A stretch of 64,000 nt of DNA from Mesorhizobium sp. (lineage in GTDB: Bacteria; Pseudomonadota; Alphaproteobacteria; Rhizobiales; Rhizobiaceae): assembly GCA_004017535.1 (NCBI GenBank), contig SAJS01000003.1, positions 1-64,000 on the forward strand, given 5' to 3'. The notes under the pieces are model-generated. The model was given only the letters and a program-made list of their open reading frames with translations. It was not told the origin of the DNA and did no database searches. The position numbers and the translations under genes are program-made. Within the stretch, counting starts at the first letter, position 1, and every line of letters begins with the position of its first letter. This document shows positions 1-64,000 of this stretch, piece by piece.

Positions 1-929
1 TTGTGCTTGACCATGGCGTTCTCGGTCCAGGAGGCGTTCGCATCCGGCACCGCCATCAGCGCCATCGCCATCGCCTTAATGACCATGTCGTTGACCGAGA
101 GCTTGTAGGCCGGAACCTCGCCCTTGTCGGTCTTCCTCATCGGTGCTGCGGCATTCAACTGCGTGCGCAGCGCCAAGAGCGCGTCGAGCTCACAGTCGAG
201 CGTCAGATAGAAATGCGGGATGGTGGACTTCGCCTCGACCAGGCGGCGGGCGATGGTCTTGCGCATGTTGTCATGCGGCACGAGTTCGTAGGAGCCTTCG
301 GCGAACAGCTTCAGCACCTGGTCGTCCAACATCGGCTTGGGTGCTGGCGCCGGAGCGGACGGGACCTCGACCGCAATCTCGGCGGCCGGCTTAGCAGGGG
401 TGGCCGTGCCTTTCGCCGTGACCGCGGCCTCGACGTCGGCGCGCACGACACGGCCGCGCGGGCCGCTGCCTTGTATTTCGGCTATCTTAAGACCGGCTTC
501 ACGAGCCAAGCGGCGCGCCAGCGGCGTTGCGCGCTCGCCCTGCGATTGGCCAATTTCCCCCCCTGTGGGGGAGATGCCCGGCAGGGCAGAGGGGGGCGCG
601 AAGGAATGAGACGTTGGCGGGACAGCGCCCCCCTCTGTCGGCTTCGCCGACATCTCCCCCACTTGGGGGGAGATTGGCGCGTAAACCTCGTCGTCGGCAT
701 AGATCCAGGCGACGGGCTCACCGACGGGAATGTCGACGCGCTCCTTGCCGGTGACGTCGCGCAGTGTGCCGCTAGCCGGCGCGTCGATCTCCATCGCCGC
801 CTTGTCGGTCTCGATCTCGAAGAGCACGTCGCCCTTCTTGACGCGAGCGCCTTCCTCGGCGAACCAGCGCGAGATCTGGCCGGTCGCCATGTCCATGTCG
901 ACCTTGGGAAGAATGACTTCTGTCGGCAT
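1..929 (-). CDS. Dihydrolipoamide acyltransferase (E2), 3' end beyond the window
   Basis: E2 core enzyme of a 2-oxoacid or acetoin dehydrogenase complex; it moves the acyl group from E1 to CoA through a swinging lipoyl arm. The protein opens [15 protein letters not shown] lipoyl domain (about residues 1-80) carries the lipoylated Lys43 in ETDKAAME. A peripheral subunit-binding domain starts near residue 134 ([16 protein letters not shown]) and the start of the acyltransferase domain follows before the window edge. Residues 86-126 of the linker are encoded by a palindromic repeat that keeps the frame open. The ATG lies 3 bases past the E1-beta stop, so the gene ends a four-gene operon. The family is secure; whether the substrate is pyruvate, a branched-chain 2-oxoacid or acetoin cannot be told from this part. 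Confidence 0.9.
552..675. repeat. Palindromic repeat element inside the E2 coding region
   Basis: The two ends are inverted copies: AATTTCCCCCC at the left and GGGGGGAGATT at the right. Inner segments GAGATGCCCGGCAGGGCAGA and CGCCCCCCTCTG are shared with the intergenic element at 40561-40726. Read on the minus strand it encodes [16 protein letters not shown], continuing to [14 protein letters not shown], with no stop and in the E2 frame. The position between lipoyl and subunit-binding domains is a flexible linker, which would tolerate an insertion. Exact ends are approximate. Confidence 0.85.
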
Positions 930-932
930 CGC

Positions 933-1931
933 TCAGCGGACCCCTTTCACAAGGTCGCGCGCTGCGGCGATGATGTCGGAAACCTGCGGCACGGTCGCCT
1001 TTTCCAGATCCGGATTGTAAGGGATCGGCGTCTCGGCGCCGCCCAGGCGCACGATCGGCGCATCGAGATAATCGAAGGCCTCGCTTTCCGCGACGAGCGC
1101 GCTCACTTCCGCGCCGATGCCGAGCGTCTTTACCGCTTCGTAGACGCAAAGCAGGCGCGAGGTTTTCTTCACGCTGTCGATGATGGTCTGCCGGTCGATC
1201 GGGCGGATGGTGCGCAGATCGACGACTTCGATGTCGATGCCCTCGCCTTCCAGCGCCGCGGCGGCTTCGAGCGCCTTCTGCACCATGATCGACGTGGCGA
1301 CGATGGTGAGGTCGCGACCCTCGCGGCGGATCTCGGCCTTGCCGATCGGCACGGTGTAGTGGCCTTCCGGCACATGGCCCTTCATCTTGTAGAGCAGCTT
1401 GTGCTCGAAGATCATAACGGGGTCGGGGTCGGCGACAGCGGCAAGCAGCATGCCCTTGGCATCGTGCGGCGTCGCCGGCTGGATCACCTTGAGGCCAGGC
1501 ACATGGCCGAGCCAAGCCTCCAGGCTCTGGCTGTGCTGCGCGGCGGCACCCGTGCCGGAGCCGGCCGGGAAACGCATCACCACCGGCACCGAGACCTCGC
1601 CGCCGAGCATGAAGCGCATCTTGGCCGCCTGGTTGACGATCTGCTCCATGCCGAGCGTGGCGAAATCTGAGAACTGGAATTCGAAGATCGGCCGCATGCC
1701 GGTGACGGCCGCCCCCACCGCGACGCCAGCGCCGCCCAGTTCGGAAATCGGCGTGTCGATAACCCGGTCGGTACCGTAGCGCTCGACCAGATCGCCGGTC
1801 ACCTGGAAGGCGCCGCCATAGACGCCGATATCCTCGCCCATCAGGAAGACGCGCTCGTCCATGTCCATGGCGATCGCCATGGCTTCCTGGATTGCCTGGG
1901 CGTAGCTCAGTTCACGCACCACGGCGTCCAT
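933..1931 (-). CDS. 2-oxoacid/acetoin dehydrogenase E1 component, beta subunit
   Basis: Beta subunit of the thiamine-diphosphate-dependent E1, which decarboxylates the 2-oxoacid (or cleaves acetoin) and acylates the lipoyl arm of E2. It is 332 residues, [20 protein letters not shown] onward, with the transketolase pyrimidine-binding region ([12 protein letters not shown]) and the C-terminal domain. It lacks the N-terminal lipoyl domain found on the housekeeping alphaproteobacterial PdhB, which suggests a second, specialised complex rather than the main pyruvate dehydrogenase. The ATG at 1931 overlaps the E1-alpha stop by one base (TGATG). A GTG one codon upstream is possible. Confidence 0.9.
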
Positions 1932-2959
1932 CACGCATGCTCCGTGTAAACATAGTTCTCAAGGGTGGCGATCTCCGGCGCCGGGCTCGCCTTGGCGAAT
2001 TCGATGCCGTCGGCGATCTCCTTGGCGACCGCGTCGCGGATCGCCTCAATGCCCCGGTCGTCGATGAAGCCGAAATCGCGCAGCTCGGTCTCGAAGAGCG
2101 TGATCGGATCGCGGTTCGCCATCCAGTCCTCGATCTCTTCCTTGGTGCGGTAGCGGTTGCGGTCGCTCTTGGAATGGCCGCGATAACGGTAGGTCTTGGA
2201 TTCGATCAGCGTCGGCCCCTCGCCGGCGCGCGCCCGCTCCACCGCCTTGAAGGACGCCTCGGCGACCTCGGAGAAGATATTGCCGTTGACGACGACGCCG
2301 GGCATCGAATAGGCGGCTGCCCGCTCGGCGATGTTCTTCACCGCGGTCGAGCGCGCCGTCGAGGTCGACATGCCGTAGCCGTTGTTCTCGCACACGAAGA
2401 TCACCGGCAGCTTCCAGATCGCCGCCATGTTCAGCGCCTCGTGAAAGGCGCCCTCATTGTTGGCGCCGTCGCCGAAGAAGGAGACGACCACCTTGCCGGT
2501 TTTCATCCTCTTGGATGAAAGCGCCGCGCCCACGGCGATCGGAATGCCACCGGCAACGATGCCGTTGGCGCCGAGATTGCCCTTGGCGACATCGGCGATA
2601 TGCATGGAACCGCCCCTGCCCTTGCAGTAGCCAGTTGTCTTGCCGAAGAACTCAGCGAACATGCGGCTGACTTCCGCGCCCTTGGCGATGCAATGACCGT
2701 GGCCGCGATGCGTCGACGTGATCTGGTCATCCTCGGCGAGCGGCATGCAGATGCCCATGGCGCTCGCTTCCTGGCCGATCGACAGGTGCATGGTGCCGTG
2801 GATGAGGCCGCGCATGTAGCACTCTTCCGCGCCCTCTTCGAAGCGGCGGATGAGGTACATCTTGTGAAGCACCTGTCTGAGCTGCTCGGGACTGTACTGG
2901 CGATAGACGAAAGGCAGGTTGGCCCGGCTATCCACGACGGCTTTGCTGGCTCCGGCCAT
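1931..2959 (-). CDS. 2-oxoacid/acetoin dehydrogenase E1 component, alpha subunit
   Basis: Alpha subunit of the heterotetrameric E1; it supplies the thiamine diphosphate site. The 342-residue protein has the ThDP/Mg motif [17 protein letters not shown], the [10 protein letters not shown] loop and the phosphorylation-loop-like region [19 protein letters not shown]. The start [16 protein letters not shown] is preceded by GGAGGCGTGATC, a good ribosome site. An upstream open extension is ignored because it is just the 3' end of the preceding gene in another frame. Only 2 bases separate it from that gene's stop, so translation is probably coupled. AcoA-type and PdhA-type enzymes are hard to separate from sequence. 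Confidence 0.92.
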
Positions 2960-2961
2960 GA

Positions 2962-4290
2962 TCACGCCTCCGCGGTTCCGTAGACGAGCTTGTCCTGGCG
3001 GGCGCGCAGCTCGGCGATCTTCGAGCCCGGCGCGGGCGCCGCATTGACATAGGTGATGAGTTCGCCCTTTTTGATGGGCGCGGTGACCGAGCCGCCCTGC
3101 AGCAGGCCGCAGGGGATGGCGCGCGCCGCGCGAGCTTCCGGCGCCGTCATGATCCAGGCGCGATAGCAATACTCGCCGATGGCATCGAGCTTGTCGCCGG
3201 GCTTCAGGTCCTTCTTGGCGACCGCGCAGACCTCGGCGACCGGCTTTGCCAGCGGCACCATGTCGGCCTTGCCGTAAAGCACGACGCGGGCGCAGGTCAG
3301 CGGCACTTCCAGCGAGGTCAGGTGATAGGGGCGATGGAAGGTGAAGTACGGACCCTTGCCCATCTTCAGGTCTTCCATGCGCTCCGAGATGCGCGGATGC
3401 GACATGTCGGCAACAACGAAAACGCCGGGCGCGACGCCCTTGCCGATCGAATAGTCGACGACGCCGACCTTCGACAGCACGCCGCCGTCCTTCTCAGGCA
3501 CCAGCACCTTCGACAATTCGCCGAGCGTGGCCGCCGGGCCGTGCATGCCGGGCTTGTCGGGAACCAACCCGGTCGCGTTGGCGATCGCCGCCATCTCGAC
3601 CATGGTCTTCGAACCATCAACGAATTCGACCAGCATGCGCACATTCATGTGCCGGCGCTTCGCCTCCTCCTCATAGTCCGGAGGCGTGGCGTCGATGTTG
3701 AGCGGGTTGTTCTTGCCCTTGCCCGCGGCAACGATCGGGTGACCCATGGCGGAGACGAACTCGATCAGCTCCATGCAGGAAGACGGCTCGTCGCCGGCGC
3801 CCAGCGAATAGGTGACGCCGAGGCGGTCGGCCTCGCTCTTGAGATAGGCGCCGATGGTGACGTCCGCCTCGACATTCATCATCACCAGGTGCTTGCCGTG
3901 CTCCATGGCGCGCAGGCCGATCTCGGCGCCGACGGCCGGAACGCCGGTCGCGTCGATCACGACGTCGATGAGGTCATTGCCGATGACAAGGCTGGAATCG
4001 TTGGTGACGGCGATCTTGCCCGCCTCCATGGCAGCGGTCATGGCCGAGGCGTTGGAAACCTCTCGCGCATGGCCGGTTTCCTGGAAAGCAATGTCGACGG
4101 CCTTGCTCGCCGCCGGCAGGTTGAGTTCGGAAATGGCGCCGATCTCGATGCCGGACATATGGGCGACGCGGGTAACGATGTCGGTTCCCATTTCGCCTGA
4201 GCCGATAAGGCCGATGCGAATAGGCTTGCCGGACTTGCCGCGCTCCTCGAGATCCCGGGCAAGGCCCGTCAACGAAATATTGGAAGCCAT
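2962..4290 (-). CDS. DXR-like (DRL) / SAF-domain NAD(P)-dependent oxidoreductase
   Basis: A 442-residue oxidoreductase of the homoserine-dehydrogenase-like family with a C-terminal SAF domain. Seen: a Rossmann motif IGLIGSGEMGTDIV near residue 24, VVIDATGVPAVGAE, SLGAGDEPSSCMELIEFV, GKGKNNPLN, and a C-terminal PIKKGELITYVNAAP. The family includes the DRL enzymes of Brucella, which replace DXR by converting 1-deoxyxylulose 5-phosphate to methylerythritol 4-phosphate; whether this copy does so is inference. The ATG follows GGGAGGAAT. A TTGACA hexamer on the minus strand (4356-4361) is a possible promoter element. As first gene of the E1/E2 operon it may instead make or consume a substrate of that complex. 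Confidence 0.7.
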   Translation of the reverse strand: MASNISLTGLARDLEERGKSGKPIRIGLIGSGEMGTDIVTRVAHMSGIEIGAISELNLPAASKAVDIAFQETGHAREVSNASAMTAAMEAGKIAVTNDSSLVIGNDLIDVVIDATGVPAVGAEIGLRAMEHGKHLVMMNVEADVTIGAYLKSEADRLGVTYSLGAGDEPSSCMELIEFVSAMGHPIVAAGKGKNNPLNIDATPPDYEEEAKRRHMNVRMLVEFVDGSKTMVEMAAIANATGLVPDKPGMHGPAATLGELSKVLVPEKDGGVLSKVGVVDYSIGKGVAPGVFVVADMSHPRISERMEDLKMGKGPYFTFHRPYHLTSLEVPLTCARVVLYGKADMVPLAKPVAEVCAVAKKDLKPGDKLDAIGEYCYRAWIMTAPEARAARAIPCGLLQGGSVTAPIKKGELITYVNAAPAPGSKIAELRARQDKLVYGTAEA

Positions 4291-4536
4291 GCCGCTTATT
4301 CCTCCCATATCGCATGCTGATTGATTGCTTGACGGGTATTGAACATATGTATTTCTGTCAAGACTAATGTCCAACTCTTTGGCGGTCAGTCGACGCTTTT
4401 CGGATGATCGAGGCGCGGCCGCGAAAAGGCATGGACCATGAGCGCCGCCATCAAACCGGATAAGAGCAAGGGCCTGCGGCCGAATGCCGGCCAAGGCCGC
4501 TCGACGGACCGCAAGGAGATACCTAGGCGGCGATTG

Positions 4537-4995
4537 TTACTGGCAAACGTCGACCCATATGGCGCCGACCAGATCGGCCATGCGCTGCGGCCCGATGCGC
4601 ACAGCGGCGTTGGTGGCGCCGGCAGCGGGGACGACCTCGTCGAAGGCCTTGAGCGACAGATCGCAATAAACGGGAAGCGGCGCCGGCAGGCCAAACGGAC
4701 AGACGCCACCCGGCGGATGGCTGGTGACGGCCAGCACCTCCTCGCCGCCCAACATGCGCGGCTTGCCGCCCATCCTGTCCTTGAACTTGCGGTTGTCGAG
4801 CCTGGCGATGCCGCTGGTGACGACCAGCATGGTCTCGTCGCCAACGCGCAGACAGATCGTCTTGGCGATCTGCGCTGGCATCACGCCATGGGCTTCCGCC
4901 GCCAGCGCCACGGTGGCCGAACTGGCCTCGGTGACGATGACTTCGATGTCGGGCGCATGCCGCGCAAAGAAAGCGCGCACCGATTCCAAGCTCAT
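4537..4995 (-). CDS. YbaK/EbsC-type aminoacyl-tRNA deacylase
   Basis: Single-domain trans-editing protein (152 residues) related to the INS domain of prolyl-tRNA synthetase; family members hydrolyse mischarged tRNA such as Cys- or Ala-tRNA(Pro). Recognised by AEAHGVMPAQIAKTICLRV with the conserved Lys, then VVTSGIARLDNRKFKD, TSHPPGGVCPFGL and AVRIGPQRMADLVGA. MSLESVRAFFARHAPD is chosen as the start because GAGGGG lies just upstream. It is transcribed the same way as the upstream Xre gene and the dehydrogenase operon but is separated from both. The exact tRNA substrate cannot be assigned. Confidence 0.87.
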   Translation of the reverse strand: MSLESVRAFFARHAPDIEVIVTEASSATVALAAEAHGVMPAQIAKTICLRVGDETMLVVTSGIARLDNRKFKDRMGGKPRMLGGEEVLAVTSHPPGGVCPFGLPAPLPVYCDLSLKAFDEVVPAAGATNAAVRIGPQRMADLVGAIWVDVCQ

Positions 4996-5092
4996 GGTGG
5001 ACCCCTCGTCAGGTCTGTCGGAAGGCAGCGGTCGGCGAATCGCACGGCTAAACCGTTGTGGCAAGAGCCAGCGCTTTCCGCCTTTCAGGCAT

Positions 5093-5125
5093 TAAAAAGC
5101 CCGCCGGGCGAAACCTCGGCGGGCT
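5093..5125 (-). terminator. Rho-independent terminator after the Xre regulator
   Basis: On the minus strand, AGCCCGCCGAGG and CGGCGGGCT form a GC-rich hairpin followed by TTTTTAATG, just downstream of the small helix-turn-helix gene. Confidence 0.75.
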
Positions 5126-5147
5126 CGAATGGACGCTTTTCGCGCCT

Positions 5148-5414
5148 CTACTGATGCGTGGGCCGATTCTCGGCGGCCGGCACTTTGATCAATTCCTCTT
5201 CCGGCATCTGCAGCGCCGAAGCGATGCGCCGGAGCTTGGCGGGATCGGCGTCCTTGCCGTCCTCGATGTCGATGATCTCGCCCACGGCCAGACCGCAGGT
5301 CAAAGAGAGTTCCTCGATCGTGTATCCCCTCGTCTCGCGAGCGGCTTTCAAAGGATTGAGGCCGGGCGCGGCAATGATGTCGTTGGAAACAGCGTTTCGT
5401 GCGGTGTTGGGCAT
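5148..5414 (-). CDS. Small Xre-family helix-turn-helix protein
   Basis: An 88-residue probable DNA-binding protein. One Xre/Cro-type domain covers about residues 19-75 (NPLKAARETRGYTIEELSLT, CGLAVGEIIDIEDGKDADPA, KLRRIASALQMPEEELIKV). The start MPNTARNAVSND is chosen because AAGGAG sits 5-6 bases before its ATG; longer upstream frames lack a ribosome site. It stands alone, with its own terminator. Target genes are unknown. Confidence 0.8.
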   Translation of the reverse strand: MPNTARNAVSNDIIAAPGLNPLKAARETRGYTIEELSLTCGLAVGEIIDIEDGKDADPAKLRRIASALQMPEEELIKVPAAENRPTHQ

Positions 5415-5704
5415 GGCAACTCCTTGGGATGAAACAGGGTCTGATGAAATGGTGTTGCCTGAGACGGGCGGGAGAATGCTCGTTAACGAATGATTTGCCA
5501 AGAGCTTCGGCCGTCACGCCATCGTGAAGCGGCGTCGCGGCCGGTATCGCAGGCCTCACATATGTAAGGTCGCGCCGCGCTCAATCAAGTTCTTTTGAAG
5601 CTCCTCGATCGGTCTCGCCGGCATTTTCGACGCTTCGATTCGTTAGCTAACCGTCACGGCAGCAGCCCCTCTGCGCCGGGCGTTTCTCGGAAGGATCGAA
5701 TGCC

Positions 5705-6313
5705 ATGAATTTGAAATCATTCGCAATTGTGCTCGGCGCAATCTCGAGCGTCATCGGCGCGACGGAAACATGGGCGGCGGACGCCACTCGCGTTCGAGGC
5801 ACTGTCGTCGGCGTTACCGGATCGACGCTGACGGTGAAGGACCGTGACGGCAAGACCGACGCGATCAGGCTTGCCGACGGCTGGAAGATTTCGGGCGTCG
5901 CCAAGGCGTCGGCCGCCGATATCAAGCAGGGCGATTTCCTTGGCATCGCCTCGATCTCGAAAACCGACGGCGGCAGCGGGGCGCTGGAAGTCGTGATCTT
6001 TCCCGCTGCGCTGAAGGGAACGGGAGAAGGCGACCGCGACTGGGATCTGCAGCCCAACAGCCGCATGACCAACGGCACCGTAGCCGACGTCACCGAGATC
6101 GAAGGCCGCACGGTCACGCTCACCTATGACAACGGCCAGAAGAAACAGATCGCCATCCCGCAGACCACACCGATCGTGACATTCGCCACGGCCACGCCGG
6201 CGGATCTGATGCCGGGCTCCGCCGTCTTCGTCAACGCCGAGCGCGGCGGCGACGGCAAGCTCACCGCCAATCGGGTCGTGGTCGGGAATCACGGCATCGC
6301 GCCGCCCATGTGA
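5705..6313 (+). CDS. Secreted protein of unknown function with two OB-like repeats
   Basis: A 202-residue exported protein. Residues 1-25 are a signal peptide (MNLKSFAIVLGAISSVIGAT, cleavage near TWAADA). The rest is beta-rich with two similar halves: RVRGTVVGVTGSTLTVKDRDG and, later, NGTVADVTEIEGRTVTLTYDNGQ, each followed by a D/G-rich segment. This resembles periplasmic DUF5666-like proteins. GGAAGGATCGA precedes the ATG. It is a lone gene, and no enzyme motif is visible. Function unknown. Confidence 0.75.
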   Translation: MNLKSFAIVLGAISSVIGATETWAADATRVRGTVVGVTGSTLTVKDRDGKTDAIRLADGWKISGVAKASAADIKQGDFLGIASISKTDGGSGALEVVIFPAALKGTGEGDRDWDLQPNSRMTNGTVADVTEIEGRTVTLTYDNGQKKQIAIPQTTPIVTFATATPADLMPGSAVFVNAERGGDGKLTANRVVVGNHGIAPPM

Positions 6314-6530
6314 AGCCGCGCAGGTCGCATCCCCAAATTTACCGCGATCTTCGCTTGTCGGGCGGGCAGGCGACGCGAGCGGACTTCTCAGAAACAGTCC
6401 AGAAACAAAAATCTACATTTGGGAAAAATTGTCGAAAAAAACCAGGACGATAGTCCTTGTTGTTGCGAGGCTTGGGTCACGGATTTGGTCCAGTGGACCC
6501 AGAACGCCCGCTTTAACGAGGAAACGAGTC

Positions 6531-6734
6531 ATGAAGAAATCCCTTCTCTCAGCGCTCGGGCTGGCTCTGGCCCTGGCGTTCACCATGCCGATCCTGGGCG
6601 CCAGTAGCGCTGATGCGGCTCCGATGAAGAAGCATTATCGTCATCGTCACCATCACAGGCATCATCGCGTCCACCATCACCACTATCACCACCATCATCG
6701 TCACCACCACAAGATGGTTCCGAAAAAGGCCTGA
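6531..6734 (+). CDS. Small exported histidine-rich protein
   Basis: A 67-residue protein with a signal peptide (MKKSLLSALGLALALAFTMP, cleavage after SSADA) and a mature part of only about 37 residues made mostly of His, Arg, Tyr and Lys (for example VHHHHYHHHHRHHHKM). Such tails bind Zn, Ni or Cu, so periplasmic metal binding or storage is a reasonable inference; this small exported type is common in rhizobia. GAGGAAACGAG precedes the ATG. No metal transporter or regulator is adjacent. Confidence 0.75.
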   Translation: MKKSLLSALGLALALAFTMPILGASSADAAPMKKHYRHRHHHRHHRVHHHHYHHHHRHHHKMVPKKA

Positions 6735-6852
6735 TCCCCCCTTCTCGCCGACGGGAGGGCAGGCCTTCGTTGTTCGAGCGACCTGCCTTCCCTTCGGAGT
6801 CTCTTCTCATTAAGCATCCGGTGATGCCGAAACGCCGCCCGGACCGCGTGTG

Positions 6853-7866
6853 ATGGGAGCCTACGCCGACCTGCCGGCCAGACACCGCTTGGTTCTGATG
6901 GTCGCGCGAATTGTACTGACGCTTCGTCATCAGGTTCTTGTTGCCCGCTTCGCCATGAGGCTCGGCTATCTGCCGATTCCCGCCGCTCCGTCGCGCTACA
7001 ACGAACTGATGCTGTGGCGGAAGATCGTCGACCGCAATCCGCTGTTCGTGACGTTGACCGACAAGCTGGCGGCAAAAGCCTGCATCCGCGCCGCCTGCCC
7101 TGAGCTGCCGATGCCCGAAACACTATGGTCCGGCCGGCACGCTGAAGACATCCCGGCGGACCTTTTGTCCGACAGAGTGGTCGTGAAGCCGAACCACGGC
7201 TGCGCGATGAACATCTTCGTCTCGGAAGGCCGCCCCGAGAGGGCGGAAATCATCCGCAAGGCCAGGCGATGGCTCCGGAAGCCCTACGGGCGACGCAATG
7301 GCGAATGGGCCTACTGGCCGATCGATCGCGTGCTCTTCGTCGAAGAGAGGCTTGATCTCGCAGGCGGATCAATCGCCACCGACATCAAGGTCCATGTCTG
7401 CAGCGGCGTCGTCAGCCATGTCTGGGCCGAGGACAAGCTTGCCAAGCGCTCGCATCTGTTCGATGGCCAGGGCAAGCAGCTCCCCGGCCGCGACCCGGAC
7501 TATCCGCGCGAGGATCAGGCGCTGCCGCTAACCCCCAGGCTGCTCGACTTCATTCGACAGGCCATAGCACTGGCGCCAAGGATCGCCGGCGATCTCGATC
7601 ATGTCAGGGTGGATTTTCTGGTCACCGACAGGGGCCTGCATGCCGGTGAGATGTGCATCTACACCGCCGCAGGCTACGGCACCTGGACGAATCCCGAGAT
7701 CGCCAGGCGGATCGAGCGCTTTTGGCGTTTGGAGCACTCGGCCTATCTCAGGCAACCGCGACACGGGATCGGACACCTCTATGCCGAGGCGCTACGCGCC
7801 CGATGCGCCGCGCGCCGAAGGATGGAATCCGAGGGCTGTCCCAAGCCGGTATCGACGGCCAAATGA
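6853..7866 (+). CDS. TupA-like ATP-grasp protein
   Basis: A 337-residue cytoplasmic protein resembling TupA-like ATP-grasp enzymes found in polysaccharide gene sets. Seen: LTDKLAAKACIRAACPELPMP, the nucleotide-binding stretch VVVKPNHGCAMNIFV, VLFVEERLD, and near the end DHVRVDFLVTDRGLHAGEMC, which carries the D and E residues expected of an ATP-grasp metal site. No clear ribosome site precedes the ATG at 6853; a GTG at 6850 or a downstream Met are alternatives. The gene stands alone. The ligated substrate is unknown; peptide-like decoration of a surface polymer is the usual proposal for the family. Confidence 0.7.
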   Translation: MGAYADLPARHRLVLMVARIVLTLRHQVLVARFAMRLGYLPIPAAPSRYNELMLWRKIVDRNPLFVTLTDKLAAKACIRAACPELPMPETLWSGRHAEDIPADLLSDRVVVKPNHGCAMNIFVSEGRPERAEIIRKARRWLRKPYGRRNGEWAYWPIDRVLFVEERLDLAGGSIATDIKVHVCSGVVSHVWAEDKLAKRSHLFDGQGKQLPGRDPDYPREDQALPLTPRLLDFIRQAIALAPRIAGDLDHVRVDFLVTDRGLHAGEMCIYTAAGYGTWTNPEIARRIERFWRLEHSAYLRQPRHGIGHLYAEALRARCAARRRMESEGCPKPVSTAK

Positions 7867-7999
7867 AAAATAAACGCGCGGCATATGAACCATTCCCTGG
7901 GGAGCGGCACTAAGCGGTCATGGGCGCCATGAAGGCGCTCCTCAACCGAATGGAAACGCCGACGGCGATTCCCGACAACCTATGGAAGGAAAAGCTCAA

Positions 8000-8260
8000 A
8001 TGACCAACTTCAAGCGCATCACTCTTGCCGCGGCCCTCATCGTCTCGGCTTTCGGTTCGGTGTCGGCTCCCGCTTTCGCGGGCACGCACCCGACCGGCGA
8101 TGGCGGCGCCGTCTGCAAGGGCCACGGCTCGTGTCTGGTACTGCAGCTCGACTGCAAGGGAACCTACACCGATGCCACCGACAAGAACGGCACCGTCTAC
8201 GGCAAGTGCAGCCAGGTCATGAAGCTCGACCCGAAGACCCGGCTCAAGCTCGCGAACTGA
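8000..8260 (+). CDS. Small secreted cysteine-containing protein, unknown function
   Basis: An 86-residue protein with a classical signal peptide (MTNFKRITLAAALIVSAFGS, cleavage after SAPAFA). The mature part has four Cys residues (AVCKGHGSCLVLQLDCKGTY, then GKCSQVM), likely two disulfides in the periplasm. AAGGAAAAGC precedes the ATG; an in-frame ATG six codons earlier lacks a ribosome site. No family recognised. Confidence 0.72.
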   Translation: MTNFKRITLAAALIVSAFGSVSAPAFAGTHPTGDGGAVCKGHGSCLVLQLDCKGTYTDATDKNGTVYGKCSQVMKLDPKTRLKLAN

Positions 8261-8280
8261 TCGCCTGCGGCCGAGGAAGC

Positions 8281-8319
8281 ACGCAAATGGCGGCCGTCGA
8301 GGACGGCCGCCATTTGCGT
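8281..8319. terminator. Bidirectional terminator hairpin
   Basis: A near-perfect hairpin, ACGCAAATGGCGGCCGTC with GACGGCCGCCATTTGCGT, sits between the convergent genes ending at 8260 and 8332. Both flanks can supply a T-rich tail. Confidence 0.75.
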
Positions 8320-8331
8320 TTATCCCGCTGA

Positions 8332-8634
8332 TCAGCGGCGGCTGATAAGAAGGCCGGCAAGCAGTCCGACCACGACAAGTCCGACGGCGGCGGTCGTCGC
8401 CGGATGGTCGCGCGCCGTCCGCTCGATCACCCTGCCTCTGCGCCCTATTGCCGGCAGCGCCTCGTGTAGGCGATGGTATAGCTGAGAATAATAGTCGGAC
8501 GCCGCCTCGCGGCCATCCTCATAATAGGCGTCACCGCGCCTGGCCAAGACCTTCTTGAGGTCGTTCAATTGTCGCGAAAGCGCCGCGACCTGCTTGTCGA
8601 TGTCGAGGTCGGAGAGGGTCGAAAACGATGCCAT
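8332..8634 (-). CDS. YqjD/ElaB-like (DUF883-type) membrane-anchored protein
   Basis: A 100-residue protein. The N-terminal two thirds form an amphipathic helix (DKQVAALSRQLNDLKKVLAR, then YYEDGREAASDYYSQLYHRL) and the last 20 residues form one membrane helix (TTAAVGLVVVGLLAGLLISRR). This is the layout of the ElaB/YqjD family, tail-anchored inner-membrane proteins that bind ribosomes and are made in stationary phase or stress. AAGGACAATCAGC precedes the ATG. A consensus EcfG promoter lies 30 bases upstream, which supports control by the general stress response. Confidence 0.78.
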   Translation of the reverse strand: MASFSTLSDLDIDKQVAALSRQLNDLKKVLARRGDAYYEDGREAASDYYSQLYHRLHEALPAIGRRGRVIERTARDHPATTAAVGLVVVGLLAGLLISRR

Positions 8635-8663
8635 GCTGATTGTCCTTCTCTTCGAGAAGGCCT

Positions 8664-8688
8664 AACGCGCGGACGACGGGCCAGTTCC
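8664..8688 (-). promoter_or_regulatory. EcfG (general stress sigma) type promoter
   Basis: On the minus strand GGAAC, 16 bases, then CGTT matches the EcfG consensus GGAAC-N16/17-CGTT exactly. It ends 30 bases before the start of the YqjD-like gene. Confidence 0.65.
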
Positions 8689-8727
8689 GGCGGCCCGACC
8701 GCGCGGCATCACGTGGAATGATGCCCT

Positions 8728-9267
8728 TCAACGAACCTGGTCGAGCAGGCGTTTGCATTCCAGCAAGTCGAACAGCGCCTCCTGCAGCAAGGCGCGATTG
8801 TCACGCGACAACTTTGAAGCGTCCGGTTGCACCGGACCTTCGTCGTCATTCTTGCCGAGACCGAAGAAACGGCGGCTGGGCTTCACCTTGGGCTGGCCGA
8901 CGAGCGCGTCCTCGTCGCCGCGCGGCTGCGCGGCCGCCGTCAGCGGCACCTGCTCGGCCTGACGGCGCTGGGCGATCGCCTCCACGGCGGCCATGTCGCC
9001 ATTGCCGATGGCGACCAGAAAATGGTTGCCGTTCTCGCGCAACAGTTTCTGCACGCCTTTGATCGTGTAGCCCTGATCGTAGAGCATGTGCCGTATGCCC
9101 TTGATCAGCTCGACGTCCTGCGGCCGGTAATAGCGACGGCCGCCGCCGCGCTTCATGGGCTTGATCTGGGTGAAGCGTGTCTCCCAGAAACGCAGCACGT
9201 GCTGCGGCAGATCGAGATCTTCCGCGACTTCGCTGATGGTGCGGAAAGCATCCGGGCTCTTGTCCAT
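8728..9267 (-). CDS. MerR-family transcriptional regulator
   Basis: A 179-residue DNA-binding protein. The N-terminal winged helix reads [60 protein letters not shown]. The rest ([16 protein letters not shown] onward) has a low-complexity Gln/Pro section and a C-terminal helix with no metal-binding cysteines, so it is not a metal sensor. [11 protein letters not shown] is the chosen start, with GGAGG before it. It lies last in the conserved plsX-fabH-ihfA-merR block, a position kept across Rhizobiales; its targets are unknown. Confidence 0.87.
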
Positions 9268-9399
9268 GGGCCAATCCTCCACACTGGACCACAATCCGGC
9301 GCATGATGCCGAATCGCCCCTTATTTCAGCGATTTATGAAGCGATATTCAAGCCCAGCGTCAAAACGGCCGGCGGTTTTCAACCGCATTCGCCAGCAAA

Positions 9400-9723
9400 C
9401 TACTTGCCGCCTTTGCCCTTGCTGTTCTGGTGCGAACGCAGAATCCGGTTCTTGAGCACGTTCGACGATTTGAACGTCATCACCCGGCGCGGCAGGATCG
9501 GCACTTCCTCGCCGGTCTTGGGATTGCGGCCGATGCGCTCGTTCTTGGAGCGGACGTGGAAGGTGGCAAAAGACGAAAGCTTGACCGTCTCGCCCCGAAC
9601 GATGGCTTCGCAGATTTCGTCCAGCACAGCTTCGACGAGTTCCGCCGATTCAGTTCGCGACAGGCCAACCTTCCGATAAACGGCTTCAGCAAGGTCGGCA
9701 CGCGTCAGTGTCTTTCCCCCCAT
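9400..9723 (-). CDS. ihfA: Integration host factor, alpha subunit
   Basis: A 107-residue nucleoid protein of the HU/IHF family that bends DNA at specific sites as a dimer with IhfB. Seen: [20 protein letters not shown], the alpha-type [20 protein letters not shown] and the DNA-intercalating loop [20 protein letters not shown]. Length and motif fit IhfA rather than HU. The chosen start is MGGKTLTR; an upstream extension in the same frame has no family similarity. It lies downstream of fabH, the usual order in the group. Confidence 0.95.
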
Positions 9724-9828
9724 GCGACCGTCCCATCTGCTCGCAGAAAATGTAAATCGATACAGCCAAAGGCAGAGCCTAAGTAATTGATCCGGCAAGG
9801 TCAAGGACCGAACCGGCGCGTTCGGCAC

Positions 9829-10800
9829 TTACCAGCGGAGCAACACCGCGCCCCAGGTGAAGCCTCCACCCATCGCCTCGAGAAGCACCAGATCGCCCTT
9901 CTTGATGCGGCCGTCGGCGACGGCCACCGAGAGAGCCAGCGGCACCGAGGCAGCCGAGGTGTTACCGTGTAAATCGACGGTGACCACAACTTTCTCCTCG
10001 GCTATCCCGAGCTTCCTGGCGGAAGCGTCAATAATCCGTTTATTCGCCTGATGCGGCACGAACCAGTCGAGATCCTGCGCCGTTATGCCGGCCTCTCCGA
10101 AGGTCGCCTCGATGACATCTGTGATCATGCCGACGGCGTGCTTGAACACCTCACGGCCTTCCATCCTGAGATGGCCGACGGTTCCCGTCGTCGAAGGCCC
10201 GCCATCGACGAAGAGCTTGTCCTTATGCGCGCCATCGGAGCGCAGGCTCGCCGCCAGCACACCGCGGTCGGTGATCGCGCCGGCGCCCTCTTGGGCTTCG
10301 AGAACGAGCGCCCCGGCGCCGTCGCCGAACAGCACGCAGGTCGAGCGGTCGTTCCAGTCGAGGATGCGCGAGAACGTCTCCGAGCCGATCACCAGGACAC
10401 GCTTGGCCAAGCCGCCACGGATATAAAGGTCGGCGGTGGCGACGGCATAGACGAAGCCCGAGCAGACGGCCTGCATGTCGAAGGCAAAGCCGTGATGCAT
10501 GCCGAGCCTGTTCTGGATCTCGACGGCGGTCGCCGGGAACGTGTTGTTGGGCGTCGAAGTCGCCAGGATGATGAGGTCGATATCGGCGGGCGTCATGCCC
10601 GCGCTGTCGAGCGCGGCGCGCGCCGCCGCCTCGCCCAGCGAGGCCGTCGTCTCGTCATCGGCCGCAACATGGCGCTGGCGGATGCCGGTGCGCTGGACGA
10701 TCCACTCGTCGGAGGTCTCGACCATGCCTTCGAAGTCGGCATTCTTCATAATGCGGCGGGGCAGCGCGGCACCATTGCCGCGCACGACTGATCTGATCAA
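9829..10800 (-). CDS. fabH: 3-oxoacyl-ACP synthase III
   Basis: Starts fatty-acid synthesis in the cytoplasm by condensing acetyl-CoA with malonyl-ACP. It is 323 residues. The thiolase-fold triad is visible: Cys113 in [10 protein letters not shown], His in [11 protein letters not shown] and Asn in [15 protein letters not shown]. The C-terminus [13 protein letters not shown] is typical. The start lies 9 bases after the plsX stop, so the two are surely cotranscribed. Confidence 0.97.
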
Positions 10801-10809
10801 GGTCCGTTC

Positions 10810-11880
10810 CTATTCCTCGGCGTCGGCGGAGACGCCGGATTTCCTGTTTGCCTGGGCATTCGGATTGCGCGCATGGAACAGATCGAGGTCGGCCTCGATC
10901 CGGTCAAGCAGATTGTTGCGCACCATGTCGTAGCCGAGCTCGATCGCCGCAGCAAAGCCATCCGAATCGGCGCCGCCATGGCTCTTCACCACGATGCCGT
11001 TCAAGCCCAGGAAGACGCCGCCATTAGAGCGGCCGACATCCATCTTCTCACGCAGCCTGTCGAAGGCGCCCTTGGCGAAGACATAGCCGATCTTGGCCAT
11101 GAGCGTGCGGCTCATGGCGGCGCGAAGATAGCCGGCGATCTGCCTTGCCGTGCCCTCGGCGGTCTTGAGCGCGATATTGCCGGCAAAGCCCTCGGTGACC
11201 ACCACGTCGACCGTGCCCTTGCCGATGTCGTCGCCTTCGACGAAGCCGCGGTAATTCATCGAGGCCATGTTGGCCTCGCGCAGCATGCGGCCTGCCTCCT
11301 TGACCTCTTCCTGGCCCTTGATCTCCTCGACGCCGACATTGAGCAAGCCGACGCTCGGGCGCTCGATGCCGAACACCGAGCGGGCCATGCCTGTGCCCAG
11401 AATGGCGAAATCGATCAGTTGATGCGCGTCCGCGCCGATGGTGGCGCCGACATCGAGCACGACGCTTTCGCCACGCGTCGTCGGCCAGAGCGCCGCGATC
11501 GCGGGGCGATCGATGGTGGCCATCGTGCGCAGGCAGAATTTCGACATCGCCATCAGCGCGCCGGTGTTGCCTGCCGAGATGCAGGCCTGCGCGGCGCCGA
11601 CCTTCACCGCCTCGACGGCCTTCCACATCGACGACTTCCAGCGGCCGTGGCGGAGCGCCTGGCTCGGCTTGTCGTCCATACGCACGGCGACCTCGCAATG
11701 GACGAACTCGCTTACTTCAGCGAGTTTCGGGAACTTGGCGAGTTCAGGACGCACCACGTCCTCGCGGCCGTAAATGACGAAGCGGATGTCAGGGCGGCGG
11801 ATGACGACCGTCATCAGCGCCGGGATGACCACGCTCGGTCCGTGATCGCCGCCCATGGCATCGATGGAAATCCTGATCAC
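10810..11880 (-). CDS. plsX: Phosphate acyltransferase PlsX
   Basis: Converts acyl-ACP to acyl-phosphate, the donor for PlsY in phospholipid synthesis; a peripheral membrane enzyme. The 356-residue protein begins [20 protein letters not shown] and has [39 protein letters not shown] and [17 protein letters not shown], all family hallmarks. It is followed directly by fabH. Confidence 0.97.
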
Positions 11881-12010
11881 TCGGTGTTTTTCTCACGGTT
11901 TGCCTGGCTAGCGGCGGACGCCTGCCAAGGTAAGGGGGCTCGCGAAGGTTCGGCGAAAATAGCGGTTTTGCGCCTGCGCACAACCAACTTTTCCAAAATC
12001 CGGACCACTC

Positions 12011-12559
12011 TCAGGATTTTCCGAGCAGCGAACGCAGCTTTTTCTGGAATTCGCTTTCCTCGGCTTGATCGTCGCCGGCGACGTCGAGCGAGGCTCCCGG
12101 CTTGCGCGGATAGGGGTCGATCGCCAGGCCGAAGAACTGTTCGGCCAGCGCACCGACATCGATCGTGTCGCCTGAGAATGTTTCCGGACTGTCCGGCCCA
12201 TCGGCGTCGAGAATGATCTCGCCGCCACCCTCGAAGCCCTCGCGTCCGAGCTTCGACTGCTCGGGCAGGAACAGCGCCTCGACCGGCTCGTCTATATGCG
12301 CGCTTACCGGCTCCAGGGTGACGATGCAGGCCTGCGTGATGTCGGCCTCGACACGCCCGGTAACCTTGACGCCGTTGCGCTTCCACGAAGCAACAAGCAG
12401 CTCGGCGCGGTAGCTTTCGACCGAAAGCAGGTCATATTCGGCGGCAAGTGCCTCGCGCTGGCGCTGATCGGCCTCGACCAGGACCGGCAGGCCCTTTTGC
12501 GGCAGCCGCGCGACATTGGCGACAAAAGATACCGGGCTGCGCAATTCAGCGTCTTTCAT
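12011..12559 (-). CDS. DUF177 / YceD-family protein
   Basis: A 182-residue protein of the DUF177 (YceD) family, whose genes usually sit next to rpmF or plsX and which has been linked to 23S rRNA metabolism. Seen: the conserved C-terminal part ADITQACIVTLEPVSAHIDE and the acidic DTIDVGALAEQFFGLAIDPYP. AAGGAGG precedes MKDAELRSPVSF. It lies 130 bases upstream of plsX and 11 bases downstream of the chaperone gene, so all are probably in one operon. Confidence 0.87.
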   Translation of the reverse strand: MKDAELRSPVSFVANVARLPQKGLPVLVEADQRQREALAAEYDLLSVESYRAELLVASWKRNGVKVTGRVEADITQACIVTLEPVSAHIDEPVEALFLPEQSKLGREGFEGGGEIILDADGPDSPETFSGDTIDVGALAEQFFGLAIDPYPRKPGASLDVAGDDQAEESEFQKKLRSLLGKS

Positions 12560-12570
12560 GCTGGCCTCCT

Positions 12571-13113
12571 TCAAGCGGCCCCGGCGGCCGGGAACGCGAC
12601 CGTGCCGGCGGCGATCGATTCGGTCGGCTGCGCGACGAGCTTCTGGCTGGCATCGCAGACATAATCCGCCAGCAGCGACGCCTGCGGCCACGGGCCCATG
12701 TCCGGCCTGACATTGCGGGCAAGCGCCGCCGCAAGCGCCACCCGGTCGTTTTCCCGGAGGGCATCATCATAGGCGGTCGTGCGGCCGTAAAACATCCTTG
12801 CCAGCTTCTTCATGCGTTTGGGCACGCCGACATCGCTGATTCCAAGTTCGCGCAGCGAATGATCGACGTCGAGGAAGAACTCGTCGATCAGCACTTGCGC
12901 GACCTCGGCCGCCACGCCTTGCTCGCCATGCAGGCGGTGCTGGACGAGATAGATATGCAGTGACAGCATCTCGAAACGGCCAAGCGGCGTATCCGGCACA
13001 TTCCAGTCCGAATAAAACACCGTTTGCCGCGCCGCCGCCACGATTTGTGCGTAGAGCGCGTCGGTGATAGCGCGGTTGGCATTGCGTTCGCGGCCAAAAA
13101 GGCGCTGGAACAT
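12571..13113 (-). CDS. Ubiquinol-cytochrome c chaperone (CBP3-like) family protein
   Basis: A 180-residue protein of the CBP3/UQCC1 family, whose mitochondrial members help assemble cytochrome bc1; the bacterial role is inferred. Seen: DALYAQIVAAARQTVFYSDW, MLSLHIYLVQHRLHGEQGVA, DEFFLDVDHSLRELGISDVG and VPKRMKKLARMFYGRTTAYD, all typical. The start MFQRLFGRERNANR is preferred over an in-frame extension that has no similarity to the family. It is the first gene of the DUF177-plsX block. Confidence 0.87.
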   Translation of the reverse strand: MFQRLFGRERNANRAITDALYAQIVAAARQTVFYSDWNVPDTPLGRFEMLSLHIYLVQHRLHGEQGVAAEVAQVLIDEFFLDVDHSLRELGISDVGVPKRMKKLARMFYGRTTAYDDALRENDRVALAAALARNVRPDMGPWPQASLLADYVCDASQKLVAQPTESIAAGTVAFPAAGAA

Positions 13114-13224
13114 TGAGGGCGGTCTCCCGGGGACCTGTTGTTTGATTTGGCCTTGTTGCATCGGCATGCAAGCTGGTTTACCGGTTTTGCGGCCCAGCGC
13201 AAGTTGCGGGGATGTGATGGAGAA

Positions 13225-13752
13225 TTGTTGTTGGGTGCGCTGAAATTCAAGTCGTTTCTTGCGCCCGCCCCGGTGGGCGTGGCCTCACTGCTGATGGTGG
13301 CATCGGCGCTTTCCGCCTGCAATTCGTCCAAGATGTTCGGCGATCTCCATCCAAGCGAGACGCTGACCAAAGGCTACGTCATCGACCAGCAGGCGATCGA
13401 TTCGGTGCCGGTCGGATCGAGCCGTGAACAGGTGCTGCTGGCGCTGGGCACGCCATCGACGACGGCGACCTTCGACAACGAGGCCTTCTACTACATCTCG
13501 CAGACGCGCAAGCGCTACGTCGCCTTCGACAACCCGCACATCATCGACCAGCATGTGCTGGCGGTCTATTTCGGCGCTGACGGTCGCGTGACCCAGATCG
13601 CCAATTACGGCCTGAAGGACGGCAAGATCTTCGACTTCATCTCCAGGACGACACCGACCGGCGGCAAGGACCAGAACTTCCTCAGTCAGGTCATCAACGG
13701 CGCCAGCAAGCTGGCACCCGGCATCCCCGGCGGTGGCGGCGGCACGCCTTAA
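13225..13752 (+). CDS. BamE/SmpA-family outer-membrane lipoprotein
   Basis: Lipoprotein of the BamE (SmpA/OmlA) family, part of the machinery that inserts beta-barrel proteins into the outer membrane. A lipobox LSAC follows the hydrophobic stretch VGVASLLMVASA. The domain reads VIDQQAIDSVPVGSSREQVL, LALGTPSTTATFDNEAFYYI and AVYFGADGRVTQI, and the tail is Gly-rich. No good ATG is present: a run of three TTG codons at 13225-13233 behind GGAG is the most likely start; an ATG at 13138 would give an unlikely long leader. Divergent from the chaperone gene. Confidence 0.85.
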   Translation: MLLGALKFKSFLAPAPVGVASLLMVASALSACNSSKMFGDLHPSETLTKGYVIDQQAIDSVPVGSSREQVLLALGTPSTTATFDNEAFYYISQTRKRYVAFDNPHIIDQHVLAVYFGADGRVTQIANYGLKDGKIFDFISRTTPTGGKDQNFLSQVINGASKLAPGIPGGGGGTP

Positions 13753-13778
13753 GTCCATCGACGACCCGCAGAGCAATC

Positions 13779-13806
13779 AAAACCCGCCGCCTCGCCGGCG
13801 GGTTTT
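13779..13806 (+). terminator. Rho-independent terminator after the BamE-like gene
   Basis: AAAACCCGCCG, a CCTCG-type loop, then CGGCGGGTTTT, 26 bases downstream of the stop. Confidence 0.85.
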
Positions 13807-13878
13807 GTGTATGTGAAGCCAGACGCACTTGCTTATGTTCCGGCGTCCTCCTATCAATTTGCCGGGATTGGACCGGTC

Positions 13879-14424
13879 ATGAGCAACAGCGATCGTACTG
13901 TGCCGCAAGGCTGGATGGCGACAGGCACGCCAGACCGGCAGACCGTGACACCCGACTGGCTCGTCGTAGACGCGCCGACAATCGACGGCGTCGCGCTCAA
14001 GGAAATCCGGCCTGTCGCGACTTCGACCGGCTACCTCACTGAAGTCTTTCGCGAGGAATGGGATCGGGACGGGCTTCCCATCGGACAGGTGTTTCAACGC
14101 ACGCTTTATCCCGGCGCGGTGACGGGGTGGCATGCCCATGGCGTCACAACCGACCGGCTTTTTTGCTCGGTGGGCAGCGTTCGCATCTCACTATTCGACG
14201 GTCGCAAGGCCTCGCCGACATTCGGTGTGGTCTGGCACAAGATCGTCGGAGCGGTCCGGCCCGCCATCGTCGTCATTCCGCCCGGCGTCTGGCACGGTGT
14301 CGTCGCGCTCGGACCGGACATTGCATTGGTGCTCAATCTGGTCGACAAGGCCTATGCCTATGACGCGCCCGATCACTGGCGGCTACCGCCCGATACCGAA
14401 CATATCCCCTACAAGCTGGCATAG
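13879..14424 (+). CDS. dTDP-sugar epimerase (RmlC)-like cupin protein
   Basis: A 181-residue cupin-fold protein resembling dTDP-4-dehydrorhamnose 3,5-epimerases and related sugar isomerases. Seen: GYLTEVFREEWD, TLYPGAVTGWHAHGVTTDRL with the conserved catalytic-type His, and VVIPPGVWHGVVALGPDIAL. The canonical rmlABD partners are absent, so this is an isolated modifying enzyme. A glycosyltransferase starts one base after its stop, which suggests both act on one surface glycan. Exact reaction unknown. Confidence 0.75.
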   Translation: MSNSDRTVPQGWMATGTPDRQTVTPDWLVVDAPTIDGVALKEIRPVATSTGYLTEVFREEWDRDGLPIGQVFQRTLYPGAVTGWHAHGVTTDRLFCSVGSVRISLFDGRKASPTFGVVWHKIVGAVRPAIVVIPPGVWHGVVALGPDIALVLNLVDKAYAYDAPDHWRLPPDTEHIPYKLA

Positions 14425-14425
14425 C

Positions 14426-15415
14426 TTGGAACAGGCCGGCCAGCGCGCGCCAACAGGGCGGATCGAACCACTCGTCTCGGTCGTCATCGCGACGCACAAC
14501 CGCCCGGCGGTCCTGCGCCAGACGCTGAAGAGCCTCATCGGTCAGACCCTGCAGGACTGGGAAGCCATCGTCGTCGGCGACGCGTGCCGGCCGGAGACAC
14601 TGGCAATTGTCGCCGCCTTTGATGACTGCCGCATTTCCTATATCGATCTTCCGGTGAATTTCGGCGAGCAATCAGGGCCGAACAACATCGGCTTCGCCAG
14701 GGCCCGCGGCCGCTTCGTCGCGATCTTGAATCATGACGACCTCTGGTTTCCCGACCATCTGGCGTCCATGAGCGGCTGGATCGACGCCACCGCTGCCGAT
14801 GTGGTGATCGCCCGCGGCGCGGTCATCGAGTCGGCCGCGAGCAAGGGTTCCAGGCATATGATCCTCGGGATGGGGCGGGACGGCTTCTATGACCCAGTCA
14901 CCACGGTCGGATTTGGCTCCGCGCAAATGGTCCGGCGCACGTCGCTGCCAAGGCTTGGGCCATGGCGCCCGGCCAGCCAGTGCGTTTGCGAGAGTTCCCA
15001 GGACTGGCTGTTCCGCGCCTGGCGCAAGGGCGCGGTGATCGCGACAATGCCGCATCTGACCGTGCTCATGCTGCACTCGGGCAAGCGTGAAGGCAGCTAT
15101 GCGCGTGATACGGCGCAGGAGCAGGAAGAACTGATGGACGCGATGAGCTCGCCGGACGTTTTGCGGGCCAGGATTCTCGGCAACGCCGAGGAACCTGCTC
15201 CCCTCAAGCGCTCCCGTTACCTCAAACGCAGGCTTCTGGCGATGCTTGGCATACATCCGCGGGCGCGTTCCTTCCGCCGCCAACATCGCCGGGGCGCCTT
15301 CATTGCCATGCTGCGCCAGACGCGCGGCTTGCCGCCAATGCCCGAGAGAGAGCCGGACATAGACGCGTTGCTGGCCCGCTATCGCCATGCCAGCGAAAGG
15401 CCGGAAGCCAACTGA
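14426..15415 (+). CDS. Family 2 glycosyltransferase
   Basis: A 329-residue GT-A enzyme that transfers a sugar from a nucleotide donor to a surface glycan. The N-terminal domain has PLVSVVIATHNRPAVLRQTL, the nucleotide-binding GDACRPET and the metal-binding NHDDLWFPDHL (DxD-like HDD), followed by SSQDWLFRAWRKG. The only sensible start is a TTG one base after the preceding stop, with no ribosome site of its own, which implies translational coupling with the RmlC-like gene. The C-terminus is basic. Donor and acceptor cannot be assigned. Confidence 0.83.
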   Translation: MEQAGQRAPTGRIEPLVSVVIATHNRPAVLRQTLKSLIGQTLQDWEAIVVGDACRPETLAIVAAFDDCRISYIDLPVNFGEQSGPNNIGFARARGRFVAILNHDDLWFPDHLASMSGWIDATAADVVIARGAVIESAASKGSRHMILGMGRDGFYDPVTTVGFGSAQMVRRTSLPRLGPWRPASQCVCESSQDWLFRAWRKGAVIATMPHLTVLMLHSGKREGSYARDTAQEQEELMDAMSSPDVLRARILGNAEEPAPLKRSRYLKRRLLAMLGIHPRARSFRRQHRRGAFIAMLRQTRGLPPMPEREPDIDALLARYRHASERPEAN

Positions 15416-15462
15416 GTGCCCAGCCGGGGACGGCTGCATGTGTGATGTCATGCGAAGAAACA

Positions 15463-15490
15463 AAGCCCGCGGGAGCGCTCCCGCGGACTT
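15463..15490 (-). terminator. Rho-independent terminator after hppA
   Basis: AAGTCCGCGGGAGCGCTCCCGCGGGCTTTG on the minus strand forms a strong hairpin, 22 bases past the hppA stop. Confidence 0.65.
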
Positions 15491-15511
15491 ATCCTGGAAT
15501 AGCCGCCGCAA

Positions 15512-17653
15512 TCAGCCGTGCGCGAGCACGGCGAGAAGAAGCAGAGCGACGATGTTGGTGATCTTGATCGCCGGGTTGACCGCCGGGCCGGCGGTGTCCT
15601 TGTAGGGATCGCCGACCGTGTCGCCGGTGACCGAGGCCTTGTGCGCCTCGGAGCCCTTCAGGTGCTTGACGCCGTCCTTGTCGGTGAAGCCGTCCTCGAA
15701 CGACTTCTTGGCGTTGTCCCAGGCGCCGCCGCCGGAGGTCATCGAGATGGCGACGAAGAGGCCGTTGACGATGACGCCGAGCAGCGAGGCGCCGAGCGCC
15801 GCGAAGGCCGAGGCCTTGGAGCCGGAGATCAGCAGCACGCCGAAATAGACGACGAGCGGCGCCAGCACCGGCAGCAGCGACGGGATGATCATTTCCCGGA
15901 TCGCCGCCCTGGTCAGGATGTCGACGGCGCGCGCATAGTTCGGCTTCGAAGTGCCGGCCATGATGCCCTTGTCCTCGCGGAACTGCTTGCGCACTTCCTC
16001 GACGATCGAGCCGGCGGCGCGACCGACGGCGGTCATGGCGATGCCGCCGAACAGATAGGGGATCAGGCCGCCGAAGATCAGGCCGGCGACGACGTAGGGG
16101 TTGGAGAGGTCGAAGGAGACGTCGCCCATGCCCTGGAAGTAGGGGTATTTGTCGCCATTGGCTGCGAAGAACCTGAGGTCGTTCGAGTAGGCCGCGAACA
16201 GCACCAGCGCGCCGAGGCCGGCGGAACCGATGGCATAGCCCTTGGTCACAGCCTTGGTGGTGTTGCCGACCGCGTCGAGCGCGTCGGTGGAGTGGCGCAC
16301 TTCCTTGGGCAGGCCGGCCATTTCGGCAATGCCGCCGGCATTGTCGGTGACCGGACCGAAGGCGTCGAGCGCCACGATCATGCCGGCTAGGCCGAGCATG
16401 GTGGTGACGGCGATGGCCGTGCCGAAGAGGCCGCCGAGCTGGTAGGTGGCTATGATGCCGCCGACAATGACGATAGCCGGCAACGCCGTCGATTCCAGCG
16501 AGACCGCGAGGCCCTGGATGACATTGGTGCCGTGGCCGGTCACCGAAGCCTGGGCGATCGAGTTCACCGGGCGCTTGTTGGTGCCGGTATAGTATTCGGT
16601 GATCACCACGATCAAACCGGTCACCAGCAGACCGATGAGGCCGCAGATGAACAGGTTCTTGCCGGTGATGGCGATGCCGGCAACGGTGCCGACCTCGCCC
16701 CAGCCGACCGTGGCGGAAGTGGCGGCGGCAAGACCGACGATCGACAGCAGGCCGGTGACGATCAGACCCTTGTAGAGAGCGCCCATGATCGAGCCGTTGG
16801 AACCGAGCTTGACGAAGAAGGTGCCGACGATCGAGGTCAGGATGCAGGCGCCGCAGATGGCGAGCGGATAGAGCATCGCCGCGCCCAGCGCGGCCGTGCC
16901 GCCGAAGAAGATGGCGGCGAGCACCATGGTGGCGACAACCGTCACCGCATAGGTCTCGAAAAGGTCCGCGGCCATGCCGGCGCAGTCGCCGACATTGTCG
17001 CCGACATTGTCGGCGATGGTGGCCGGGTTGCGCGGATCGTCTTCGGGAATGCCGGCCTCGACCTTGCCGACGAGGTCGCCGCCGACATCCGCGCCCTTGG
17101 TGAAGATGCCGCCGCCGAGACGGGCGAAGATCGAGATCAGCGAAGCGCCGAAGCCGAGCGAAACCAGCGAGTCAATGACGACGCGGTCATTCGGCTGCAG
17201 GCCCATCGGGCCGGTCAGGATGGCGTAATAGATCGAGACGCCGAGCAGCGCCAGCCCCGCGACCAGCAGGCCGGTGATGGCGCCGGATTTGAAGGCGATG
17301 TCGAGGCCGGCGGCGAGGCTGTTGGAGGCGGCCTGCGCAGTCCGCACATTGGCGCGCACTGACACATGCATGCCGATGAAGCCGGCGGCGCCCGAAAGCA
17401 CGGCACCAATCAGGAAGCCGATAGCGGAGGTGATCGAGAGCAGCCACCATGCAAGAAGGAGCACGACGATGCCGACCACGGCGATGGTGGTGTACTGGCG
17501 CGCCAGATAGGCTTGGGCACCCTCGCGGATGGCGGCGGAGATTTCCTGCATGCGCTGATTGCCCTGATCGGACGCAAGGACCGAACGTGTCGCCCAGATG
17601 GCGTACAGAACTGACAGCAAGCCGCAGGCGATGACGGCGGTAATAATGGTCAT
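15512..17653 (-). CDS. hppA: Membrane H+-translocating pyrophosphatase
   Basis: Integral inner-membrane pump that hydrolyses pyrophosphate to export protons. The 713-residue protein has about 16 membrane helices and the PPi site motifs [20 protein letters not shown] and [20 protein letters not shown]. The motif [20 protein letters not shown] has Lys at the position that is Ala in K+-dependent enzymes, so a K+-independent H+ pump is predicted. GAGGAAAATCC precedes [12 protein letters not shown] longer upstream frame is rejected. Single-gene unit ending in its own hairpin. Confidence 0.97.
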
Positions 17654-17982
17654 TGCCGGATTTTCCTCGATTGATGGCCCAAAAGAACCCCTCCCTGGGC
17701 CGTTGGAACGGAGATGGATGCCGCGCGCGGAATCCACCCCTTGGTTGGGGTATGCGAAACAAGGCTTGGAACGTCAAGATATTGTTCGGTTTTTGCCCGG
17801 CTTTCGCCCAAAAGAAGAAGGGGGAATCGTTGTGCCAGCGCGAGCCTGTAATTAGATCGATTGAAAAAGACGTTGCGTCCAGCTGCTCAGGATCGCTCCG
17901 TGGCGAGGTTGCCGCCTGACGGATCGGCGCTTTGCAAATACTCAGTGCCAAGCATATCTTCCGTGTGGACAGGAGTTGATCA
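17654..17982. other. Intergenic region between hppA and hicB
   Basis: The 329-base spacer between divergent genes holds the hppA leader and the hicB promoter region (TTGCAAATACTCAG near 17933). I see no convincing gene, repeat or strong palindrome in it. Confidence 0.6.
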
Positions 17983-18186
17983 ATGAAGTTCAAAGCTATC
18001 GTGCACGAAGCGGAAGAAGGTGGATTCTGGGCTGAGGTTCACGCCATTCCGGGATGCGCAACCGAAGGAGAAACCCTGGACGAACTCATGGCAAATCTGC
18101 GTGAGGCAATTGAAGGCTGCCTTTCGGTAGATCTGCCGTCTTCGGTCACTTCAGTTCCCGGTAAGGTGGTGGAAATCGCAGTTTGA
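17983..18186 (+). CDS. hicB: HicB-family antitoxin
   Basis: A 67-residue antitoxin: MKFKAIVHEAEEGGFWAEVH, then PGCATEGETLDELMANLREA, the partial RNase-H-like HicB fold that masks the HicA mRNA interferase. There is no C-terminal DNA-binding domain, as in short HicB forms. Here hicB comes first and overlaps the hicA start by 4 bases (TTGA). Its partner toxin is frameshifted, so it may now be an orphan antitoxin. Confidence 0.88.
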   Translation: MKFKAIVHEAEEGGFWAEVHAIPGCATEGETLDELMANLREAIEGCLSVDLPSSVTSVPGKVVEIAV

Positions 18187-18390
18187 AATGCATTTCGGGT
18201 AAGGATCTGGCCAGGGCCATTGAGCGGCGAGGCTGGCAACTTCTGCGAATAGCAGGCAGCCATCATATTTATGGAAGAGAGGGAAGTATTGTGCGTCTCT
18301 CTGTCCCCAATACATGGCAACAAGCCCCTCAAGACGGGTCTCGTGCGCCATCTTCTGAAGAAGGCGGAAATCAGCGAAACAGATGTCTGA
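18183..18390 (+). pseudogene. hicA: HicA-family toxin with a +1 frameshift
   Basis: The reading frame opens at a TTG: KCISGKDLARAIERRGWQLL, then IAGSHHIYGREGSIVRLSVP, which is typical HicA with the active His in GSHH. At a run of four C (18305-18308) the frame departs from the family; removing one C restores IHGNKPLKTGLVRHLLKKAE and ISETDV, ending at TGA 18388-18390, a normal 68-residue HicA. As it stands the frame runs on to about 118 residues with an unrelated tail. The toxin is probably inactive, unless the extra C is a sequencing error. Confidence 0.85.
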
Positions 18391-18396
18391 ACATCT

Positions 18397-19146
18397 CTAC
18401 TCTACCCCCTGCCCCATCCGCCGCGCGGCGTAGCGCTCTATGGCCGACAGACCGTCATAGATCAGCACCGCAAGCGCTGCCACAATCAGGCCGCCCTGCA
18501 GAACGAAGGCGAGGTTGTTCGAGATCAGGCCGGCGATGATCACCTCGCCCAGGGTCTTGGCGGCGACCGTCGAGCCGATCGTCGCGGTGGCGAGGCTGAT
18601 GACGACCGAGAGCCGGATACCGCCCAGGATCACCGGGGCGCTCAGCGGCAGCTCGACCTTCATCAGCCTTTGCCAACCGGTCATGCCGGCGCCGCGCGCC
18701 GCTTCCATCACGTTGCCCGGCAGCGTGGTCAGCGCGGTCAGCGCATTCTCGAAGATCGGCAACAACCCATAGAGGAAGAGCGCGATCAGCGTCGGCTTCT
18801 CGCCGAAGCCGACGGCCGGAACCGCTAGCGCCAGCACGGCAACCGGCGGAAAGGTCTGGCCGATATTGACCAGGCTGCGCGACAAGGGCAGGAACTCGGC
18901 GCCTGCCGGCCTGGTGACCAGGATGGCTAAAGCCACCGCGACAATCGTTGCTGCGACCGTCGCGACAAGGACGGTCCGCAGGTGCTGCAGGGTCAGGCTC
19001 AGCAGGCTGCCCTGGTTGTAGATTGCCGGCGCCCCGTTCTCTGTCAGGGGTTTCAGAAGTGGCTCGAACCAGCTGGGGCTGGTGATGAAGACCACCAGCA
19101 ACGCCAGGACGGCCAGCCTCAGCAGCGCGGGCAGCCGGGCTTTCAT
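18397..19146 (-). CDS. Osmoprotectant ABC transporter permease (YehW type)
   Basis: A 249-residue inner-membrane permease with about six helices and the EAA-type loop MEAARGAGMTGWQRLMKVEL. It is the last gene of a four-gene minus-strand transporter operon ordered binding protein, large permease, ATPase, small permease, as in yehZYXW. The ATG overlaps the ATPase stop by 4 bases. Substrates in the family are glycine betaine, choline or related osmolytes, often with low affinity. Confidence 0.88.
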   Translation of the reverse strand: MKARLPALLRLAVLALLVVFITSPSWFEPLLKPLTENGAPAIYNQGSLLSLTLQHLRTVLVATVAATIVAVALAILVTRPAGAEFLPLSRSLVNIGQTFPPVAVLALAVPAVGFGEKPTLIALFLYGLLPIFENALTALTTLPGNVMEAARGAGMTGWQRLMKVELPLSAPVILGGIRLSVVISLATATIGSTVAAKTLGEVIIAGLISNNLAFVLQGGLIVAALAVLIYDGLSAIERYAARRMGQGVE

Positions 19147-20081
19147 TGCGGCCTCGCCGCGCGCTTCACCAAGCCTTCGACGGTGACGCGGCCCAATGCC
19201 TTACCGTCGGCGTCTTTTACCGGCAGCGCAGGGCGGCCCGACCACAGGAGCTCGGCCAGCGCGTCGCGCTGTGTGGCGTCACCGGGGATCGCCTCCCCTT
19301 CCGCGCTACCCGGCTCCACGGCGTCTCTCACATGGCCAAGCGAGAGCAGTCGGAATGGCCTTTCACTGGCGCCGACCAACGTCTCGACGAAGGCGCTTGC
19401 CGGCCTGGCCAGAATCTCCGCCGGTTTTGCGTATTGCACCAGCTTGCCGGCATCCATGACGGCGATCTTGTCGCCCAGATGCACCGCCTCTTCCATGTCG
19501 TGGGTGACGAGGATGATGGTGGTGCCGAAACGCTTCTGGATCGCCAGCAGATCCTCCTGCGCCTTGGTGCGGATGATCGGATCCAGCGCGCCGAAGGGCT
19601 CATCCATCAAAAGCACGTTGGGCTCGGCGGCCAGAGCGCGGGCCACGCCGACACGCTGCTGCTGGCCGCCGGAAAGCTCGTGCGGGTAACGCGGGCCGTA
19701 GGCCTGTGGATCGAGCTGGTAGAGTGTCATCAGCTCGTCGACACGCGCCTTGATGCGATCCCTGTCCCAGCCGAGCAGCAGCGGCACGGTGGCGATGTTC
19801 TGCGCCACCGTGCGATGCGGAAACAGGCCGTGGCCCTGAATGGCGTAGCCGATGCTGCGACGCAGCTGATAGCCGGGCACGGAGCGGTTGTCGGCGCCGT
19901 CTAGCTTGATGACGCCGGAGGTCGGCTCGACCAGCCGGTTGATCATTCTGAGCAGCGTCGTCTTGCCGGATCCGGATGTGCCGACAATGGTGGCGATGGT
20001 TCGCGGTTCGATAATCATCGAAACATTGTCGACCACAGTCGTCTCGTCATAGCGCTTGGTGATGCCCTCGATCTCGATCAT
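19143..20081 (-). CDS. Osmoprotectant ABC transporter ATPase (YehX type)
   Basis: A 312-residue ABC ATPase that drives uptake. Walker A GTSGSGKTTLL, Q-loop, signature LSGGQQQRVGVARAL, Walker B VLLMDEPFGALDP and switch VTHDMEEA are all intact. A C-terminal CBS-like section (GRPALPVKDADGKALGRVTV) is typical of OpuCA/ProV relatives, where it senses ionic strength. It overlaps both neighbours by 4 bases, so expression is coupled. Confidence 0.92.
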   Translation of the reverse strand: MIEIEGITKRYDETTVVDNVSMIIEPRTIATIVGTSGSGKTTLLRMINRLVEPTSGVIKLDGADNRSVPGYQLRRSIGYAIQGHGLFPHRTVAQNIATVPLLLGWDRDRIKARVDELMTLYQLDPQAYGPRYPHELSGGQQQRVGVARALAAEPNVLLMDEPFGALDPIIRTKAQEDLLAIQKRFGTTIILVTHDMEEAVHLGDKIAVMDAGKLVQYAKPAEILARPASAFVETLVGASERPFRLLSLGHVRDAVEPGSAEGEAIPGDATQRDALAELLWSGRPALPVKDADGKALGRVTVEGLVKRAARPQ

Positions 20082-21292
20082 GCCGTTTCAACTATCCTGC
20101 GCTTGGTGGCGGTCATCTCGATGACCGCGTCGAGGATGATGGCAGCCGCAAAGGCCAACGCCACGGTGGGCAGCGCGCCGAGCAGCACCAGATCCATCGC
20201 CGTCTGGCCGACGCCCTGGAAGACAAACACGCCGAAGCCACCGCCGCCGATCAGCGCGGCTATGGTGGCAAGGCCGATATTCTGCACCAGCACGATGCGG
20301 ATGCCGGTCAGGATCACCGGAAAGGCGAGCGGGAACTCGACATCGAACAGGCGCTGGCGGTCGGTCATGCCCACGCCGCGCGCGGCGTCGTTGGCCGCTC
20401 GGGGCACACCAGCCAGCCCGACCACGGTGTTGGCCACGACCGGCAACAGCGAATAGAGGAAAAGCGCGACAAAGGCGGGTGCGGTGCCGATGCCCCTGAT
20501 GCCGATCGCGGCGGCCCCCGGCACGTGGACGGCGACCCAGCCGAGCGGCGCGATCAACAGGCCGAACAGCGCTATGGAGGGAATGGTCTGGATGATGTTG
20601 AGCACATTCAGCACGCCCGCCTGCAGCTTCTCGACGCGATGGCAAAGGATGCCGAGCGGTATGCCGACGATCACCGCGCCAGCCAGCGAGCCAAGCGCCA
20701 GGCTAACGTGCTTGGAAGCCTCTGCCCAGAAACTGTCGGCGCGGCTGGCATATTCCTTGAGGATGGAGAGGCTATCCCAGCTTCCCGAGACGAGCAGCAC
20801 GGCAATGGCGAGCGCGGCAAGCACGAGCACGCCGACGCGCGACCAGGGCGACAGGTTCAGCCTGGTCAGCACATCGGCCAACAGCAGGGTAAAGGCAAAG
20901 ATCAGCAGCCAGAAACCGGAGGCGGGCGCGACGCGGGCAAAGGTATTTCCGGCAGGCGTCAGGAAACCGCCGGCGGTGCCGATCAGGACCGATAGCGCGA
21001 CCAGCGCGACGACGCTGACCGCCAGCCTGAGGATGAGCGGCGTCCTGAGCAAGGCGACGATGGCGGCGGCGATCACCACAGCCACCAGTACCATGCCAAG
21101 CGCGGGCGGCAGCGCTTCGAGGATCGAACGCGCCTGCCCTGGCACGATGCGGTTGGCGCGGAACGTGGCAAAGGGAGCCGCCAAGGCAGCGTAGGCGACG
21201 ATCGCGGCAATGACGACGCCGAGCTTGTCGAAGCGGATGGTCACGATCGCCCCCAATTGGCGGCGCACCGCAGCACGGCGCGCCGAGCTCAC
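20078..21292 (-). CDS. Osmoprotectant ABC transporter permease, long form (YehY type)
   Basis: A 404-residue permease. The first half adds several membrane helices before the conserved permease domain (HVSLALGSLAGAVIVGIPLG, then ANDAARGVGMTDRQRLFDVE, the EAA loop), matching YehY rather than short OpuCB proteins. The start is a GTG one base after the binding-protein stop; a GTG 17 codons later is an alternative. Confidence 0.87.
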   Translation of the reverse strand: MSSARRAAVRRQLGAIVTIRFDKLGVVIAAIVAYAALAAPFATFRANRIVPGQARSILEALPPALGMVLVAVVIAAAIVALLRTPLILRLAVSVVALVALSVLIGTAGGFLTPAGNTFARVAPASGFWLLIFAFTLLLADVLTRLNLSPWSRVGVLVLAALAIAVLLVSGSWDSLSILKEYASRADSFWAEASKHVSLALGSLAGAVIVGIPLGILCHRVEKLQAGVLNVLNIIQTIPSIALFGLLIAPLGWVAVHVPGAAAIGIRGIGTAPAFVALFLYSLLPVVANTVVGLAGVPRAANDAARGVGMTDRQRLFDVEFPLAFPVILTGIRIVLVQNIGLATIAALIGGGGFGVFVFQGVGQTAMDLVLLGALPTVALAFAAAIILDAVIEMTATKRRIVETA

Positions 21293-21293
21293 C

Positions 21294-22205
21294 TCACTTC
21301 AAGAACCCGTTCTTCTTCAGAAAGTCCTCCGCCACGCCCTTGGCAGGCTCGCCACCCAGTTGGACGCGGCCATTGAGCTCCTGCAGCGTGACGAGATCGA
21401 GTTTGGCGAAGACCGGCTTCAGCAGCGCCTCGATTTCGGGATGCTGCTTAAGGACCTCTTCGCGGATGATCGGCGCCGGCTGGTAGACCGGCTGCACACC
21501 CTTGTCGTCCTCAAGCACGACGAGGCCGGACGGCTGGATGCCGCCGTCGGTGCCATAGACCATGGCGGCGTTGGCGCCGTTGGTCTGGTTGGCGGCGGCA
21601 GCGATGGTTGCCGCGGTGTCTCCGCCGGAGAGCGTGATCAACTGGTCAGGTTTAAGCGTGAAGCCGTAGGTCGTCTGGAAGGCGGGGAGCGCCGCCGCCG
21701 AATTGACGAACTCGGCGGAAGCCGCGAGCACCACCTTGCCGCCCCCGGCGACATACTTGCCGAAGTCCGTCAGGGTGGCGAGCTTGTTCTCGTCAGCCAC
21801 TTCCTTGCGCAGCGCGATCGCCCAAGTGTTGTTGGCTGGCGACGGCGACAGCCAGACGATCTTGTTGGCGTCATAATCGAGCTTCTTGGCGGTTTCGTAA
21901 GCCTTGGCGGCGTCCTTCCAGACCGGATCGTCGGCCTTCTGGAAGAAGAAGGCGGCATTGCCCGTATATTCCGGATAGATGTCGATCTCGCCGGCGGTGA
22001 TCGCCTTGCGCACGACAGGGGTCGCGCCGAGCTGGATGCGGTCGGTGGTCTTGATGTTGTTGGCGTTGAGCACGAGCTGGATGATGTTGCCCAGCACGCC
22101 GCCTTCGGTGTCGATCTTGGAGGACACCACCACCTGGGCATTCGCCGATGCCGTCGCGATGCCAAGCGCCGTCGCCGCGAAGGCGAGCTTTCTAACTGAA
22201 AACAT
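21294..22205 (-). CDS. Osmoprotectant ABC transporter substrate-binding protein (OsmF/YehZ type)
   Basis: A 303-residue periplasmic binding protein: signal peptide MFSVRKLAFAATALGIATAS with cleavage at ANA, then the OpuAC-type domain VVVSSKIDTEGGVLGNIIQL, GEIDIYPEYTGNAAFFF and SPANNTWAIAL. AAGGGA precedes the ATG. First gene of the yehZYXW-like operon. On the minus strand GAAAC-N17-CGTT at 22264-22289 is one mismatch from an EcfG promoter, a weak hint of stress control. Confidence 0.9.
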   Translation of the reverse strand: MFSVRKLAFAATALGIATASANAQVVVSSKIDTEGGVLGNIIQLVLNANNIKTTDRIQLGATPVVRKAITAGEIDIYPEYTGNAAFFFQKADDPVWKDAAKAYETAKKLDYDANKIVWLSPSPANNTWAIALRKEVADENKLATLTDFGKYVAGGGKVVLAASAEFVNSAAALPAFQTTYGFTLKPDQLITLSGGDTAATIAAAANQTNGANAAMVYGTDGGIQPSGLVVLEDDKGVQPVYQPAPIIREEVLKQHPEIEALLKPVFAKLDLVTLQELNGRVQLGGEPAKGVAEDFLKKNGFLK

Positions 22206-22363
22206 TGTGAAAAATCCCTTGCAATGAACCGATTGATCGGTGGCCGCATATGAGCACGGGGTCAACGGCCAGTCGGGGCATACGGTTTCATAACTATGGG
22301 GATACACGCAATAATTTTGTTCGGCCCGGACGAAGGCCCTGGCCGCGCCTCAAAGATGGCAAT

Positions 22364-22380
22364 GCCGACCTAAGGTCGGC
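22364..22380. promoter_or_regulatory. Perfect 17-bp palindrome upstream of the FMN reductase gene
   Basis: GCCGACCT-A-AGGTCGGC, 70 bases before the reductase start. It could be an operator or a small hairpin; no adjacent regulator gene is present. Confidence 0.35.
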
Positions 22381-22449
22381 TGGTGGCCTGCCCTGTTCTG
22401 GGGATATTAGAGAAGGGCGGGTCGGCGGCCAAAAAACAGGGAGTGTGTC

Positions 22450-23022
22450 ATGGCCAAGCATAAAGTCGGCTATCTCATCGGCAGCCTCGCCAAGGGCTCC
22501 ATCAACCGCAAGCTTGCGAAGGCTCTCGTCAAACTGGCGCCGCCCGAACTTGAAATGACGGAAATCCCCTTCAAGGACCTGCCGCTCTACAGCTACGACT
22601 ATGATGCCGAATTTCCGCCGGTCGCCCTGGAGTTCAAGAAGGCCATCGCGTCCGTCCAGGCAGTGCTTTTCGTCACGCCGGAATACAACCGCTCGATCCC
22701 CGGCGGCCTGAAGAACGCGATCGACTGGGCGAGCAGGCCCTACGGCAAGAACGCTTTCGCCCGCAAACCGACCGCCGTCATCGGAACCTCGCCAGGCGCG
22801 ATAGCGACAGCCGTCGCCCAGCAAAGCCTGCGCAGCGTGCTCAGCTTCTGCAACGCACCCCAGATGAACTCTCCCGAAGCCTATATCCAGTTTACCCCGG
22901 GATTGATCACCGACGACGGAGAGGTGACTGTGAAATCAACCGAAACATTCCTGCGCAACTACATGCAGGAGTTCCACATGTTCATCGCGCGGGTGCTGCA
23001 GGTGCTCCCGCCTGATGCATGA
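22450..23022 (+). CDS. NADPH-dependent FMN reductase / quinone reductase family
   Basis: A 190-residue flavodoxin-fold enzyme that reduces FMN, quinones or similar acceptors with NAD(P)H. Typical motifs: GYLIGSLAKGSINRKLAKAL near the N-terminus (phosphate loop) and VTPEYNRSIPGGLKNAIDWA. Length is normal for the family. Lone gene between two convergent units; physiological substrate unknown. Confidence 0.87.
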   Translation: MAKHKVGYLIGSLAKGSINRKLAKALVKLAPPELEMTEIPFKDLPLYSYDYDAEFPPVALEFKKAIASVQAVLFVTPEYNRSIPGGLKNAIDWASRPYGKNAFARKPTAVIGTSPGAIATAVAQQSLRSVLSFCNAPQMNSPEAYIQFTPGLITDDGEVTVKSTETFLRNYMQEFHMFIARVLQVLPPDA

Positions 23023-23069
23023 CGCCGGCCGTTTCGGACTTGTCGCCGGAACGGCCTTTGGCACCTTCC

Positions 23070-24290
23070 TCAGACTTTGCGGAGGCCCATCATCTTCAAC
23101 GTGCCGAGCGCGACAAAGCAAAGCGCGACGACCGGGAAGACGATCCAGTTGAGCATCGTCCAGCCCCACGCGTTGTAGATCGCGCCTGACATGAGGGAGG
23201 AGAAGGTGACGGAGCCGAACAGGACGAAGTCGTGGAACCCCTGCACCTTGCTCTTCTCGGAAGGGCGGTAGCTGGCCGCGACCATGGTGGTTGCGCCGAT
23301 GAAGCCGAAGTTCCAGCCAAGCCCGAGCAGGATCAGCGCCGTCCAGAATTGCCACAGGTGCAGCCCGGAAAGCGCCACCGTGGCGCAGCCGATCAGAAGC
23401 ACGAGGCCAGCGGCCAGGACGCGTTCGGGGCCGAAGCGGTGGATCAGCGAGCCGGTGAAGAAGCTCGGCCCGAACATGGCCATGACGTGCCAGGAAATGC
23501 CCAGCGTCGCATCGTCTTCCGACAGGCCGCAGCCGACCATGGCGAGCGGCGCGCCGGTCATGACGAAGCTCATCAGCGCGTAGCTGCCGACGGTGCAGAA
23601 AAGTGCTGCGACGAAACGCGGCTGAGTGACGATTTCAGCCAGCGGCCGGGCATCGCTTGCAGCGGTTTCGGTGACGGTGTTGGTCGTTGAAGACACACGC
23701 AGGAACGACAGGATAAGCGCGCCAACCGCCGCAAGTGGCAGGATCGAAGCGAAAGATCCCGCGAACATGACCGGGGCCAGCAGTTCGCGGGTGTAAATGA
23801 CGATCTGCGGTCCGAGGATGGCGGTGACGATGCCGCCCGCCAGCACAAAGGAGATGGCGCGCGCCCTGAATTGGGGCGGCGCGTTGTCGGCGGCCGCGAA
23901 GCGAAACTGCTGCACGAAGGCGCCGCCGACGCCGATCACGCAAAGGCCGAAGGCAAACAGCCAAAAGCTCGCCTGGAAGAGCGCTAGCGTCGCGATCAGG
24001 CCGCCGAGCGCAGTAACCACGGTGCCGGTCATGAAGCCGCCGCGATAGCCGAGGCTGCGGATGATGGCGGCGGCCGGCAAGGCTCCGAGCGCCACGCCGA
24101 GATTGAAGCCGGTGATCGGCGCGGTCGCCAGCGACTTGTCGGGACCGAGTAGGTATTGCCCGGCCAGCGCGCCGAGCGAAATGGCGATCGGAGCAGCCGA
24201 ACCGACGATCGCCTGCGCGGCGGCAAGCAGGACGGCTGTGCGACGCCCTTCCCTGCCGGTCCCGGCGACCGCGGCCGTTGCGGTCGTCAC
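23070..24290 (-). CDS. Major facilitator superfamily transporter
   Basis: A 406-residue protein with about 12 membrane helices and MFS-type cytoplasmic loops ([40 protein letters not shown]). The GTG start overlaps the nusB stop (GTGA), so it is read from the end of the riboflavin operon, though its substrate need not be a flavin. No subfamily signature is visible to me. Confidence 0.83.
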
Positions 24291-24781
24291 GAAGCGTCCT
24301 TGCCGCGCCCCTCACCGCGAACCCGGCGCGAGACGCGATCGAGAACGGCATTCACCAGCTTGGGTTCGTCTTCCTCGTAAAAAGCTTTTGCGATGTCGAC
24401 ATATTCGGACACGATCACGGCCACCGGCACGTCTTCGCGCTTCATCAATTCGTAGACGCCGGCGCGCAGGATGGCGCGCAGCGTCGAATCCAGCCGCGAC
24501 AGCGGCCAATCCTCGGTCAGCGCCTGGCGGATGACGGGGTCGATGGTCTTCTGGTTCTCGACGACGCCGGTCAGGATGGCGCGGAACCATTGCGCGTCCG
24601 CCTCGCGGTAAAGCGCGCCATCGACTTCCTTGCCGAGGCGGAAGGCCTCATATTCGGCCGTGATCTCGAAGACGCCGCTGCCGGCCACATCCATCTGATA
24701 AAGCGCCTGAACGGCAGCAAGGCGGGCGGCGCCGCGCTTGTTGGCGTGACGTACCGCTCCGGTCGAGGCAGGCTCGGTCAC
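24287..24781 (-). CDS. nusB: Transcription antitermination factor NusB
   Basis: A 164-residue all-helical protein that, with NusE, binds boxA RNA in rRNA antitermination. Seen: [38 protein letters not shown] and [20 protein letters not shown], then FVNAVLD-like LVNAVLDRV. Start GTG at 24781 overlaps the ribH stop by 4 bases. Coupling to ribH is the normal arrangement. Confidence 0.95.
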
Positions 24782-25272
24782 GATTGGGCTCCGAATTTCT
24801 CTTTGAGCGCGATCATGGTCAGCGCCGCGCGCGCGGCGAAGCCACCCTTGTCGCCCTCGGTCCTCTTCGCGCGCGTCCATGCCTGCGCGTCGTTCTCGGT
24901 GGTCAGGATACCGTTGCCCACCGCGATCGCCTCCTGCACCGCAAGGTCCATCAGCGCGCGGCTCGATTCATTGGCGACGATGTCGAAATGATAGGTATCG
25001 CCGCGGATGATGGTTCCGAGCGCGACGAAGCCGTCATAATGCGTGCCGCCCTCGGCAGCGCCATCGAGCGCGAAGGTGATGACGGCCGGTATCTCCAGCG
25101 AGCCGGGAACGGTCACGACGTCATAGGTGGCGCCGGCATCATCGAGCGCGGCTGTCGCCCCTTCCAGAAGCGCGTCGGCAAGATCGTCGTGAAAACGCGC
25201 TTCGACAATGAGCAGATGCGCCTTCGCCTTCGGGCGAATGAACGCTTTGCCGTGTTGGGATGTGCCTGCCAT
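24778..25272 (-). CDS. ribH: 6,7-dimethyl-8-ribityllumazine synthase
   Basis: Penultimate riboflavin enzyme: condenses 5-amino-6-ribitylaminouracil with dihydroxybutanone phosphate. Seen: [36 protein letters not shown] and [20 protein letters not shown], with the catalytic His region. 164 residues. It is separated from ribE by a toxin-antitoxin pair but remains coupled to nusB. Confidence 0.96.
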
Positions 25273-25351
25273 AAAAGTCTCCGGGGGGTTGCCGGTGACT
25301 TAGGCCGAAGCGGGGTTGATCGCAAGCGGAAGATTGGCAGAGATGATCGTC

Positions 25352-25627
25352 CTATCGATCCTCTCTGGCATGCCACAGACGCAGCACCAAAATTGTGGTG
25401 TTCTGGATTTCGTACCGAATTTCGTAGTTGCCTACTAAAATGCGACGCACCTCACGCGACTCGTACTGTTCCAGTTTCTCACCGATGCGCGGATATTCGA
25501 TCAACCGTTTCGGCGCCGCGGTGAGCGACTGCACCACGCGTGCAGCGGCTTGGCTATTAGCTGGCGCGAGAAAATCATGAAGCCTGACCAGATCGGACAA
25601 TGCCTTGCTGGTCCACTTCAATTCCAT
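25352..25627 (-). CDS. RelE/ParE-family toxin
   Basis: A 91-residue basic toxin: MELKWTSKALSDLVRLHDFL, ending in GNYEIRYEIQNTTILVLRLW and HAREDR, the ParE/RelE C-terminal pattern (Y-I-Y-x8-I-L-R-x-x-H-x-R-x). ParE-type members poison gyrase, RelE-type cleave mRNA; which applies is not clear. The ATG shares one base with the antitoxin stop (TGATG). Confidence 0.85.
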   Translation of the reverse strand: MELKWTSKALSDLVRLHDFLAPANSQAAARVVQSLTAAPKRLIEYPRIGEKLEQYESREVRRILVGNYEIRYEIQNTTILVLRLWHAREDR

Positions 25628-25887
25628 CAACGCGGCACCGGCAATGGGTTTTCAGTTCCAAGGCTGTCAGCCCAGGCTTGGACCGCTTGGTGGTCTATAA
25701 CCCGACCAGCGTCCACGTCAGCTAGTGCCTCAAGCGTGAGCTTGTGGCGCTCTTCCTCCAGATCGACCCAAGCCGAAAGGGCTTGTTTGACGATCCAGCC
25801 GCGCGGACGCTCCAAACGCGCAGCAAGTTGGTCCACTTTCTCGGCGAGTGGCAAAGGAACGTGAGCGGTGATGACCTTGGTGTCCAT
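25627..25887 (-). CDS. Ribbon-helix-helix antitoxin (CopG type)
   Basis: An 86-residue protein whose N-terminus (MDTKVITAHVPLPLAEKVDQ, LAARLERPRGWIVKQALSAW) is a ribbon-helix-helix DNA-binding domain and whose C-terminus (DHQAVQAWADSLGTENPLPV) would wrap the toxin. It precedes and overlaps the toxin gene. It probably represses its own promoter in the spacer after ribE. The pair lies inside the riboflavin cluster. Confidence 0.85.
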   Translation of the reverse strand: MDTKVITAHVPLPLAEKVDQLAARLERPRGWIVKQALSAWVDLEEERHKLTLEALADVDAGRVIDHQAVQAWADSLGTENPLPVPR

Positions 25888-25957
25888 ATAACCTCGCAAT
25901 CAAGTTTAATCATAGTGATTGAATCTGATTAAGTCGAGAAAAGCTTTGAGCCTTGCC

Positions 25958-26575
25958 TCAAAGCCCCTCTTTCGCAGCCTCCGCCAGGCGCGCGGCGTAG
26001 CGAGCCATGGTGTCGATCTCGATGTTGACGCGGTCGCCGGCCTGCCGCTCGCCCCAGGTGGTGACGCTCAGCGAGTGCTGGATCAGGAGAACGTCGAAGC
26101 GGGTGCCTTCCACCTTGTTGACGGTGAGCGATGTGCCGTCGAGCGCGACCGAGCCCTTGGGCGCAATGAATTTGGCCAGATGGCGCGGTGCCTCCAGCGT
26201 GAAGCGTACGGCGTCGCCCTCCTCCTTGCGCTCGACGATCTCGGCGGTGCCGTCGACATGGCCGGAGACGATGTGGCCGCCGAGCTCGTCGCCGATCTTC
26301 AGCGCCCGTTCGAGATTGATCCGGGTGCCGGATTTCCAGCTCGACGCGGTGGTCAGCCTGAGCGCTTCCTCCCAGGCCTCCACCTCGAACCAGCGCGCGT
26401 TCGACCCATGTTCGGGGAGCGCCGTGACGGTAAGGCAGACACCGCCGCAGGAAATCGAGGCGCCAATCGCGATGGTCTCCGGATCGTAGGCCGTGTCGAT
26501 GCGCAGGCCGACGCCTTCGGCGAGCGGCTTCACAGCGGCTACCGTACCGACGTCAGTCACAATTCCCGTAAACAT
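25958..26575 (-). CDS. ribE: Riboflavin synthase, alpha type
   Basis: Last step of riboflavin synthesis: dismutation of two lumazines. A 205-residue protein with the N-terminus MFTGIVTDVGTV and two lumazine-binding repeats: IDTAYDPETIAIGASISCGG with CLTV in the first, and EIVERKEEGDAVRFTLEAP to VALDGTSLTVNKVE in the second. The ribD-ribE spacer contains a palindromic repeat. Confidence 0.96.
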   Translation of the reverse strand: MFTGIVTDVGTVAAVKPLAEGVGLRIDTAYDPETIAIGASISCGGVCLTVTALPEHGSNARWFEVEAWEEALRLTTASSWKSGTRINLERALKIGDELGGHIVSGHVDGTAEIVERKEEGDAVRFTLEAPRHLAKFIAPKGSVALDGTSLTVNKVEGTRFDVLLIQHSLSVTTWGERQAGDRVNIEIDTMARYAARLAEAAKEGL

Positions 26576-26595
26576 CAGAGAGTTTCTTTCGTTTT

Positions 26596-26644
26596 GACCA
26601 TGATCTGATCCAAAAACCGGTTTCCACTTTTTGAGATCATGGTC
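26596..26644. repeat. Short palindromic repeat overlapping the 3' end of ribD
   Basis: Inverted 11-base ends GACCATGATCT and AGATCATGGTC flank a core with AAAAACCGGTTTCCACTTTTTG, a layout that recurs in rhizobial genomes. The last bases of ribD, including its TGA (26637-26639), lie inside the right arm. Confidence 0.7.
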
Positions 26645-27764
26645 TTACCCATTCGGCGTAGCTGTCCTCGCCGAAGCGCATGTCGCGCAGTTTGCGAAAT
26701 CCGGCCGGGATATGGTCGGCGTCGATCGGCGATGCGATACCGTCTTCGCCAATGGCGTCCGGCCCCTGGAACAGGACGATACGGTCGACAAGGTCTTCCT
26801 CGAGGAAGGCCTTGGCCACCTTGGCGCCGCCTTCGACCAAAACGCTTGCCATGCCGAGCGCGGCAAGGTCTTCCAGCAATTCCGGCAGGGCGACGACGCC
26901 GTCATGGGTTTCGGTGCCGATGAAGCGCACGCCGGCGCGTTCGAGCGCGGCCCGCCGGTGCGGGTCGGCTTCGAGGCACGAGGCGACATAGAGCGGGACG
27001 CGGTCGACGCCGGACACCAGCTTGGATGTCTCCGGCAACCGGATCTGCCGATCGAGGATGATGCGCGCCGGCGAGCGGTTCTCCAGTCCCGGCAGGCGCA
27101 CGGTCAGCGCCGGATCGTCCTCGAGCGCGGTGCCGATGCCGACCAGGATGGCGTCGGACTCGGCGCGCATCAGATAGACATCGCGCCGCGCGATCTCGCC
27201 GGTGATGGCGACCTGGCCGGCGCCCTTGCGGCCGATCTTGCCGTCGCTCGAAAGCGCAAGCTTCAGAGTTACTTCCGGGCGCTTCTTCAGAGAACGAGTG
27301 AGATAGCCGGCCATCTGCTCGGCAGCCTCGGCTGCCAGCACCTTCTCCACCACCTCGACACCGGCGGCGCGCAGGATGGCGTAGCCTTTGCCGGAGACGC
27401 GCGGGTCGGGATCGCTGGCAGCGCCAACAACGCGTGCTACGCCGGCATTGACCAGTGCGTTGGCGCAAGGCGGCGTGCGGCCGTGATGAGCGCAAGGCTC
27501 CAATGTCACATAAGCGGTGGCGCCTCGGGCCAATTCACCGGCCTCGGACAGCGCCTCTGTCTCGGCATGCGGGCGCCCACCCACGGCGGTCACGCCGGTG
27601 CCGACGATCATCGGGCCGGCGCCGTCGTCGCGCACGATGATGGTGCCGACGGAAGGATTGGTCGAGGTGCGGCCGGCATTGCGGCGCGACAGCCTGATGG
27701 CCGCGGCCATGAAGCGGCGATCAAGCGCCGCCTGCGCGGCCTCGTCCAGTCGCGGTCCTGCCAT
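26637..27764 (-). CDS. ribD: Bifunctional diaminohydroxyphosphoribosylaminopyrimidine deaminase / uracil reductase
   Basis: Second and third steps of riboflavin synthesis in one 375-residue protein. The N-terminal zinc deaminase has HAETEAL and PCAHHGRTPPC (Zn ligands His and two Cys). The C-terminal reductase domain starts near PEVTLKLALSSDGKIGRKGA and has VLVEGGAKVAKAFLEEDLVD. Two bases separate the start from the nrdR stop. Its last codons come from a palindromic repeat. Confidence 0.95.
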   Translation of the reverse strand: MAGPRLDEAAQAALDRRFMAAAIRLSRRNAGRTSTNPSVGTIIVRDDGAGPMIVGTGVTAVGGRPHAETEALSEAGELARGATAYVTLEPCAHHGRTPPCANALVNAGVARVVGAASDPDPRVSGKGYAILRAAGVEVVEKVLAAEAAEQMAGYLTRSLKKRPEVTLKLALSSDGKIGRKGAGQVAITGEIARRDVYLMRAESDAILVGIGTALEDDPALTVRLPGLENRSPARIILDRQIRLPETSKLVSGVDRVPLYVASCLEADPHRRAALERAGVRFIGTETHDGVVALPELLEDLAALGMASVLVEGGAKVAKAFLEEDLVDRIVLFQGPDAIGEDGIASPIDADHIPAGFRKLRDMRFGEDSYAEWVRP

Positions 27765-27766
27765 GA

Positions 27767-28246
27767 TCAGCTGGCGTCCTCTTCGGCCTTTTCCTCGTCG
27801 CCCTTCAATTCGCCCAGCAGCTCGTGAAAATCCTTGGCTTCGCGGAAATTGCGATAGACCGAGGCGAAGCGAACATAGGCGACGTCATCCAGCGATTTCA
27901 GCGCCTCCATGACCAGGCGGCCGACTTCGCCGGAAGCAATCTCGGTCTCGCCGGAGCTTTCGAGCTGGCGCACGATGCCGGTGACCGCGCGGTCGATGCG
28001 CTCCGGGTCGACATTGCGTTTGCGCACGGCGATCTCGACCGAGCGCAGCAGCTTGTCGCGGTCGAAAGGCACCTTGCGACCGGACTTCTTGATGACGACG
28101 AGGTCGCGCAGCTGGACGCGCTCGAAGGTGGTGAAGCGGCCGCCGCAATCCGGGCACACCCGCCGCCTGCGGATCGCCGCGCCATCCTCGGCGGGACGCG
28201 AATCCTTCACCTGCGTATCTTCGGACTGGCAATAGGGGCAGCGCAT
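27767..28246 (-). CDS. nrdR: Ribonucleotide reductase repressor NrdR
   Basis: A 159-residue repressor of ribonucleotide reductase genes. N-terminal zinc ribbon with [15 protein letters not shown] and [14 protein letters not shown] (four Cys), then the ATP-cone domain [20 protein letters not shown]. Position between glyA and ribD is typical for alphaproteobacteria. Confidence 0.97.
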
Positions 28247-28388
28247 AGGGAGCTTTCGGTTGGCGATTCTCGGGATGCCGCAGGCTTAGTCTGTTTTGCC
28301 GCCATGGCAAAGCGCTGAGCCTTCGTATCAGAGATAGCGAGGCGCGGGCATAATTGCCAGCGCCCCCCGCCCCGCCGGCCGGCAAGTG

Positions 28389-28982
28389 TCAGGGGGCGAC
28401 ATCCTTGGTCGAAAACCCGCAGGACGTGCCGAGATTGCGATAGGCTTTGGCGAAGCCGTCCATCGGGATGCTGGTGACCTGCTGTTTGCCAAAGGTCACG
28501 TCGAGCGACGTCACCTTGCGCATGGCGCGCAGCAAGGCGAGGCTGGTCTTGGCCTGGTTGTCGACCGTCCAGCTCGGACGGCCGCCCGCGGCCGCGTTGG
28601 AGCTTACGGTCGCGGCCACCTTCACGCCGGGGTCGCCGAAAGTCGCGGCGATCTTGTCGCCGGTCGGCAGCGTCTTGTTGTCGATGATGAACATGATGGC
28701 CGGATAGGCATCCGGCGGCAGCGCATCGCCGGTCGAGATCGACAGCGTCAGGGAGCCGGCGTTGCCATTGCCATCGACGAAAGCCGTCGAGGCGGCGCAG
28801 GTCTTGTGCGCATCCTGCCCTGTGTCGAGCGTGTCGATGATGGTGGTCCACCTGCCGAAGGTTTTGGTGGCCGGCATGTCGGGGGCGGACTGCGTCTGCT
28901 CCTGCGCAATTGCGCAGGAGAGGGCGAAGGCGGTCAGCGAGCCTGACAGGGCCAGGGCGGCGAGGTGGAAAGTGCGCATCAT
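28389..28982 (-). CDS. Secreted protein, weakly IalB-like
   Basis: A 197-residue exported protein. Signal peptide to about residue 26 (FHLAALALSGSLTAFALSCA, IAQEQ). The mature part (KTFGRWTTIIDTLDTGQDAH, KTCAASTAF, PAIMFIIDNKTLPTGDKIAA) loosely resembles invasion-associated locus B proteins of Rhizobiales: a W near the start, a KTC motif and a C-terminal single Cys (LGTSCGFSTKD). GGAG precedes the ATG. It separates glyA from nrdR. Function unknown. Confidence 0.65.
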   Translation of the reverse strand: MMRTFHLAALALSGSLTAFALSCAIAQEQTQSAPDMPATKTFGRWTTIIDTLDTGQDAHKTCAASTAFVDGNGNAGSLTLSISTGDALPPDAYPAIMFIIDNKTLPTGDKIAATFGDPGVKVAATVSSNAAAGGRPSWTVDNQAKTSLALLRAMRKVTSLDVTFGKQQVTSIPMDGFAKAYRNLGTSCGFSTKDVAP

Positions 28983-29090
28983 CAAGTCTCCGGTAAGCCG
29001 CGCCGCCCGATCAGGGAGCGGCGCGAAGCGCGAGGATAAAAGATGACGCGCAGCATCCGGTCAACCGAAGGCTGACAGCCGGCGGAAGGA

Positions 29091-30404
<1,314 letters not shown>

Positions 30405-30530
30405 GGCTTGCTTTCCCTTGGGGCCGGAGGTCTGCGAGGTCGCCGCGCATTAACACAGTTGTTTTCGGGCCGCCACGTTTGCGGCGCGAAATTTGCTGGC
30501 CGGTTTGCGCCAAGACAAAGCCGCCTGGTT

Positions 30531-32171
30531 CTAATCCTGCGGTCCCCGGCCCTTGAGGATCGCTTCGGAGAAGGTGATCTCGGTCAACAGCTTGCGCGCC
30601 GTGTGGTCGTTGATGTCACCGCGGCGCAGCATCGCCTGCAGTTCGGCGCGCTCGGCCTCGATGCCGACCAGCCTGAGCTCCAGCTCGATCCGGCCGGATT
30701 CGCGCGCCTCGGCGCGGGCTTCCTCGGCCCCGTCGGAGAGCGAGATGCGCCGCCGGTAGATGGAGGCGACGCTCTCGGCGATGGCGAGCTTCATCTCAGC
30801 CGCCTCGCCTTCGTTACTGTCACCCGCGAGGCCCTCGATCCTGGTGATGGCCGCGTTGGCGGCTCCGACGCGAGCCCTGCGCTCTTCAGCCGCGCCCGGT
30901 TGCTCGCCGGGCTCGACGAGACCGCGCGCGACCGCCGGCAAAGCAAGGCTGGCAATCGCCAGTGAGCAGATGATGACGCCGGCGGCGAGGAAGATCACGA
31001 GGTCGCGGGCTGGAAAGGGCGTGCCGTCCTGCAAGGTGAGCGGCAGCGACAGGATGCCGGCCAGCGTCACGGCGCCACGCACGCCGGCGATCGAGCCGGC
31101 AAGCCTGACGCGAAAACCAAAGGGTTCCGCCTTGCGCTTGCCGAGCCGCGCGGCAAGCACGGCGCCGATGTCGCCGATCCATATCCAGACGAAGCGCAGG
31201 CCGATGAGGCAGAGCGTAAGCAACAGCACGGTCAATGCCGGCTCGAACAGCCAATGCTGGGTGGTCAGTTCCGGCGGTACCTTGCGGATGATGTCCGGCA
31301 GCTGCAGGCCGAGCAGGATGAACAGCGAGCCGTTGAACATGAAGATCAGCATCGACCAGAGCGAGATCGTCTGGATGCGTGCCGAAACCGCCATGTGGCG
31401 GACGATGCCGGAATATCCGGTCAAAAGCCCGGCCGTGACCGCCGCCACGATGCCTGAAGCGCCGAAATGCTCGGCGATCAGATAGGCGACGAAGGGCAGC
31501 AGGACCATGACCAGCACCTGCGCTTCGGCCGGTGTGCTGGTGATGCGGCTGAGCATCTGCAACGACTTCGCGGCAATGAAAAGCGCCGCGATACCGGCGA
31601 GAATGCCGATCGCCACAGCCAGGACAAAACTCATGGAAGCCGCGGCAAACGAAAAGCTCCCGGTCAGCGTCGCCGCCACCGTGAAACGGAACATCACCAG
31701 GCCGGAGGCGTCGTTGAGCAGCGACTCGCCTTCCAATATGTGCATCAGCCGCGCCGGGACGAGATTGCGGTCGACGATCGAGGACACGGAGACCGCGTCG
31801 GTCGGCGACAGCACGGCGGCCAGGGCGAAGGCGACAGCCAGCGGAATGCTCGGCACCAGCCAATGCAAGGCGTAGCCGAAACCGACGATGGTGAAGAAGA
31901 CCAGACCGAGCGCAAGGTCGAGGATCGGGCCGCGGAGTGCCATCAGCTCACGCTTCGGCGCCGAAAAGGCGTCGCCGAACAGAAGCGGCGGGATGAACAC
32001 CAGGAGAAAAAGCTCCGGATCGATCTCGACATGCAGGCCGCCTGCCGGCCAGGCAAGGGCCGCGCCGATGGCGATCTGCAGCACAGGCAGCGGCACGCGC
32101 ACCAGCCGAACCAGCGCGCCCGAAACGGTGACGAAGGCGAGCACAACGAGGATGAAGACGGCGACGTCCAT
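30531..32171 (-). CDS. CPA1-family Na+(K+)/H+ antiporter
   Basis: A 546-residue inner-membrane antiporter with 12-13 helices. The ion-binding motifs LSPTDAVSVSSIVDRNLVP and EGESLLNDASGLVMFRFTVA (ND pair) mark the NhaP/CPA1 family; IAGVRGAVTLAGILSLPLTL is the conserved later helix. The C-terminal 120 residues are cytosolic and helical (REDs of Glu/Arg, as in EARAEARESGRIELELRL), a likely regulatory tail. MDVAVFILVVLAF is chosen as start over an unsupported in-frame extension. Ion preference unknown. Confidence 0.9.
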   Translation of the reverse strand: MDVAVFILVVLAFVTVSGALVRLVRVPLPVLQIAIGAALAWPAGGLHVEIDPELFLLVFIPPLLFGDAFSAPKRELMALRGPILDLALGLVFFTIVGFGYALHWLVPSIPLAVAFALAAVLSPTDAVSVSSIVDRNLVPARLMHILEGESLLNDASGLVMFRFTVAATLTGSFSFAAASMSFVLAVAIGILAGIAALFIAAKSLQMLSRITSTPAEAQVLVMVLLPFVAYLIAEHFGASGIVAAVTAGLLTGYSGIVRHMAVSARIQTISLWSMLIFMFNGSLFILLGLQLPDIIRKVPPELTTQHWLFEPALTVLLLTLCLIGLRFVWIWIGDIGAVLAARLGKRKAEPFGFRVRLAGSIAGVRGAVTLAGILSLPLTLQDGTPFPARDLVIFLAAGVIICSLAIASLALPAVARGLVEPGEQPGAAEERRARVGAANAAITRIEGLAGDSNEGEAAEMKLAIAESVASIYRRRISLSDGAEEARAEARESGRIELELRLVGIEAERAELQAMLRRGDINDHTARKLLTEITFSEAILKGRGPQD

Positions 32172-32344
32172 GGCTTGATTCCAGCGGTTCGGCCGACCAT
32201 GGGCAATTGGACGCGCGCCGTCCAGCAACGCCCCTCCGATCGCGCGAGGCAATGTGGATTTCGGATCGGCTGCAGAAGATTTGAGTGAGCCGAAATGCGC
32301 CCGGCTGGTGAACCAGCAGCTGTTCTAGGCGCGCATTGCCCAAA

Positions 32345-32380
32345 CGAAAAAAGGGCCGCTGCTGGAGCGGCCTTTTTTCG
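32345..32380 (-). terminator. Rho-independent terminator after the L,D-transpeptidase
   Basis: CGAAAAAAGGCCGCTCC and its complement form a hairpin with T-runs on both sides, 16 bases past the stop of the gene at 32396. Confidence 0.85.
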
Positions 32381-32395
32381 TGTTATATCAGCTGC

Positions 32396-33658
32396 TTACT
32401 GAGCCGAGCTGATCTGCAGCTCTTGGGCGCCATCGAGGGCGTAGATGTCGTCGCGGAACTGAACGACGCCGGGGGCGGTCGACCAGGCCGACAGATAGAG
32501 GAAATGGACCGGCACCGGATTGACGACCTGGATCGGCGTGTTCTCGCCGGTCTTGATCGCCGCCTCGAAATGCTGGCGGTCCCAGCCGGGCGTGTCGCGC
32601 AGGATCCAGGTGACGAGGTCGCGCACGTTCTGGACGCGCACGCAGCCCGACGAGTCGAAGCGCATCAGCTTCCCGAACAGGCTCTGCTGCGGCGTGTCGT
32701 GCATATAGACGCCGTCCGGGCTCGGGAAGTTGATCTTGACCGAGGCCATCGCGTTGTTGTTGCCCGGATCCTGGCGGAAACGGTATTTCGCGGCATCATC
32801 CGTCGACCAGTCGATGGTCATCGGATCGACCTCGCTGCCATCCGGCGCGAACAGTCGGATGTGGCTGTCCTTGAGGTAGTTGGGATCCTTCCGCATCAGC
32901 GGAATGATGTCCTTGCGCACGATCGAGACCGGCGCGTTCCAGTAAGGATTGACGATGATCTCGTTGATCTTGGAGTTCACGATCGGCGTCTGGCGGTCGA
33001 TCTTGCCGACGATCGCGGTATGGCGAAGCACGACGCGGTCGTTCTCGACCGCCTCGACCTGGGCCGCCGGAATGTCGACGAGCACATAGCGGCTGCCGAG
33101 CGTGCCGGCCTTTTCCTTCAGGCGCTGAAGGTTGGTCTGCAACTGGCCGAGGCGGATCTGCGCCGAGACGTTCATTGCCGTATAGGTGTACTTGCCCATG
33201 GCGCCGTCGGCCGGCAGGCCGTGGCGGAGCTGGAAGCGCTTTACCGCGGCGTCGACATACGAATCGAAGGCCGTCGAGATGCCGGCGCTCTGCGGCAAGT
33301 CGCCCGAAACCATCAGGCGCTTGCGCAGCGGCACGACGTCCGGATCGTCGTCGCCGAGCTGCAGTTTCTTGGTTGCCGGAACCTGTTCCCAGCCGCCTTG
33401 GGCGACGATGTTCTGGTACTGCGCCACGGCCTGCTCGGTGAAGGCCACCGTCTGCTGGCTGAAGATCGGCAGCGTCGAGGCGACCTTGTTGGTGTCGTTG
33501 GCGCGGGCGTCGAACTGGTCGTCCCAATTGCCGCGCGTCGAGGACTTCAGGATGTCCCCGATCACGTCTTGTGCGCTGGCCTGGCCGGCGACCATGGCGG
33601 CGGCGATCGCGGAGGCTCCGGTAAGGAAGAAACGGCGGCTGGTTCTCATGGCAGACAT
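32396..33658 (-). CDS. L,D-transpeptidase (YcbB/LdtP type)
   Basis: A 420-residue periplasmic enzyme that makes 3-3 peptidoglycan cross-links or attaches proteins to the wall. N-terminus RTSRRFFLTGASAIAAAMVA is a probable Tat signal. A peptidoglycan-binding helical domain (SYVDAAVKRFQLRHGLPADG) precedes the YkuD catalytic domain, whose active site is MHDTPQQSLFG followed by SSGCVRVQN (His, then Cys). Met at 33658 or 33649 may start it. Its probable regulator, an LdtR-like MarR protein, lies about 1.6 kb upstream. Confidence 0.92.
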   Translation of the reverse strand: MSAMRTSRRFFLTGASAIAAAMVAGQASAQDVIGDILKSSTRGNWDDQFDARANDTNKVASTLPIFSQQTVAFTEQAVAQYQNIVAQGGWEQVPATKKLQLGDDDPDVVPLRKRLMVSGDLPQSAGISTAFDSYVDAAVKRFQLRHGLPADGAMGKYTYTAMNVSAQIRLGQLQTNLQRLKEKAGTLGSRYVLVDIPAAQVEAVENDRVVLRHTAIVGKIDRQTPIVNSKINEIIVNPYWNAPVSIVRKDIIPLMRKDPNYLKDSHIRLFAPDGSEVDPMTIDWSTDDAAKYRFRQDPGNNNAMASVKINFPSPDGVYMHDTPQQSLFGKLMRFDSSGCVRVQNVRDLVTWILRDTPGWDRQHFEAAIKTGENTPIQVVNPVPVHFLYLSAWSTAPGVVQFRDDIYALDGAQELQISSAQ

Positions 33659-34087
33659 TCTTTGTTGATCGCTCTCGCTCAATCGCTTGCCGGGCGGCTT
33701 TGTCCGCACTCTAGGATTGGCAAACTTAACAATTCGCCAACCATGACCCGCTTCACCGGCCGCCAGAAACGCGCTGCCGCCACGCAGGTTCCAAGGAGCG
33801 CAGGGCATAGGCCCGCAGCATCACCCGTCACCCGCATTGCCCGCGATTATGGCGGCAACGTGGCCTTGGCCCGCGATTTGCATGATGCGAGAAGGTGAAA
33901 GAAATGGGGGCGATGCTTTTTTGCATCGGCGGGATACGTCGGGAAAGACGGCGCGACCTAGAGAAGCGATTGAATTCCTGGAGGCGGACTTTGCCAAAAT
34001 GGTCAAGAGGGCCAAGCTGACCAGCGAACGCGACAGCTCGCGCTAGGACAGGCTGGCGAATCTTAGCAGGTTCAATCTTCGCAGGCT
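33659..34087. other. Spacer with no firm gene
   Basis: This region holds the L,D-transpeptidase leader. A 69-codon plus-strand frame at 33837-34046 (ending FLEADFAKMVKRAKLTSERD) has no ribosome site that I trust and no recognised family; its C-terminal half looks protein-like, so it may be a small gene or a remnant. Confidence 0.4.
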
Positions 34088-34309
34088 CTAACTTGCCTTA
34101 CGGAATGCCTGCGTCGTCTGAACCGCCTCAAGCAGCTCCTCTTCGGTTCTCCGGCCGCTCTCGAACATGTTGACCAGCAGCAAGGCGGTCGCCTCGGCGT
34201 CCGGGGAACTCAGCTGGCATCCGCGCTCGGCGCACACCATGTCAAACACGCGCTTCAGCACGTCGAGGTCTTCTGGATAAAAGGCATTAGGCGGCAGGTG
34301 CCTTTGCAT
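34088..34309 (-). CDS. Small hypothetical protein
   Basis: A 73-residue acidic protein: MQRHLPPNAFYPEDLDVLKR, VFDMVCAERGCQLSSPDAEA, TALLLVNMFESGRRTEEELL. It is predicted to be helical and cytosolic. GGAGTAGAGAG directly precedes the ATG. Similar short proteins occur in rhizobia without assigned function. Confidence 0.7.
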   Translation of the reverse strand: MQRHLPPNAFYPEDLDVLKRVFDMVCAERGCQLSSPDAEATALLLVNMFESGRRTEEELLEAVQTTQAFRKAS

Positions 34310-34447
34310 CTCTCTACTCCTGGCTAGGGCGAGAGTGCATTCCTCCCATCGCCCGTGCGCCATAACAGACCGGACCACGATTGAACCTTACGCGTTTGGG
34401 TGATGGCTGCCTATTACATTTGACGTACCTGGCCTAGAAACCGTCCA

Positions 34448-34472
34448 GGAACATTTTTTTGGGCGGAAAGTT
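34448..34472 (+). promoter_or_regulatory. EcfG-type promoter (one mismatch)
   Basis: GGAAC, 16 bases, AGTT: one mismatch from GGAAC-N16/17-CGTT. It ends 38 bases before the DUF6894-like gene. Confidence 0.5.
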
Positions 34473-34510
34473 GCTCAGAGTGTCTGAAGCATATCTCAGA
34501 GGGGCAACCT

Positions 34511-34936
34511 ATGCCGTTGTTCTATTTCGATATTCACGATGGGTATGAGTTCACGCGCGATGACACGGGCATCGAGTGCTCGTCGCTCGAAGACGTGAGC
34601 AAGCAGGCGGTCGATGTGTTGCCGGACATCGCTCGCGAGGAATTACCCAATGGCCCCAGGCGAACGTTCCAGGTGAAGGTGCGGGATGGGTCAGGGCGTC
34701 ACGTTTTCAGGGCATCCCTCACACTTGCCTCGAGCTGGATGGTAGAAGAAGTGAATGGTGAGCATCCGCCCGGCGAGGACCGTCGGGACGCAGCGCTTTC
34801 TCGCACAAAGACCCAGGTCCGGGCTCTACGCCGAGAGTTTTCGGAGGATGGGCTCGCGCCCGCGATGGACGACCTCGATAGCTTATTTTCCGTGGCTGAG
34901 GGTGAGGTCGAGCGCCTTCGCAAACAGAACAAATGA
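34511..34936 (+). CDS. DUF6894-like protein
   Basis: A 141-residue protein. The first 60 residues (MPLFYFDIHDGYEFTRDDTG, IECSSLEDVSKQAVDVLPDI) match the small DUF6894 domain common in rhizobia; the rest adds a charged, partly helical tail (TKTQVRALRREFSEDG). GAGGGGCAACCT precedes the ATG. The upstream EcfG-like promoter suggests stress induction. Function unknown. Confidence 0.72.
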   Translation: MPLFYFDIHDGYEFTRDDTGIECSSLEDVSKQAVDVLPDIAREELPNGPRRTFQVKVRDGSGRHVFRASLTLASSWMVEEVNGEHPPGEDRRDAALSRTKTQVRALRREFSEDGLAPAMDDLDSLFSVAEGEVERLRKQNK

Positions 34937-35212
34937 GCAATTTGCGATGTGACGCCAGCGGTCATCATGTTCCGGAGCCAGAAGGTCGTCCACATCAACA
35001 AGGGCATCAGGGCGGCTCTTCGCCAGGCGGAAATAGACCGGGAGGTTACGGCTACTCCTGCCGCCATTGCTCCGCCCGTGCAGAATGGCCGATAAAGAAA
35101 GGCACGCAGTGGGCACGCAACCTAGCGCGCCGGTAGGCATTTTACCGCCCCGTTATCCTTCTGCGTGCCCAATATGCCCTGTAATCACCAAGCGGAAACA
35201 GTTGCTTAGCTC

Positions 35213-35728
35213 TTACATCCGGTATGCAATCGTATCGTTCCAGAAGCGGTCGAGCCGCTGCAGGGCGCGGTTCATCTGCTTGAACTCGTCGGTGTTGATG
35301 CCGCCGACCGCTTCGATCGAGCCGACGTGGCGCTCGTAGAGGCCGGCGACGACGTCAGCCACCTCGTTGCCCTTCGGCGTCAGCGAGACGCGGACCGAGC
35401 GGCGGTCGATGCGCGAGCGCTGGTGGTTGATGAAGCCGAGGTCGACCAGCTTCTTCAGATTGTAGGAGACGTTCGAGCCAAGATAGTAGCCACGCGAACG
35501 CAGCTCGCCGGCGGTCAGCTCGGAATTGCCGATGTTGAAGAGCAGCAGCGCCTGGATGGCGTTGATGTCGGAACGGCCGTTGCGGTCGAACTCGTCCTTG
35601 ATCACGTCAAGCAGACGGCGGTGCAGACGCTCCACCAGCTGCAGCGATTCCATGTACAGCGAGCGGATAGCCTCGCGGCGATCGTCGGATACGTTTGCGG
35701 TCTTCGCCGCCGGACGCGAATTGATCAT
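35213..35728 (-). CDS. ldtR: MarR-family regulator, LdtR-like
   Basis: A 171-residue winged-helix regulator. Seen: SDINAIQALLLFNIGNSELT, AGELRSRGYYLGSNVSYNLK, KLVDLGFINHQRSRIDRRSV. This closely follows LdtR, described in Liberibacter and Sinorhizobium as a regulator of the L,D-transpeptidase gene ldtP. An L,D-transpeptidase gene lies about 1.6 kb away on the same strand, which supports the assignment. Two inverted repeats upstream of the start may be autoregulatory sites. Confidence 0.85.
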   Translation of the reverse strand: MINSRPAAKTANVSDDRREAIRSLYMESLQLVERLHRRLLDVIKDEFDRNGRSDINAIQALLLFNIGNSELTAGELRSRGYYLGSNVSYNLKKLVDLGFINHQRSRIDRRSVRVSLTPKGNEVADVVAGLYERHVGSIEAVGGINTDEFKQMNRALQRLDRFWNDTIAYRM

Positions 35729-35790
35729 TGTCTTTGCCTCTCGTTTGTCGCCTTGGTGATTTTTTGTTTTTCACCTTGAGCGCGACACTA

Positions 35791-35811
35791 TCGAATACTC
35801 ATAAAATTCGA
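35791..35811. promoter_or_regulatory. Candidate LdtR operator
   Basis: TCGAAT, 9 bases, ATTCGA, an inverted repeat 63 bases upstream of the ldtR start; spacing and size fit a MarR-family dimer site. Confidence 0.4.
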
Positions 35812-35835
35812 CTTAAACGCCAGGGCTAACAAGAG

Positions 35836-35847
35836 CTTACCGGTAAG
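35836..35847. promoter_or_regulatory. 12-bp perfect palindrome upstream of ldtR
   Basis: CTTACCGGTAAG, 108 bases before the ldtR start. A second possible operator, or half of a longer site. Confidence 0.3.
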
Positions 35848-35968
35848 AGGTTTCGGAAGACGCTTAACGATCGGTCACCCGAGCAAGAACAATTAACGTA
35901 AAGATTTAGCCAACGGATTTCGGGTGAAAACGGGCCGCGAAATCGGCCCGGAAAACCAGCCCCTCGGC

Positions 35969-36391
35969 CTATTGGCGGAGCTGGCGCTTCTGCAGCCAGA
36001 TGGTCACCCGGAAGACGATGTAGAGCAAGGCCACGCAGGCATGCGAGATCACGATCAGCAGGCGATGACCGAAAAGGTTGGGGAAGCCGGCATACATCAC
36101 CGTCTCGGTCACCGCGCAGATGAACCAGATCACCGGCCCCCAGGACGCCAGCATCCAAAGCCCAGCCGCGGCGAAAGGGAAAAAGACGGCAAGCGTCGTC
36201 GCCGCCACCTGCCAATGCACCGGCATCAGGTCGAAGCGCCACAATTCTCCCGGATAGATGCCGATCAGGCGGATCCAGTAGAGGATGCCGAACAAGAGGC
36301 AGTAGCCGGCGATCACACGCTGGAACCAGGCGAAGATGACCTCGGTGGCCGAGGGCTGCAGCACCACGCGCCTGGAGGTGACTTCGCTCAC
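35969..36391 (-). CDS. DUF6163-like membrane protein
   Basis: A 140-residue inner-membrane protein with four predicted helices (VIFAWFQRVIAGYCLLFGIL; VAATTLAVFFPFAAAGLWML; VIWFICAVTETVMYAGFPNL; LLIVISHACVALLYIVFRVT). Starts at a GTG overlapping the preceding gene's stop by 4 bases (GTGA). It resembles the DUF6163 family of Rhizobiales. Function unknown; probably made with the upstream acyl-CoA hydrolase. Confidence 0.78.
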   Translation of the reverse strand: MSEVTSRRVVLQPSATEVIFAWFQRVIAGYCLLFGILYWIRLIGIYPGELWRFDLMPVHWQVAATTLAVFFPFAAAGLWMLASWGPVIWFICAVTETVMYAGFPNLFGHRLLIVISHACVALLYIVFRVTIWLQKRQLRQ

Positions 36392-37434
36392 AGGACGAGT
36401 TCCTTGTCCCCGAGCGGCGCGAAATAGGCGTCGATGTCGGTGGCGCTGACCTCGTCCAGGCTCGCCGGCCGCCACTGAGGCGTCGCGCCCTTGTCGATGA
36501 TGGCGGCGCGGATGCCTTCGTAGAAATCGTGGCCGGCCAGCATGCGGTTGAGGATGCGGAATTCCATCTTCATGCATTCGTCCATCGACAGCGTCGATCC
36601 CGTGCTGATCTGGCGCCAGGCAACGTTGAGGCTGGTCGGCGAGCGGCTCTTCAGCGTCGCCAGGGTCTTTGCGGCAAAGGCATAGTCGGCCCCTGCCCGC
36701 TCCAGACTGTCGATGATGCCGGTGAGCGAGCTCTGCGAAAAATGGCGCGCGATCGCCTCCAGGTCCTGCCGCTCCGTCTCGCGTTTGGCGGGCACGAAGA
36801 AATCGCGCAATTCCGCATTGGCGTCGCCGCTCGTCGCCAGCTCGTCGAGCAGGCCCGCCTGGTCCTCGGCCCTGATGGTATGGGTGGCGAGACCCGACCA
36901 CAGCGCGTCGCCGTAGCGGATGCGGTTTCCGGTCAGCCCGAGATACATGCCGAACGAACCGCCGAGATCCGGCAGCAAATGGCTGCCGCCGACATCGGGG
37001 AAAAAGCCGATGCCGACCTCCGGCATGGCGAAATGCGCGTTTTCGGTCAGGACGCGATGCGAGCCATGGAAAGAAATGCCCACGCCGCCGCCCATGACGA
37101 TGCCGTCGATCAGCGCGACATAAGGTTTCTTGAAACGCGCGATGTGGGCGTTCAACCGATACTCGTCGGCGAAGAAGTCGACCGGCGGCTTGCCGGCGCG
37201 GCCGGCCTCATAGATGTGCAGGATATCGCCGCCGGCGGAAAACGCCCTGCCCTCGGCCTTGACGACAACGACGCCGATGCCCGGATCCTCTTCCCAGGCG
37301 TCGAGCGCCTTGCCGAGCGCCTTAACCATGTTGTGGGTGACGGCGTTGAGCGCCTTCGGCCGGGTCAACGTGACCACGCCCGCTCTGCCCAGCCGCTCGA
37401 AGCGGATCTCGTCGCCTCCGCCAAAATCGACCAC
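36388..37434 (-). CDS. 3-hydroxyisobutyryl-CoA hydrolase-like enoyl-CoA hydratase family protein
   Basis: A 348-residue crotonase-fold enzyme; the longer form with a C-terminal helical cap and the motif MPEVGIGFFPDVGGSHLLPD is typical of 3-hydroxyisobutyryl-CoA hydrolases of valine breakdown. The oxyanion-hole segments AEGRAFSAGGDILHIYEAGR and IDGIVMGGGVGISFHGSHRV are intact. GTG at 37434 is chosen because AGAGAGGG lies upstream; an ATG at 37482 would add 16 residues coded by what looks like a repeat fragment. Confidence 0.83.
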   Translation of the reverse strand: MVDFGGGDEIRFERLGRAGVVTLTRPKALNAVTHNMVKALGKALDAWEEDPGIGVVVVKAEGRAFSAGGDILHIYEAGRAGKPPVDFFADEYRLNAHIARFKKPYVALIDGIVMGGGVGISFHGSHRVLTENAHFAMPEVGIGFFPDVGGSHLLPDLGGSFGMYLGLTGNRIRYGDALWSGLATHTIRAEDQAGLLDELATSGDANAELRDFFVPAKRETERQDLEAIARHFSQSSLTGIIDSLERAGADYAFAAKTLATLKSRSPTSLNVAWRQISTGSTLSMDECMKMEFRILNRMLAGHDFYEGIRAAIIDKGATPQWRPASLDEVSATDIDAYFAPLGDKELVL

Positions 37435-37604
37435 CAGGAATCCCTCTCTCCGCCCGCGGGGGAGAAGTGCTAAAGGGGGCATCGGGACACGTCAATGGTA
37501 GCGGTTCCGGGCGGCGGTCCTTGTGCTGGCGGGCGGCCGCGCCAGATGTTAGGTAACCGGCAAAGCACTATGCCCGCACCCGACTGGTTTTCGAGCAGAT
37601 CGAC

Positions 37605-38417
37605 ATGCCTGGAATTTCCCGCTTCGTGCTTGGATTGGTCGGTCTCCTGTGCCTTGGGGTGCCCGTCCGTGCTGCGACGCCCTCCGAGCTTTACCAAGCG
37701 CAAACGATCGTCACCGGCACCGGAGACGAGAACCGGCAGATCGGTTTCAAGGATTGCCTCGACAAGGTGCTGGTCAAGGTCTCGGGCGATCAGCGGCTGA
37801 CGCAGAAGACGCAGATGCTGGCGCTGCGCGAGAAGGCGGCCGATTTCGTCCAGTCCTTCCGCTACCACGACCGGCTCGAAGGCATTCCGATCCATGACGA
37901 GCAAGGCACGCATGACCGGCCGCACGATCTGACCTGCCTCTACAAGCCGGCTGTGGTCGACAAGCTGCTGGCGCAGCTCGGCAGCAGGCCCTGGTCCGGC
38001 GAGCGGCCGCCGATCGCCGTCTTCATGACCGCCGAGCAGGGCGCGCGGCATTTCGTGCTGACCCAAGACGAGCAGCGCGGCGACGCGATGCGCGAATCCT
38101 TCGCCAATGCCGCTGGTCCGATGCTGATGCGCGTCACCTTTCCAAAGGCCGGGCAGCTTGGCGGGCGCGATGAGAAGGCGATTTCCGAAGCCGATATGGC
38201 AAGGCTCGACAGGCTGGCGAAGAAAGCGGGAACGGCCCGGGCGCTCGCCGGCAGCATCGTGTGGAGCGACGAGGAACTCGGCTGGATCGCCGACTGGCGG
38301 CTGGCCGATCGCGGCAAGATCTATCGCTGGCAGGCGCGCGGAGTCAGCTTCGACGAGGCCTTCCGGGTCGCGATCAGGGGCGCGGCGCAGATACTGTCAG
38401 GGCACGGGCAGCCGTAA
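37605..38417 (+). CDS. DUF2066 secreted protein
   Basis: A 270-residue exported protein of the DUF2066 family. Signal peptide MPGISRFVLGLVGLLCLGVP with cleavage after VRA; then QIGFKDCLDKVLVKVSGDQR, LTQKTQMLALREKAADFVQS and, in the second half, a domain resembling CsgG/LpoB-type periplasmic folds. It is encoded just upstream of hemB but separated from it by a palindromic repeat. Function unknown. Confidence 0.78.
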   Translation: MPGISRFVLGLVGLLCLGVPVRAATPSELYQAQTIVTGTGDENRQIGFKDCLDKVLVKVSGDQRLTQKTQMLALREKAADFVQSFRYHDRLEGIPIHDEQGTHDRPHDLTCLYKPAVVDKLLAQLGSRPWSGERPPIAVFMTAEQGARHFVLTQDEQRGDAMRESFANAAGPMLMRVTFPKAGQLGGRDEKAISEADMARLDRLAKKAGTARALAGSIVWSDEELGWIADWRLADRGKIYRWQARGVSFDEAFRVAIRGAAQILSGHGQP

Positions 38418-38425
38418 GTGCATTT

Positions 38426-38591
38426 CCTCGCCCCGCGCGAGCGGGAAGAGGTGGCTCGGCGAAGCCGAGACGGAGAGGGGAGCGCCGGTTCCGTCGGCAA
38501 AGGCCCTCGTATTGGAAGACTTTCCGCCCTACGATGGCCCCCTCTCCGTCCGCTTCGCGGACACCTCTCCCCCGCCTTGGCGGGGGCGAGG
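38426..38591. repeat. Intergenic palindromic repeat upstream of hemB
   Basis: Inverted ends CCTCGCCCCGCGCGAGCGGG and CCCCCGCCTTGGCGGGGGCG, and inner copies GGAGAGGGG and CCCCTCTCC. It is similar in design, but not identical in sequence, to the elements at 552-675 and 40561-40726. Confidence 0.7.
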
Positions 38592-38681
38592 AACCACGGG
38601 CTTCGTCCCTGGCACAATCGTGTCGCATTGGTCAGCGGCCAAGACGCGTGGTAAAAGCCGGCGCAAAAGAGAGTTTCGGCC

Positions 38682-39713
<1,032 letters not shown>

Positions 39714-39908
39714 GCCCGCCTTTCGAACAACGCGGAGCCGTCAGCTTTCGATCTGTCGCTTGGCGACAGGTTCTTTGTGGTCGTAGTCAGTTGACGTCAC
39801 CAGCGTGCAGAAGAAGTCGCTCGACCTGACAACAACCGTTTGCAATCCGCAATCGGTTACGCTACTCGATAACTGCTTGCAAAAGACAATTGGTTGTGGA
39901 GAGGGATC

Positions 39909-40553
39909 ATGTCCAAGCTGCGCGTCAACGCTTTCACCTTGTCGCTGGACGGTTACGGCGCCGGTCCCGATCAGAGCCTCGACAACCCGCTCGGCGTGGG
40001 CGGCGAAGATCTGCACAAGTGGATGATCAAGACCCGCTCGTTTCACCAGATGATCGGCAAGGAAGGCGGAACGACCGATACGGATGACGATTTTGCGGTG
40101 CGCAGCTTCGAGAATGTCGGCGCCTGGATCCTCGGCCGCAACATGTTCGCGCCGAGCCGTGGCCCATGGCCGGACGACAACTGGAAAGGCTGGTGGGGCC
40201 CCAACCCGCCCTACCACGTGCCGACCTTTATTCTGACGCATCACAAGCGCGCGCCGATCGAGATGGAAGGCGGGACGACGTTCTATTTCGTCACCGACGG
40301 CGTCCACTCAGCGCTCGAACAGGCGAAGGCGGCCGCCGGCGGCAAGGATGTGCGCGTCGGCGGCGGCGTCTCGACCGTCCGGCAGTATCTGCAGGAGAAG
40401 CTCATCGACGAGATGCATCTGGCAGTCTCGCCGCTCCTGCTGGGCTCGGGCGAGCATCTGTTCGCCGGGCTCGACATGCTGAAGCTGGGATACCGCTGCA
40501 CCGGGCAGGTGGCGACCGCTGACGCCACGCATGTGATGATCGGGCGGGTGTGA
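39909..40553 (+). CDS. Dihydrofolate reductase-family (RibD C-terminal domain) protein
   Basis: A 214-residue NADPH-dependent reductase-like protein: NAFTLSLDGYGAGPDQSLDN, VGAWILGRNMFAPSRGPWPD, GKDVRVGGGVSTVRQYLQEK, LIDEMHLAVSPLLLGSGEHL. Such stand-alone proteins are common and their substrates mostly unknown; no other folate or riboflavin gene is adjacent. GAGAGGGATC precedes the ATG. CAACCGTTTGCAA and TTGCAAAAGACAATTGGTTG upstream form an imperfect inverted repeat that could be an operator. Confidence 0.82.
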   Translation: MSKLRVNAFTLSLDGYGAGPDQSLDNPLGVGGEDLHKWMIKTRSFHQMIGKEGGTTDTDDDFAVRSFENVGAWILGRNMFAPSRGPWPDDNWKGWWGPNPPYHVPTFILTHHKRAPIEMEGGTTFYFVTDGVHSALEQAKAAAGGKDVRVGGGVSTVRQYLQEKLIDEMHLAVSPLLLGSGEHLFAGLDMLKLGYRCTGQVATADATHVMIGRV

Positions 40554-40560
40554 CGAGCGT

Positions 40561-40726
40561 AATCTCCCCCCTCGTGGGGGAGATGGCCGGCAGGCCAGAG
40601 GGGGGCGCTGTCCCGCCAGCGCTTCAATCAATAGCCGGTCCGCTTTCGTAAGCTATCTACCGAAAGGCTGAGATCCTTCGCGCCCCCCTCTGCCCTGCCG
40701 GGCATCTCCCCCACGAGGGGGGAGAT
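40561..40726. repeat. Intergenic palindromic repeat, same family as 552-675
   Basis: Inverted ends AATCTCCCCCC and GGGGGGAGAT(C), with GAGATGGCCGGCAGGCC and CTGCCCTGCCGGGCATCTCC inside. It fills almost the entire gap between two convergent genes. The centre has about 45 extra bases relative to the E2 copy, and both share AGAGGGGGGCGCTGTCCCGCCA and CCTTCGCGCCCCCCTCTGCC. Confidence 0.8.
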
Positions 40727-40741
40727 CGCAGCTTCACCGCC

Positions 40742-41662
40742 TCAATACTTCTGCGGCACGTAGAGCTCGCGCGGCAGCACTTGGCGCTCGTAGGAGGGGT
40801 TGAAGACGCGCTCCGGCAGCGTGATCTCCTCGTGCGGAACCTCCTCATATGGCACCTGCTGCAACAGATGATCAATGCAGTTCAGCCGCGCGCGCTTCTT
40901 GTCGTTGCCCTCGACGATGAACCAGGGCGCCTCCTTGATGTTGGTGCGGGCGAAGGTCTCTTCCTTGGCCTTGGTGTACTGCTCCCAGCGCACGCGCGAC
41001 TGCAGGTCCATCGGCGACAGCTTCCACTGCTTCATTGGGTCGTGGATGCGCATCAGAAAGCGCATCTGCTGTTCCTCGTCGGTGATCGAGAACCAGTATT
41101 TCACCAGCGTGATGCCGGAGCGGACCAGCATTCGTTCGAATTCCGGCACGTCGCGGAAAAACTCCTCGACCTGATCCGCATTGGCAAATCCCATCACCCG
41201 CTCGACGCCGGAGCGGTTGTACCAGGAGCGGTCGAACAGCACGATCTCGCCGCCGGCGGGGAGATGCGGCACGTAGCGCTGGAAATACCATTGCGACTTT
41301 TCGCGTTCGGTCGGCGCCGGCAATGCCACCACGCGGGCGATGCGGGGGTTGAGCCGCTGCGTGATGCGCTTGATGACGCCGCCCTTGCCGGCGGAATCGC
41401 GGCCTTCGAAGATCACCACCAGCTTCTTTTTGTGGTAGGCGACCCAGGACTGCAGCTTGATCAGTTCGGACTGGAGCCTCAGCAGCTCGCGAAAGTAGGT
41501 CATCCGCTCGATGGAAGGCGGATGCGACTTCTTGTAGATCTTGGCGATCTCGAGCGAGAGCGCCGGTTCGGAAATCTCCAGCTCATAGTCTTCGTCGAGC
41601 GTGTCCTCGAGCTCGGCTTCCAGCCAGTCCTTCGCCCCGGAATTCGGTGTCACTTCATTCAT
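40742..41662 (-). CDS. ppk2: Polyphosphate kinase 2
   Basis: Cytosolic enzyme that uses polyphosphate to phosphorylate nucleoside di- or monophosphates. The 306-residue protein has Walker A GRDSAGKGGVIKRITQRLNP, the DRSWYNRSGVERVMGF lid and the Walker B-like ITLVKYWFSITDEEQQMRFL. One-domain form. GGAGCTGCGCG precedes MNEVTPNSGAKDW. Stands alone; nucleotide preference cannot be read off. Confidence 0.93.
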   Translation of the reverse strand: MNEVTPNSGAKDWLEAELEDTLDEDYELEISEPALSLEIAKIYKKSHPPSIERMTYFRELLRLQSELIKLQSWVAYHKKKLVVIFEGRDSAGKGGVIKRITQRLNPRIARVVALPAPTEREKSQWYFQRYVPHLPAGGEIVLFDRSWYNRSGVERVMGFANADQVEEFFRDVPEFERMLVRSGITLVKYWFSITDEEQQMRFLMRIHDPMKQWKLSPMDLQSRVRWEQYTKAKEETFARTNIKEAPWFIVEGNDKKRARLNCIDHLLQQVPYEEVPHEEITLPERVFNPSYERQVLPRELYVPQKY

Positions 41663-41928
41663 CGCGCAGCTCCGTCGCCTGCAAGCCATCATCGCTTCGG
41701 AATGCGCCGCGGCTCCGCCCCGGACACGCCACTCCGTAAGCCGACTGAGATACAGAGGCGCAATGACGGTTTTATTGCAAGGCGACCACAGCCGGGCATA
41801 TAGACGATATGTGATCGGCCCGTATCGATAGCGGGGCGACAAGCGGCTGGAATTGTCCTACAAATCCCCTTGCCTCTTTCCCGCGCCCGCCACGGCGCCT
41901 CTCCAAAACAAAATCGCGAGGACCCGAC

Positions 41929-42972
41929 ATGGAATACCGCACACTTGGCCGTTCTGGCCTGAAGGTTTCGACATTGACCCTCGGCACCATGACCTTCGGC
42001 GGCACGGGCCCGTTCGCCGCCGTCGGCAACTCTGATCTTTCGGAAGCCAGGCGCATCATCGACACCTGCATCGATGCTGGCATCAACCTCATCGACACCG
42101 CCAACGTCTATTCCAACGGGCTGTCGGAGGAGATCATCGGCGAGGCGCTTGGCGGCAAGCGCAAGAACGACGTGCTGATCGCGTCCAAGGCGCGCATGCG
42201 CATCGGCACCGGTCCCAACGAGGAGGGCCTGTCGCGCCACCATCTGATCCGCGAATGCGAAAAGAGCCTGAAGCGGCTCAGGACCGACGTCATCGACGTC
42301 TATTTCGTTCACCAGTGGGACGGGCTCACCCCGGTTGAGGAGACGATCGCGGCGCTCGACAATTTGGTCAACCAGGGCAAGATCCGTTACATCGGCTGCT
42401 CCAACTGGTCGGGCTGGCAGGTCATGAAGGCTCTTGCCGTCAGCGACAGCCGACATCAGGCCCGTTTCGTCACCCAGCAGATCCATTACACGCTGGAAGC
42501 GCGCGAGGCCGAGTATGAATTGCTGCCGATCTCGGTCGACCAGGGCCTCGGCGTGCTGGTCTGGAGTCCGCTGGCGGGCGGCCTGCTCTCCGGCAAATAC
42601 CATCGCGACAGCCCGACCGCGCGCCAGCTCGGCGGCTGGAAGGAACCGCCGATCCGCGACCAGGACCGGCTATGGCGCATCGTCGACGTGCTCTCCGACA
42701 TCGGCAAGGCGCGCGGCATTTCAGGGGCGCAGGTGGCGCTGGCCTGGCTGCTCGGCCGGCCGGCCGTAAGCTCGCTGGTGATCGGCGCCCGCAACGAGAC
42801 GCAGCTCAAGGACAACCTCGCCGCGGCCAGCCTGTCGCTTTCCGAGGAGGAGCGCCAGCGACTTGACGCGGTCAGCCGGCCGCCGGTGCTTTACCCCTAC
42901 TGGCACCAGCAGTTCACCGCCAGGGACCGGTTCGGGCCGGCCGACAAGGTGCTCGACCGCTCGCATGCCTAA
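41929..42972 (+). CDS. Aldo/keto reductase
   Basis: A 347-residue NAD(P)H-dependent (alpha/beta)8-barrel enzyme of the YghZ/PLAT-like kind. The Asp-Tyr-Lys-His tetrad can be seen: DTANVYSNGLSEEIIGEAL, ASKARMRIG and VDVYFVHQWDGL-type IDVYFVHQWDG. The C-terminal cofactor part reads VSSLVIGARNETQLKDNLAA. GAGGACCCGAC precedes the ATG. Substrate unknown. Confidence 0.9.
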   Translation: MEYRTLGRSGLKVSTLTLGTMTFGGTGPFAAVGNSDLSEARRIIDTCIDAGINLIDTANVYSNGLSEEIIGEALGGKRKNDVLIASKARMRIGTGPNEEGLSRHHLIRECEKSLKRLRTDVIDVYFVHQWDGLTPVEETIAALDNLVNQGKIRYIGCSNWSGWQVMKALAVSDSRHQARFVTQQIHYTLEAREAEYELLPISVDQGLGVLVWSPLAGGLLSGKYHRDSPTARQLGGWKEPPIRDQDRLWRIVDVLSDIGKARGISGAQVALAWLLGRPAVSSLVIGARNETQLKDNLAAASLSLSEEERQRLDAVSRPPVLYPYWHQQFTARDRFGPADKVLDRSHA

Positions 42973-42977
42973 AACAG

Positions 42978-43949
42978 TCAGTCGGCGATAAAGCGCCAGA
43001 CTTCCGGATCGGGCTTTATCTGCCCGCTCAACACGAAATATTTATAGAGGACGAGCAGCGAGATCGCCTGCTCGTCCTGTTCATTGCCGAATTGGCGGCA
43101 ATAGGCGTTGGCGGCGGCAGTTATCCGCGCCGCCTCGGCGGGATGTTTTTCGAAATGGGCCACCTTGTCGACAAGGTCGGAGAAATCAGGCTCGAGCGGC
43201 ACGTAATGGATATTGGGCTCAACCTTGGCTTCCGCAAACCAGGTTTCGTAGGTCGGCTCCGGCATCAGGCAGAGCGAATTGGAGCTCATGATCCATTTCA
43301 GGTTCGTCGCAACGTCATTGCCTTCGAGCGAGACGATGTAGCGATACTGCCGCTGCTGCTCGATGTTCAGGAACGGCTTGCGGTATCCATCCGGCGCGTC
43401 GGCCCTGTGGGACCCCGCATCGCAGATCGGCAGGCTGGCGGCCTTTTCCACGAAGCGGGTGCGAAGCGGATTGTTGAGGTGACCGCGCCACACCACCATC
43501 GGGCGCTTGTCGGCGAAAGGCAGGCTGTCGGGTGGCATGTAGAAGTGGCGGAACTTGTTCAGCTTCATCAGCACGCCATTGGCGTTGTCGTCGCCGATGG
43601 GCCGGTCCTTGACGATCCTCGGAATCTCCGGGACGCCGACAACATCGCCGAATTCGAAATCGATCAGCAGGCCGGGATCGAAATAGCGGGCGAATTCCTT
43701 GAGGTCGTAATAATACATGCTGGACGCGGTCGGCAGCTTGCCGACGGCCACGGCGTCTGGACTGGGCGCGAACGGCTGTTCCAGCTTATTGTAGTAGTTC
43801 AGACGCTCGCGGACAGTCTTGCCTGAAAGCCTCGCTTGCTCGAGCCGGCTGGCCAGGCGGTCGCGGAACAGGGACTGCGGTGCGCGGTCACGCGCGAAAT
43901 TGCGCGCGTAGTAGAACAGCTTTGCGGCGGTTCGTGCGAGTGAGGCCAT
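42978..43949 (-). CDS. Glycosyltransferase family 90 (CAP10-like), LPS-type
   Basis: A 323-residue protein of the CAP10/GT90 family, in rhizobia usually linked to lipopolysaccharide core. Seen: DNANGVLMKLNKFRHFYMPP, RPMVVWRGHLNNPLRTRFVE, QYRYIVSLEGNDVATNLKWI, MSSNSLCLMPEPTYETWFAE. Six bases separate its stop from that of the convergent aldo/keto reductase. Acceptor and donor unknown. Confidence 0.85.
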   Translation of the reverse strand: MASLARTAAKLFYYARNFARDRAPQSLFRDRLASRLEQARLSGKTVRERLNYYNKLEQPFAPSPDAVAVGKLPTASSMYYYDLKEFARYFDPGLLIDFEFGDVVGVPEIPRIVKDRPIGDDNANGVLMKLNKFRHFYMPPDSLPFADKRPMVVWRGHLNNPLRTRFVEKAASLPICDAGSHRADAPDGYRKPFLNIEQQRQYRYIVSLEGNDVATNLKWIMSSNSLCLMPEPTYETWFAEAKVEPNIHYVPLEPDFSDLVDKVAHFEKHPAEAARITAAANAYCRQFGNEQDEQAISLLVLYKYFVLSGQIKPDPEVWRFIAD

Positions 43950-44063
43950 GCGTCCGCGAGTTCAACAAGATGGTCAATGGTAGTCAGCCTTCATCCCCCT
44001 CGTCTCCTACAGCATTCTCCCGGCCATGTTGCAAGCCGCTAATGCGAATGGTCCCAGAAGACT

Positions 44064-44729
44064 TTAAGCTGCGACGACCGCGAACCCTCTTGCGCGCAGA
44101 CCGCGCCGATCGTCATGCAGCGAGGTGACCAGCCGATCGCGGCTGCCGGCGATGTGAGCGGAAAGCAGCTGAGCCGCTTGCTCGGCGTCGCCGCTCCTAA
44201 CGGCGGCGAGGATGGCGTGGTGTTCGGCCCAGGCGCGGCCGAGCGCCTTTTCATCCCGCACCTCCAGCCAACGGGCCCGCGACAGCCTCGTCATCGCATC
44301 GCGTACGGCTCTCAATAAAAACTCGTTGCCGGAAAGCCTTGCGAGCTCGATGTGGAAATCCAGGCCGACGCGATGCCACTCCTCGCGCGGCGTCTCGGCA
44401 TCGCAAGAATCGAGCATCGCGGCGATCAACTCGATGCCGCCACGGTCTTCGAGCGCCGCCGTCAGGCGAACCGCCGCGACCTCGACCGCCTCGCGGTAGA
44501 CGGCGATCTGTCCGAGCTCCGCGAGGTTGATCGGCGCGACAGTCCAGCCGCGGCCGTCGCGGCCGATCAGACCTTCCGTTTCCAGGCGCAGAAGCGCCGC
44601 CCGCACCGGCGTGCGCGAAGCGCCGAACCGGCTCTCGATCCAACGCTCGGTCAAACGTTCGCCCGGGCCGATCTCCAGGCCGAGGATCATCTCGCGAAGC
44701 TGCCTTTCGACATTCTGCATCTGCGACAT
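44064..44729 (-). CDS. GntR-family regulator, FCD subgroup
   Basis: A 221-residue regulator: N-terminal winged helix (VERQLREMILGLEIGPGERL, TERWIESRFGASRTPVRAAL, LRLETEGLIGRDGRGWTVAP) and a C-terminal helical FCD domain with the His ligands of its metal site (LDFHIELARLSGNEFLL; AEHHAILAAVRSGDAEQA). MSQMQNVERQL is preferred as start; ATG at 44780 would lie right at the operator. It is divergent from an MFS gene and shares a palindromic operator with it. Confidence 0.87.
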   Translation of the reverse strand: MSQMQNVERQLREMILGLEIGPGERLTERWIESRFGASRTPVRAALLRLETEGLIGRDGRGWTVAPINLAELGQIAVYREAVEVAAVRLTAALEDRGGIELIAAMLDSCDAETPREEWHRVGLDFHIELARLSGNEFLLRAVRDAMTRLSRARWLEVRDEKALGRAWAEHHAILAAVRSGDAEQAAQLLSAHIAGSRDRLVTSLHDDRRGLRARGFAVVAA

Positions 44730-44783
44730 TGTCGGTCCGATCTTCAAAGCCCCATTGACAGCGGCAAATGCCAGGTTCATGAC

Positions 44784-44802
44784 GGATACCAGCCTGGTAT
44801 CC
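44784..44802. promoter_or_regulatory. Palindromic operator between gntR and MFS genes
   Basis: GGATACCAGCCTGGTATCC is a 19-bp palindrome with one central base; a further half-site, TTGGTATCC, lies at 44807-44815. GntR/FCD regulators use sites of this type (TGGTA-N-TACCA core), so the neighbouring regulator is the natural ligand. Confidence 0.65.
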
Positions 44803-44845
44803 CAAATTGGTATCCGCAACAACCCCCAGCATTGGCACGTGTGAC

Positions 44846-46093
44846 ATGACGCCCAACGAATCCGGACAGAGCGGCTTCAACATCCATTGGCGACGCAACT
44901 TGGCTGTCTGCTTCGCCGGCTCGTTCAGCACGCTCATCGCCATGACGCTGCTGCTTCCGTTCCTGCCGCTCTACGTCGAGCAGCTTGGCGCCGAAGGCCA
45001 CGCGGCGATCGTGCAGTGGTCGGGCATCGCTTATGGCGCGACCTTCTTCGCGGCCGCGCTGGTGGCGCCCTTGTGGGGCCGGCTGGGCGACCGCTACGGC
45101 CGCAGGCTGATGCTGGTGCGCGCGTCTTTCGGCATGGCGATCTGCATGTCGCTGACCGGCATGGTCCAGAGCGTGTGGCAACTGGTGCTGCTGCGGCTGC
45201 TGATCGGCTTTGCAGGCGGCTATTCGTCGGGCTCGACGATCCTGGTGGCGATGCAGACGCCGAAGGAGCGCTCGGGCTGGGCGCTGGGCGTGCTGGCGGC
45301 GGGCATCACCGCCGGCTCGCTGGTCGGGCCGCTGCTGGGTGGCCTGCTGCCGCCGCTGATCGGTATCCGCGCGACTTTCCTGCTCTCCGGCGCGGTCATC
45401 TTCCTGGCGTTTCTGGCGACGACTTTCCTGATCAAGGAGAATCCGCCGGCGCCCAAGCCCGCCTCGGCGGCGAAGCCGAAAAGCGGCTGGTCGCAGATCC
45501 CCGATAAGCGGCCGATCGTCGCCATGCTGGCTACGGGGATGCTGCTCGCCTTCGCCACCATGTCGATCGAGCCGATCATCACCGTCTACGTGCAGCAGCT
45601 CGTCGAGGACCAGAGCAAGGTGACCATAGTCGCCGGCGGCGTCATGTCGGCGGCCGCGCTCGGCACCATCCTGTCCTCGTCCTGGCTGGGCAAGCTCGCC
45701 GACCACGTCGGCCACTGGAACGTCGTGGTCGGCGCCCTTGCCATCTCGGCCTTGCTGCTTATTCCGCAAGCCTTCGTCACCAATGGCTGGCAATTAATCG
45801 GCCTGCGCTTCCTGATGGGCCTGGCGCTGGGTGGCCTCTTGCCCTGCATCACCAGCGTCATCCGCCACAACATCCCCGACGGGATCGGCGGCAACGTGCT
45901 TGGCCTGGCGATCTCTGCGCAATATGTCGGCCAGGTCGCGGGGCCGCTGTCGGGCGGCTTCGTCGGGGGCCATTTCGGCATGCGCTCGGTGTTTCTGGGC
46001 ACAGCGGTGCTGATGGCGCTGGGTGCTGCATACAACTGGATTGTCCAATCGAGGCGGGCGCGGCATATGCTGATCGAGGCTGGCGAGTCTTGA
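44846..46093 (+). CDS. MFS drug/solute efflux transporter (MdtG-like)
   Basis: A 415-residue, 12-helix transporter. The loop GRLGDRYGRRLMLVRASF is the classic MFS motif A, and VGPLLGGLLPPLIGIRATFL contains the drug-antiporter motif C (GxxxGPxxGG type), so an efflux role is inferred. Start MTPNESGQSGFN at 44846 is the first Met that is not inside the operator. Regulated probably by the divergent GntR protein. Confidence 0.85.
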   Translation: MTPNESGQSGFNIHWRRNLAVCFAGSFSTLIAMTLLLPFLPLYVEQLGAEGHAAIVQWSGIAYGATFFAAALVAPLWGRLGDRYGRRLMLVRASFGMAICMSLTGMVQSVWQLVLLRLLIGFAGGYSSGSTILVAMQTPKERSGWALGVLAAGITAGSLVGPLLGGLLPPLIGIRATFLLSGAVIFLAFLATTFLIKENPPAPKPASAAKPKSGWSQIPDKRPIVAMLATGMLLAFATMSIEPIITVYVQQLVEDQSKVTIVAGGVMSAAALGTILSSSWLGKLADHVGHWNVVVGALAISALLLIPQAFVTNGWQLIGLRFLMGLALGGLLPCITSVIRHNIPDGIGGNVLGLAISAQYVGQVAGPLSGGFVGGHFGMRSVFLGTAVLMALGAAYNWIVQSRRARHMLIEAGES

Positions 46094-46128
46094 TCGGCCT
46101 TCCGCCCAACCGCCATGGAGCATCCAGG

Positions 46129-46503
46129 ATGAGCCTCACCGGGCAAGCATCAGACAGCGGAAGCCGCGTCCTCGTGCTGGCGGCCGGCCTCGTCGGCGCG
46201 GCGGGCGTGGCGTTGTCGGCCGCCGCCGCGCATCGCGGCGGCGCCTTTACCGGCACTGCCGCCAATTTCCTCCTGATGCATGCGCCGGCTTTTCTCGTCA
46301 TCGGCCTTGCCGGCGGCAGCCGTTGCCTCAGGATCGCCAGCCTCGCCATGCTCGCGGGCCTGCTGCTGTTCTGCGGCGACCTGCTCGCCCGCGACTTTCT
46401 CGGCTCGCGGCTGTTCCCGATGTCGGCGCCGATCGGCGGCACCTTGCTGATCGCCGGCTGGGCGGCGATCGCCGTCTCGGCGCTGTGGCGCCCCCGGCAT
46501 TAG
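46129..46503 (+). CDS. DUF423-family membrane protein
   Basis: A 124-residue inner-membrane protein with four helices and the DUF423 pattern: VLVLAAGLVGAAGVALSAAA, LLMHAPAFLVIGLAGG and RLFPMSAPIGGTLLIAGWAA. GGAGCATCCAGG precedes the ATG; an earlier TTG overlapping the MFS stop is less likely. Follows the MFS gene closely and may share its transcript. Function unknown. Confidence 0.78.
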   Translation: MSLTGQASDSGSRVLVLAAGLVGAAGVALSAAAAHRGGAFTGTAANFLLMHAPAFLVIGLAGGSRCLRIASLAMLAGLLLFCGDLLARDFLGSRLFPMSAPIGGTLLIAGWAAIAVSALWRPRH

Positions 46504-46518
46504 GCTATTTCTCAGCGC

Positions 46519-46656
46519 CTATTTTCGGCCGGCTCGCCGCTTGCGCTCGCGCGCAGGCAGCTCGTCACGGCGGGTCCGCTCAGGCTGCTCGGTCCCGGGC
46601 GTGATGCCCCAATAGTTGCGGTAGATGTCCTGAAACAGATGACCAATCGGATGCAT
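46519..46656 (-). CDS. Microprotein A (45 aa) of a LacI-linked pair
   Basis: MHPIGHLFQDIYRNYWGITP is followed by a strongly charged tail ending RDELPARERKRRAGRK (45 residues in all). AAGGAG lies 9 bases before the ATG. The first 18 residues match microprotein B at 46716-46859 (MHP...LF-DIYRN-WGI), the tails do not. A 14-bp palindrome, TTGAATCGATCCAA, lies 18 bases upstream, the same site found at the lacI-type gene. No known family; the conserved N-terminus could be a protein-binding helix. Convergent with the DUF423 gene. Confidence 0.75.
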   Translation of the reverse strand: MHPIGHLFQDIYRNYWGITPGTEQPERTRRDELPARERKRRAGRK

Positions 46657-46674
46657 GATTGCTTCTCCTTGGAT

Positions 46675-46688
46675 TTGAATCGATCCAA
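46675..46688. promoter_or_regulatory. LacI-type operator, site 1
   Basis: TTGAATCGATCCAA, between the two microprotein genes and 18 bases upstream of microprotein A, close to its ribosome site. Confidence 0.7.
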
Positions 46689-46715
46689 TGTAAGGGTGCG
46701 AAAAATGGCTGCGAC

Positions 46716-46859
46716 TCAGCCGCGCTTACGCTCCACGAGGAAGCGCGGCTTGCGGCGCCAGGGACTCGACCTGCCTCGCCGCTTCTCGCTGACAGCGGCC
46801 GAAGCGATGCCCCAGTCGTTGCGGTAGATGTCCTCGAACAAATAGCTCACCGGATGCAT
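46716..46859 (-). CDS. Microprotein B (47 aa) of a LacI-linked pair
   Basis: MHPVSYLFEDIYRNDWGIAS, then a very basic tail (EKRRGRSSPWRRKPRFLVER). AGGAGGGATGCC precedes the ATG, an excellent ribosome site. It is a paralogue of microprotein A: 12 of the first 18 residues are the same. The site TTGGATCGATTCAA lies 44 bases upstream. The basic tail suggests binding to nucleic acid or membrane phosphates, but that is inference. Confidence 0.78.
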   Translation of the reverse strand: MHPVSYLFEDIYRNDWGIASAAVSEKRRGRSSPWRRKPRFLVERKRG

Positions 46860-46903
46860 GGCATCCCTCCTGTCGAAATTCGCTCCGCCATGGAGCATGG
46901 AAC

Positions 46904-46917
46904 TTGGATCGATTCAA
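46904..46917. promoter_or_regulatory. LacI-type operator, site 2
   Basis: TTGGATCGATTCAA, the reverse complement of sites 1 and 3, 44 bases upstream of microprotein B. Confidence 0.75.
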
Positions 46918-46952
46918 ATAATAGACCTCATTTGCCCGCCGTCAACTGAAAT

Positions 46953-46966
46953 TTGAATCGATCCAA
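46953..46966. promoter_or_regulatory. LacI-type operator, site 3
   Basis: TTGAATCGATCCAA, 70 bases upstream of the lacI-type gene and 35 bases from site 2, in the shared divergent promoter region. Pairs of sites at such distance allow looping by a LacI tetramer or independent control of each side. Confidence 0.75.
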
Positions 46967-47036
46967 CAAAAATGTTAGATGACCGGCAGCAATTCAGCGG
47001 TCATGTTCGTGCCGTGACCGGATTCGGAGGAACGAC

Positions 47037-48116
47037 ATGGCATCACTCCTCGAAGGCCAGGCAAGACCGATCAGGCTGGCCGACATCGCCAAGGCCGCCG
47101 GCGTCTCGCATGGTACGGCTTCCAATGTCTTCAGCCGGCCCGAGATCGTGCGCGCCGAAGTGCGCGAACGGGTCAAGGCGGTGGCGGAGCAGATGGGTTA
47201 CGCCGGCCCGGACCCGAAAGGCCGGTTGCTGCGCGCCGGCAAGGTCAATGCCATCGGCGTCGCCACCACCGAACCCCTCTCCTACTTCTTCGACGATCCT
47301 TTCGCCCGCGTCATGATGGGCGGCATCTCAGAAGCCTGCGACGCCACCGGCGCGGGCATCGCGCTGGTGTCGGCCGCCAACCAGGAGAAGCTTGCCTGGA
47401 ATATCCAGAGCGCCCTTGTCGACGGCTTCATCCTGTTCTGCATCGAGGGCGGCTCGCGCCTTGTCGACCTGACGCGCGAGCGAAGGCTGCCCTTCGTGGC
47501 GCTGGAGCTCGGCTTCCAAGACGAGACCGTCTCCGCCATCGGCGTCGACAATGTCGCCGGCGCAAGGCTCGCGGCGCGCCATCTGGCCGAACTCGGCCAT
47601 CGCCGGTTCGCGGTGCTGTCGCTGGCCTTCGCAGATAACCGCACCGGCTTCGCCACTCCGGACATCGTGCGCGGCGCGCTCTACACCGGAACACGCGACC
47701 GCCTTGCCGGCTATTTCGAGGAGCTTGCCCGCTTCGGCATCGATACGACGAAAATCCCGGTCTACGAGACCGAGAATGAGGAAAAGAGCACCAGGGCCGG
47801 CCTCGAGGCGATCTTCGCCAAGGACGAACCGCCAACCGCCATCCTGGCGATGTCGGACCGTATGGCGCTGATCGCCATCGACTGGCTGAAAGCGCGAGGC
47901 CTGGACATCCCCGGCGACGTCTCCATCGTCGGTTTCGACGGCGTGCCGGACGGCGCGCTGTGCACGCCCGCGCTGACCACGATCGCCCAGCCGATCACCG
48001 AGATCGGCCGCCGCGCCGCGCGTATGATCCTCGATCATGACGGTACGGTGCGGCGCGAGACGATGGGTGTCGAACTGATCGTCAGAGCCTCGACCGGCCC
48101 GGCCCGCACAGGCTGA
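47037..48116 (+). CDS. LacI-family transcriptional regulator
   Basis: A 359-residue repressor. N-terminal helix-turn-helix with hinge (IRLADIAKAAGVSHGTASNV, FSRPEIVRAEVRERVKAVAE, QMGYAGPDPKGRLLRAG) and a sugar-binding-like effector domain (ALVDGFILFCIEGGSRLVDL; SIVGFDGVPDGALCTPALTT). GGAGGAAC precedes the ATG. Three copies of one palindrome lie upstream of it and of the two microprotein genes, so autoregulation and control of that pair are inferred. Unusually for LacI proteins there is no adjacent sugar transporter or kinase; the effector is unknown. Confidence 0.93.
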   Translation: MASLLEGQARPIRLADIAKAAGVSHGTASNVFSRPEIVRAEVRERVKAVAEQMGYAGPDPKGRLLRAGKVNAIGVATTEPLSYFFDDPFARVMMGGISEACDATGAGIALVSAANQEKLAWNIQSALVDGFILFCIEGGSRLVDLTRERRLPFVALELGFQDETVSAIGVDNVAGARLAARHLAELGHRRFAVLSLAFADNRTGFATPDIVRGALYTGTRDRLAGYFEELARFGIDTTKIPVYETENEEKSTRAGLEAIFAKDEPPTAILAMSDRMALIAIDWLKARGLDIPGDVSIVGFDGVPDGALCTPALTTIAQPITEIGRRAARMILDHDGTVRRETMGVELIVRASTGPARTG

Positions 48117-48182
48117 GCGCTCTTGCGGCGTCGCGCAACTGCGAGCGGAAAACCGCTCCGCACTTCTCCTGAAATTGCTTCT

Positions 48183-49379
48183 TCAGTATCCTCCCGCCCT
48201 TGCCGGCACCGGCTGCGCGCCGAACGGCCTGTTTGGAGCCTCCCCACGCGCTTCCTTGGCGCGGGACGGCCCGAGACCGGCAAGCCATTCAAGGTAAAGC
48301 GCAAGCGCGAACTGCATGGCGATGCCGGCCGCGATCAGCAGCGTATCGTAGGCCGGGCCGCCCGGGTTGATCAGCTTCAGCACCTGCGCCGCCATCGCAA
48401 GCAGCGTGCCGGCGATGAACACCGGCAGCGAGCGCTTGCCCAGAATGGCCAGCGGATTGTCGGGCCTGACGCGGAAGAGGTTGGAGACAGCCGGCAACGC
48501 GACCATCAGGTAGCTGACCGACAAAATGTGCAACAGCCGCGGCAGCGACAGGAAGGTCTTGTCGAAGCCGCCGATCACCACCGGCAGATTGAACCAGGTG
48601 ATCCGGCCCCAGAGCGGGCTGTGCACCCAGATCGCCGCGCCAACCACGTAGATGCCCGCGGCGCCAAGCAGCCACGGATTGATCGGGATTCGCCCGCCCC
48701 GCTTCACATGCAGCATGGCGGCAAGGCCGATGTTGAAGAGGAACTGCCAGGACAGCGGGTTGAGGAACCAGAGGCCAGGCTCCGGGTAGTTTGGCGGCGC
48801 GATCTGCCAGATGCCGGCGACGAGCCAGAGCAGGCCTGACACGATCAGCGCCGTCACCGGCCGATAGCTGACGAACAGCACGAAAGCCGGCGCCGCCAGA
48901 AGCAGCGCCGCATAGACCGGCAAGATGTTGTTGTAGCCGAGCTGGTGGCCGAGCGTGACGATGCCGAGCAGCACCTGCGGCGTGTTCTTCATCATGGGCT
49001 CGATGTTGATCATGGTCAGCATTTCCGGCCGGTGCGCGAACAGCGCGGCGGCGCAAAACAGCGCGATCACCACCATCGTGATGACGATGTGGGCGATGTA
49101 GAGCACGCCGGCGCGCCGCCACATCTTCAGGGTCGCGAGCAGGCGGCCGCCCGGCTTGAACTTCGTGCCGTAGGCCAGCGCCACCGAGATGCCGGAGATC
49201 AGCACGAAGGCTTCGGCCGCGTCGGAAAAGCCGAAATTCTTGTAGGTCCAATTCTCGAAGACCGTGCCCGGCACGTGGTCGACGAAGATGGTGAGCAGCG
49301 CCAGCGCGCGCAGCACGTCGATACGTGTGTCACGCTCTCCGATACGCTTGTCGCGTTCGTTGGAAACAGGGGTGGTCAT
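48183..49379 (-). CDS. opgC: OpgC-family membrane acyltransferase
   Basis: A 398-residue inner-membrane protein with about 10 helices. The pattern RIDVLRALALLTIFVDHVPG, then FGFSDAAEAFVLISGISVAL and NPLSWQFLFNIGLAAMLHV fits OpgC, which adds succinyl groups to osmoregulated periplasmic glucans. The His of VDHVPG is the likely catalytic residue. ATG 49379 is preferred over an in-frame TTG just upstream. The glucan synthase genes are not in the window. Confidence 0.88.
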   Translation of the reverse strand: MTTPVSNERDKRIGERDTRIDVLRALALLTIFVDHVPGTVFENWTYKNFGFSDAAEAFVLISGISVALAYGTKFKPGGRLLATLKMWRRAGVLYIAHIVITMVVIALFCAAALFAHRPEMLTMINIEPMMKNTPQVLLGIVTLGHQLGYNNILPVYAALLLAAPAFVLFVSYRPVTALIVSGLLWLVAGIWQIAPPNYPEPGLWFLNPLSWQFLFNIGLAAMLHVKRGGRIPINPWLLGAAGIYVVGAAIWVHSPLWGRITWFNLPVVIGGFDKTFLSLPRLLHILSVSYLMVALPAVSNLFRVRPDNPLAILGKRSLPVFIAGTLLAMAAQVLKLINPGGPAYDTLLIAAGIAMQFALALYLEWLAGLGPSRAKEARGEAPNRPFGAQPVPARAGGY

Positions 49380-49571
49380 CGACAAAAGGCCTCAAAGCTG
49401 GTTGTTCATAGCCAGCAATGCGACCCCCGGGGCGCACCGCTTCGATTCCTCCCGCGGGAGGTGTATCGGCGCTGAAACGGACTGAAATGCGCCTGGTTCA
49501 ATCAACTTTCGCGGAGCGCGAAAATATTCCGTTTTGAAGCCGGCAAATCAACGAATCTCTCATGGAATCAA

Positions 49572-50243
49572 ATGGATATGAGCGTGTCCGAATATAGTGA
49601 CGAAAACAGTATCCTGTACGGCGATCTAGGCTTTCGCTACCGCGTGGTGACGCCCGCAAGGTCGACCGGCAAATGCCTTTTTGTGCTGCACGGATCGGGT
49701 GTGGACGAAACGACGCTCATCCCGCTTGCACGGAAGATTGCACCTGACGCGACGCTGGTTGCCGCGCGTGGACGCATTCCTCAGGACGACGGCTTCCGCT
49801 GGTTCGAGCGAATCACGCCGACAAGTTTCGAACAGACCAGCATCCGCAAGGAGACCGCCGCCTATGCCGAATTCGCCGTGGCGGCATCGGAGCGCCATGG
49901 CCTCGACCTGCGGCGCGCGACCTTCCTTGGTTATTCGAACGGCGCCAACGTCGTCTCCAGCCTGACGCTGCTCCATCCCGGCCTGGTCCGGCAGGCGGCG
50001 CTTCTACGAGCGATGCCGGTGCTCGACACTTCGCCGATGACCGATCTCGGCGGAACGCGTGTGCTGATCATCGCCGGCGCTGCCGACCAGACCTACGGCC
50101 CGTTCGCCCCGGCTCTGGTGACGCTGTTCAGCGAGCGCGGCGCCGAGGTCGACGCGCGCATCGTCGCCTCGGGCCATGAATTCGGCGACGCCGACGCCGC
50201 GATCGCGCGGCAGTGGCTGGCAGCTCCCATGCCGGCGAACTGA
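49572..50243 (+). CDS. Alpha/beta hydrolase (carboxylesterase/phospholipase-like)
   Basis: A 223-residue serine hydrolase: oxyanion-side LFVLHGSGVDETTLIPLARK, nucleophile elbow GYSNGANV (Ser), Asp in IIAGAADQTYGPF and His in VASGHEFGDAD. Similar to small YpfH/MhqD-type esterases. Two Met codons (49572, 49578) can start it. Lone gene; substrate unknown. Confidence 0.85.
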   Translation: MDMSVSEYSDENSILYGDLGFRYRVVTPARSTGKCLFVLHGSGVDETTLIPLARKIAPDATLVAARGRIPQDDGFRWFERITPTSFEQTSIRKETAAYAEFAVAASERHGLDLRRATFLGYSNGANVVSSLTLLHPGLVRQAALLRAMPVLDTSPMTDLGGTRVLIIAGAADQTYGPFAPALVTLFSERGAEVDARIVASGHEFGDADAAIARQWLAAPMPAN

Positions 50244-50310
50244 CCGCGCCCGCAAGCCGTGCAATGCTGCCTTTAGACGGCAGGCGCGGCCCATGGCGGC
50301 CTGAGGAATT

Positions 50311-51699
50311 CTACCCCCGTCCCATCCGGTTCCAGGCATCCAGGCCCGCGATCTTGTAGGCTTCCGCCAGCGTCGGATAGTTGAAGGTGTTGTTGACGAA
50401 GAAGTCGACCGTGCCGCCGAGATTGATCACCGCCTGTCCGATATGAATGAGCTCGGTGGCGCCCTCGCCGACGATGTGGGCGCCAAGCAAGCGGCGCGTC
50501 TCGACAGAGAACAACAGCTTCAGGAAACCGCTTGAGACGCCCATGATATGACCGCGCGATGTCTCGCGAAAACGCGCCAGGCCAACCTCATAAGCATCGC
50601 CGCTCTCGCGCACCTGCTCCTCCGACAAGCCGACCGTCGAGATCTCCGGCACGGCGTAGATGCCATAGGGAAAGCTCTCCGGCGGCGGTGGCAAGTTGAC
50701 TCCGAAGGCGTGGCATGCCGCCACCCGGCCCTGCTCCATCGAGGTCGAGGCAAGGCTCGGGAAGCCGATGACGTCGCCGGCCGCGTAGATGTTGGGCACG
50801 CTGGTCTGGAAGGTCTGCGGATCGACCTTCACCCGGCCCCGGGCGTCGGCCTCGATGCCGACCGCGTCGAGGCCGAGGCTGGCGATGTTGCCGGTGCGGC
50901 CGGCGGCGTAAAGCACCATCTCGGAGCGGATGGTGCGGCCGTCGGCGAGCGTCACCTCGGCATAGTCGGGTTTGGAGGCGATCTCCTTGACCGGACTGCC
51001 GAGCCGGATGGTCATGCCGCGGTCGCGCATCTGGTGAATGAAGTCGTCGACGATCTCGCGGTCGATGAAATCCAGGATGGAGTTGCGCGGCTCGACCAAG
51101 GTCACCGGCACGTCGAGCGCCGAAAAGATGGTGGCATATTCGACGCCGATAACGCCGGCGCCGATCACCGTCAGCGTGCGCGGCAGGTGGTGGAGTTCCA
51201 GCATCTCGTCGCTGTCGAAGATCCGCTTCCTGTCGAAGGGCACGTCGGCCGGCCGGTGCGGCCGGGTGCCGACGGCAATCAGCGCGTTGGCAAAGCCAAT
51301 CTCGCTGTAATCGCCATTGTCGGCGGTCAGGCTGGCCTTGTTCGGCGTGAGGAATTTAACCGCGGCGCGCGCGCTCCTCACGGTGTTGCGCATGAACTGG
51401 TGCTGCAACACCTCGACCTCATGGTCGAGGGTCTTGTGCAGCCGTTCGACCAGATCGCCGATCGAAATGTCCTGCTTCACCCGGTAGCCGCGCCCATAGA
51501 AGCCGCGCTCGCGCCAGCCCGAGAGATTGAGCACGGTCTCGCGCAACGTCTTCGACGGGATGGTGCCGGTATGCACCGAGACGCCGCCCAGACGCCTGCC
51601 CCGGTCGACCACCAGGACCGACTTGCCCAGCTTGGCCGATTGCACGGCGGCGCGGCGTCCCGAAGGACCGCTGCCGATGACCAGCATGTCATAGTCCAT
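50311..51699 (-). CDS. sthA: Soluble NAD(P)+ transhydrogenase (Si-specific)
   Basis: A 462-residue flavoprotein balancing NADPH and NADH. FAD motif MLVIGSGPSGRRAAVQSAKL, NAD motif VIGAGVIGVEYATIFSALDV and the dimerisation domain ending NNTFNYPTLAEAYKIAGLDA. In place of the redox CxxxxC of lipoamide dehydrogenases it has GVSVHTGTIPSKTLRE, with no cysteine pair, which identifies SthA. Single gene. Confidence 0.95.
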   Translation of the reverse strand: MDYDMLVIGSGPSGRRAAVQSAKLGKSVLVVDRGRRLGGVSVHTGTIPSKTLRETVLNLSGWRERGFYGRGYRVKQDISIGDLVERLHKTLDHEVEVLQHQFMRNTVRSARAAVKFLTPNKASLTADNGDYSEIGFANALIAVGTRPHRPADVPFDRKRIFDSDEMLELHHLPRTLTVIGAGVIGVEYATIFSALDVPVTLVEPRNSILDFIDREIVDDFIHQMRDRGMTIRLGSPVKEIASKPDYAEVTLADGRTIRSEMVLYAAGRTGNIASLGLDAVGIEADARGRVKVDPQTFQTSVPNIYAAGDVIGFPSLASTSMEQGRVAACHAFGVNLPPPPESFPYGIYAVPEISTVGLSEEQVRESGDAYEVGLARFRETSRGHIMGVSSGFLKLLFSVETRRLLGAHIVGEGATELIHIGQAVINLGGTVDFFVNNTFNYPTLAEAYKIAGLDAWNRMGRG

Positions 51700-51879
51700 G
51701 TTCCCGTCCCCTTGTGCACCGCAGCAAGCTAAACTGGCGGCGGCGTCACATTCAACTGCCTATCGCGCCCGCCTGTCGCGGAAATTTCGAGGACTCGACC
51801 GTGTGCGCCGTGAAACTTAACCCGGCGGCAACGCTTAAGTGCAACGGTCAAGATCGAGGGATGGGGTGGCTGAGTGTTG

Positions 51880-52552
51880 ATGTCAAAAAGCGATACCTTG
51901 CCTGGCACAGCGACAGGATTCCTGTCCGACCTACAGGCCCACCCGGTCTTCGTGGATCTGCGTAAGGCCTGTTTCGATTCATCGCGCTGCTCGTTGCCGC
52001 GATCTTCGTCTATCGCGGTGTGAACAACGTCATCCGGGCCGCCTCAACGTCCTGCTGCTGACGATCTCCGAGACGCTTACCTTCGCCTGGCTGCTTTTGG
52101 CGCAGCGGCCGCTGGTGCGCGACTGGAGCCCTTTCACCGGTCTTTATCGCGGTGACCCCGGGTTTTGGCTCGGGCTTCGTCTCGCTCAGGAGGGCACCGC
52201 CATCATTCCGATGTTCATCGCGGCACCACTGCAGGTCCTGGCCCTGTGGCTGGTGATCTGGGGGAAAATGTCGCTCGGCCGCTCCTTCGCCATCCTGCCC
52301 GCCGATCGGGGCGTGGTCACCGGCGGGGTCTACCGCTACGTGCGGCATCCGATCTATGCCGGCTACCTGGCGGGACACATCCTGTTCCTGCTGTCGAGCT
52401 TCTTCCCGTTCTACAATTTCACCGTCTATGCGATCATCACCATGTTCCAGGTGCATCGCATCCTGCGCGAGGAACGCATCCTGGCGCTGACGGAGGAATA
52501 TCGCGACTATCTCGGGCGGGTTCGCTACAGGCTCTGTCCCGGCATTTTCTGA
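51880..52552 (+). pseudogene. ICMT-like membrane methyltransferase gene with two frameshifts
   Basis: Three pieces of one protein are read in three frames. Piece 1 from ATG 51880: MSKSDTLPGTATGFLSDLQA, HPVFVDLRKA. Piece 2 from about 51969: LFRFIALLVAAIFVYRGVNN, VIRA. Piece 3 from about 52040 to the stop: RLNVLLLTISETLTFAWLLL, later MSLGRSFAILPADRGVVTGG and VYRYVRHPIYAGYLAGHILF, the isoprenylcysteine carboxyl methyltransferase family pattern. Each shift looks like loss of one base. Piece 3 also has an odd hydrophilic stretch (LYRGDPGFWLGLRLAQEG) where a membrane helix is expected. The C-terminal domain alone could still be made. Confidence 0.75.
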
Positions 52553-52658
52553 GATCACACCGCCCGCCCGCGGGCACGTTCCTTGAATTCCGGGCCACTC
52601 TCACCATTTGAGAATGCGGCAAGCATCCTTATGCGGATGCAGCGATCGAGGAACGGAC

Positions 52659-53129
52659 ATGAACGCACGCGTTTTGGATGGTGAGATCATTACGACCAGG
52701 TTCGAGGACACCCGCGCCTATCGCGGGGTGCGGACAAGGCGGATCTTTGCCTTCCTGCTCGACTATTTCTTCGTCGCGCTGCTGACCATTCCATTTGCCA
52801 TACTGGTGGCCATTCTCGGGCTTTTGACCTTCGGCCTCGGCTGGGCGCTGTTTTCGGTGCTGGTGCCGATGGTCGCCATCCTCTACATCTGGAACACGCT
52901 GGGCAGCCGCGACCAGGCGACGACCGGCATGAAGATCATGGGCATCCGCCTGGAGAAGCTCGACGGCAGGCGTATCGACGGCATGACGGCGGTGGTGCAT
53001 TCCGTTCTGTTCTGGGCCGGCAACGTCATCCTGACGCCGCTGGTGCTGCTGGTCACGCTGTTTTCCGACCGCAAGCGCACGCTGCACGACCTTTTGCTCG
53101 GCACCGTGGTTACCCGCACCGACATCTGA
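52659..53129 (+). CDS. RDD-family membrane protein
   Basis: A 156-residue inner-membrane protein with three helices; RTRRIFAFLLDYFFVALLTI contains the R-D pair and GSRDQATTGMKIMGIRLEKL the second conserved stretch. GAGGAACGGAC precedes MNARVLDGEI. Function unknown. It is followed by bpt; in many Rhizobiales these two sit next to hemB. Confidence 0.85.
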   Translation: MNARVLDGEIITTRFEDTRAYRGVRTRRIFAFLLDYFFVALLTIPFAILVAILGLLTFGLGWALFSVLVPMVAILYIWNTLGSRDQATTGMKIMGIRLEKLDGRRIDGMTAVVHSVLFWAGNVILTPLVLLVTLFSDRKRTLHDLLLGTVVTRTDI

Positions 53130-53278
53130 CGGTGTCCAGGGTCGCGTCCATAGAACCGCTGCGCCGCCTGTGCCCAAATATGAACAGGCTTCGGCCGCCG
53201 CGCCCGCACAATCCTGTTGAATTTTTCGCTGGCCGGGCCAAAGGTAGGGCGATTCGCAGGAGCGTTTCCAAGATTTAG

Positions 53279-54043
53279 ATGACGCAGCATCCGACCCAGT
53301 CGCCGCAGTTCTTCCTGACCGCGCCGTCCCCGTGTCCCTATCTGGAGGGACAGTTCGAGCGCAAGGTGTTCACGCACCTTGTCGGCGACAAGGCGCCTGA
53401 GATGAACGACCTGCTCACCCAAGGCGGCTTTCGGCGCTCGCAGAACATCGCCTACCGCCCAGCTTGCGAGTCTTGTCGCGCCTGCGTGTCGGTGCGCATC
53501 CTGGCGCAGGAATTCGATCCCAGCCGCAACATGCGCCGCGTCATCCAGCACAATGCCGATCTCGTCGGCGCCATGCATGACGCGCAGCCCTCGACCGAGC
53601 AATACTCGCTCTTCCGCAGCTATCTCGACGCCCGCCATCGCCGTGGCGGCATGTCGGACATGACCGTACTCGACTATGCGATGATGGTGGAAGACACGCA
53701 TGTCGACACCAAGATCATCGAATACCGGCGTCGTGGCCCCGATACCTTCATAACCGGCAAAGGCCAGGGCGAACTGATCGCTGTTGCGCTCACCGACAAG
53801 ATGGCGGACGGCCTGTCGATGGTCTATTCCTACTTCAATCCCGACCTCGAGGACCGCTCGCTCGGCACCTTCATGATCCTCGACCACATCGCCCGCGCGA
53901 AGGCGATGGGCCTGCCCCACGTCTATCTCGGCTACTGGGTCAACGGCTCGCGCAAGATGAACTATAAGATGCGCTTCATGCCGCAGGAGCATCTCGGCCC
54001 GAAAGGCTGGGAACGCTACGACCACGAAGCGGTCAGTCGCTGA
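53279..54043 (+). CDS. bpt: Aspartate/glutamate leucyltransferase (N-end rule)
   Basis: Transfers Leu from Leu-tRNA to proteins with N-terminal Asp or Glu, marking them for ClpS/ClpAP. 254 residues. The N-terminal domain of the ATE family has [16 protein letters not shown] and [13 protein letters not shown] (conserved Cys residues); the GNAT-like part has [20 protein letters not shown]. Length and motifs indicate the bacterial Bpt type. Confidence 0.95.
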
Positions 54044-54170
54044 TCCGCCCTACGCTTCACCCTTAGACTGTCTCAATGAGGAGGAACGCTGGTCTTTCGG
54101 CCCCTCAGGCTGGGAGGACCGTGGCATGGCCGTGCGCGCCTCTTCATGACTGCTTTGCGAGATTGCCCGC

Positions 54171-55067
54171 GTGTCCACCCATACCGACCACCAAAAAGGT
54201 CTCCTGATCACCGCCATCGGCGGCCTGACACTGACTATCGACATACCGCTGATCCGGCTTGCCGACGGCACACCCTGGACGATCATGCTGCTGCGCACCG
54301 GCACCACCTTGCTGGCGGGGCTGGTGATCTGGGCGATCTGGAGGTCGCTGGACAGGAACGCGCCGAAGCTCATCCCGGGCTGGTCGGGACTTGCCGTTGC
54401 TGTCTGCTACGGTTTGACCGGCATAAGCTTCGTCACGGCCGTCTATCACACTTCGACCGCCGACCTTGTCTTCATCCTGGCCTTCAACACCGTGTTCGCG
54501 GCGCTGCTGTCGTGGCTGTTCCTCAAGGAGAGACCCGGACCAGCAACCGTGATCGCCATGCTGGCGATGATCTTCGGCGTGCTGATCATCGTCGGCGGCT
54601 CGCTCGGCACCGGGCATCTTTTCGGCGACTTCATGGCCCTGTGTTCGGCCTTCTTCGTCGCCTTGGCCATCACCATTTCGCGCGCCAGCAACAAGGATAT
54701 GGGTTTCACCGGGCTGGTCGGCGTCATCCTGCCGCTGGCGCTCGCCGCCTTCATGGTTTCGGGCGAAGGATTCCACGTGAACGCGCCGTGGTGGATCATC
54801 TTCAACGGCGCCGTGATCATGCCGATCTCGTTCTTCTGCCTGGCCAATGGACCGAAATACATTTCGGCGCCGGAGGTGGCGATGTTCTATCTTCTGGAGA
54901 CCGTGCTGGCGCCGATCTGGGTCTGGCTGATCTTCGCCGAAGCTCCCACGCGCAACAGCCTGATCGGCGGCACGATCCTAATCGTGACGCTGGTCGCGCA
55001 CTCGCTGTGGCAATTGCATGAGGGCCGCAAGCGCCGTGCCGCGCTTGCCGTCGTTCACCCGGCCTGA
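54171..55067 (+). CDS. EamA/DMT-family transporter
   Basis: A 298-residue protein with ten membrane helices arranged as two EamA repeats (LADGTPWTIMLLRTGTTLLA; ALCSAFFVALAITISRASNK; SAPEVAMFYLLETVLAPIWV). Start is a GTG. Its 3' end overlaps the convergent AI-2E gene by 13 bases. Drug/metabolite exporter by family; substrate unknown. Confidence 0.87.
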   Translation: MSTHTDHQKGLLITAIGGLTLTIDIPLIRLADGTPWTIMLLRTGTTLLAGLVIWAIWRSLDRNAPKLIPGWSGLAVAVCYGLTGISFVTAVYHTSTADLVFILAFNTVFAALLSWLFLKERPGPATVIAMLAMIFGVLIIVGGSLGTGHLFGDFMALCSAFFVALAITISRASNKDMGFTGLVGVILPLALAAFMVSGEGFHVNAPWWIIFNGAVIMPISFFCLANGPKYISAPEVAMFYLLETVLAPIWVWLIFAEAPTRNSLIGGTILIVTLVAHSLWQLHEGRKRRAALAVVHPA

Positions 55068-56254
55068 ATCTTCCGCGGCTCGGCCGCCGCCTCGATCTGG
55101 GACGGCGCGTCGGCTTTGTCGGCGACCGGAGGAATCTCGTCCATCAATTCCACCTCGCGCAGCCATTCGCGCCAGATGGCGACCAGCAGCGCCATCAGCA
55201 CCGGGCCGATGAACAGGCCAAGGAACCCCATCGTCTTGACGCCGCCGATCAGGCCAAAAAAGGTCGGCAGGAACGGCAGTTTGATTGGACCGCCGACGAG
55301 CTTGGGGCGCAGCGTCTTGTCGACGACGAAGAGCTCGACCGCGCCCCAGCCAAACAGCGCTAAGCCGGCGATCATCTTGCCGCTGGCGGCGAGATAGATG
55401 GACACCAGCGTGAAGGAGAGTGGCGCGCCGCCAGGGATCAGCGCCATGATGCCAGTGAGCGCGCCGAGCGTCACTGGCGACGGCACGCCCGCGAGCCAAT
55501 AGGCGATGCCCAGTACAAGGCCCTCTCCGATGGCGATGATGGTCATACCGGTGACCGTCGAGGAGATGGTTGCCGGGACGACGCGCGAGATGCGCTCCCA
55601 GCGCATCGGCAGGATGCGCTCGCCGAGGCGATCGATCTGCGCGGCGAAGGCCTCGCCGTCGCGATAGGCGAAGAACAGCGCGATCATCATGAACAGAAGC
55701 GTCAGGAGCAGGCCGAAGGCACTGCCGCCGGCGGCCAAGGCACCTCGATAGATCGTGCCGATGTTGGAGCCGCTGGTCAGTTGGATGAGCTCGCCGATGC
55801 CGCCAGGGTGGCCGAGATAGCCCGTCCACTGCTCGTTCAGCCACTCGCCGACGACGGGCATGGTGGCGATCCATTGCGGCGTCACCGCGCCATGCCGGTT
55901 GGTCTCGATCGCCCAGGTCACCCACTCGCGCAGCTCGTTGATGGCATAGGTGCCGGCAAGAGCGATCGGCACGACCAGGAAGGCGAGGATGAAGAGGATG
56001 GCCAAGGTCGCGCCAACGGTGCGATTGCCGCCGACGGCGACGAGCAGCCTGCGGTAGAGCGGCCAGCTCGCGAAGGCGATGACGAGCGCCGCCAGCACCG
56101 GGAACAGGAAGCCGTGGAAGAAATAGACGCCGGCGGCGGCGATCAGCACCAGGAGCCAGCGCGCCGCCGACAGCGGCGGGATGACGGCCGCCCTCAGCGG
56201 CGTCGACAGGCCGAACAGTCGCTGCCCCGGCTTCTGGATCTCGGCCCGCTTCAA
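55055..56254 (-). CDS. AI-2E (PerM/YdiK) family transporter
   Basis: A 399-residue membrane protein with eight helices: LLVLIAAAGVYFFHGFLFPV at the start and GLIGGVKTMGFLGLFIGPVL with the Gly-rich loop near the end. The family includes TqsA and many Na+/solute exporters, so a quorum-sensing role is not implied. The soluble tail is charged. First Met chosen. Confidence 0.87.
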   Translation of the reverse strand: MKRAEIQKPGQRLFGLSTPLRAAVIPPLSAARWLLVLIAAAGVYFFHGFLFPVLAALVIAFASWPLYRRLLVAVGGNRTVGATLAILFILAFLVVPIALAGTYAINELREWVTWAIETNRHGAVTPQWIATMPVVGEWLNEQWTGYLGHPGGIGELIQLTSGSNIGTIYRGALAAGGSAFGLLLTLLFMMIALFFAYRDGEAFAAQIDRLGERILPMRWERISRVVPATISSTVTGMTIIAIGEGLVLGIAYWLAGVPSPVTLGALTGIMALIPGGAPLSFTLVSIYLAASGKMIAGLALFGWGAVELFVVDKTLRPKLVGGPIKLPFLPTFFGLIGGVKTMGFLGLFIGPVLMALLVAIWREWLREVELMDEIPPVADKADAPSQIEAAAEPRKIQAG

Positions 56255-56590
56255 TCCGGCGTTTCTCCCTGCCCTGTGGTTTCGATGGATGCCTATGCAC
56301 CATCATAGTGCAGCAATCGTGACGATAGTCCAAATGTTGGCTGGACTGGACGCTTCCCCTTGTGGGGTGAGCAGCCGGTTCGCGAAGCGAATTCATCGTG
56401 CCAGTGGCACGATGAAAGGCCGGCGAACGCTGGACGCTGCGGCGCAGCGGGGACCCGGCCGGGGTGGATCGGCCGCCGCCCGGCCCTTCGCAGGCTCAGG
56501 GCGTTCGAAGCTCGAAAAGCCAAGCAATTGACTTTTCGTCCGCTGACGCGGACCGCTTCTCACGCCCCAAGGAAGAAGGGAAAGGTCGCG
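56255..56590. other. Non-coding spacer with a 25-bp palindrome
   Basis: 336 bases between parC and the AI-2E gene. It holds a perfect 25-bp palindrome at 56392-56416 (arms TTCATCGTGCCA and TGGCACGATGAA around one G). Other GC-rich inverted stretches (CGCTGCGGCGCAGCG) lie nearby. This looks like another dispersed repeat; no gene is convincing here. Confidence 0.55.
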
Positions 56591-58846
<2,256 letters not shown>

Positions 58847-59263
58847 GGATTTGGACTAGCCGAGCGGGTGATTCGCGGCAAGCGCCGCGTGAACATAGGC
58901 GCTTTGGTCGCGGCTACGAAACGCACAACCGGCGATGTGAAGGGCTTCACGGAAGCGCCCGGGAGGCGGCTGCAATTTGCCACCGATCTGCAACAGGCCG
59001 CGGCGGCACTACGACACCGGCCAACATCTACTCGTTACACGCGGCCTCTATCTGGCATGCAACGCTCTGGCGGAGGAAAGCCGCGATCTTCATGACAAAT
59101 TCACCGCATCAGACAATGGCTGCCGGCCGGCGTTTGCTTTTCGTCGCCATTTTCGACACATGTGCCGGAAAATGCCTTCTTCCCGTCCCGTTCGTCACGG
59201 AATGGTGATGGAGCAGGTTTCAGAACAATTTTCATCATAGCCAATCAGGACAGGGAACTCGCC
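58847..59263. other. 417-base spacer upstream of parC and the next plus-strand gene
   Basis: Contains the parC promoter side and the promoter of the secreted protein. An 87-codon plus-strand frame in it has no family resemblance. No strong hairpin or repeat is seen. Confidence 0.5.
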
Positions 59264-60454
59264 ATGACAATCCAACGCTCAATGATAAAGAAACTGGCTT
59301 TTTCGACCTTTCTGCTGACGCTGCCTCTCAATGCGGCCTTCGCCGCCGATCCGGCGGTGGCCGAGCACATCAAGGCAGCCCTTGCCGCCCAGGGCGTCGA
59401 GATTTCCTGGACCAGTGTCTCGGGCGACGATTCGAACGCCGTGCTGCAGGGTGTTTCCATCAAGCCGGCAGCCGAGAAGGAAGCGCTGCCGATCGGCGAC
59501 GTGAAGCTGGAAGGTGTCACCGAGGCCAATGGCGGCTATGCGATCGCCACCGTCTCGACCTCGCCCTTCGAACACAGCAAGGACGGCGTGACGCTCGACC
59601 TTAGCCCGGTGGTCATCCACGACATGAAAGTCCCTGCCGAAGGCAGCACCGATCCGCTCGGCTCGCTGATGATGTACAAGTCGGCGGAACTCTCCAACAT
59701 GACGGTCAAGGTCGGCGACAAGACGGCCTTCGCGATGGACGGGCTTGCCGTCCAGATCACCCCGCCGGCAGACGGCAAGGCGATGGACTTCACCGCCAAC
59801 ACCGAAAAATTCACCGCCGATCTGTCGCTGATCGACGACCCCAAGTCGAAGGAAGCGATCGAGGCGCTCGGTTACCAGAGCATCTCGGGCAACATTGCCA
59901 TGGCCGGCACATGGCAGCCGAGCGACGGCAAGATGGAGCTGTCGAAATATGACATCTCGGTCGAGAATGCCGGCACGCTCGGTATGACCTTCAACCTCGG
60001 CGGCTACACGGTCGATTTCATCAAGTCGATGCAGGCTATGCAGAAGCAGCTCGCCTCGCAGCCGGAAGGCGCCGACAATTCCGCGCAAGGCATGGCCATG
60101 CTCGGCCTCATGCAGCAGCTTTCCTTCAACGGCGCATCGGTGCGCTTCGAGGACGATTCGCTCACCGGCAAGGTGCTCGACTATGTCGGCAAGCAGCAGG
60201 GTATGTCGGCCAAGGACGTCGCCAACCAGGCCAAGGCGATCGTGCCGTTCGGCATGGCGCAGCTCAACAATCCCGAGCTGACGGCGGAAGTCTCGTCGGC
60301 GGTCAACACCTTCCTCGACGATCCGAAGAGCCTGGAAATCTCGGCCGAGCCGCCATCGTCGGTGCCGTTCGCGCTGATCATGGCCGGCGCCATGTCCAAC
60401 CCGCTCGATCTGCCCAAGACGCTCGGCGTCAAGGTCAAGGCGAACCAGGACTGA
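59264..60454 (+). CDS. Periplasmic protein of unknown function (396 aa)
   Basis: Exported protein: MTIQRSMIKKLAFSTFLLTL with cleavage after NAAFA. The mature part is mixed alpha/beta with a repeated stretch pattern: VEISWTSVSGDDSNAVLQGV, GDVKLEGVTEANGGYAIATV, FEHSKDGVTLDLSPVVIHDM. This resembles the large periplasmic lipid-carrier-like proteins of Rhizobiales without a clear name. Terminator follows. MIKKLAF at 59282 is a second possible start. Function unknown. Confidence 0.75.
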   Translation: MTIQRSMIKKLAFSTFLLTLPLNAAFAADPAVAEHIKAALAAQGVEISWTSVSGDDSNAVLQGVSIKPAAEKEALPIGDVKLEGVTEANGGYAIATVSTSPFEHSKDGVTLDLSPVVIHDMKVPAEGSTDPLGSLMMYKSAELSNMTVKVGDKTAFAMDGLAVQITPPADGKAMDFTANTEKFTADLSLIDDPKSKEAIEALGYQSISGNIAMAGTWQPSDGKMELSKYDISVENAGTLGMTFNLGGYTVDFIKSMQAMQKQLASQPEGADNSAQGMAMLGLMQQLSFNGASVRFEDDSLTGKVLDYVGKQQGMSAKDVANQAKAIVPFGMAQLNNPELTAEVSSAVNTFLDDPKSLEISAEPPSSVPFALIMAGAMSNPLDLPKTLGVKVKANQD

Positions 60455-60474
60455 TCGAACATCAGCTCCAAACG

Positions 60475-60503
60475 AAAGCCCGGCAGTGATGCCGGGCTTT
60501 TTT
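60475..60503 (+). terminator. Rho-independent terminator
   Basis: AAAGCCCGGC, a GTGAT-type loop, GCCGGGCTTTTTT: 20 bases past the stop at 60454. Confidence 0.9.
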
Positions 60504-60548
60504 GTCGGGCCGATTTCTTAAGAAGAAAGAAAGGCTTGGCTAGGAGTC

Positions 60549-62345
<1,797 letters not shown>

Positions 62346-62453
62346 GGGTAAAGTCCGGAAATTGCGGGCACCAGCCCGGCTCGAAAATTGGCGCGAAAAG
62401 CGCATGAGAGGCCGGCTTTGTCAAGGCAAGCGGTCACACAGGCGCGCTTCTGC

Positions 62454-63212
62454 TCAGGCAAAGTGGATTTGCGCGCCCTGGCTTTGGAAATCGGCGAGCG
62501 TGGCGGCAGGCGCGGTCTTCCCCACCACGAGATGGCGGATCGCATCGGCGCCGGCGACACGATACGGCGCAGCCGTCGCAAGCTTGTCGTTGGTGACGGC
62601 AATGACGATGCCGGCGCTGTTTTTCGCCATGGCGCGTTTCACCTCAGCTTCGGCCGAATCGAAGGCGGTGACCCCGCGCGTGGCATGCAGACCGCAGGAG
62701 CCCAAAAAGAACAGATCGGCGCCAAGCTGGGCCACGGCGGCCAGCGTATCGGCGCCCACGCAGGTGCCGAGATCGGGAACATAGCGGCCACCGAGCACGA
62801 TCAGTTCGACCAGAGGACGATCGACCAGCGCCGAGGCGACCCCCAGCGAATTGGTGGCAATGGTCAGTTCCATATCGCGCGGGATTGCCCTGGCGATGGC
62901 TTCATTGGTCGTGCCGCCATCGATGAACAGGGACTGCCTCGCCACGAGCAGCCCCACTGCCGCTTTCGCCAGGCGCGTCTTTTCCTCGACCGCATGCCCG
63001 CTGCGCTGGCTGAGCGTCGCGGCGGCAAACGGCGCCGAGGCGACCGCGCCGCCATAGACGCGGCGCAGCTGCCCGGCCTTAGCGAGCTCCCTGAGATCGC
63101 GCCGCACGGTGTCTTCCGAGACACCGAAGCGGCTGGCGAGTTCTCCGGCCAGCACCTTTCCGTCCGCCGCAAGCTGATCGCGAATGAGTTGGTGGCGTTC
63201 TTCGGTGAGCAT
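62454..63212 (-). CDS. DeoR-family transcriptional regulator
   Basis: A 252-residue repressor: helix-turn-helix TEERHQLIRDQLAADGKVLA, GELASRFGVSEDTVRRDLRE, LAKAGQLRRVYGGAVA, then the DeoRC sugar-phosphate-binding domain (SLFIDGGTTNEAIARAIPRD; LGSCGLHATRGVTAFDSAEA). Divergent from an MFS gene; an inverted repeat lies between them. Effector likely a sugar phosphate. Confidence 0.9.
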   Translation of the reverse strand: MLTEERHQLIRDQLAADGKVLAGELASRFGVSEDTVRRDLRELAKAGQLRRVYGGAVASAPFAAATLSQRSGHAVEEKTRLAKAAVGLLVARQSLFIDGGTTNEAIARAIPRDMELTIATNSLGVASALVDRPLVELIVLGGRYVPDLGTCVGADTLAAVAQLGADLFFLGSCGLHATRGVTAFDSAEAEVKRAMAKNSAGIVIAVTNDKLATAAPYRVAGADAIRHLVVGKTAPAATLADFQSQGAQIHFA

Positions 63213-63240
63213 GCACGATCCTATTTATTTGTGCACGTTA

Positions 63241-63265
63241 TTGCATGTTTTGCCTGTTCATGCAA
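63241..63265. promoter_or_regulatory. Inverted repeat between deoR-type and MFS genes
   Basis: TTGCATG, 11 bases, CATGCAA. A related GTGCAC lies at 63231. Both fall in the divergent promoter region and are candidate DeoR-type operator elements. Confidence 0.5.
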
Positions 63266-63321
63266 GAAACAGAGTCGTGAGCGGGTCCAGGAGTTCGCCC
63301 GCCGTATCTCCCTGTTGTTGG

Positions 63322-64000
63322 ATGCCCGCGATGACCCTTGGCCTGAAACTCGCTCCGCAGCACCGCGTCTATGCGGGTTTTGCGATCTATTCCTTTGCCA
63401 TGGGGAACATCTTCCCGCGCCTGCCCGACATCAAGCGAGCCATGCGGATCGAGGATGGCACGCTCGGGCTCGCCCTGATCGGCACGCCGATCGGTACGCT
63501 GATCGCGCTGACGCTGGCGACGCCGGTCCTGGAGCGTGTAGGCTTTCGCCGCGCGCTGCTTTGGCTGGTGCCGTTGCTTGGCCTGGCATATGCGATAGCG
63601 GTGCACGCGCATGGCCCGGCGTCCCTGTTCCTGATGCTGCTTCCGGTCGGGCTGATGATCGGCAGCATCGAGATCATCTTGAATGTCGAGGCCGACAGGA
63701 CCGAGTTCCTGCTCAAGCGCCGCATCATGAACCGGGCACATTCCTTCTGGAGCATCGGCTTCTTCGGCGCCGGCCTGTTCGGCGGTGCGCTGGCGCATCT
63801 CGGCCTGTCGCCGCAACTGCATCTGGCGCTGGTGGTGCCGATGGTGGCGGTTGCGATGGCGCTGTTCCTCGGCGGCTTCGAGCCGGCGCCGGCGCGGTTC
63901 GCCGCGACCAGCGACGAAGCGCCGATATTCGCGCGCCCCACGCTGCCGATCCTCATCCTCGTCGCGGTGACGCTGTCGGCCATGCTGATGGAAGGCGCCA
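63322..64000 (+). CDS. MFS transporter, 3' end beyond the window
   Basis: At least 226 residues, the first six or seven helices of an MFS protein (LGLALIGTPIGTLIALTLAT; RRIMNRAHSFWSIGFFGAGL). Two Met codons (63322, 63331) can start it. Likely controlled by the divergent DeoR protein; substrate unknown. The part seen has no clear subfamily mark. Confidence 0.82.
   Translation, partial: MPAMTLGLKLAPQHRVYAGFAIYSFAMGNIFPRLPDIKRAMRIEDGTLGLALIGTPIGTLIALTLATPVLERVGFRRALLWLVPLLGLAYAIAVHAHGPASLFLMLLPVGLMIGSIEIILNVEADRTEFLLKRRIMNRAHSFWSIGFFGAGLFGGALAHLGLSPQLHLALVVPMVAVAMALFLGGFEPAPARFAATSDEAPIFARPTLPILILVAVTLSAMLMEGA

Follow-up and report, generated by a model that had tools for sequence, protein, structure and literature searches.

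This locus of Mesorhizobium sp. raises the question of what a LacI-family repressor may control when the genes divergent from it encode two proteins of only 47 and 45 amino acids. The window, by which we mean the whole stretch of DNA analysed (64,000 nucleotides, positions 1 to 64,000 of contig SAJS01000003.1), holds the following features, given in order from the repressor gene towards the more distant microprotein gene:

47037..48116, + strand: LacI-family repressor gene, 359 aa, with a PF00356 helix-turn-helix and a Peripla_BP_3 ligand domain; orthologs have the same operators
46953..46966: putative operator O1 (14-mer), lying before the -35 element of the uP2 promoter, with 70 bp between it and the start of the LacI gene
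46918..46945, - strand: putative uP2 promoter, sigma-70-like (TTGACG-16-TATTAT), between O1 and O2 and facing the microprotein genes
46904..46917: putative operator O2 (14-mer, opposite orientation), directly after the -10 of the uP2 promoter
46865..46871, - strand: Shine-Dalgarno sequence AGGAGGG of uP2
46716..46859, - strand: uP2 microprotein gene, 47 aa, MHPVSYLFEDIYRNDWGI...
46707..46723, - strand: short hairpin with a T-run behind it where uP2 ends, a possible partial terminator by consensus match only
46675..46688: putative operator O3 (14-mer), between uP2 and uP1, 18 bp before the uP1 start
46665..46670, - strand: Shine-Dalgarno sequence AAGGAG of uP1
46519..46656, - strand: uP1 microprotein gene, 45 aa, MHPIGHLFQDIYRNYWGI...

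The product of the gene at 47037 to 48116 has the N-terminal helix-turn-helix and the periplasmic-binding-protein-like domain that define the LacI/GalR family, with scores of 42.4 bits for PF00356 (cut-off 27) and 108 bits for Peripla_BP_3 (cut-off 26.5), and it has LacI-family relatives among PDB structures. The neighbouring genes were assigned by Pfam to a GntR regulator, an MFS transporter, DUF423, OpgC and an esterase-like protein; the closest NCBIfam model for the MFS transporter is the efflux pump MdtG, at a score under the cut-off. A preliminary description of the locus had noted that sugar genes are missing beside the LacI gene. Our Pfam and NCBIfam check of the neighbours agrees, as no sugar catabolic gene or ABC transporter adjoins the locus, and none adjoins the LacI gene in the other genera looked at. 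The adjacent carbohydrate transport or catabolic genes under the control of a typical local LacI regulon are not seen here. No plasmid match to the LacI was obtained at E<=1e-60, and the idea of a phage or defence gene found no support in PHROGs or PADLOC.

The two short frames, described in the preliminary description as genes with strong ribosome sites, were assessed in a set of 80 named loci taken from 103 confirmed ones (78 titled Mesorhizobium and 2 with broader titles). By construction of the set uP1 is present in 80 of 80 loci. The uP2 gene was found in 78 of them, 75 by pattern and 3 by eye, one of the latter (L084) with an altered head; it is absent in L124 and L128 and frameshifted in L064. 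Pooled pairwise dN/dS values for uP1 were 0.10 in the head, 0.39 for residues 19-28 and 0.40 in the tail of the 26 forms of 49 aa, and those for uP2 were 0.08 in the head, 0.61 for residues 19-30 and 0.30 for residues 31-47, compared with 1.2 and 1.5 in the two shifted frames of uP2. The values in the heads, set against those of the shifted frames, rule out spurious frames and, at the level of sequence comparison, identify both frames as genes under purifying selection. An in-frame upstream start of uP2 exists at 46898, yet conservation sets in at 46859.

Both microproteins have basic tails, and uP2 contains a second conserved block (PW.R.LRFLVERKR). With arginine contents of 20% (uP1) and 19% (uP2) they are short and arginine-rich in the manner of DUF1127 small proteins; neither gave a match to PF06568 (DUF1127) at E<=1, and no family in Pfam, NCBIfam, PHROGs or PADLOC fits them. 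Among solved structures the only relatives had E values of 0.07 and worse and were taken as chance. Regarded as a helix, the head is clearly amphipathic only in uP1, where 0.6% of shuffles reach its value, compared with 11% for uP2 and for one sequence of the related MIP type introduced below.

One alternative assigns the function to the short transcripts, as regulatory RNA or leader peptides, and none to the proteins; the very short genes and the hairpin with a T-run between them could be cited for it. However, the head dN/dS of 0.08-0.10 is accompanied by free synonymous change, no Rfam family scores above cut-off, and no gene stands behind uP1 on that strand. Only 16 bp separate the ends of uP1 and the convergent DUF423 gene, so there is no further cistron after uP1, and because this convergent gene follows, the arrangement is not that of a leader-peptide attenuator. 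We therefore regard an RNA or leader function as extremely improbable.

The three copies of a 14-bp palindrome reported in the preliminary description are in place, but the palindrome is imperfect (TTGAATCGATCCAA reads TTGGATCGATTCAA on the other strand), so that the copies are identical only after the middle one is turned. The description had also put one site upstream of each gene. This holds for O3, which lies in the gap between the microprotein genes and before uP1, while O1 and O2 both lie in the LacI-uP2 intergenic region, where they flank one promoter. By sequence, the copies agree with LacI/GalR operators in being even palindromes with a central CG at the repressor's own putative promoter. 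In the window, 7 strand-counted matches with at most two mismatches were found against 0.71 expected, a number reached in 0 of 100 shuffles. In the whole genome (6.86 Mb) TTGRATCGATYCAA fits exactly three places, all at this locus, in a genome scan of the kind that the preliminary description had recommended; 4 further places fit with one mismatch, and base composition would give ~0.02 exact and ~1 one-mismatch places. A chance origin of the sites is ruled out by the shuffles, by these genome-wide counts and by the presence of the sites throughout the LacI clade described below.

In the alignment of the 80 named loci, the -35 and -10 of the uP2 promoter stand out as conserved islands between the operators, O3 is kept between uP2 and uP1, and the T-run at the uP2 end is largely conserved. 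Since the hairpin and T-run close uP2, uP1 may be transcribed by partial read-through past O3; no clear second promoter was seen at the locus. In some Mesorhizobium loci (L075, L085, L101 and L119) a fourth operator lies ~33 bp after O2, as in genera with a single microprotein gene. A unit of one operator and one microprotein gene may have been duplicated to give the pair.

Further sites elsewhere in the genome, which the preliminary description had considered, were sought with the exact pattern TTGRAYCGRTYCAA in 38 genomes, and with exact and one-mismatch forms in the genome of the strain itself. Among 24 genomes 62 of the 63 exact sites were at the LacI locus, with 1 site for the reversed-pattern control; among 14 further genomes of the order the figures were 23 of 25, with 2 control sites. 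In the 38 genomes together, 85 of 88 exact sites are at the LacI locus, and the three off-locus sites occur at the rate of the control, since the reversed pattern also gives three. Apart from a possible exception at thuA/thuB, the expectation of further sites was not borne out. Two genomes (G333 and G405) have no exact site, though near sites are present.

One off-locus exact site, in G122, lies beside a second LacI gene that is divergent from a cupin gene (L278; G122:C14, around 2581). This second LacI has a VSRSTASNVF helix and several similar operators, and together with the cupin gene it appears to be a sister module with an ordinary-looking target. Of the one-mismatch sites in the genome of the strain itself, one (C19:41996, L005) lies over the start region of an MFS transporter gene and another (L004) inside a frame, and the placement of a third (L007) is ambiguous.

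Sites at thuA and thuB, the former gene being named from PF06283, deserve separate mention. In G427 and G336, two genomes of genus g185, TTGAACCGGTTCAA occurs exactly 76-79 bp before thuA (L276, position 2401; L277, position 2384), which there forms a stand-alone thuA-thuB pair. In the strain itself a one-mismatch site, TTGAATCGAACCAA (C55:208527), lies in the thuA-thuB gap 20 bp before thuB, placed relative to the start codon as O3 is before uP1, and the identical TTGAATCGAACCAA 14-mer with varied flanks occupies this gap in four close relatives (G015, G004, G026 and G047). ThuR is a LacI-family regulator of the thuAB trehalose system. The two cases resemble each other in the regulator family and in the operator-like sites that thuA/thuB have in a few genomes here. 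However, thuAB is not next to this LacI, no LacI was found near thuAB in three 16-17-kb stretches, and the ThuR motif (AAAnCGnTTT core, as given in the available excerpts of PMC4052901) is unlike TTGAATCGATTCAA.

These sites bear on the proposal that the LacI is a sugar regulator with hidden targets, which mainly serves catabolic genes such as thuA/thuB via imperfect sites and has the microproteins as a side branch. Such a role would be in line with the sites in the two g185 genomes, the strain itself and its four relatives, and with the statement in the available part of PMC4052901 that most LacI regulators serve carbohydrate pathways. On the other hand, no site was found at thuA in the more distant Mesorhizobium genomes G012, G021 and G030, in G595, G127 and G294, or in three of the five g185 genomes, and the exact off-locus sites equal the control in number. 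We consider this proposal quite unlikely as an account of the locus. The thuA/thuB genes are a possible second target, and the operator-like sites at stand-alone thuA/thuB in two lineages give a weak lead towards a trehalose-like sugar as the ligand.

The LacI gene is divergent from and at most 233 bp away from a microprotein gene in 85 of 85 loci, which answers the question raised in the preliminary description of whether homologs sit near LacI genes. Within the genus, a microprotein was detected at E<=1.6e-5 in 56 of 61 genomes. In four of the five remaining genomes the LacI is missing as well; the fifth (G042) retains it (72%), with no operators and no microprotein in front of it; seven microprotein-bearing genomes of the genus tested alongside had the LacI in 7 of 7 cases. 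At the locus of the fifth genome (L288) the stretch with operators and microproteins is apparently absent, and there is DUF423-like sequence nearby. In the family, 18 of 346 genomes have a microprotein match at E<=0.01, and all 18 are among the 30 of 342 genomes with the LacI at E<=1e-90; seven weaker microprotein matches (E 0.012-0.046) are not among LacI-bearing genomes. The two tandem paralogs singled out in the preliminary description are the rule in the genus (78 of 80 named loci), yet the pair is not a fundamental part of the system, as outside the genus the gene is often single or replaced by another small gene.

It is conceivable that the microproteins are toxin-like and are kept silent by the three operators, being short, basic and tightly guarded, with quickly changing tails. 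Yet there is no antitoxin gene, the head is under purifying selection in 80 loci, and neither PADLOC or PHROGs nor, for known toxin-antitoxin families, Pfam/NCBIfam gave a match. Moreover, four genomes of the genus do without the module and one has the LacI alone. A toxin is in our judgement very improbable.

The neighbourhood is syntenic across the genus: among the 80 named loci DUF423 is kept in 78, the MFS gene in 78, OpgC in 79, the esterase gene in 78 and the GntR gene in 72, so conservation of the locus is there partly that of the region. The stronger evidence for co-inheritance comes from other genera, because there, as read by eye, the neighbours differ. LacI orthologs without an MHP protein, as we call uP1, uP2 and their relatives after their first residues, still have operators and a divergent small ORF. 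In a tree of 58 LacI rows, made by a quick method and with 21 of 55 inner branches weak, a branch with SH-aLRT 99 unites 53 rows, of which 23 have an MHP protein in the divergent slot, 17 a related MIP protein, 11 a DUF1127-like protein and 2 (L210 and L225) other small ORFs. This clade of 53 sampled LacI genes spans four families of the order. A small ORF and three operator-like sites are also present at L270 and L273 (identity of 52 and 50%), but these two loci fall outside the clade, where they branch beside three rows without operator sets; they were left out of the clade counts. No LacI ortholog was found outside the order in 308 genomes class-wide, where the best LacI was 44% identical, and of four outside-order LacI loci checked three had no site of 12/14 and the fourth had one.

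Absence of the palindromes at homologous loci had been named in the preliminary description as a finding that would speak against it. Of the 53 clade rows, all have two or more sites of 12/14 or better within 400 bp and 50 have three or more, against a shuffled background of 0.013 per 430 bp stretch. The gap between the two sites nearest to LacI is 46-50 bp in 50 of 53 rows, and the one after it usually measures 31-36 bp. In the recognition helix, the residue that follows VS varies with the operator core, although the site counts are inflated by related rows: a CCGG core was found at all 21 sites of the 7 rows with K, TCGA at 63 of the 75 sites of rows with H (otherwise 8 CCGA, 1 ACGA and 3 CCGG) and CCGA at all 3 sites of the one row with R, while the 66 sites of rows with Q have mixed cores. 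The three H sites with CCGG, all in L225, run contrary to this covariation, which as a whole supports direct recognition of the sites by the repressor. Strong synteny within the genus might also be expected of an ordinary leftover, that is, an orphan LacI with a decayed regulon in a conserved neighbourhood. This is barely plausible given that all 53 clade members have retained operators together with a divergent small ORF, also in genera where different genes surround the locus.

The MIP protein, for example with the head MIPASYLFK..Y, mostly fills the slot in genera g30, g92 and g103 and in families f50, f16 and f6. Its head aligned with that of the MHP proteins with an hhalign probability of 95.7 over 21 columns, and a profile built from MHP proteins only put the divergent ORF at the top in 14 of the 17 MIP loci (the exceptions being L260, L262 and L263) and in 0 of 10 other loci. 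By these sequence comparisons we propose an MHP/MIP microprotein family, defined by a shared head of ~20 residues and a place divergent from this LacI clade. The order-wide search with the MHP profile missed the MIP types, which were found via the LacI; gene calls in relatives' genomes outside the named loci are mechanical. MHP proteins can be considerably longer, with 136-137 aa in L253 and L254, and the MIP-type proteins of family f16 (L260-L265) have hydrophobic C-terminal stretches, as opposed to the basic tails in Mesorhizobium. The tail may decide the place of the microprotein in the cell.

The 11 DUF1127-like proteins in the slot have 74-92 aa. When 8 of the 11 were scored against PF06568, two were over the cut-off (24.0 and 24.3 vs 23.3 bits), five were under it (16.4-21.6 bits) and one had no match at E<=0.01. 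On the LacI tree the slot type changes 6 times without, and 7 times with, the three rows lacking operators. These changes count against a closed loop in which the microproteins would bind the LacI itself as anti-repressor or co-repressor and so form an autonomous feedback switch. Inheritance of microprotein and LacI together across genera while other neighbours change, and the near absence of other operator sites, would both suit a loop of this kind. However, LacI identity remains at 54-70% across 6-7 switches in the type of the small partner, some of them to unlike DUF1127-like proteins, and with each switch a LacI-binding surface should change too. We regard the loop as unlikely.

The arrangement can be compared with described systems. 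Local repressors of the LacI/GalR family, according to the available excerpts of PMC4052901, resemble it in their helix-turn-helix and sugar-type ligand domain, in even palindromes with a central CG, in the autoregulated divergon and in several sites spaced by about 32 bp; such a distance, like one of about 22 bp, is there taken to suggest cooperative dimers. The present locus differs in that the divergent target is a microprotein gene and not a carbohydrate pathway, in that there are nearly no other sites and in that most members have three sites at constant distances, with gaps of 49 and 33 bp.

For the microproteins the nearest working precedent appears to be the small DUF1127 proteins, which are likewise small, arginine-rich and alphaproteobacterial and have a dedicated regulator. 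As far as the excerpts of the respective papers go, those of A. tumefaciens bind the sensor kinase PhoR (PMC12501420), and three in Brucella, under VtlR, are linked to fucose use (PMC12595884, PMC12218461). DUF1127 proteins act via protein partners (PhoR) or RNA and are linked to carbon and phosphate metabolism (PMC12501420, PMC12595884), while uP1 and uP2 have another head and no PF06568 match, and the DUF1127 regulator there belongs to the LysR family. The strongest hint that uP1 and uP2 might, by analogy, act in a similar way comes from the DUF1127-like genes found in this slot under LacI control. A second comparison is with proteins of fewer than 50 aa that are induced by a signal and act on a larger protein, which is how we propose that uP1 and uP2 may work. 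SgrT is a small inhibitor of a larger partner protein. MgrB (47 aa) is another, according to the available text of PMC12501420; no sequence kinship of either to uP1 or uP2 was seen.

No LacI is named in the available excerpts of the S. meliloti small proteome study (PMC10117765). The operator 14-mers were not found in the literature searched, which gave only 12-mer matches, in three papers that appear unrelated by title. A LacI controlling microproteins of this kind is likewise not described in that literature, which covers few subscription journals, in keeping with the preliminary description's view that no system of such form is known.

Taken together, we favour, with a probability of roughly 60%, a self-contained regulatory divergon in which an autoregulated repressor has as its main output a small regulatory protein made when the ligand is present. 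Dimers of the LacI-family repressor would occupy O3 as well as O1 and O2, between which lies the one strong microprotein promoter. The repressor would also control its own gene via O1, since O1 lies close before that gene. A ligand, by family probably a sugar, would free the sites and allow a short mRNA to give uP2 and uP1. Coupling of the repressor to itself and to the microproteins, as the preliminary description had supposed, is what the sites and the co-inheritance across the clade point to. At the level of sequence, the comparisons document selection on the coding frames, the layout of the operators, a nearly complete restriction of sites to the locus, inheritance together with the repressor and helix-operator covariation, while repression, induction by ligand and a sugar as the ligand class are probable by analogy with the family. 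We infer that uP1 and uP2 are regulatory or adaptor proteins. Their invariant head (MHP...LF.D.Y...W) would dock on a conserved partner, contact between proteins being our guess, and their variable, mostly basic tail would adjust affinity or place. Since the slot is taken by unlike proteins in several lineages, a single conserved partner is not assured.

A broader reading, to which we give slightly less than an even chance, is that of an order-specific signalling module, in which the LacI sensor would relay a metabolite signal via an exchangeable small protein (MHP, MIP or DUF1127-like) and not by direct catabolic control.

The classic example of catabolic genes controlled by a sugar is that of the LacI regulators. 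In the present case an old branch of this group, conserved across four sampled families, appears to guard a microprotein family that is absent from Pfam, NCBIfam, PHROGs and PADLOC. Our results suggest that this old and conserved arrangement of LacI and microprotein passes on a metabolite signal through the microprotein. The module is compact and found in cultured nitrogen-fixing symbionts, and, if this holds true, it would provide a handle on the function of small basic proteins in Alphaproteobacteria, among them the DUF1127-like ones, and on how a metabolite signal can reach targets other than promoters.
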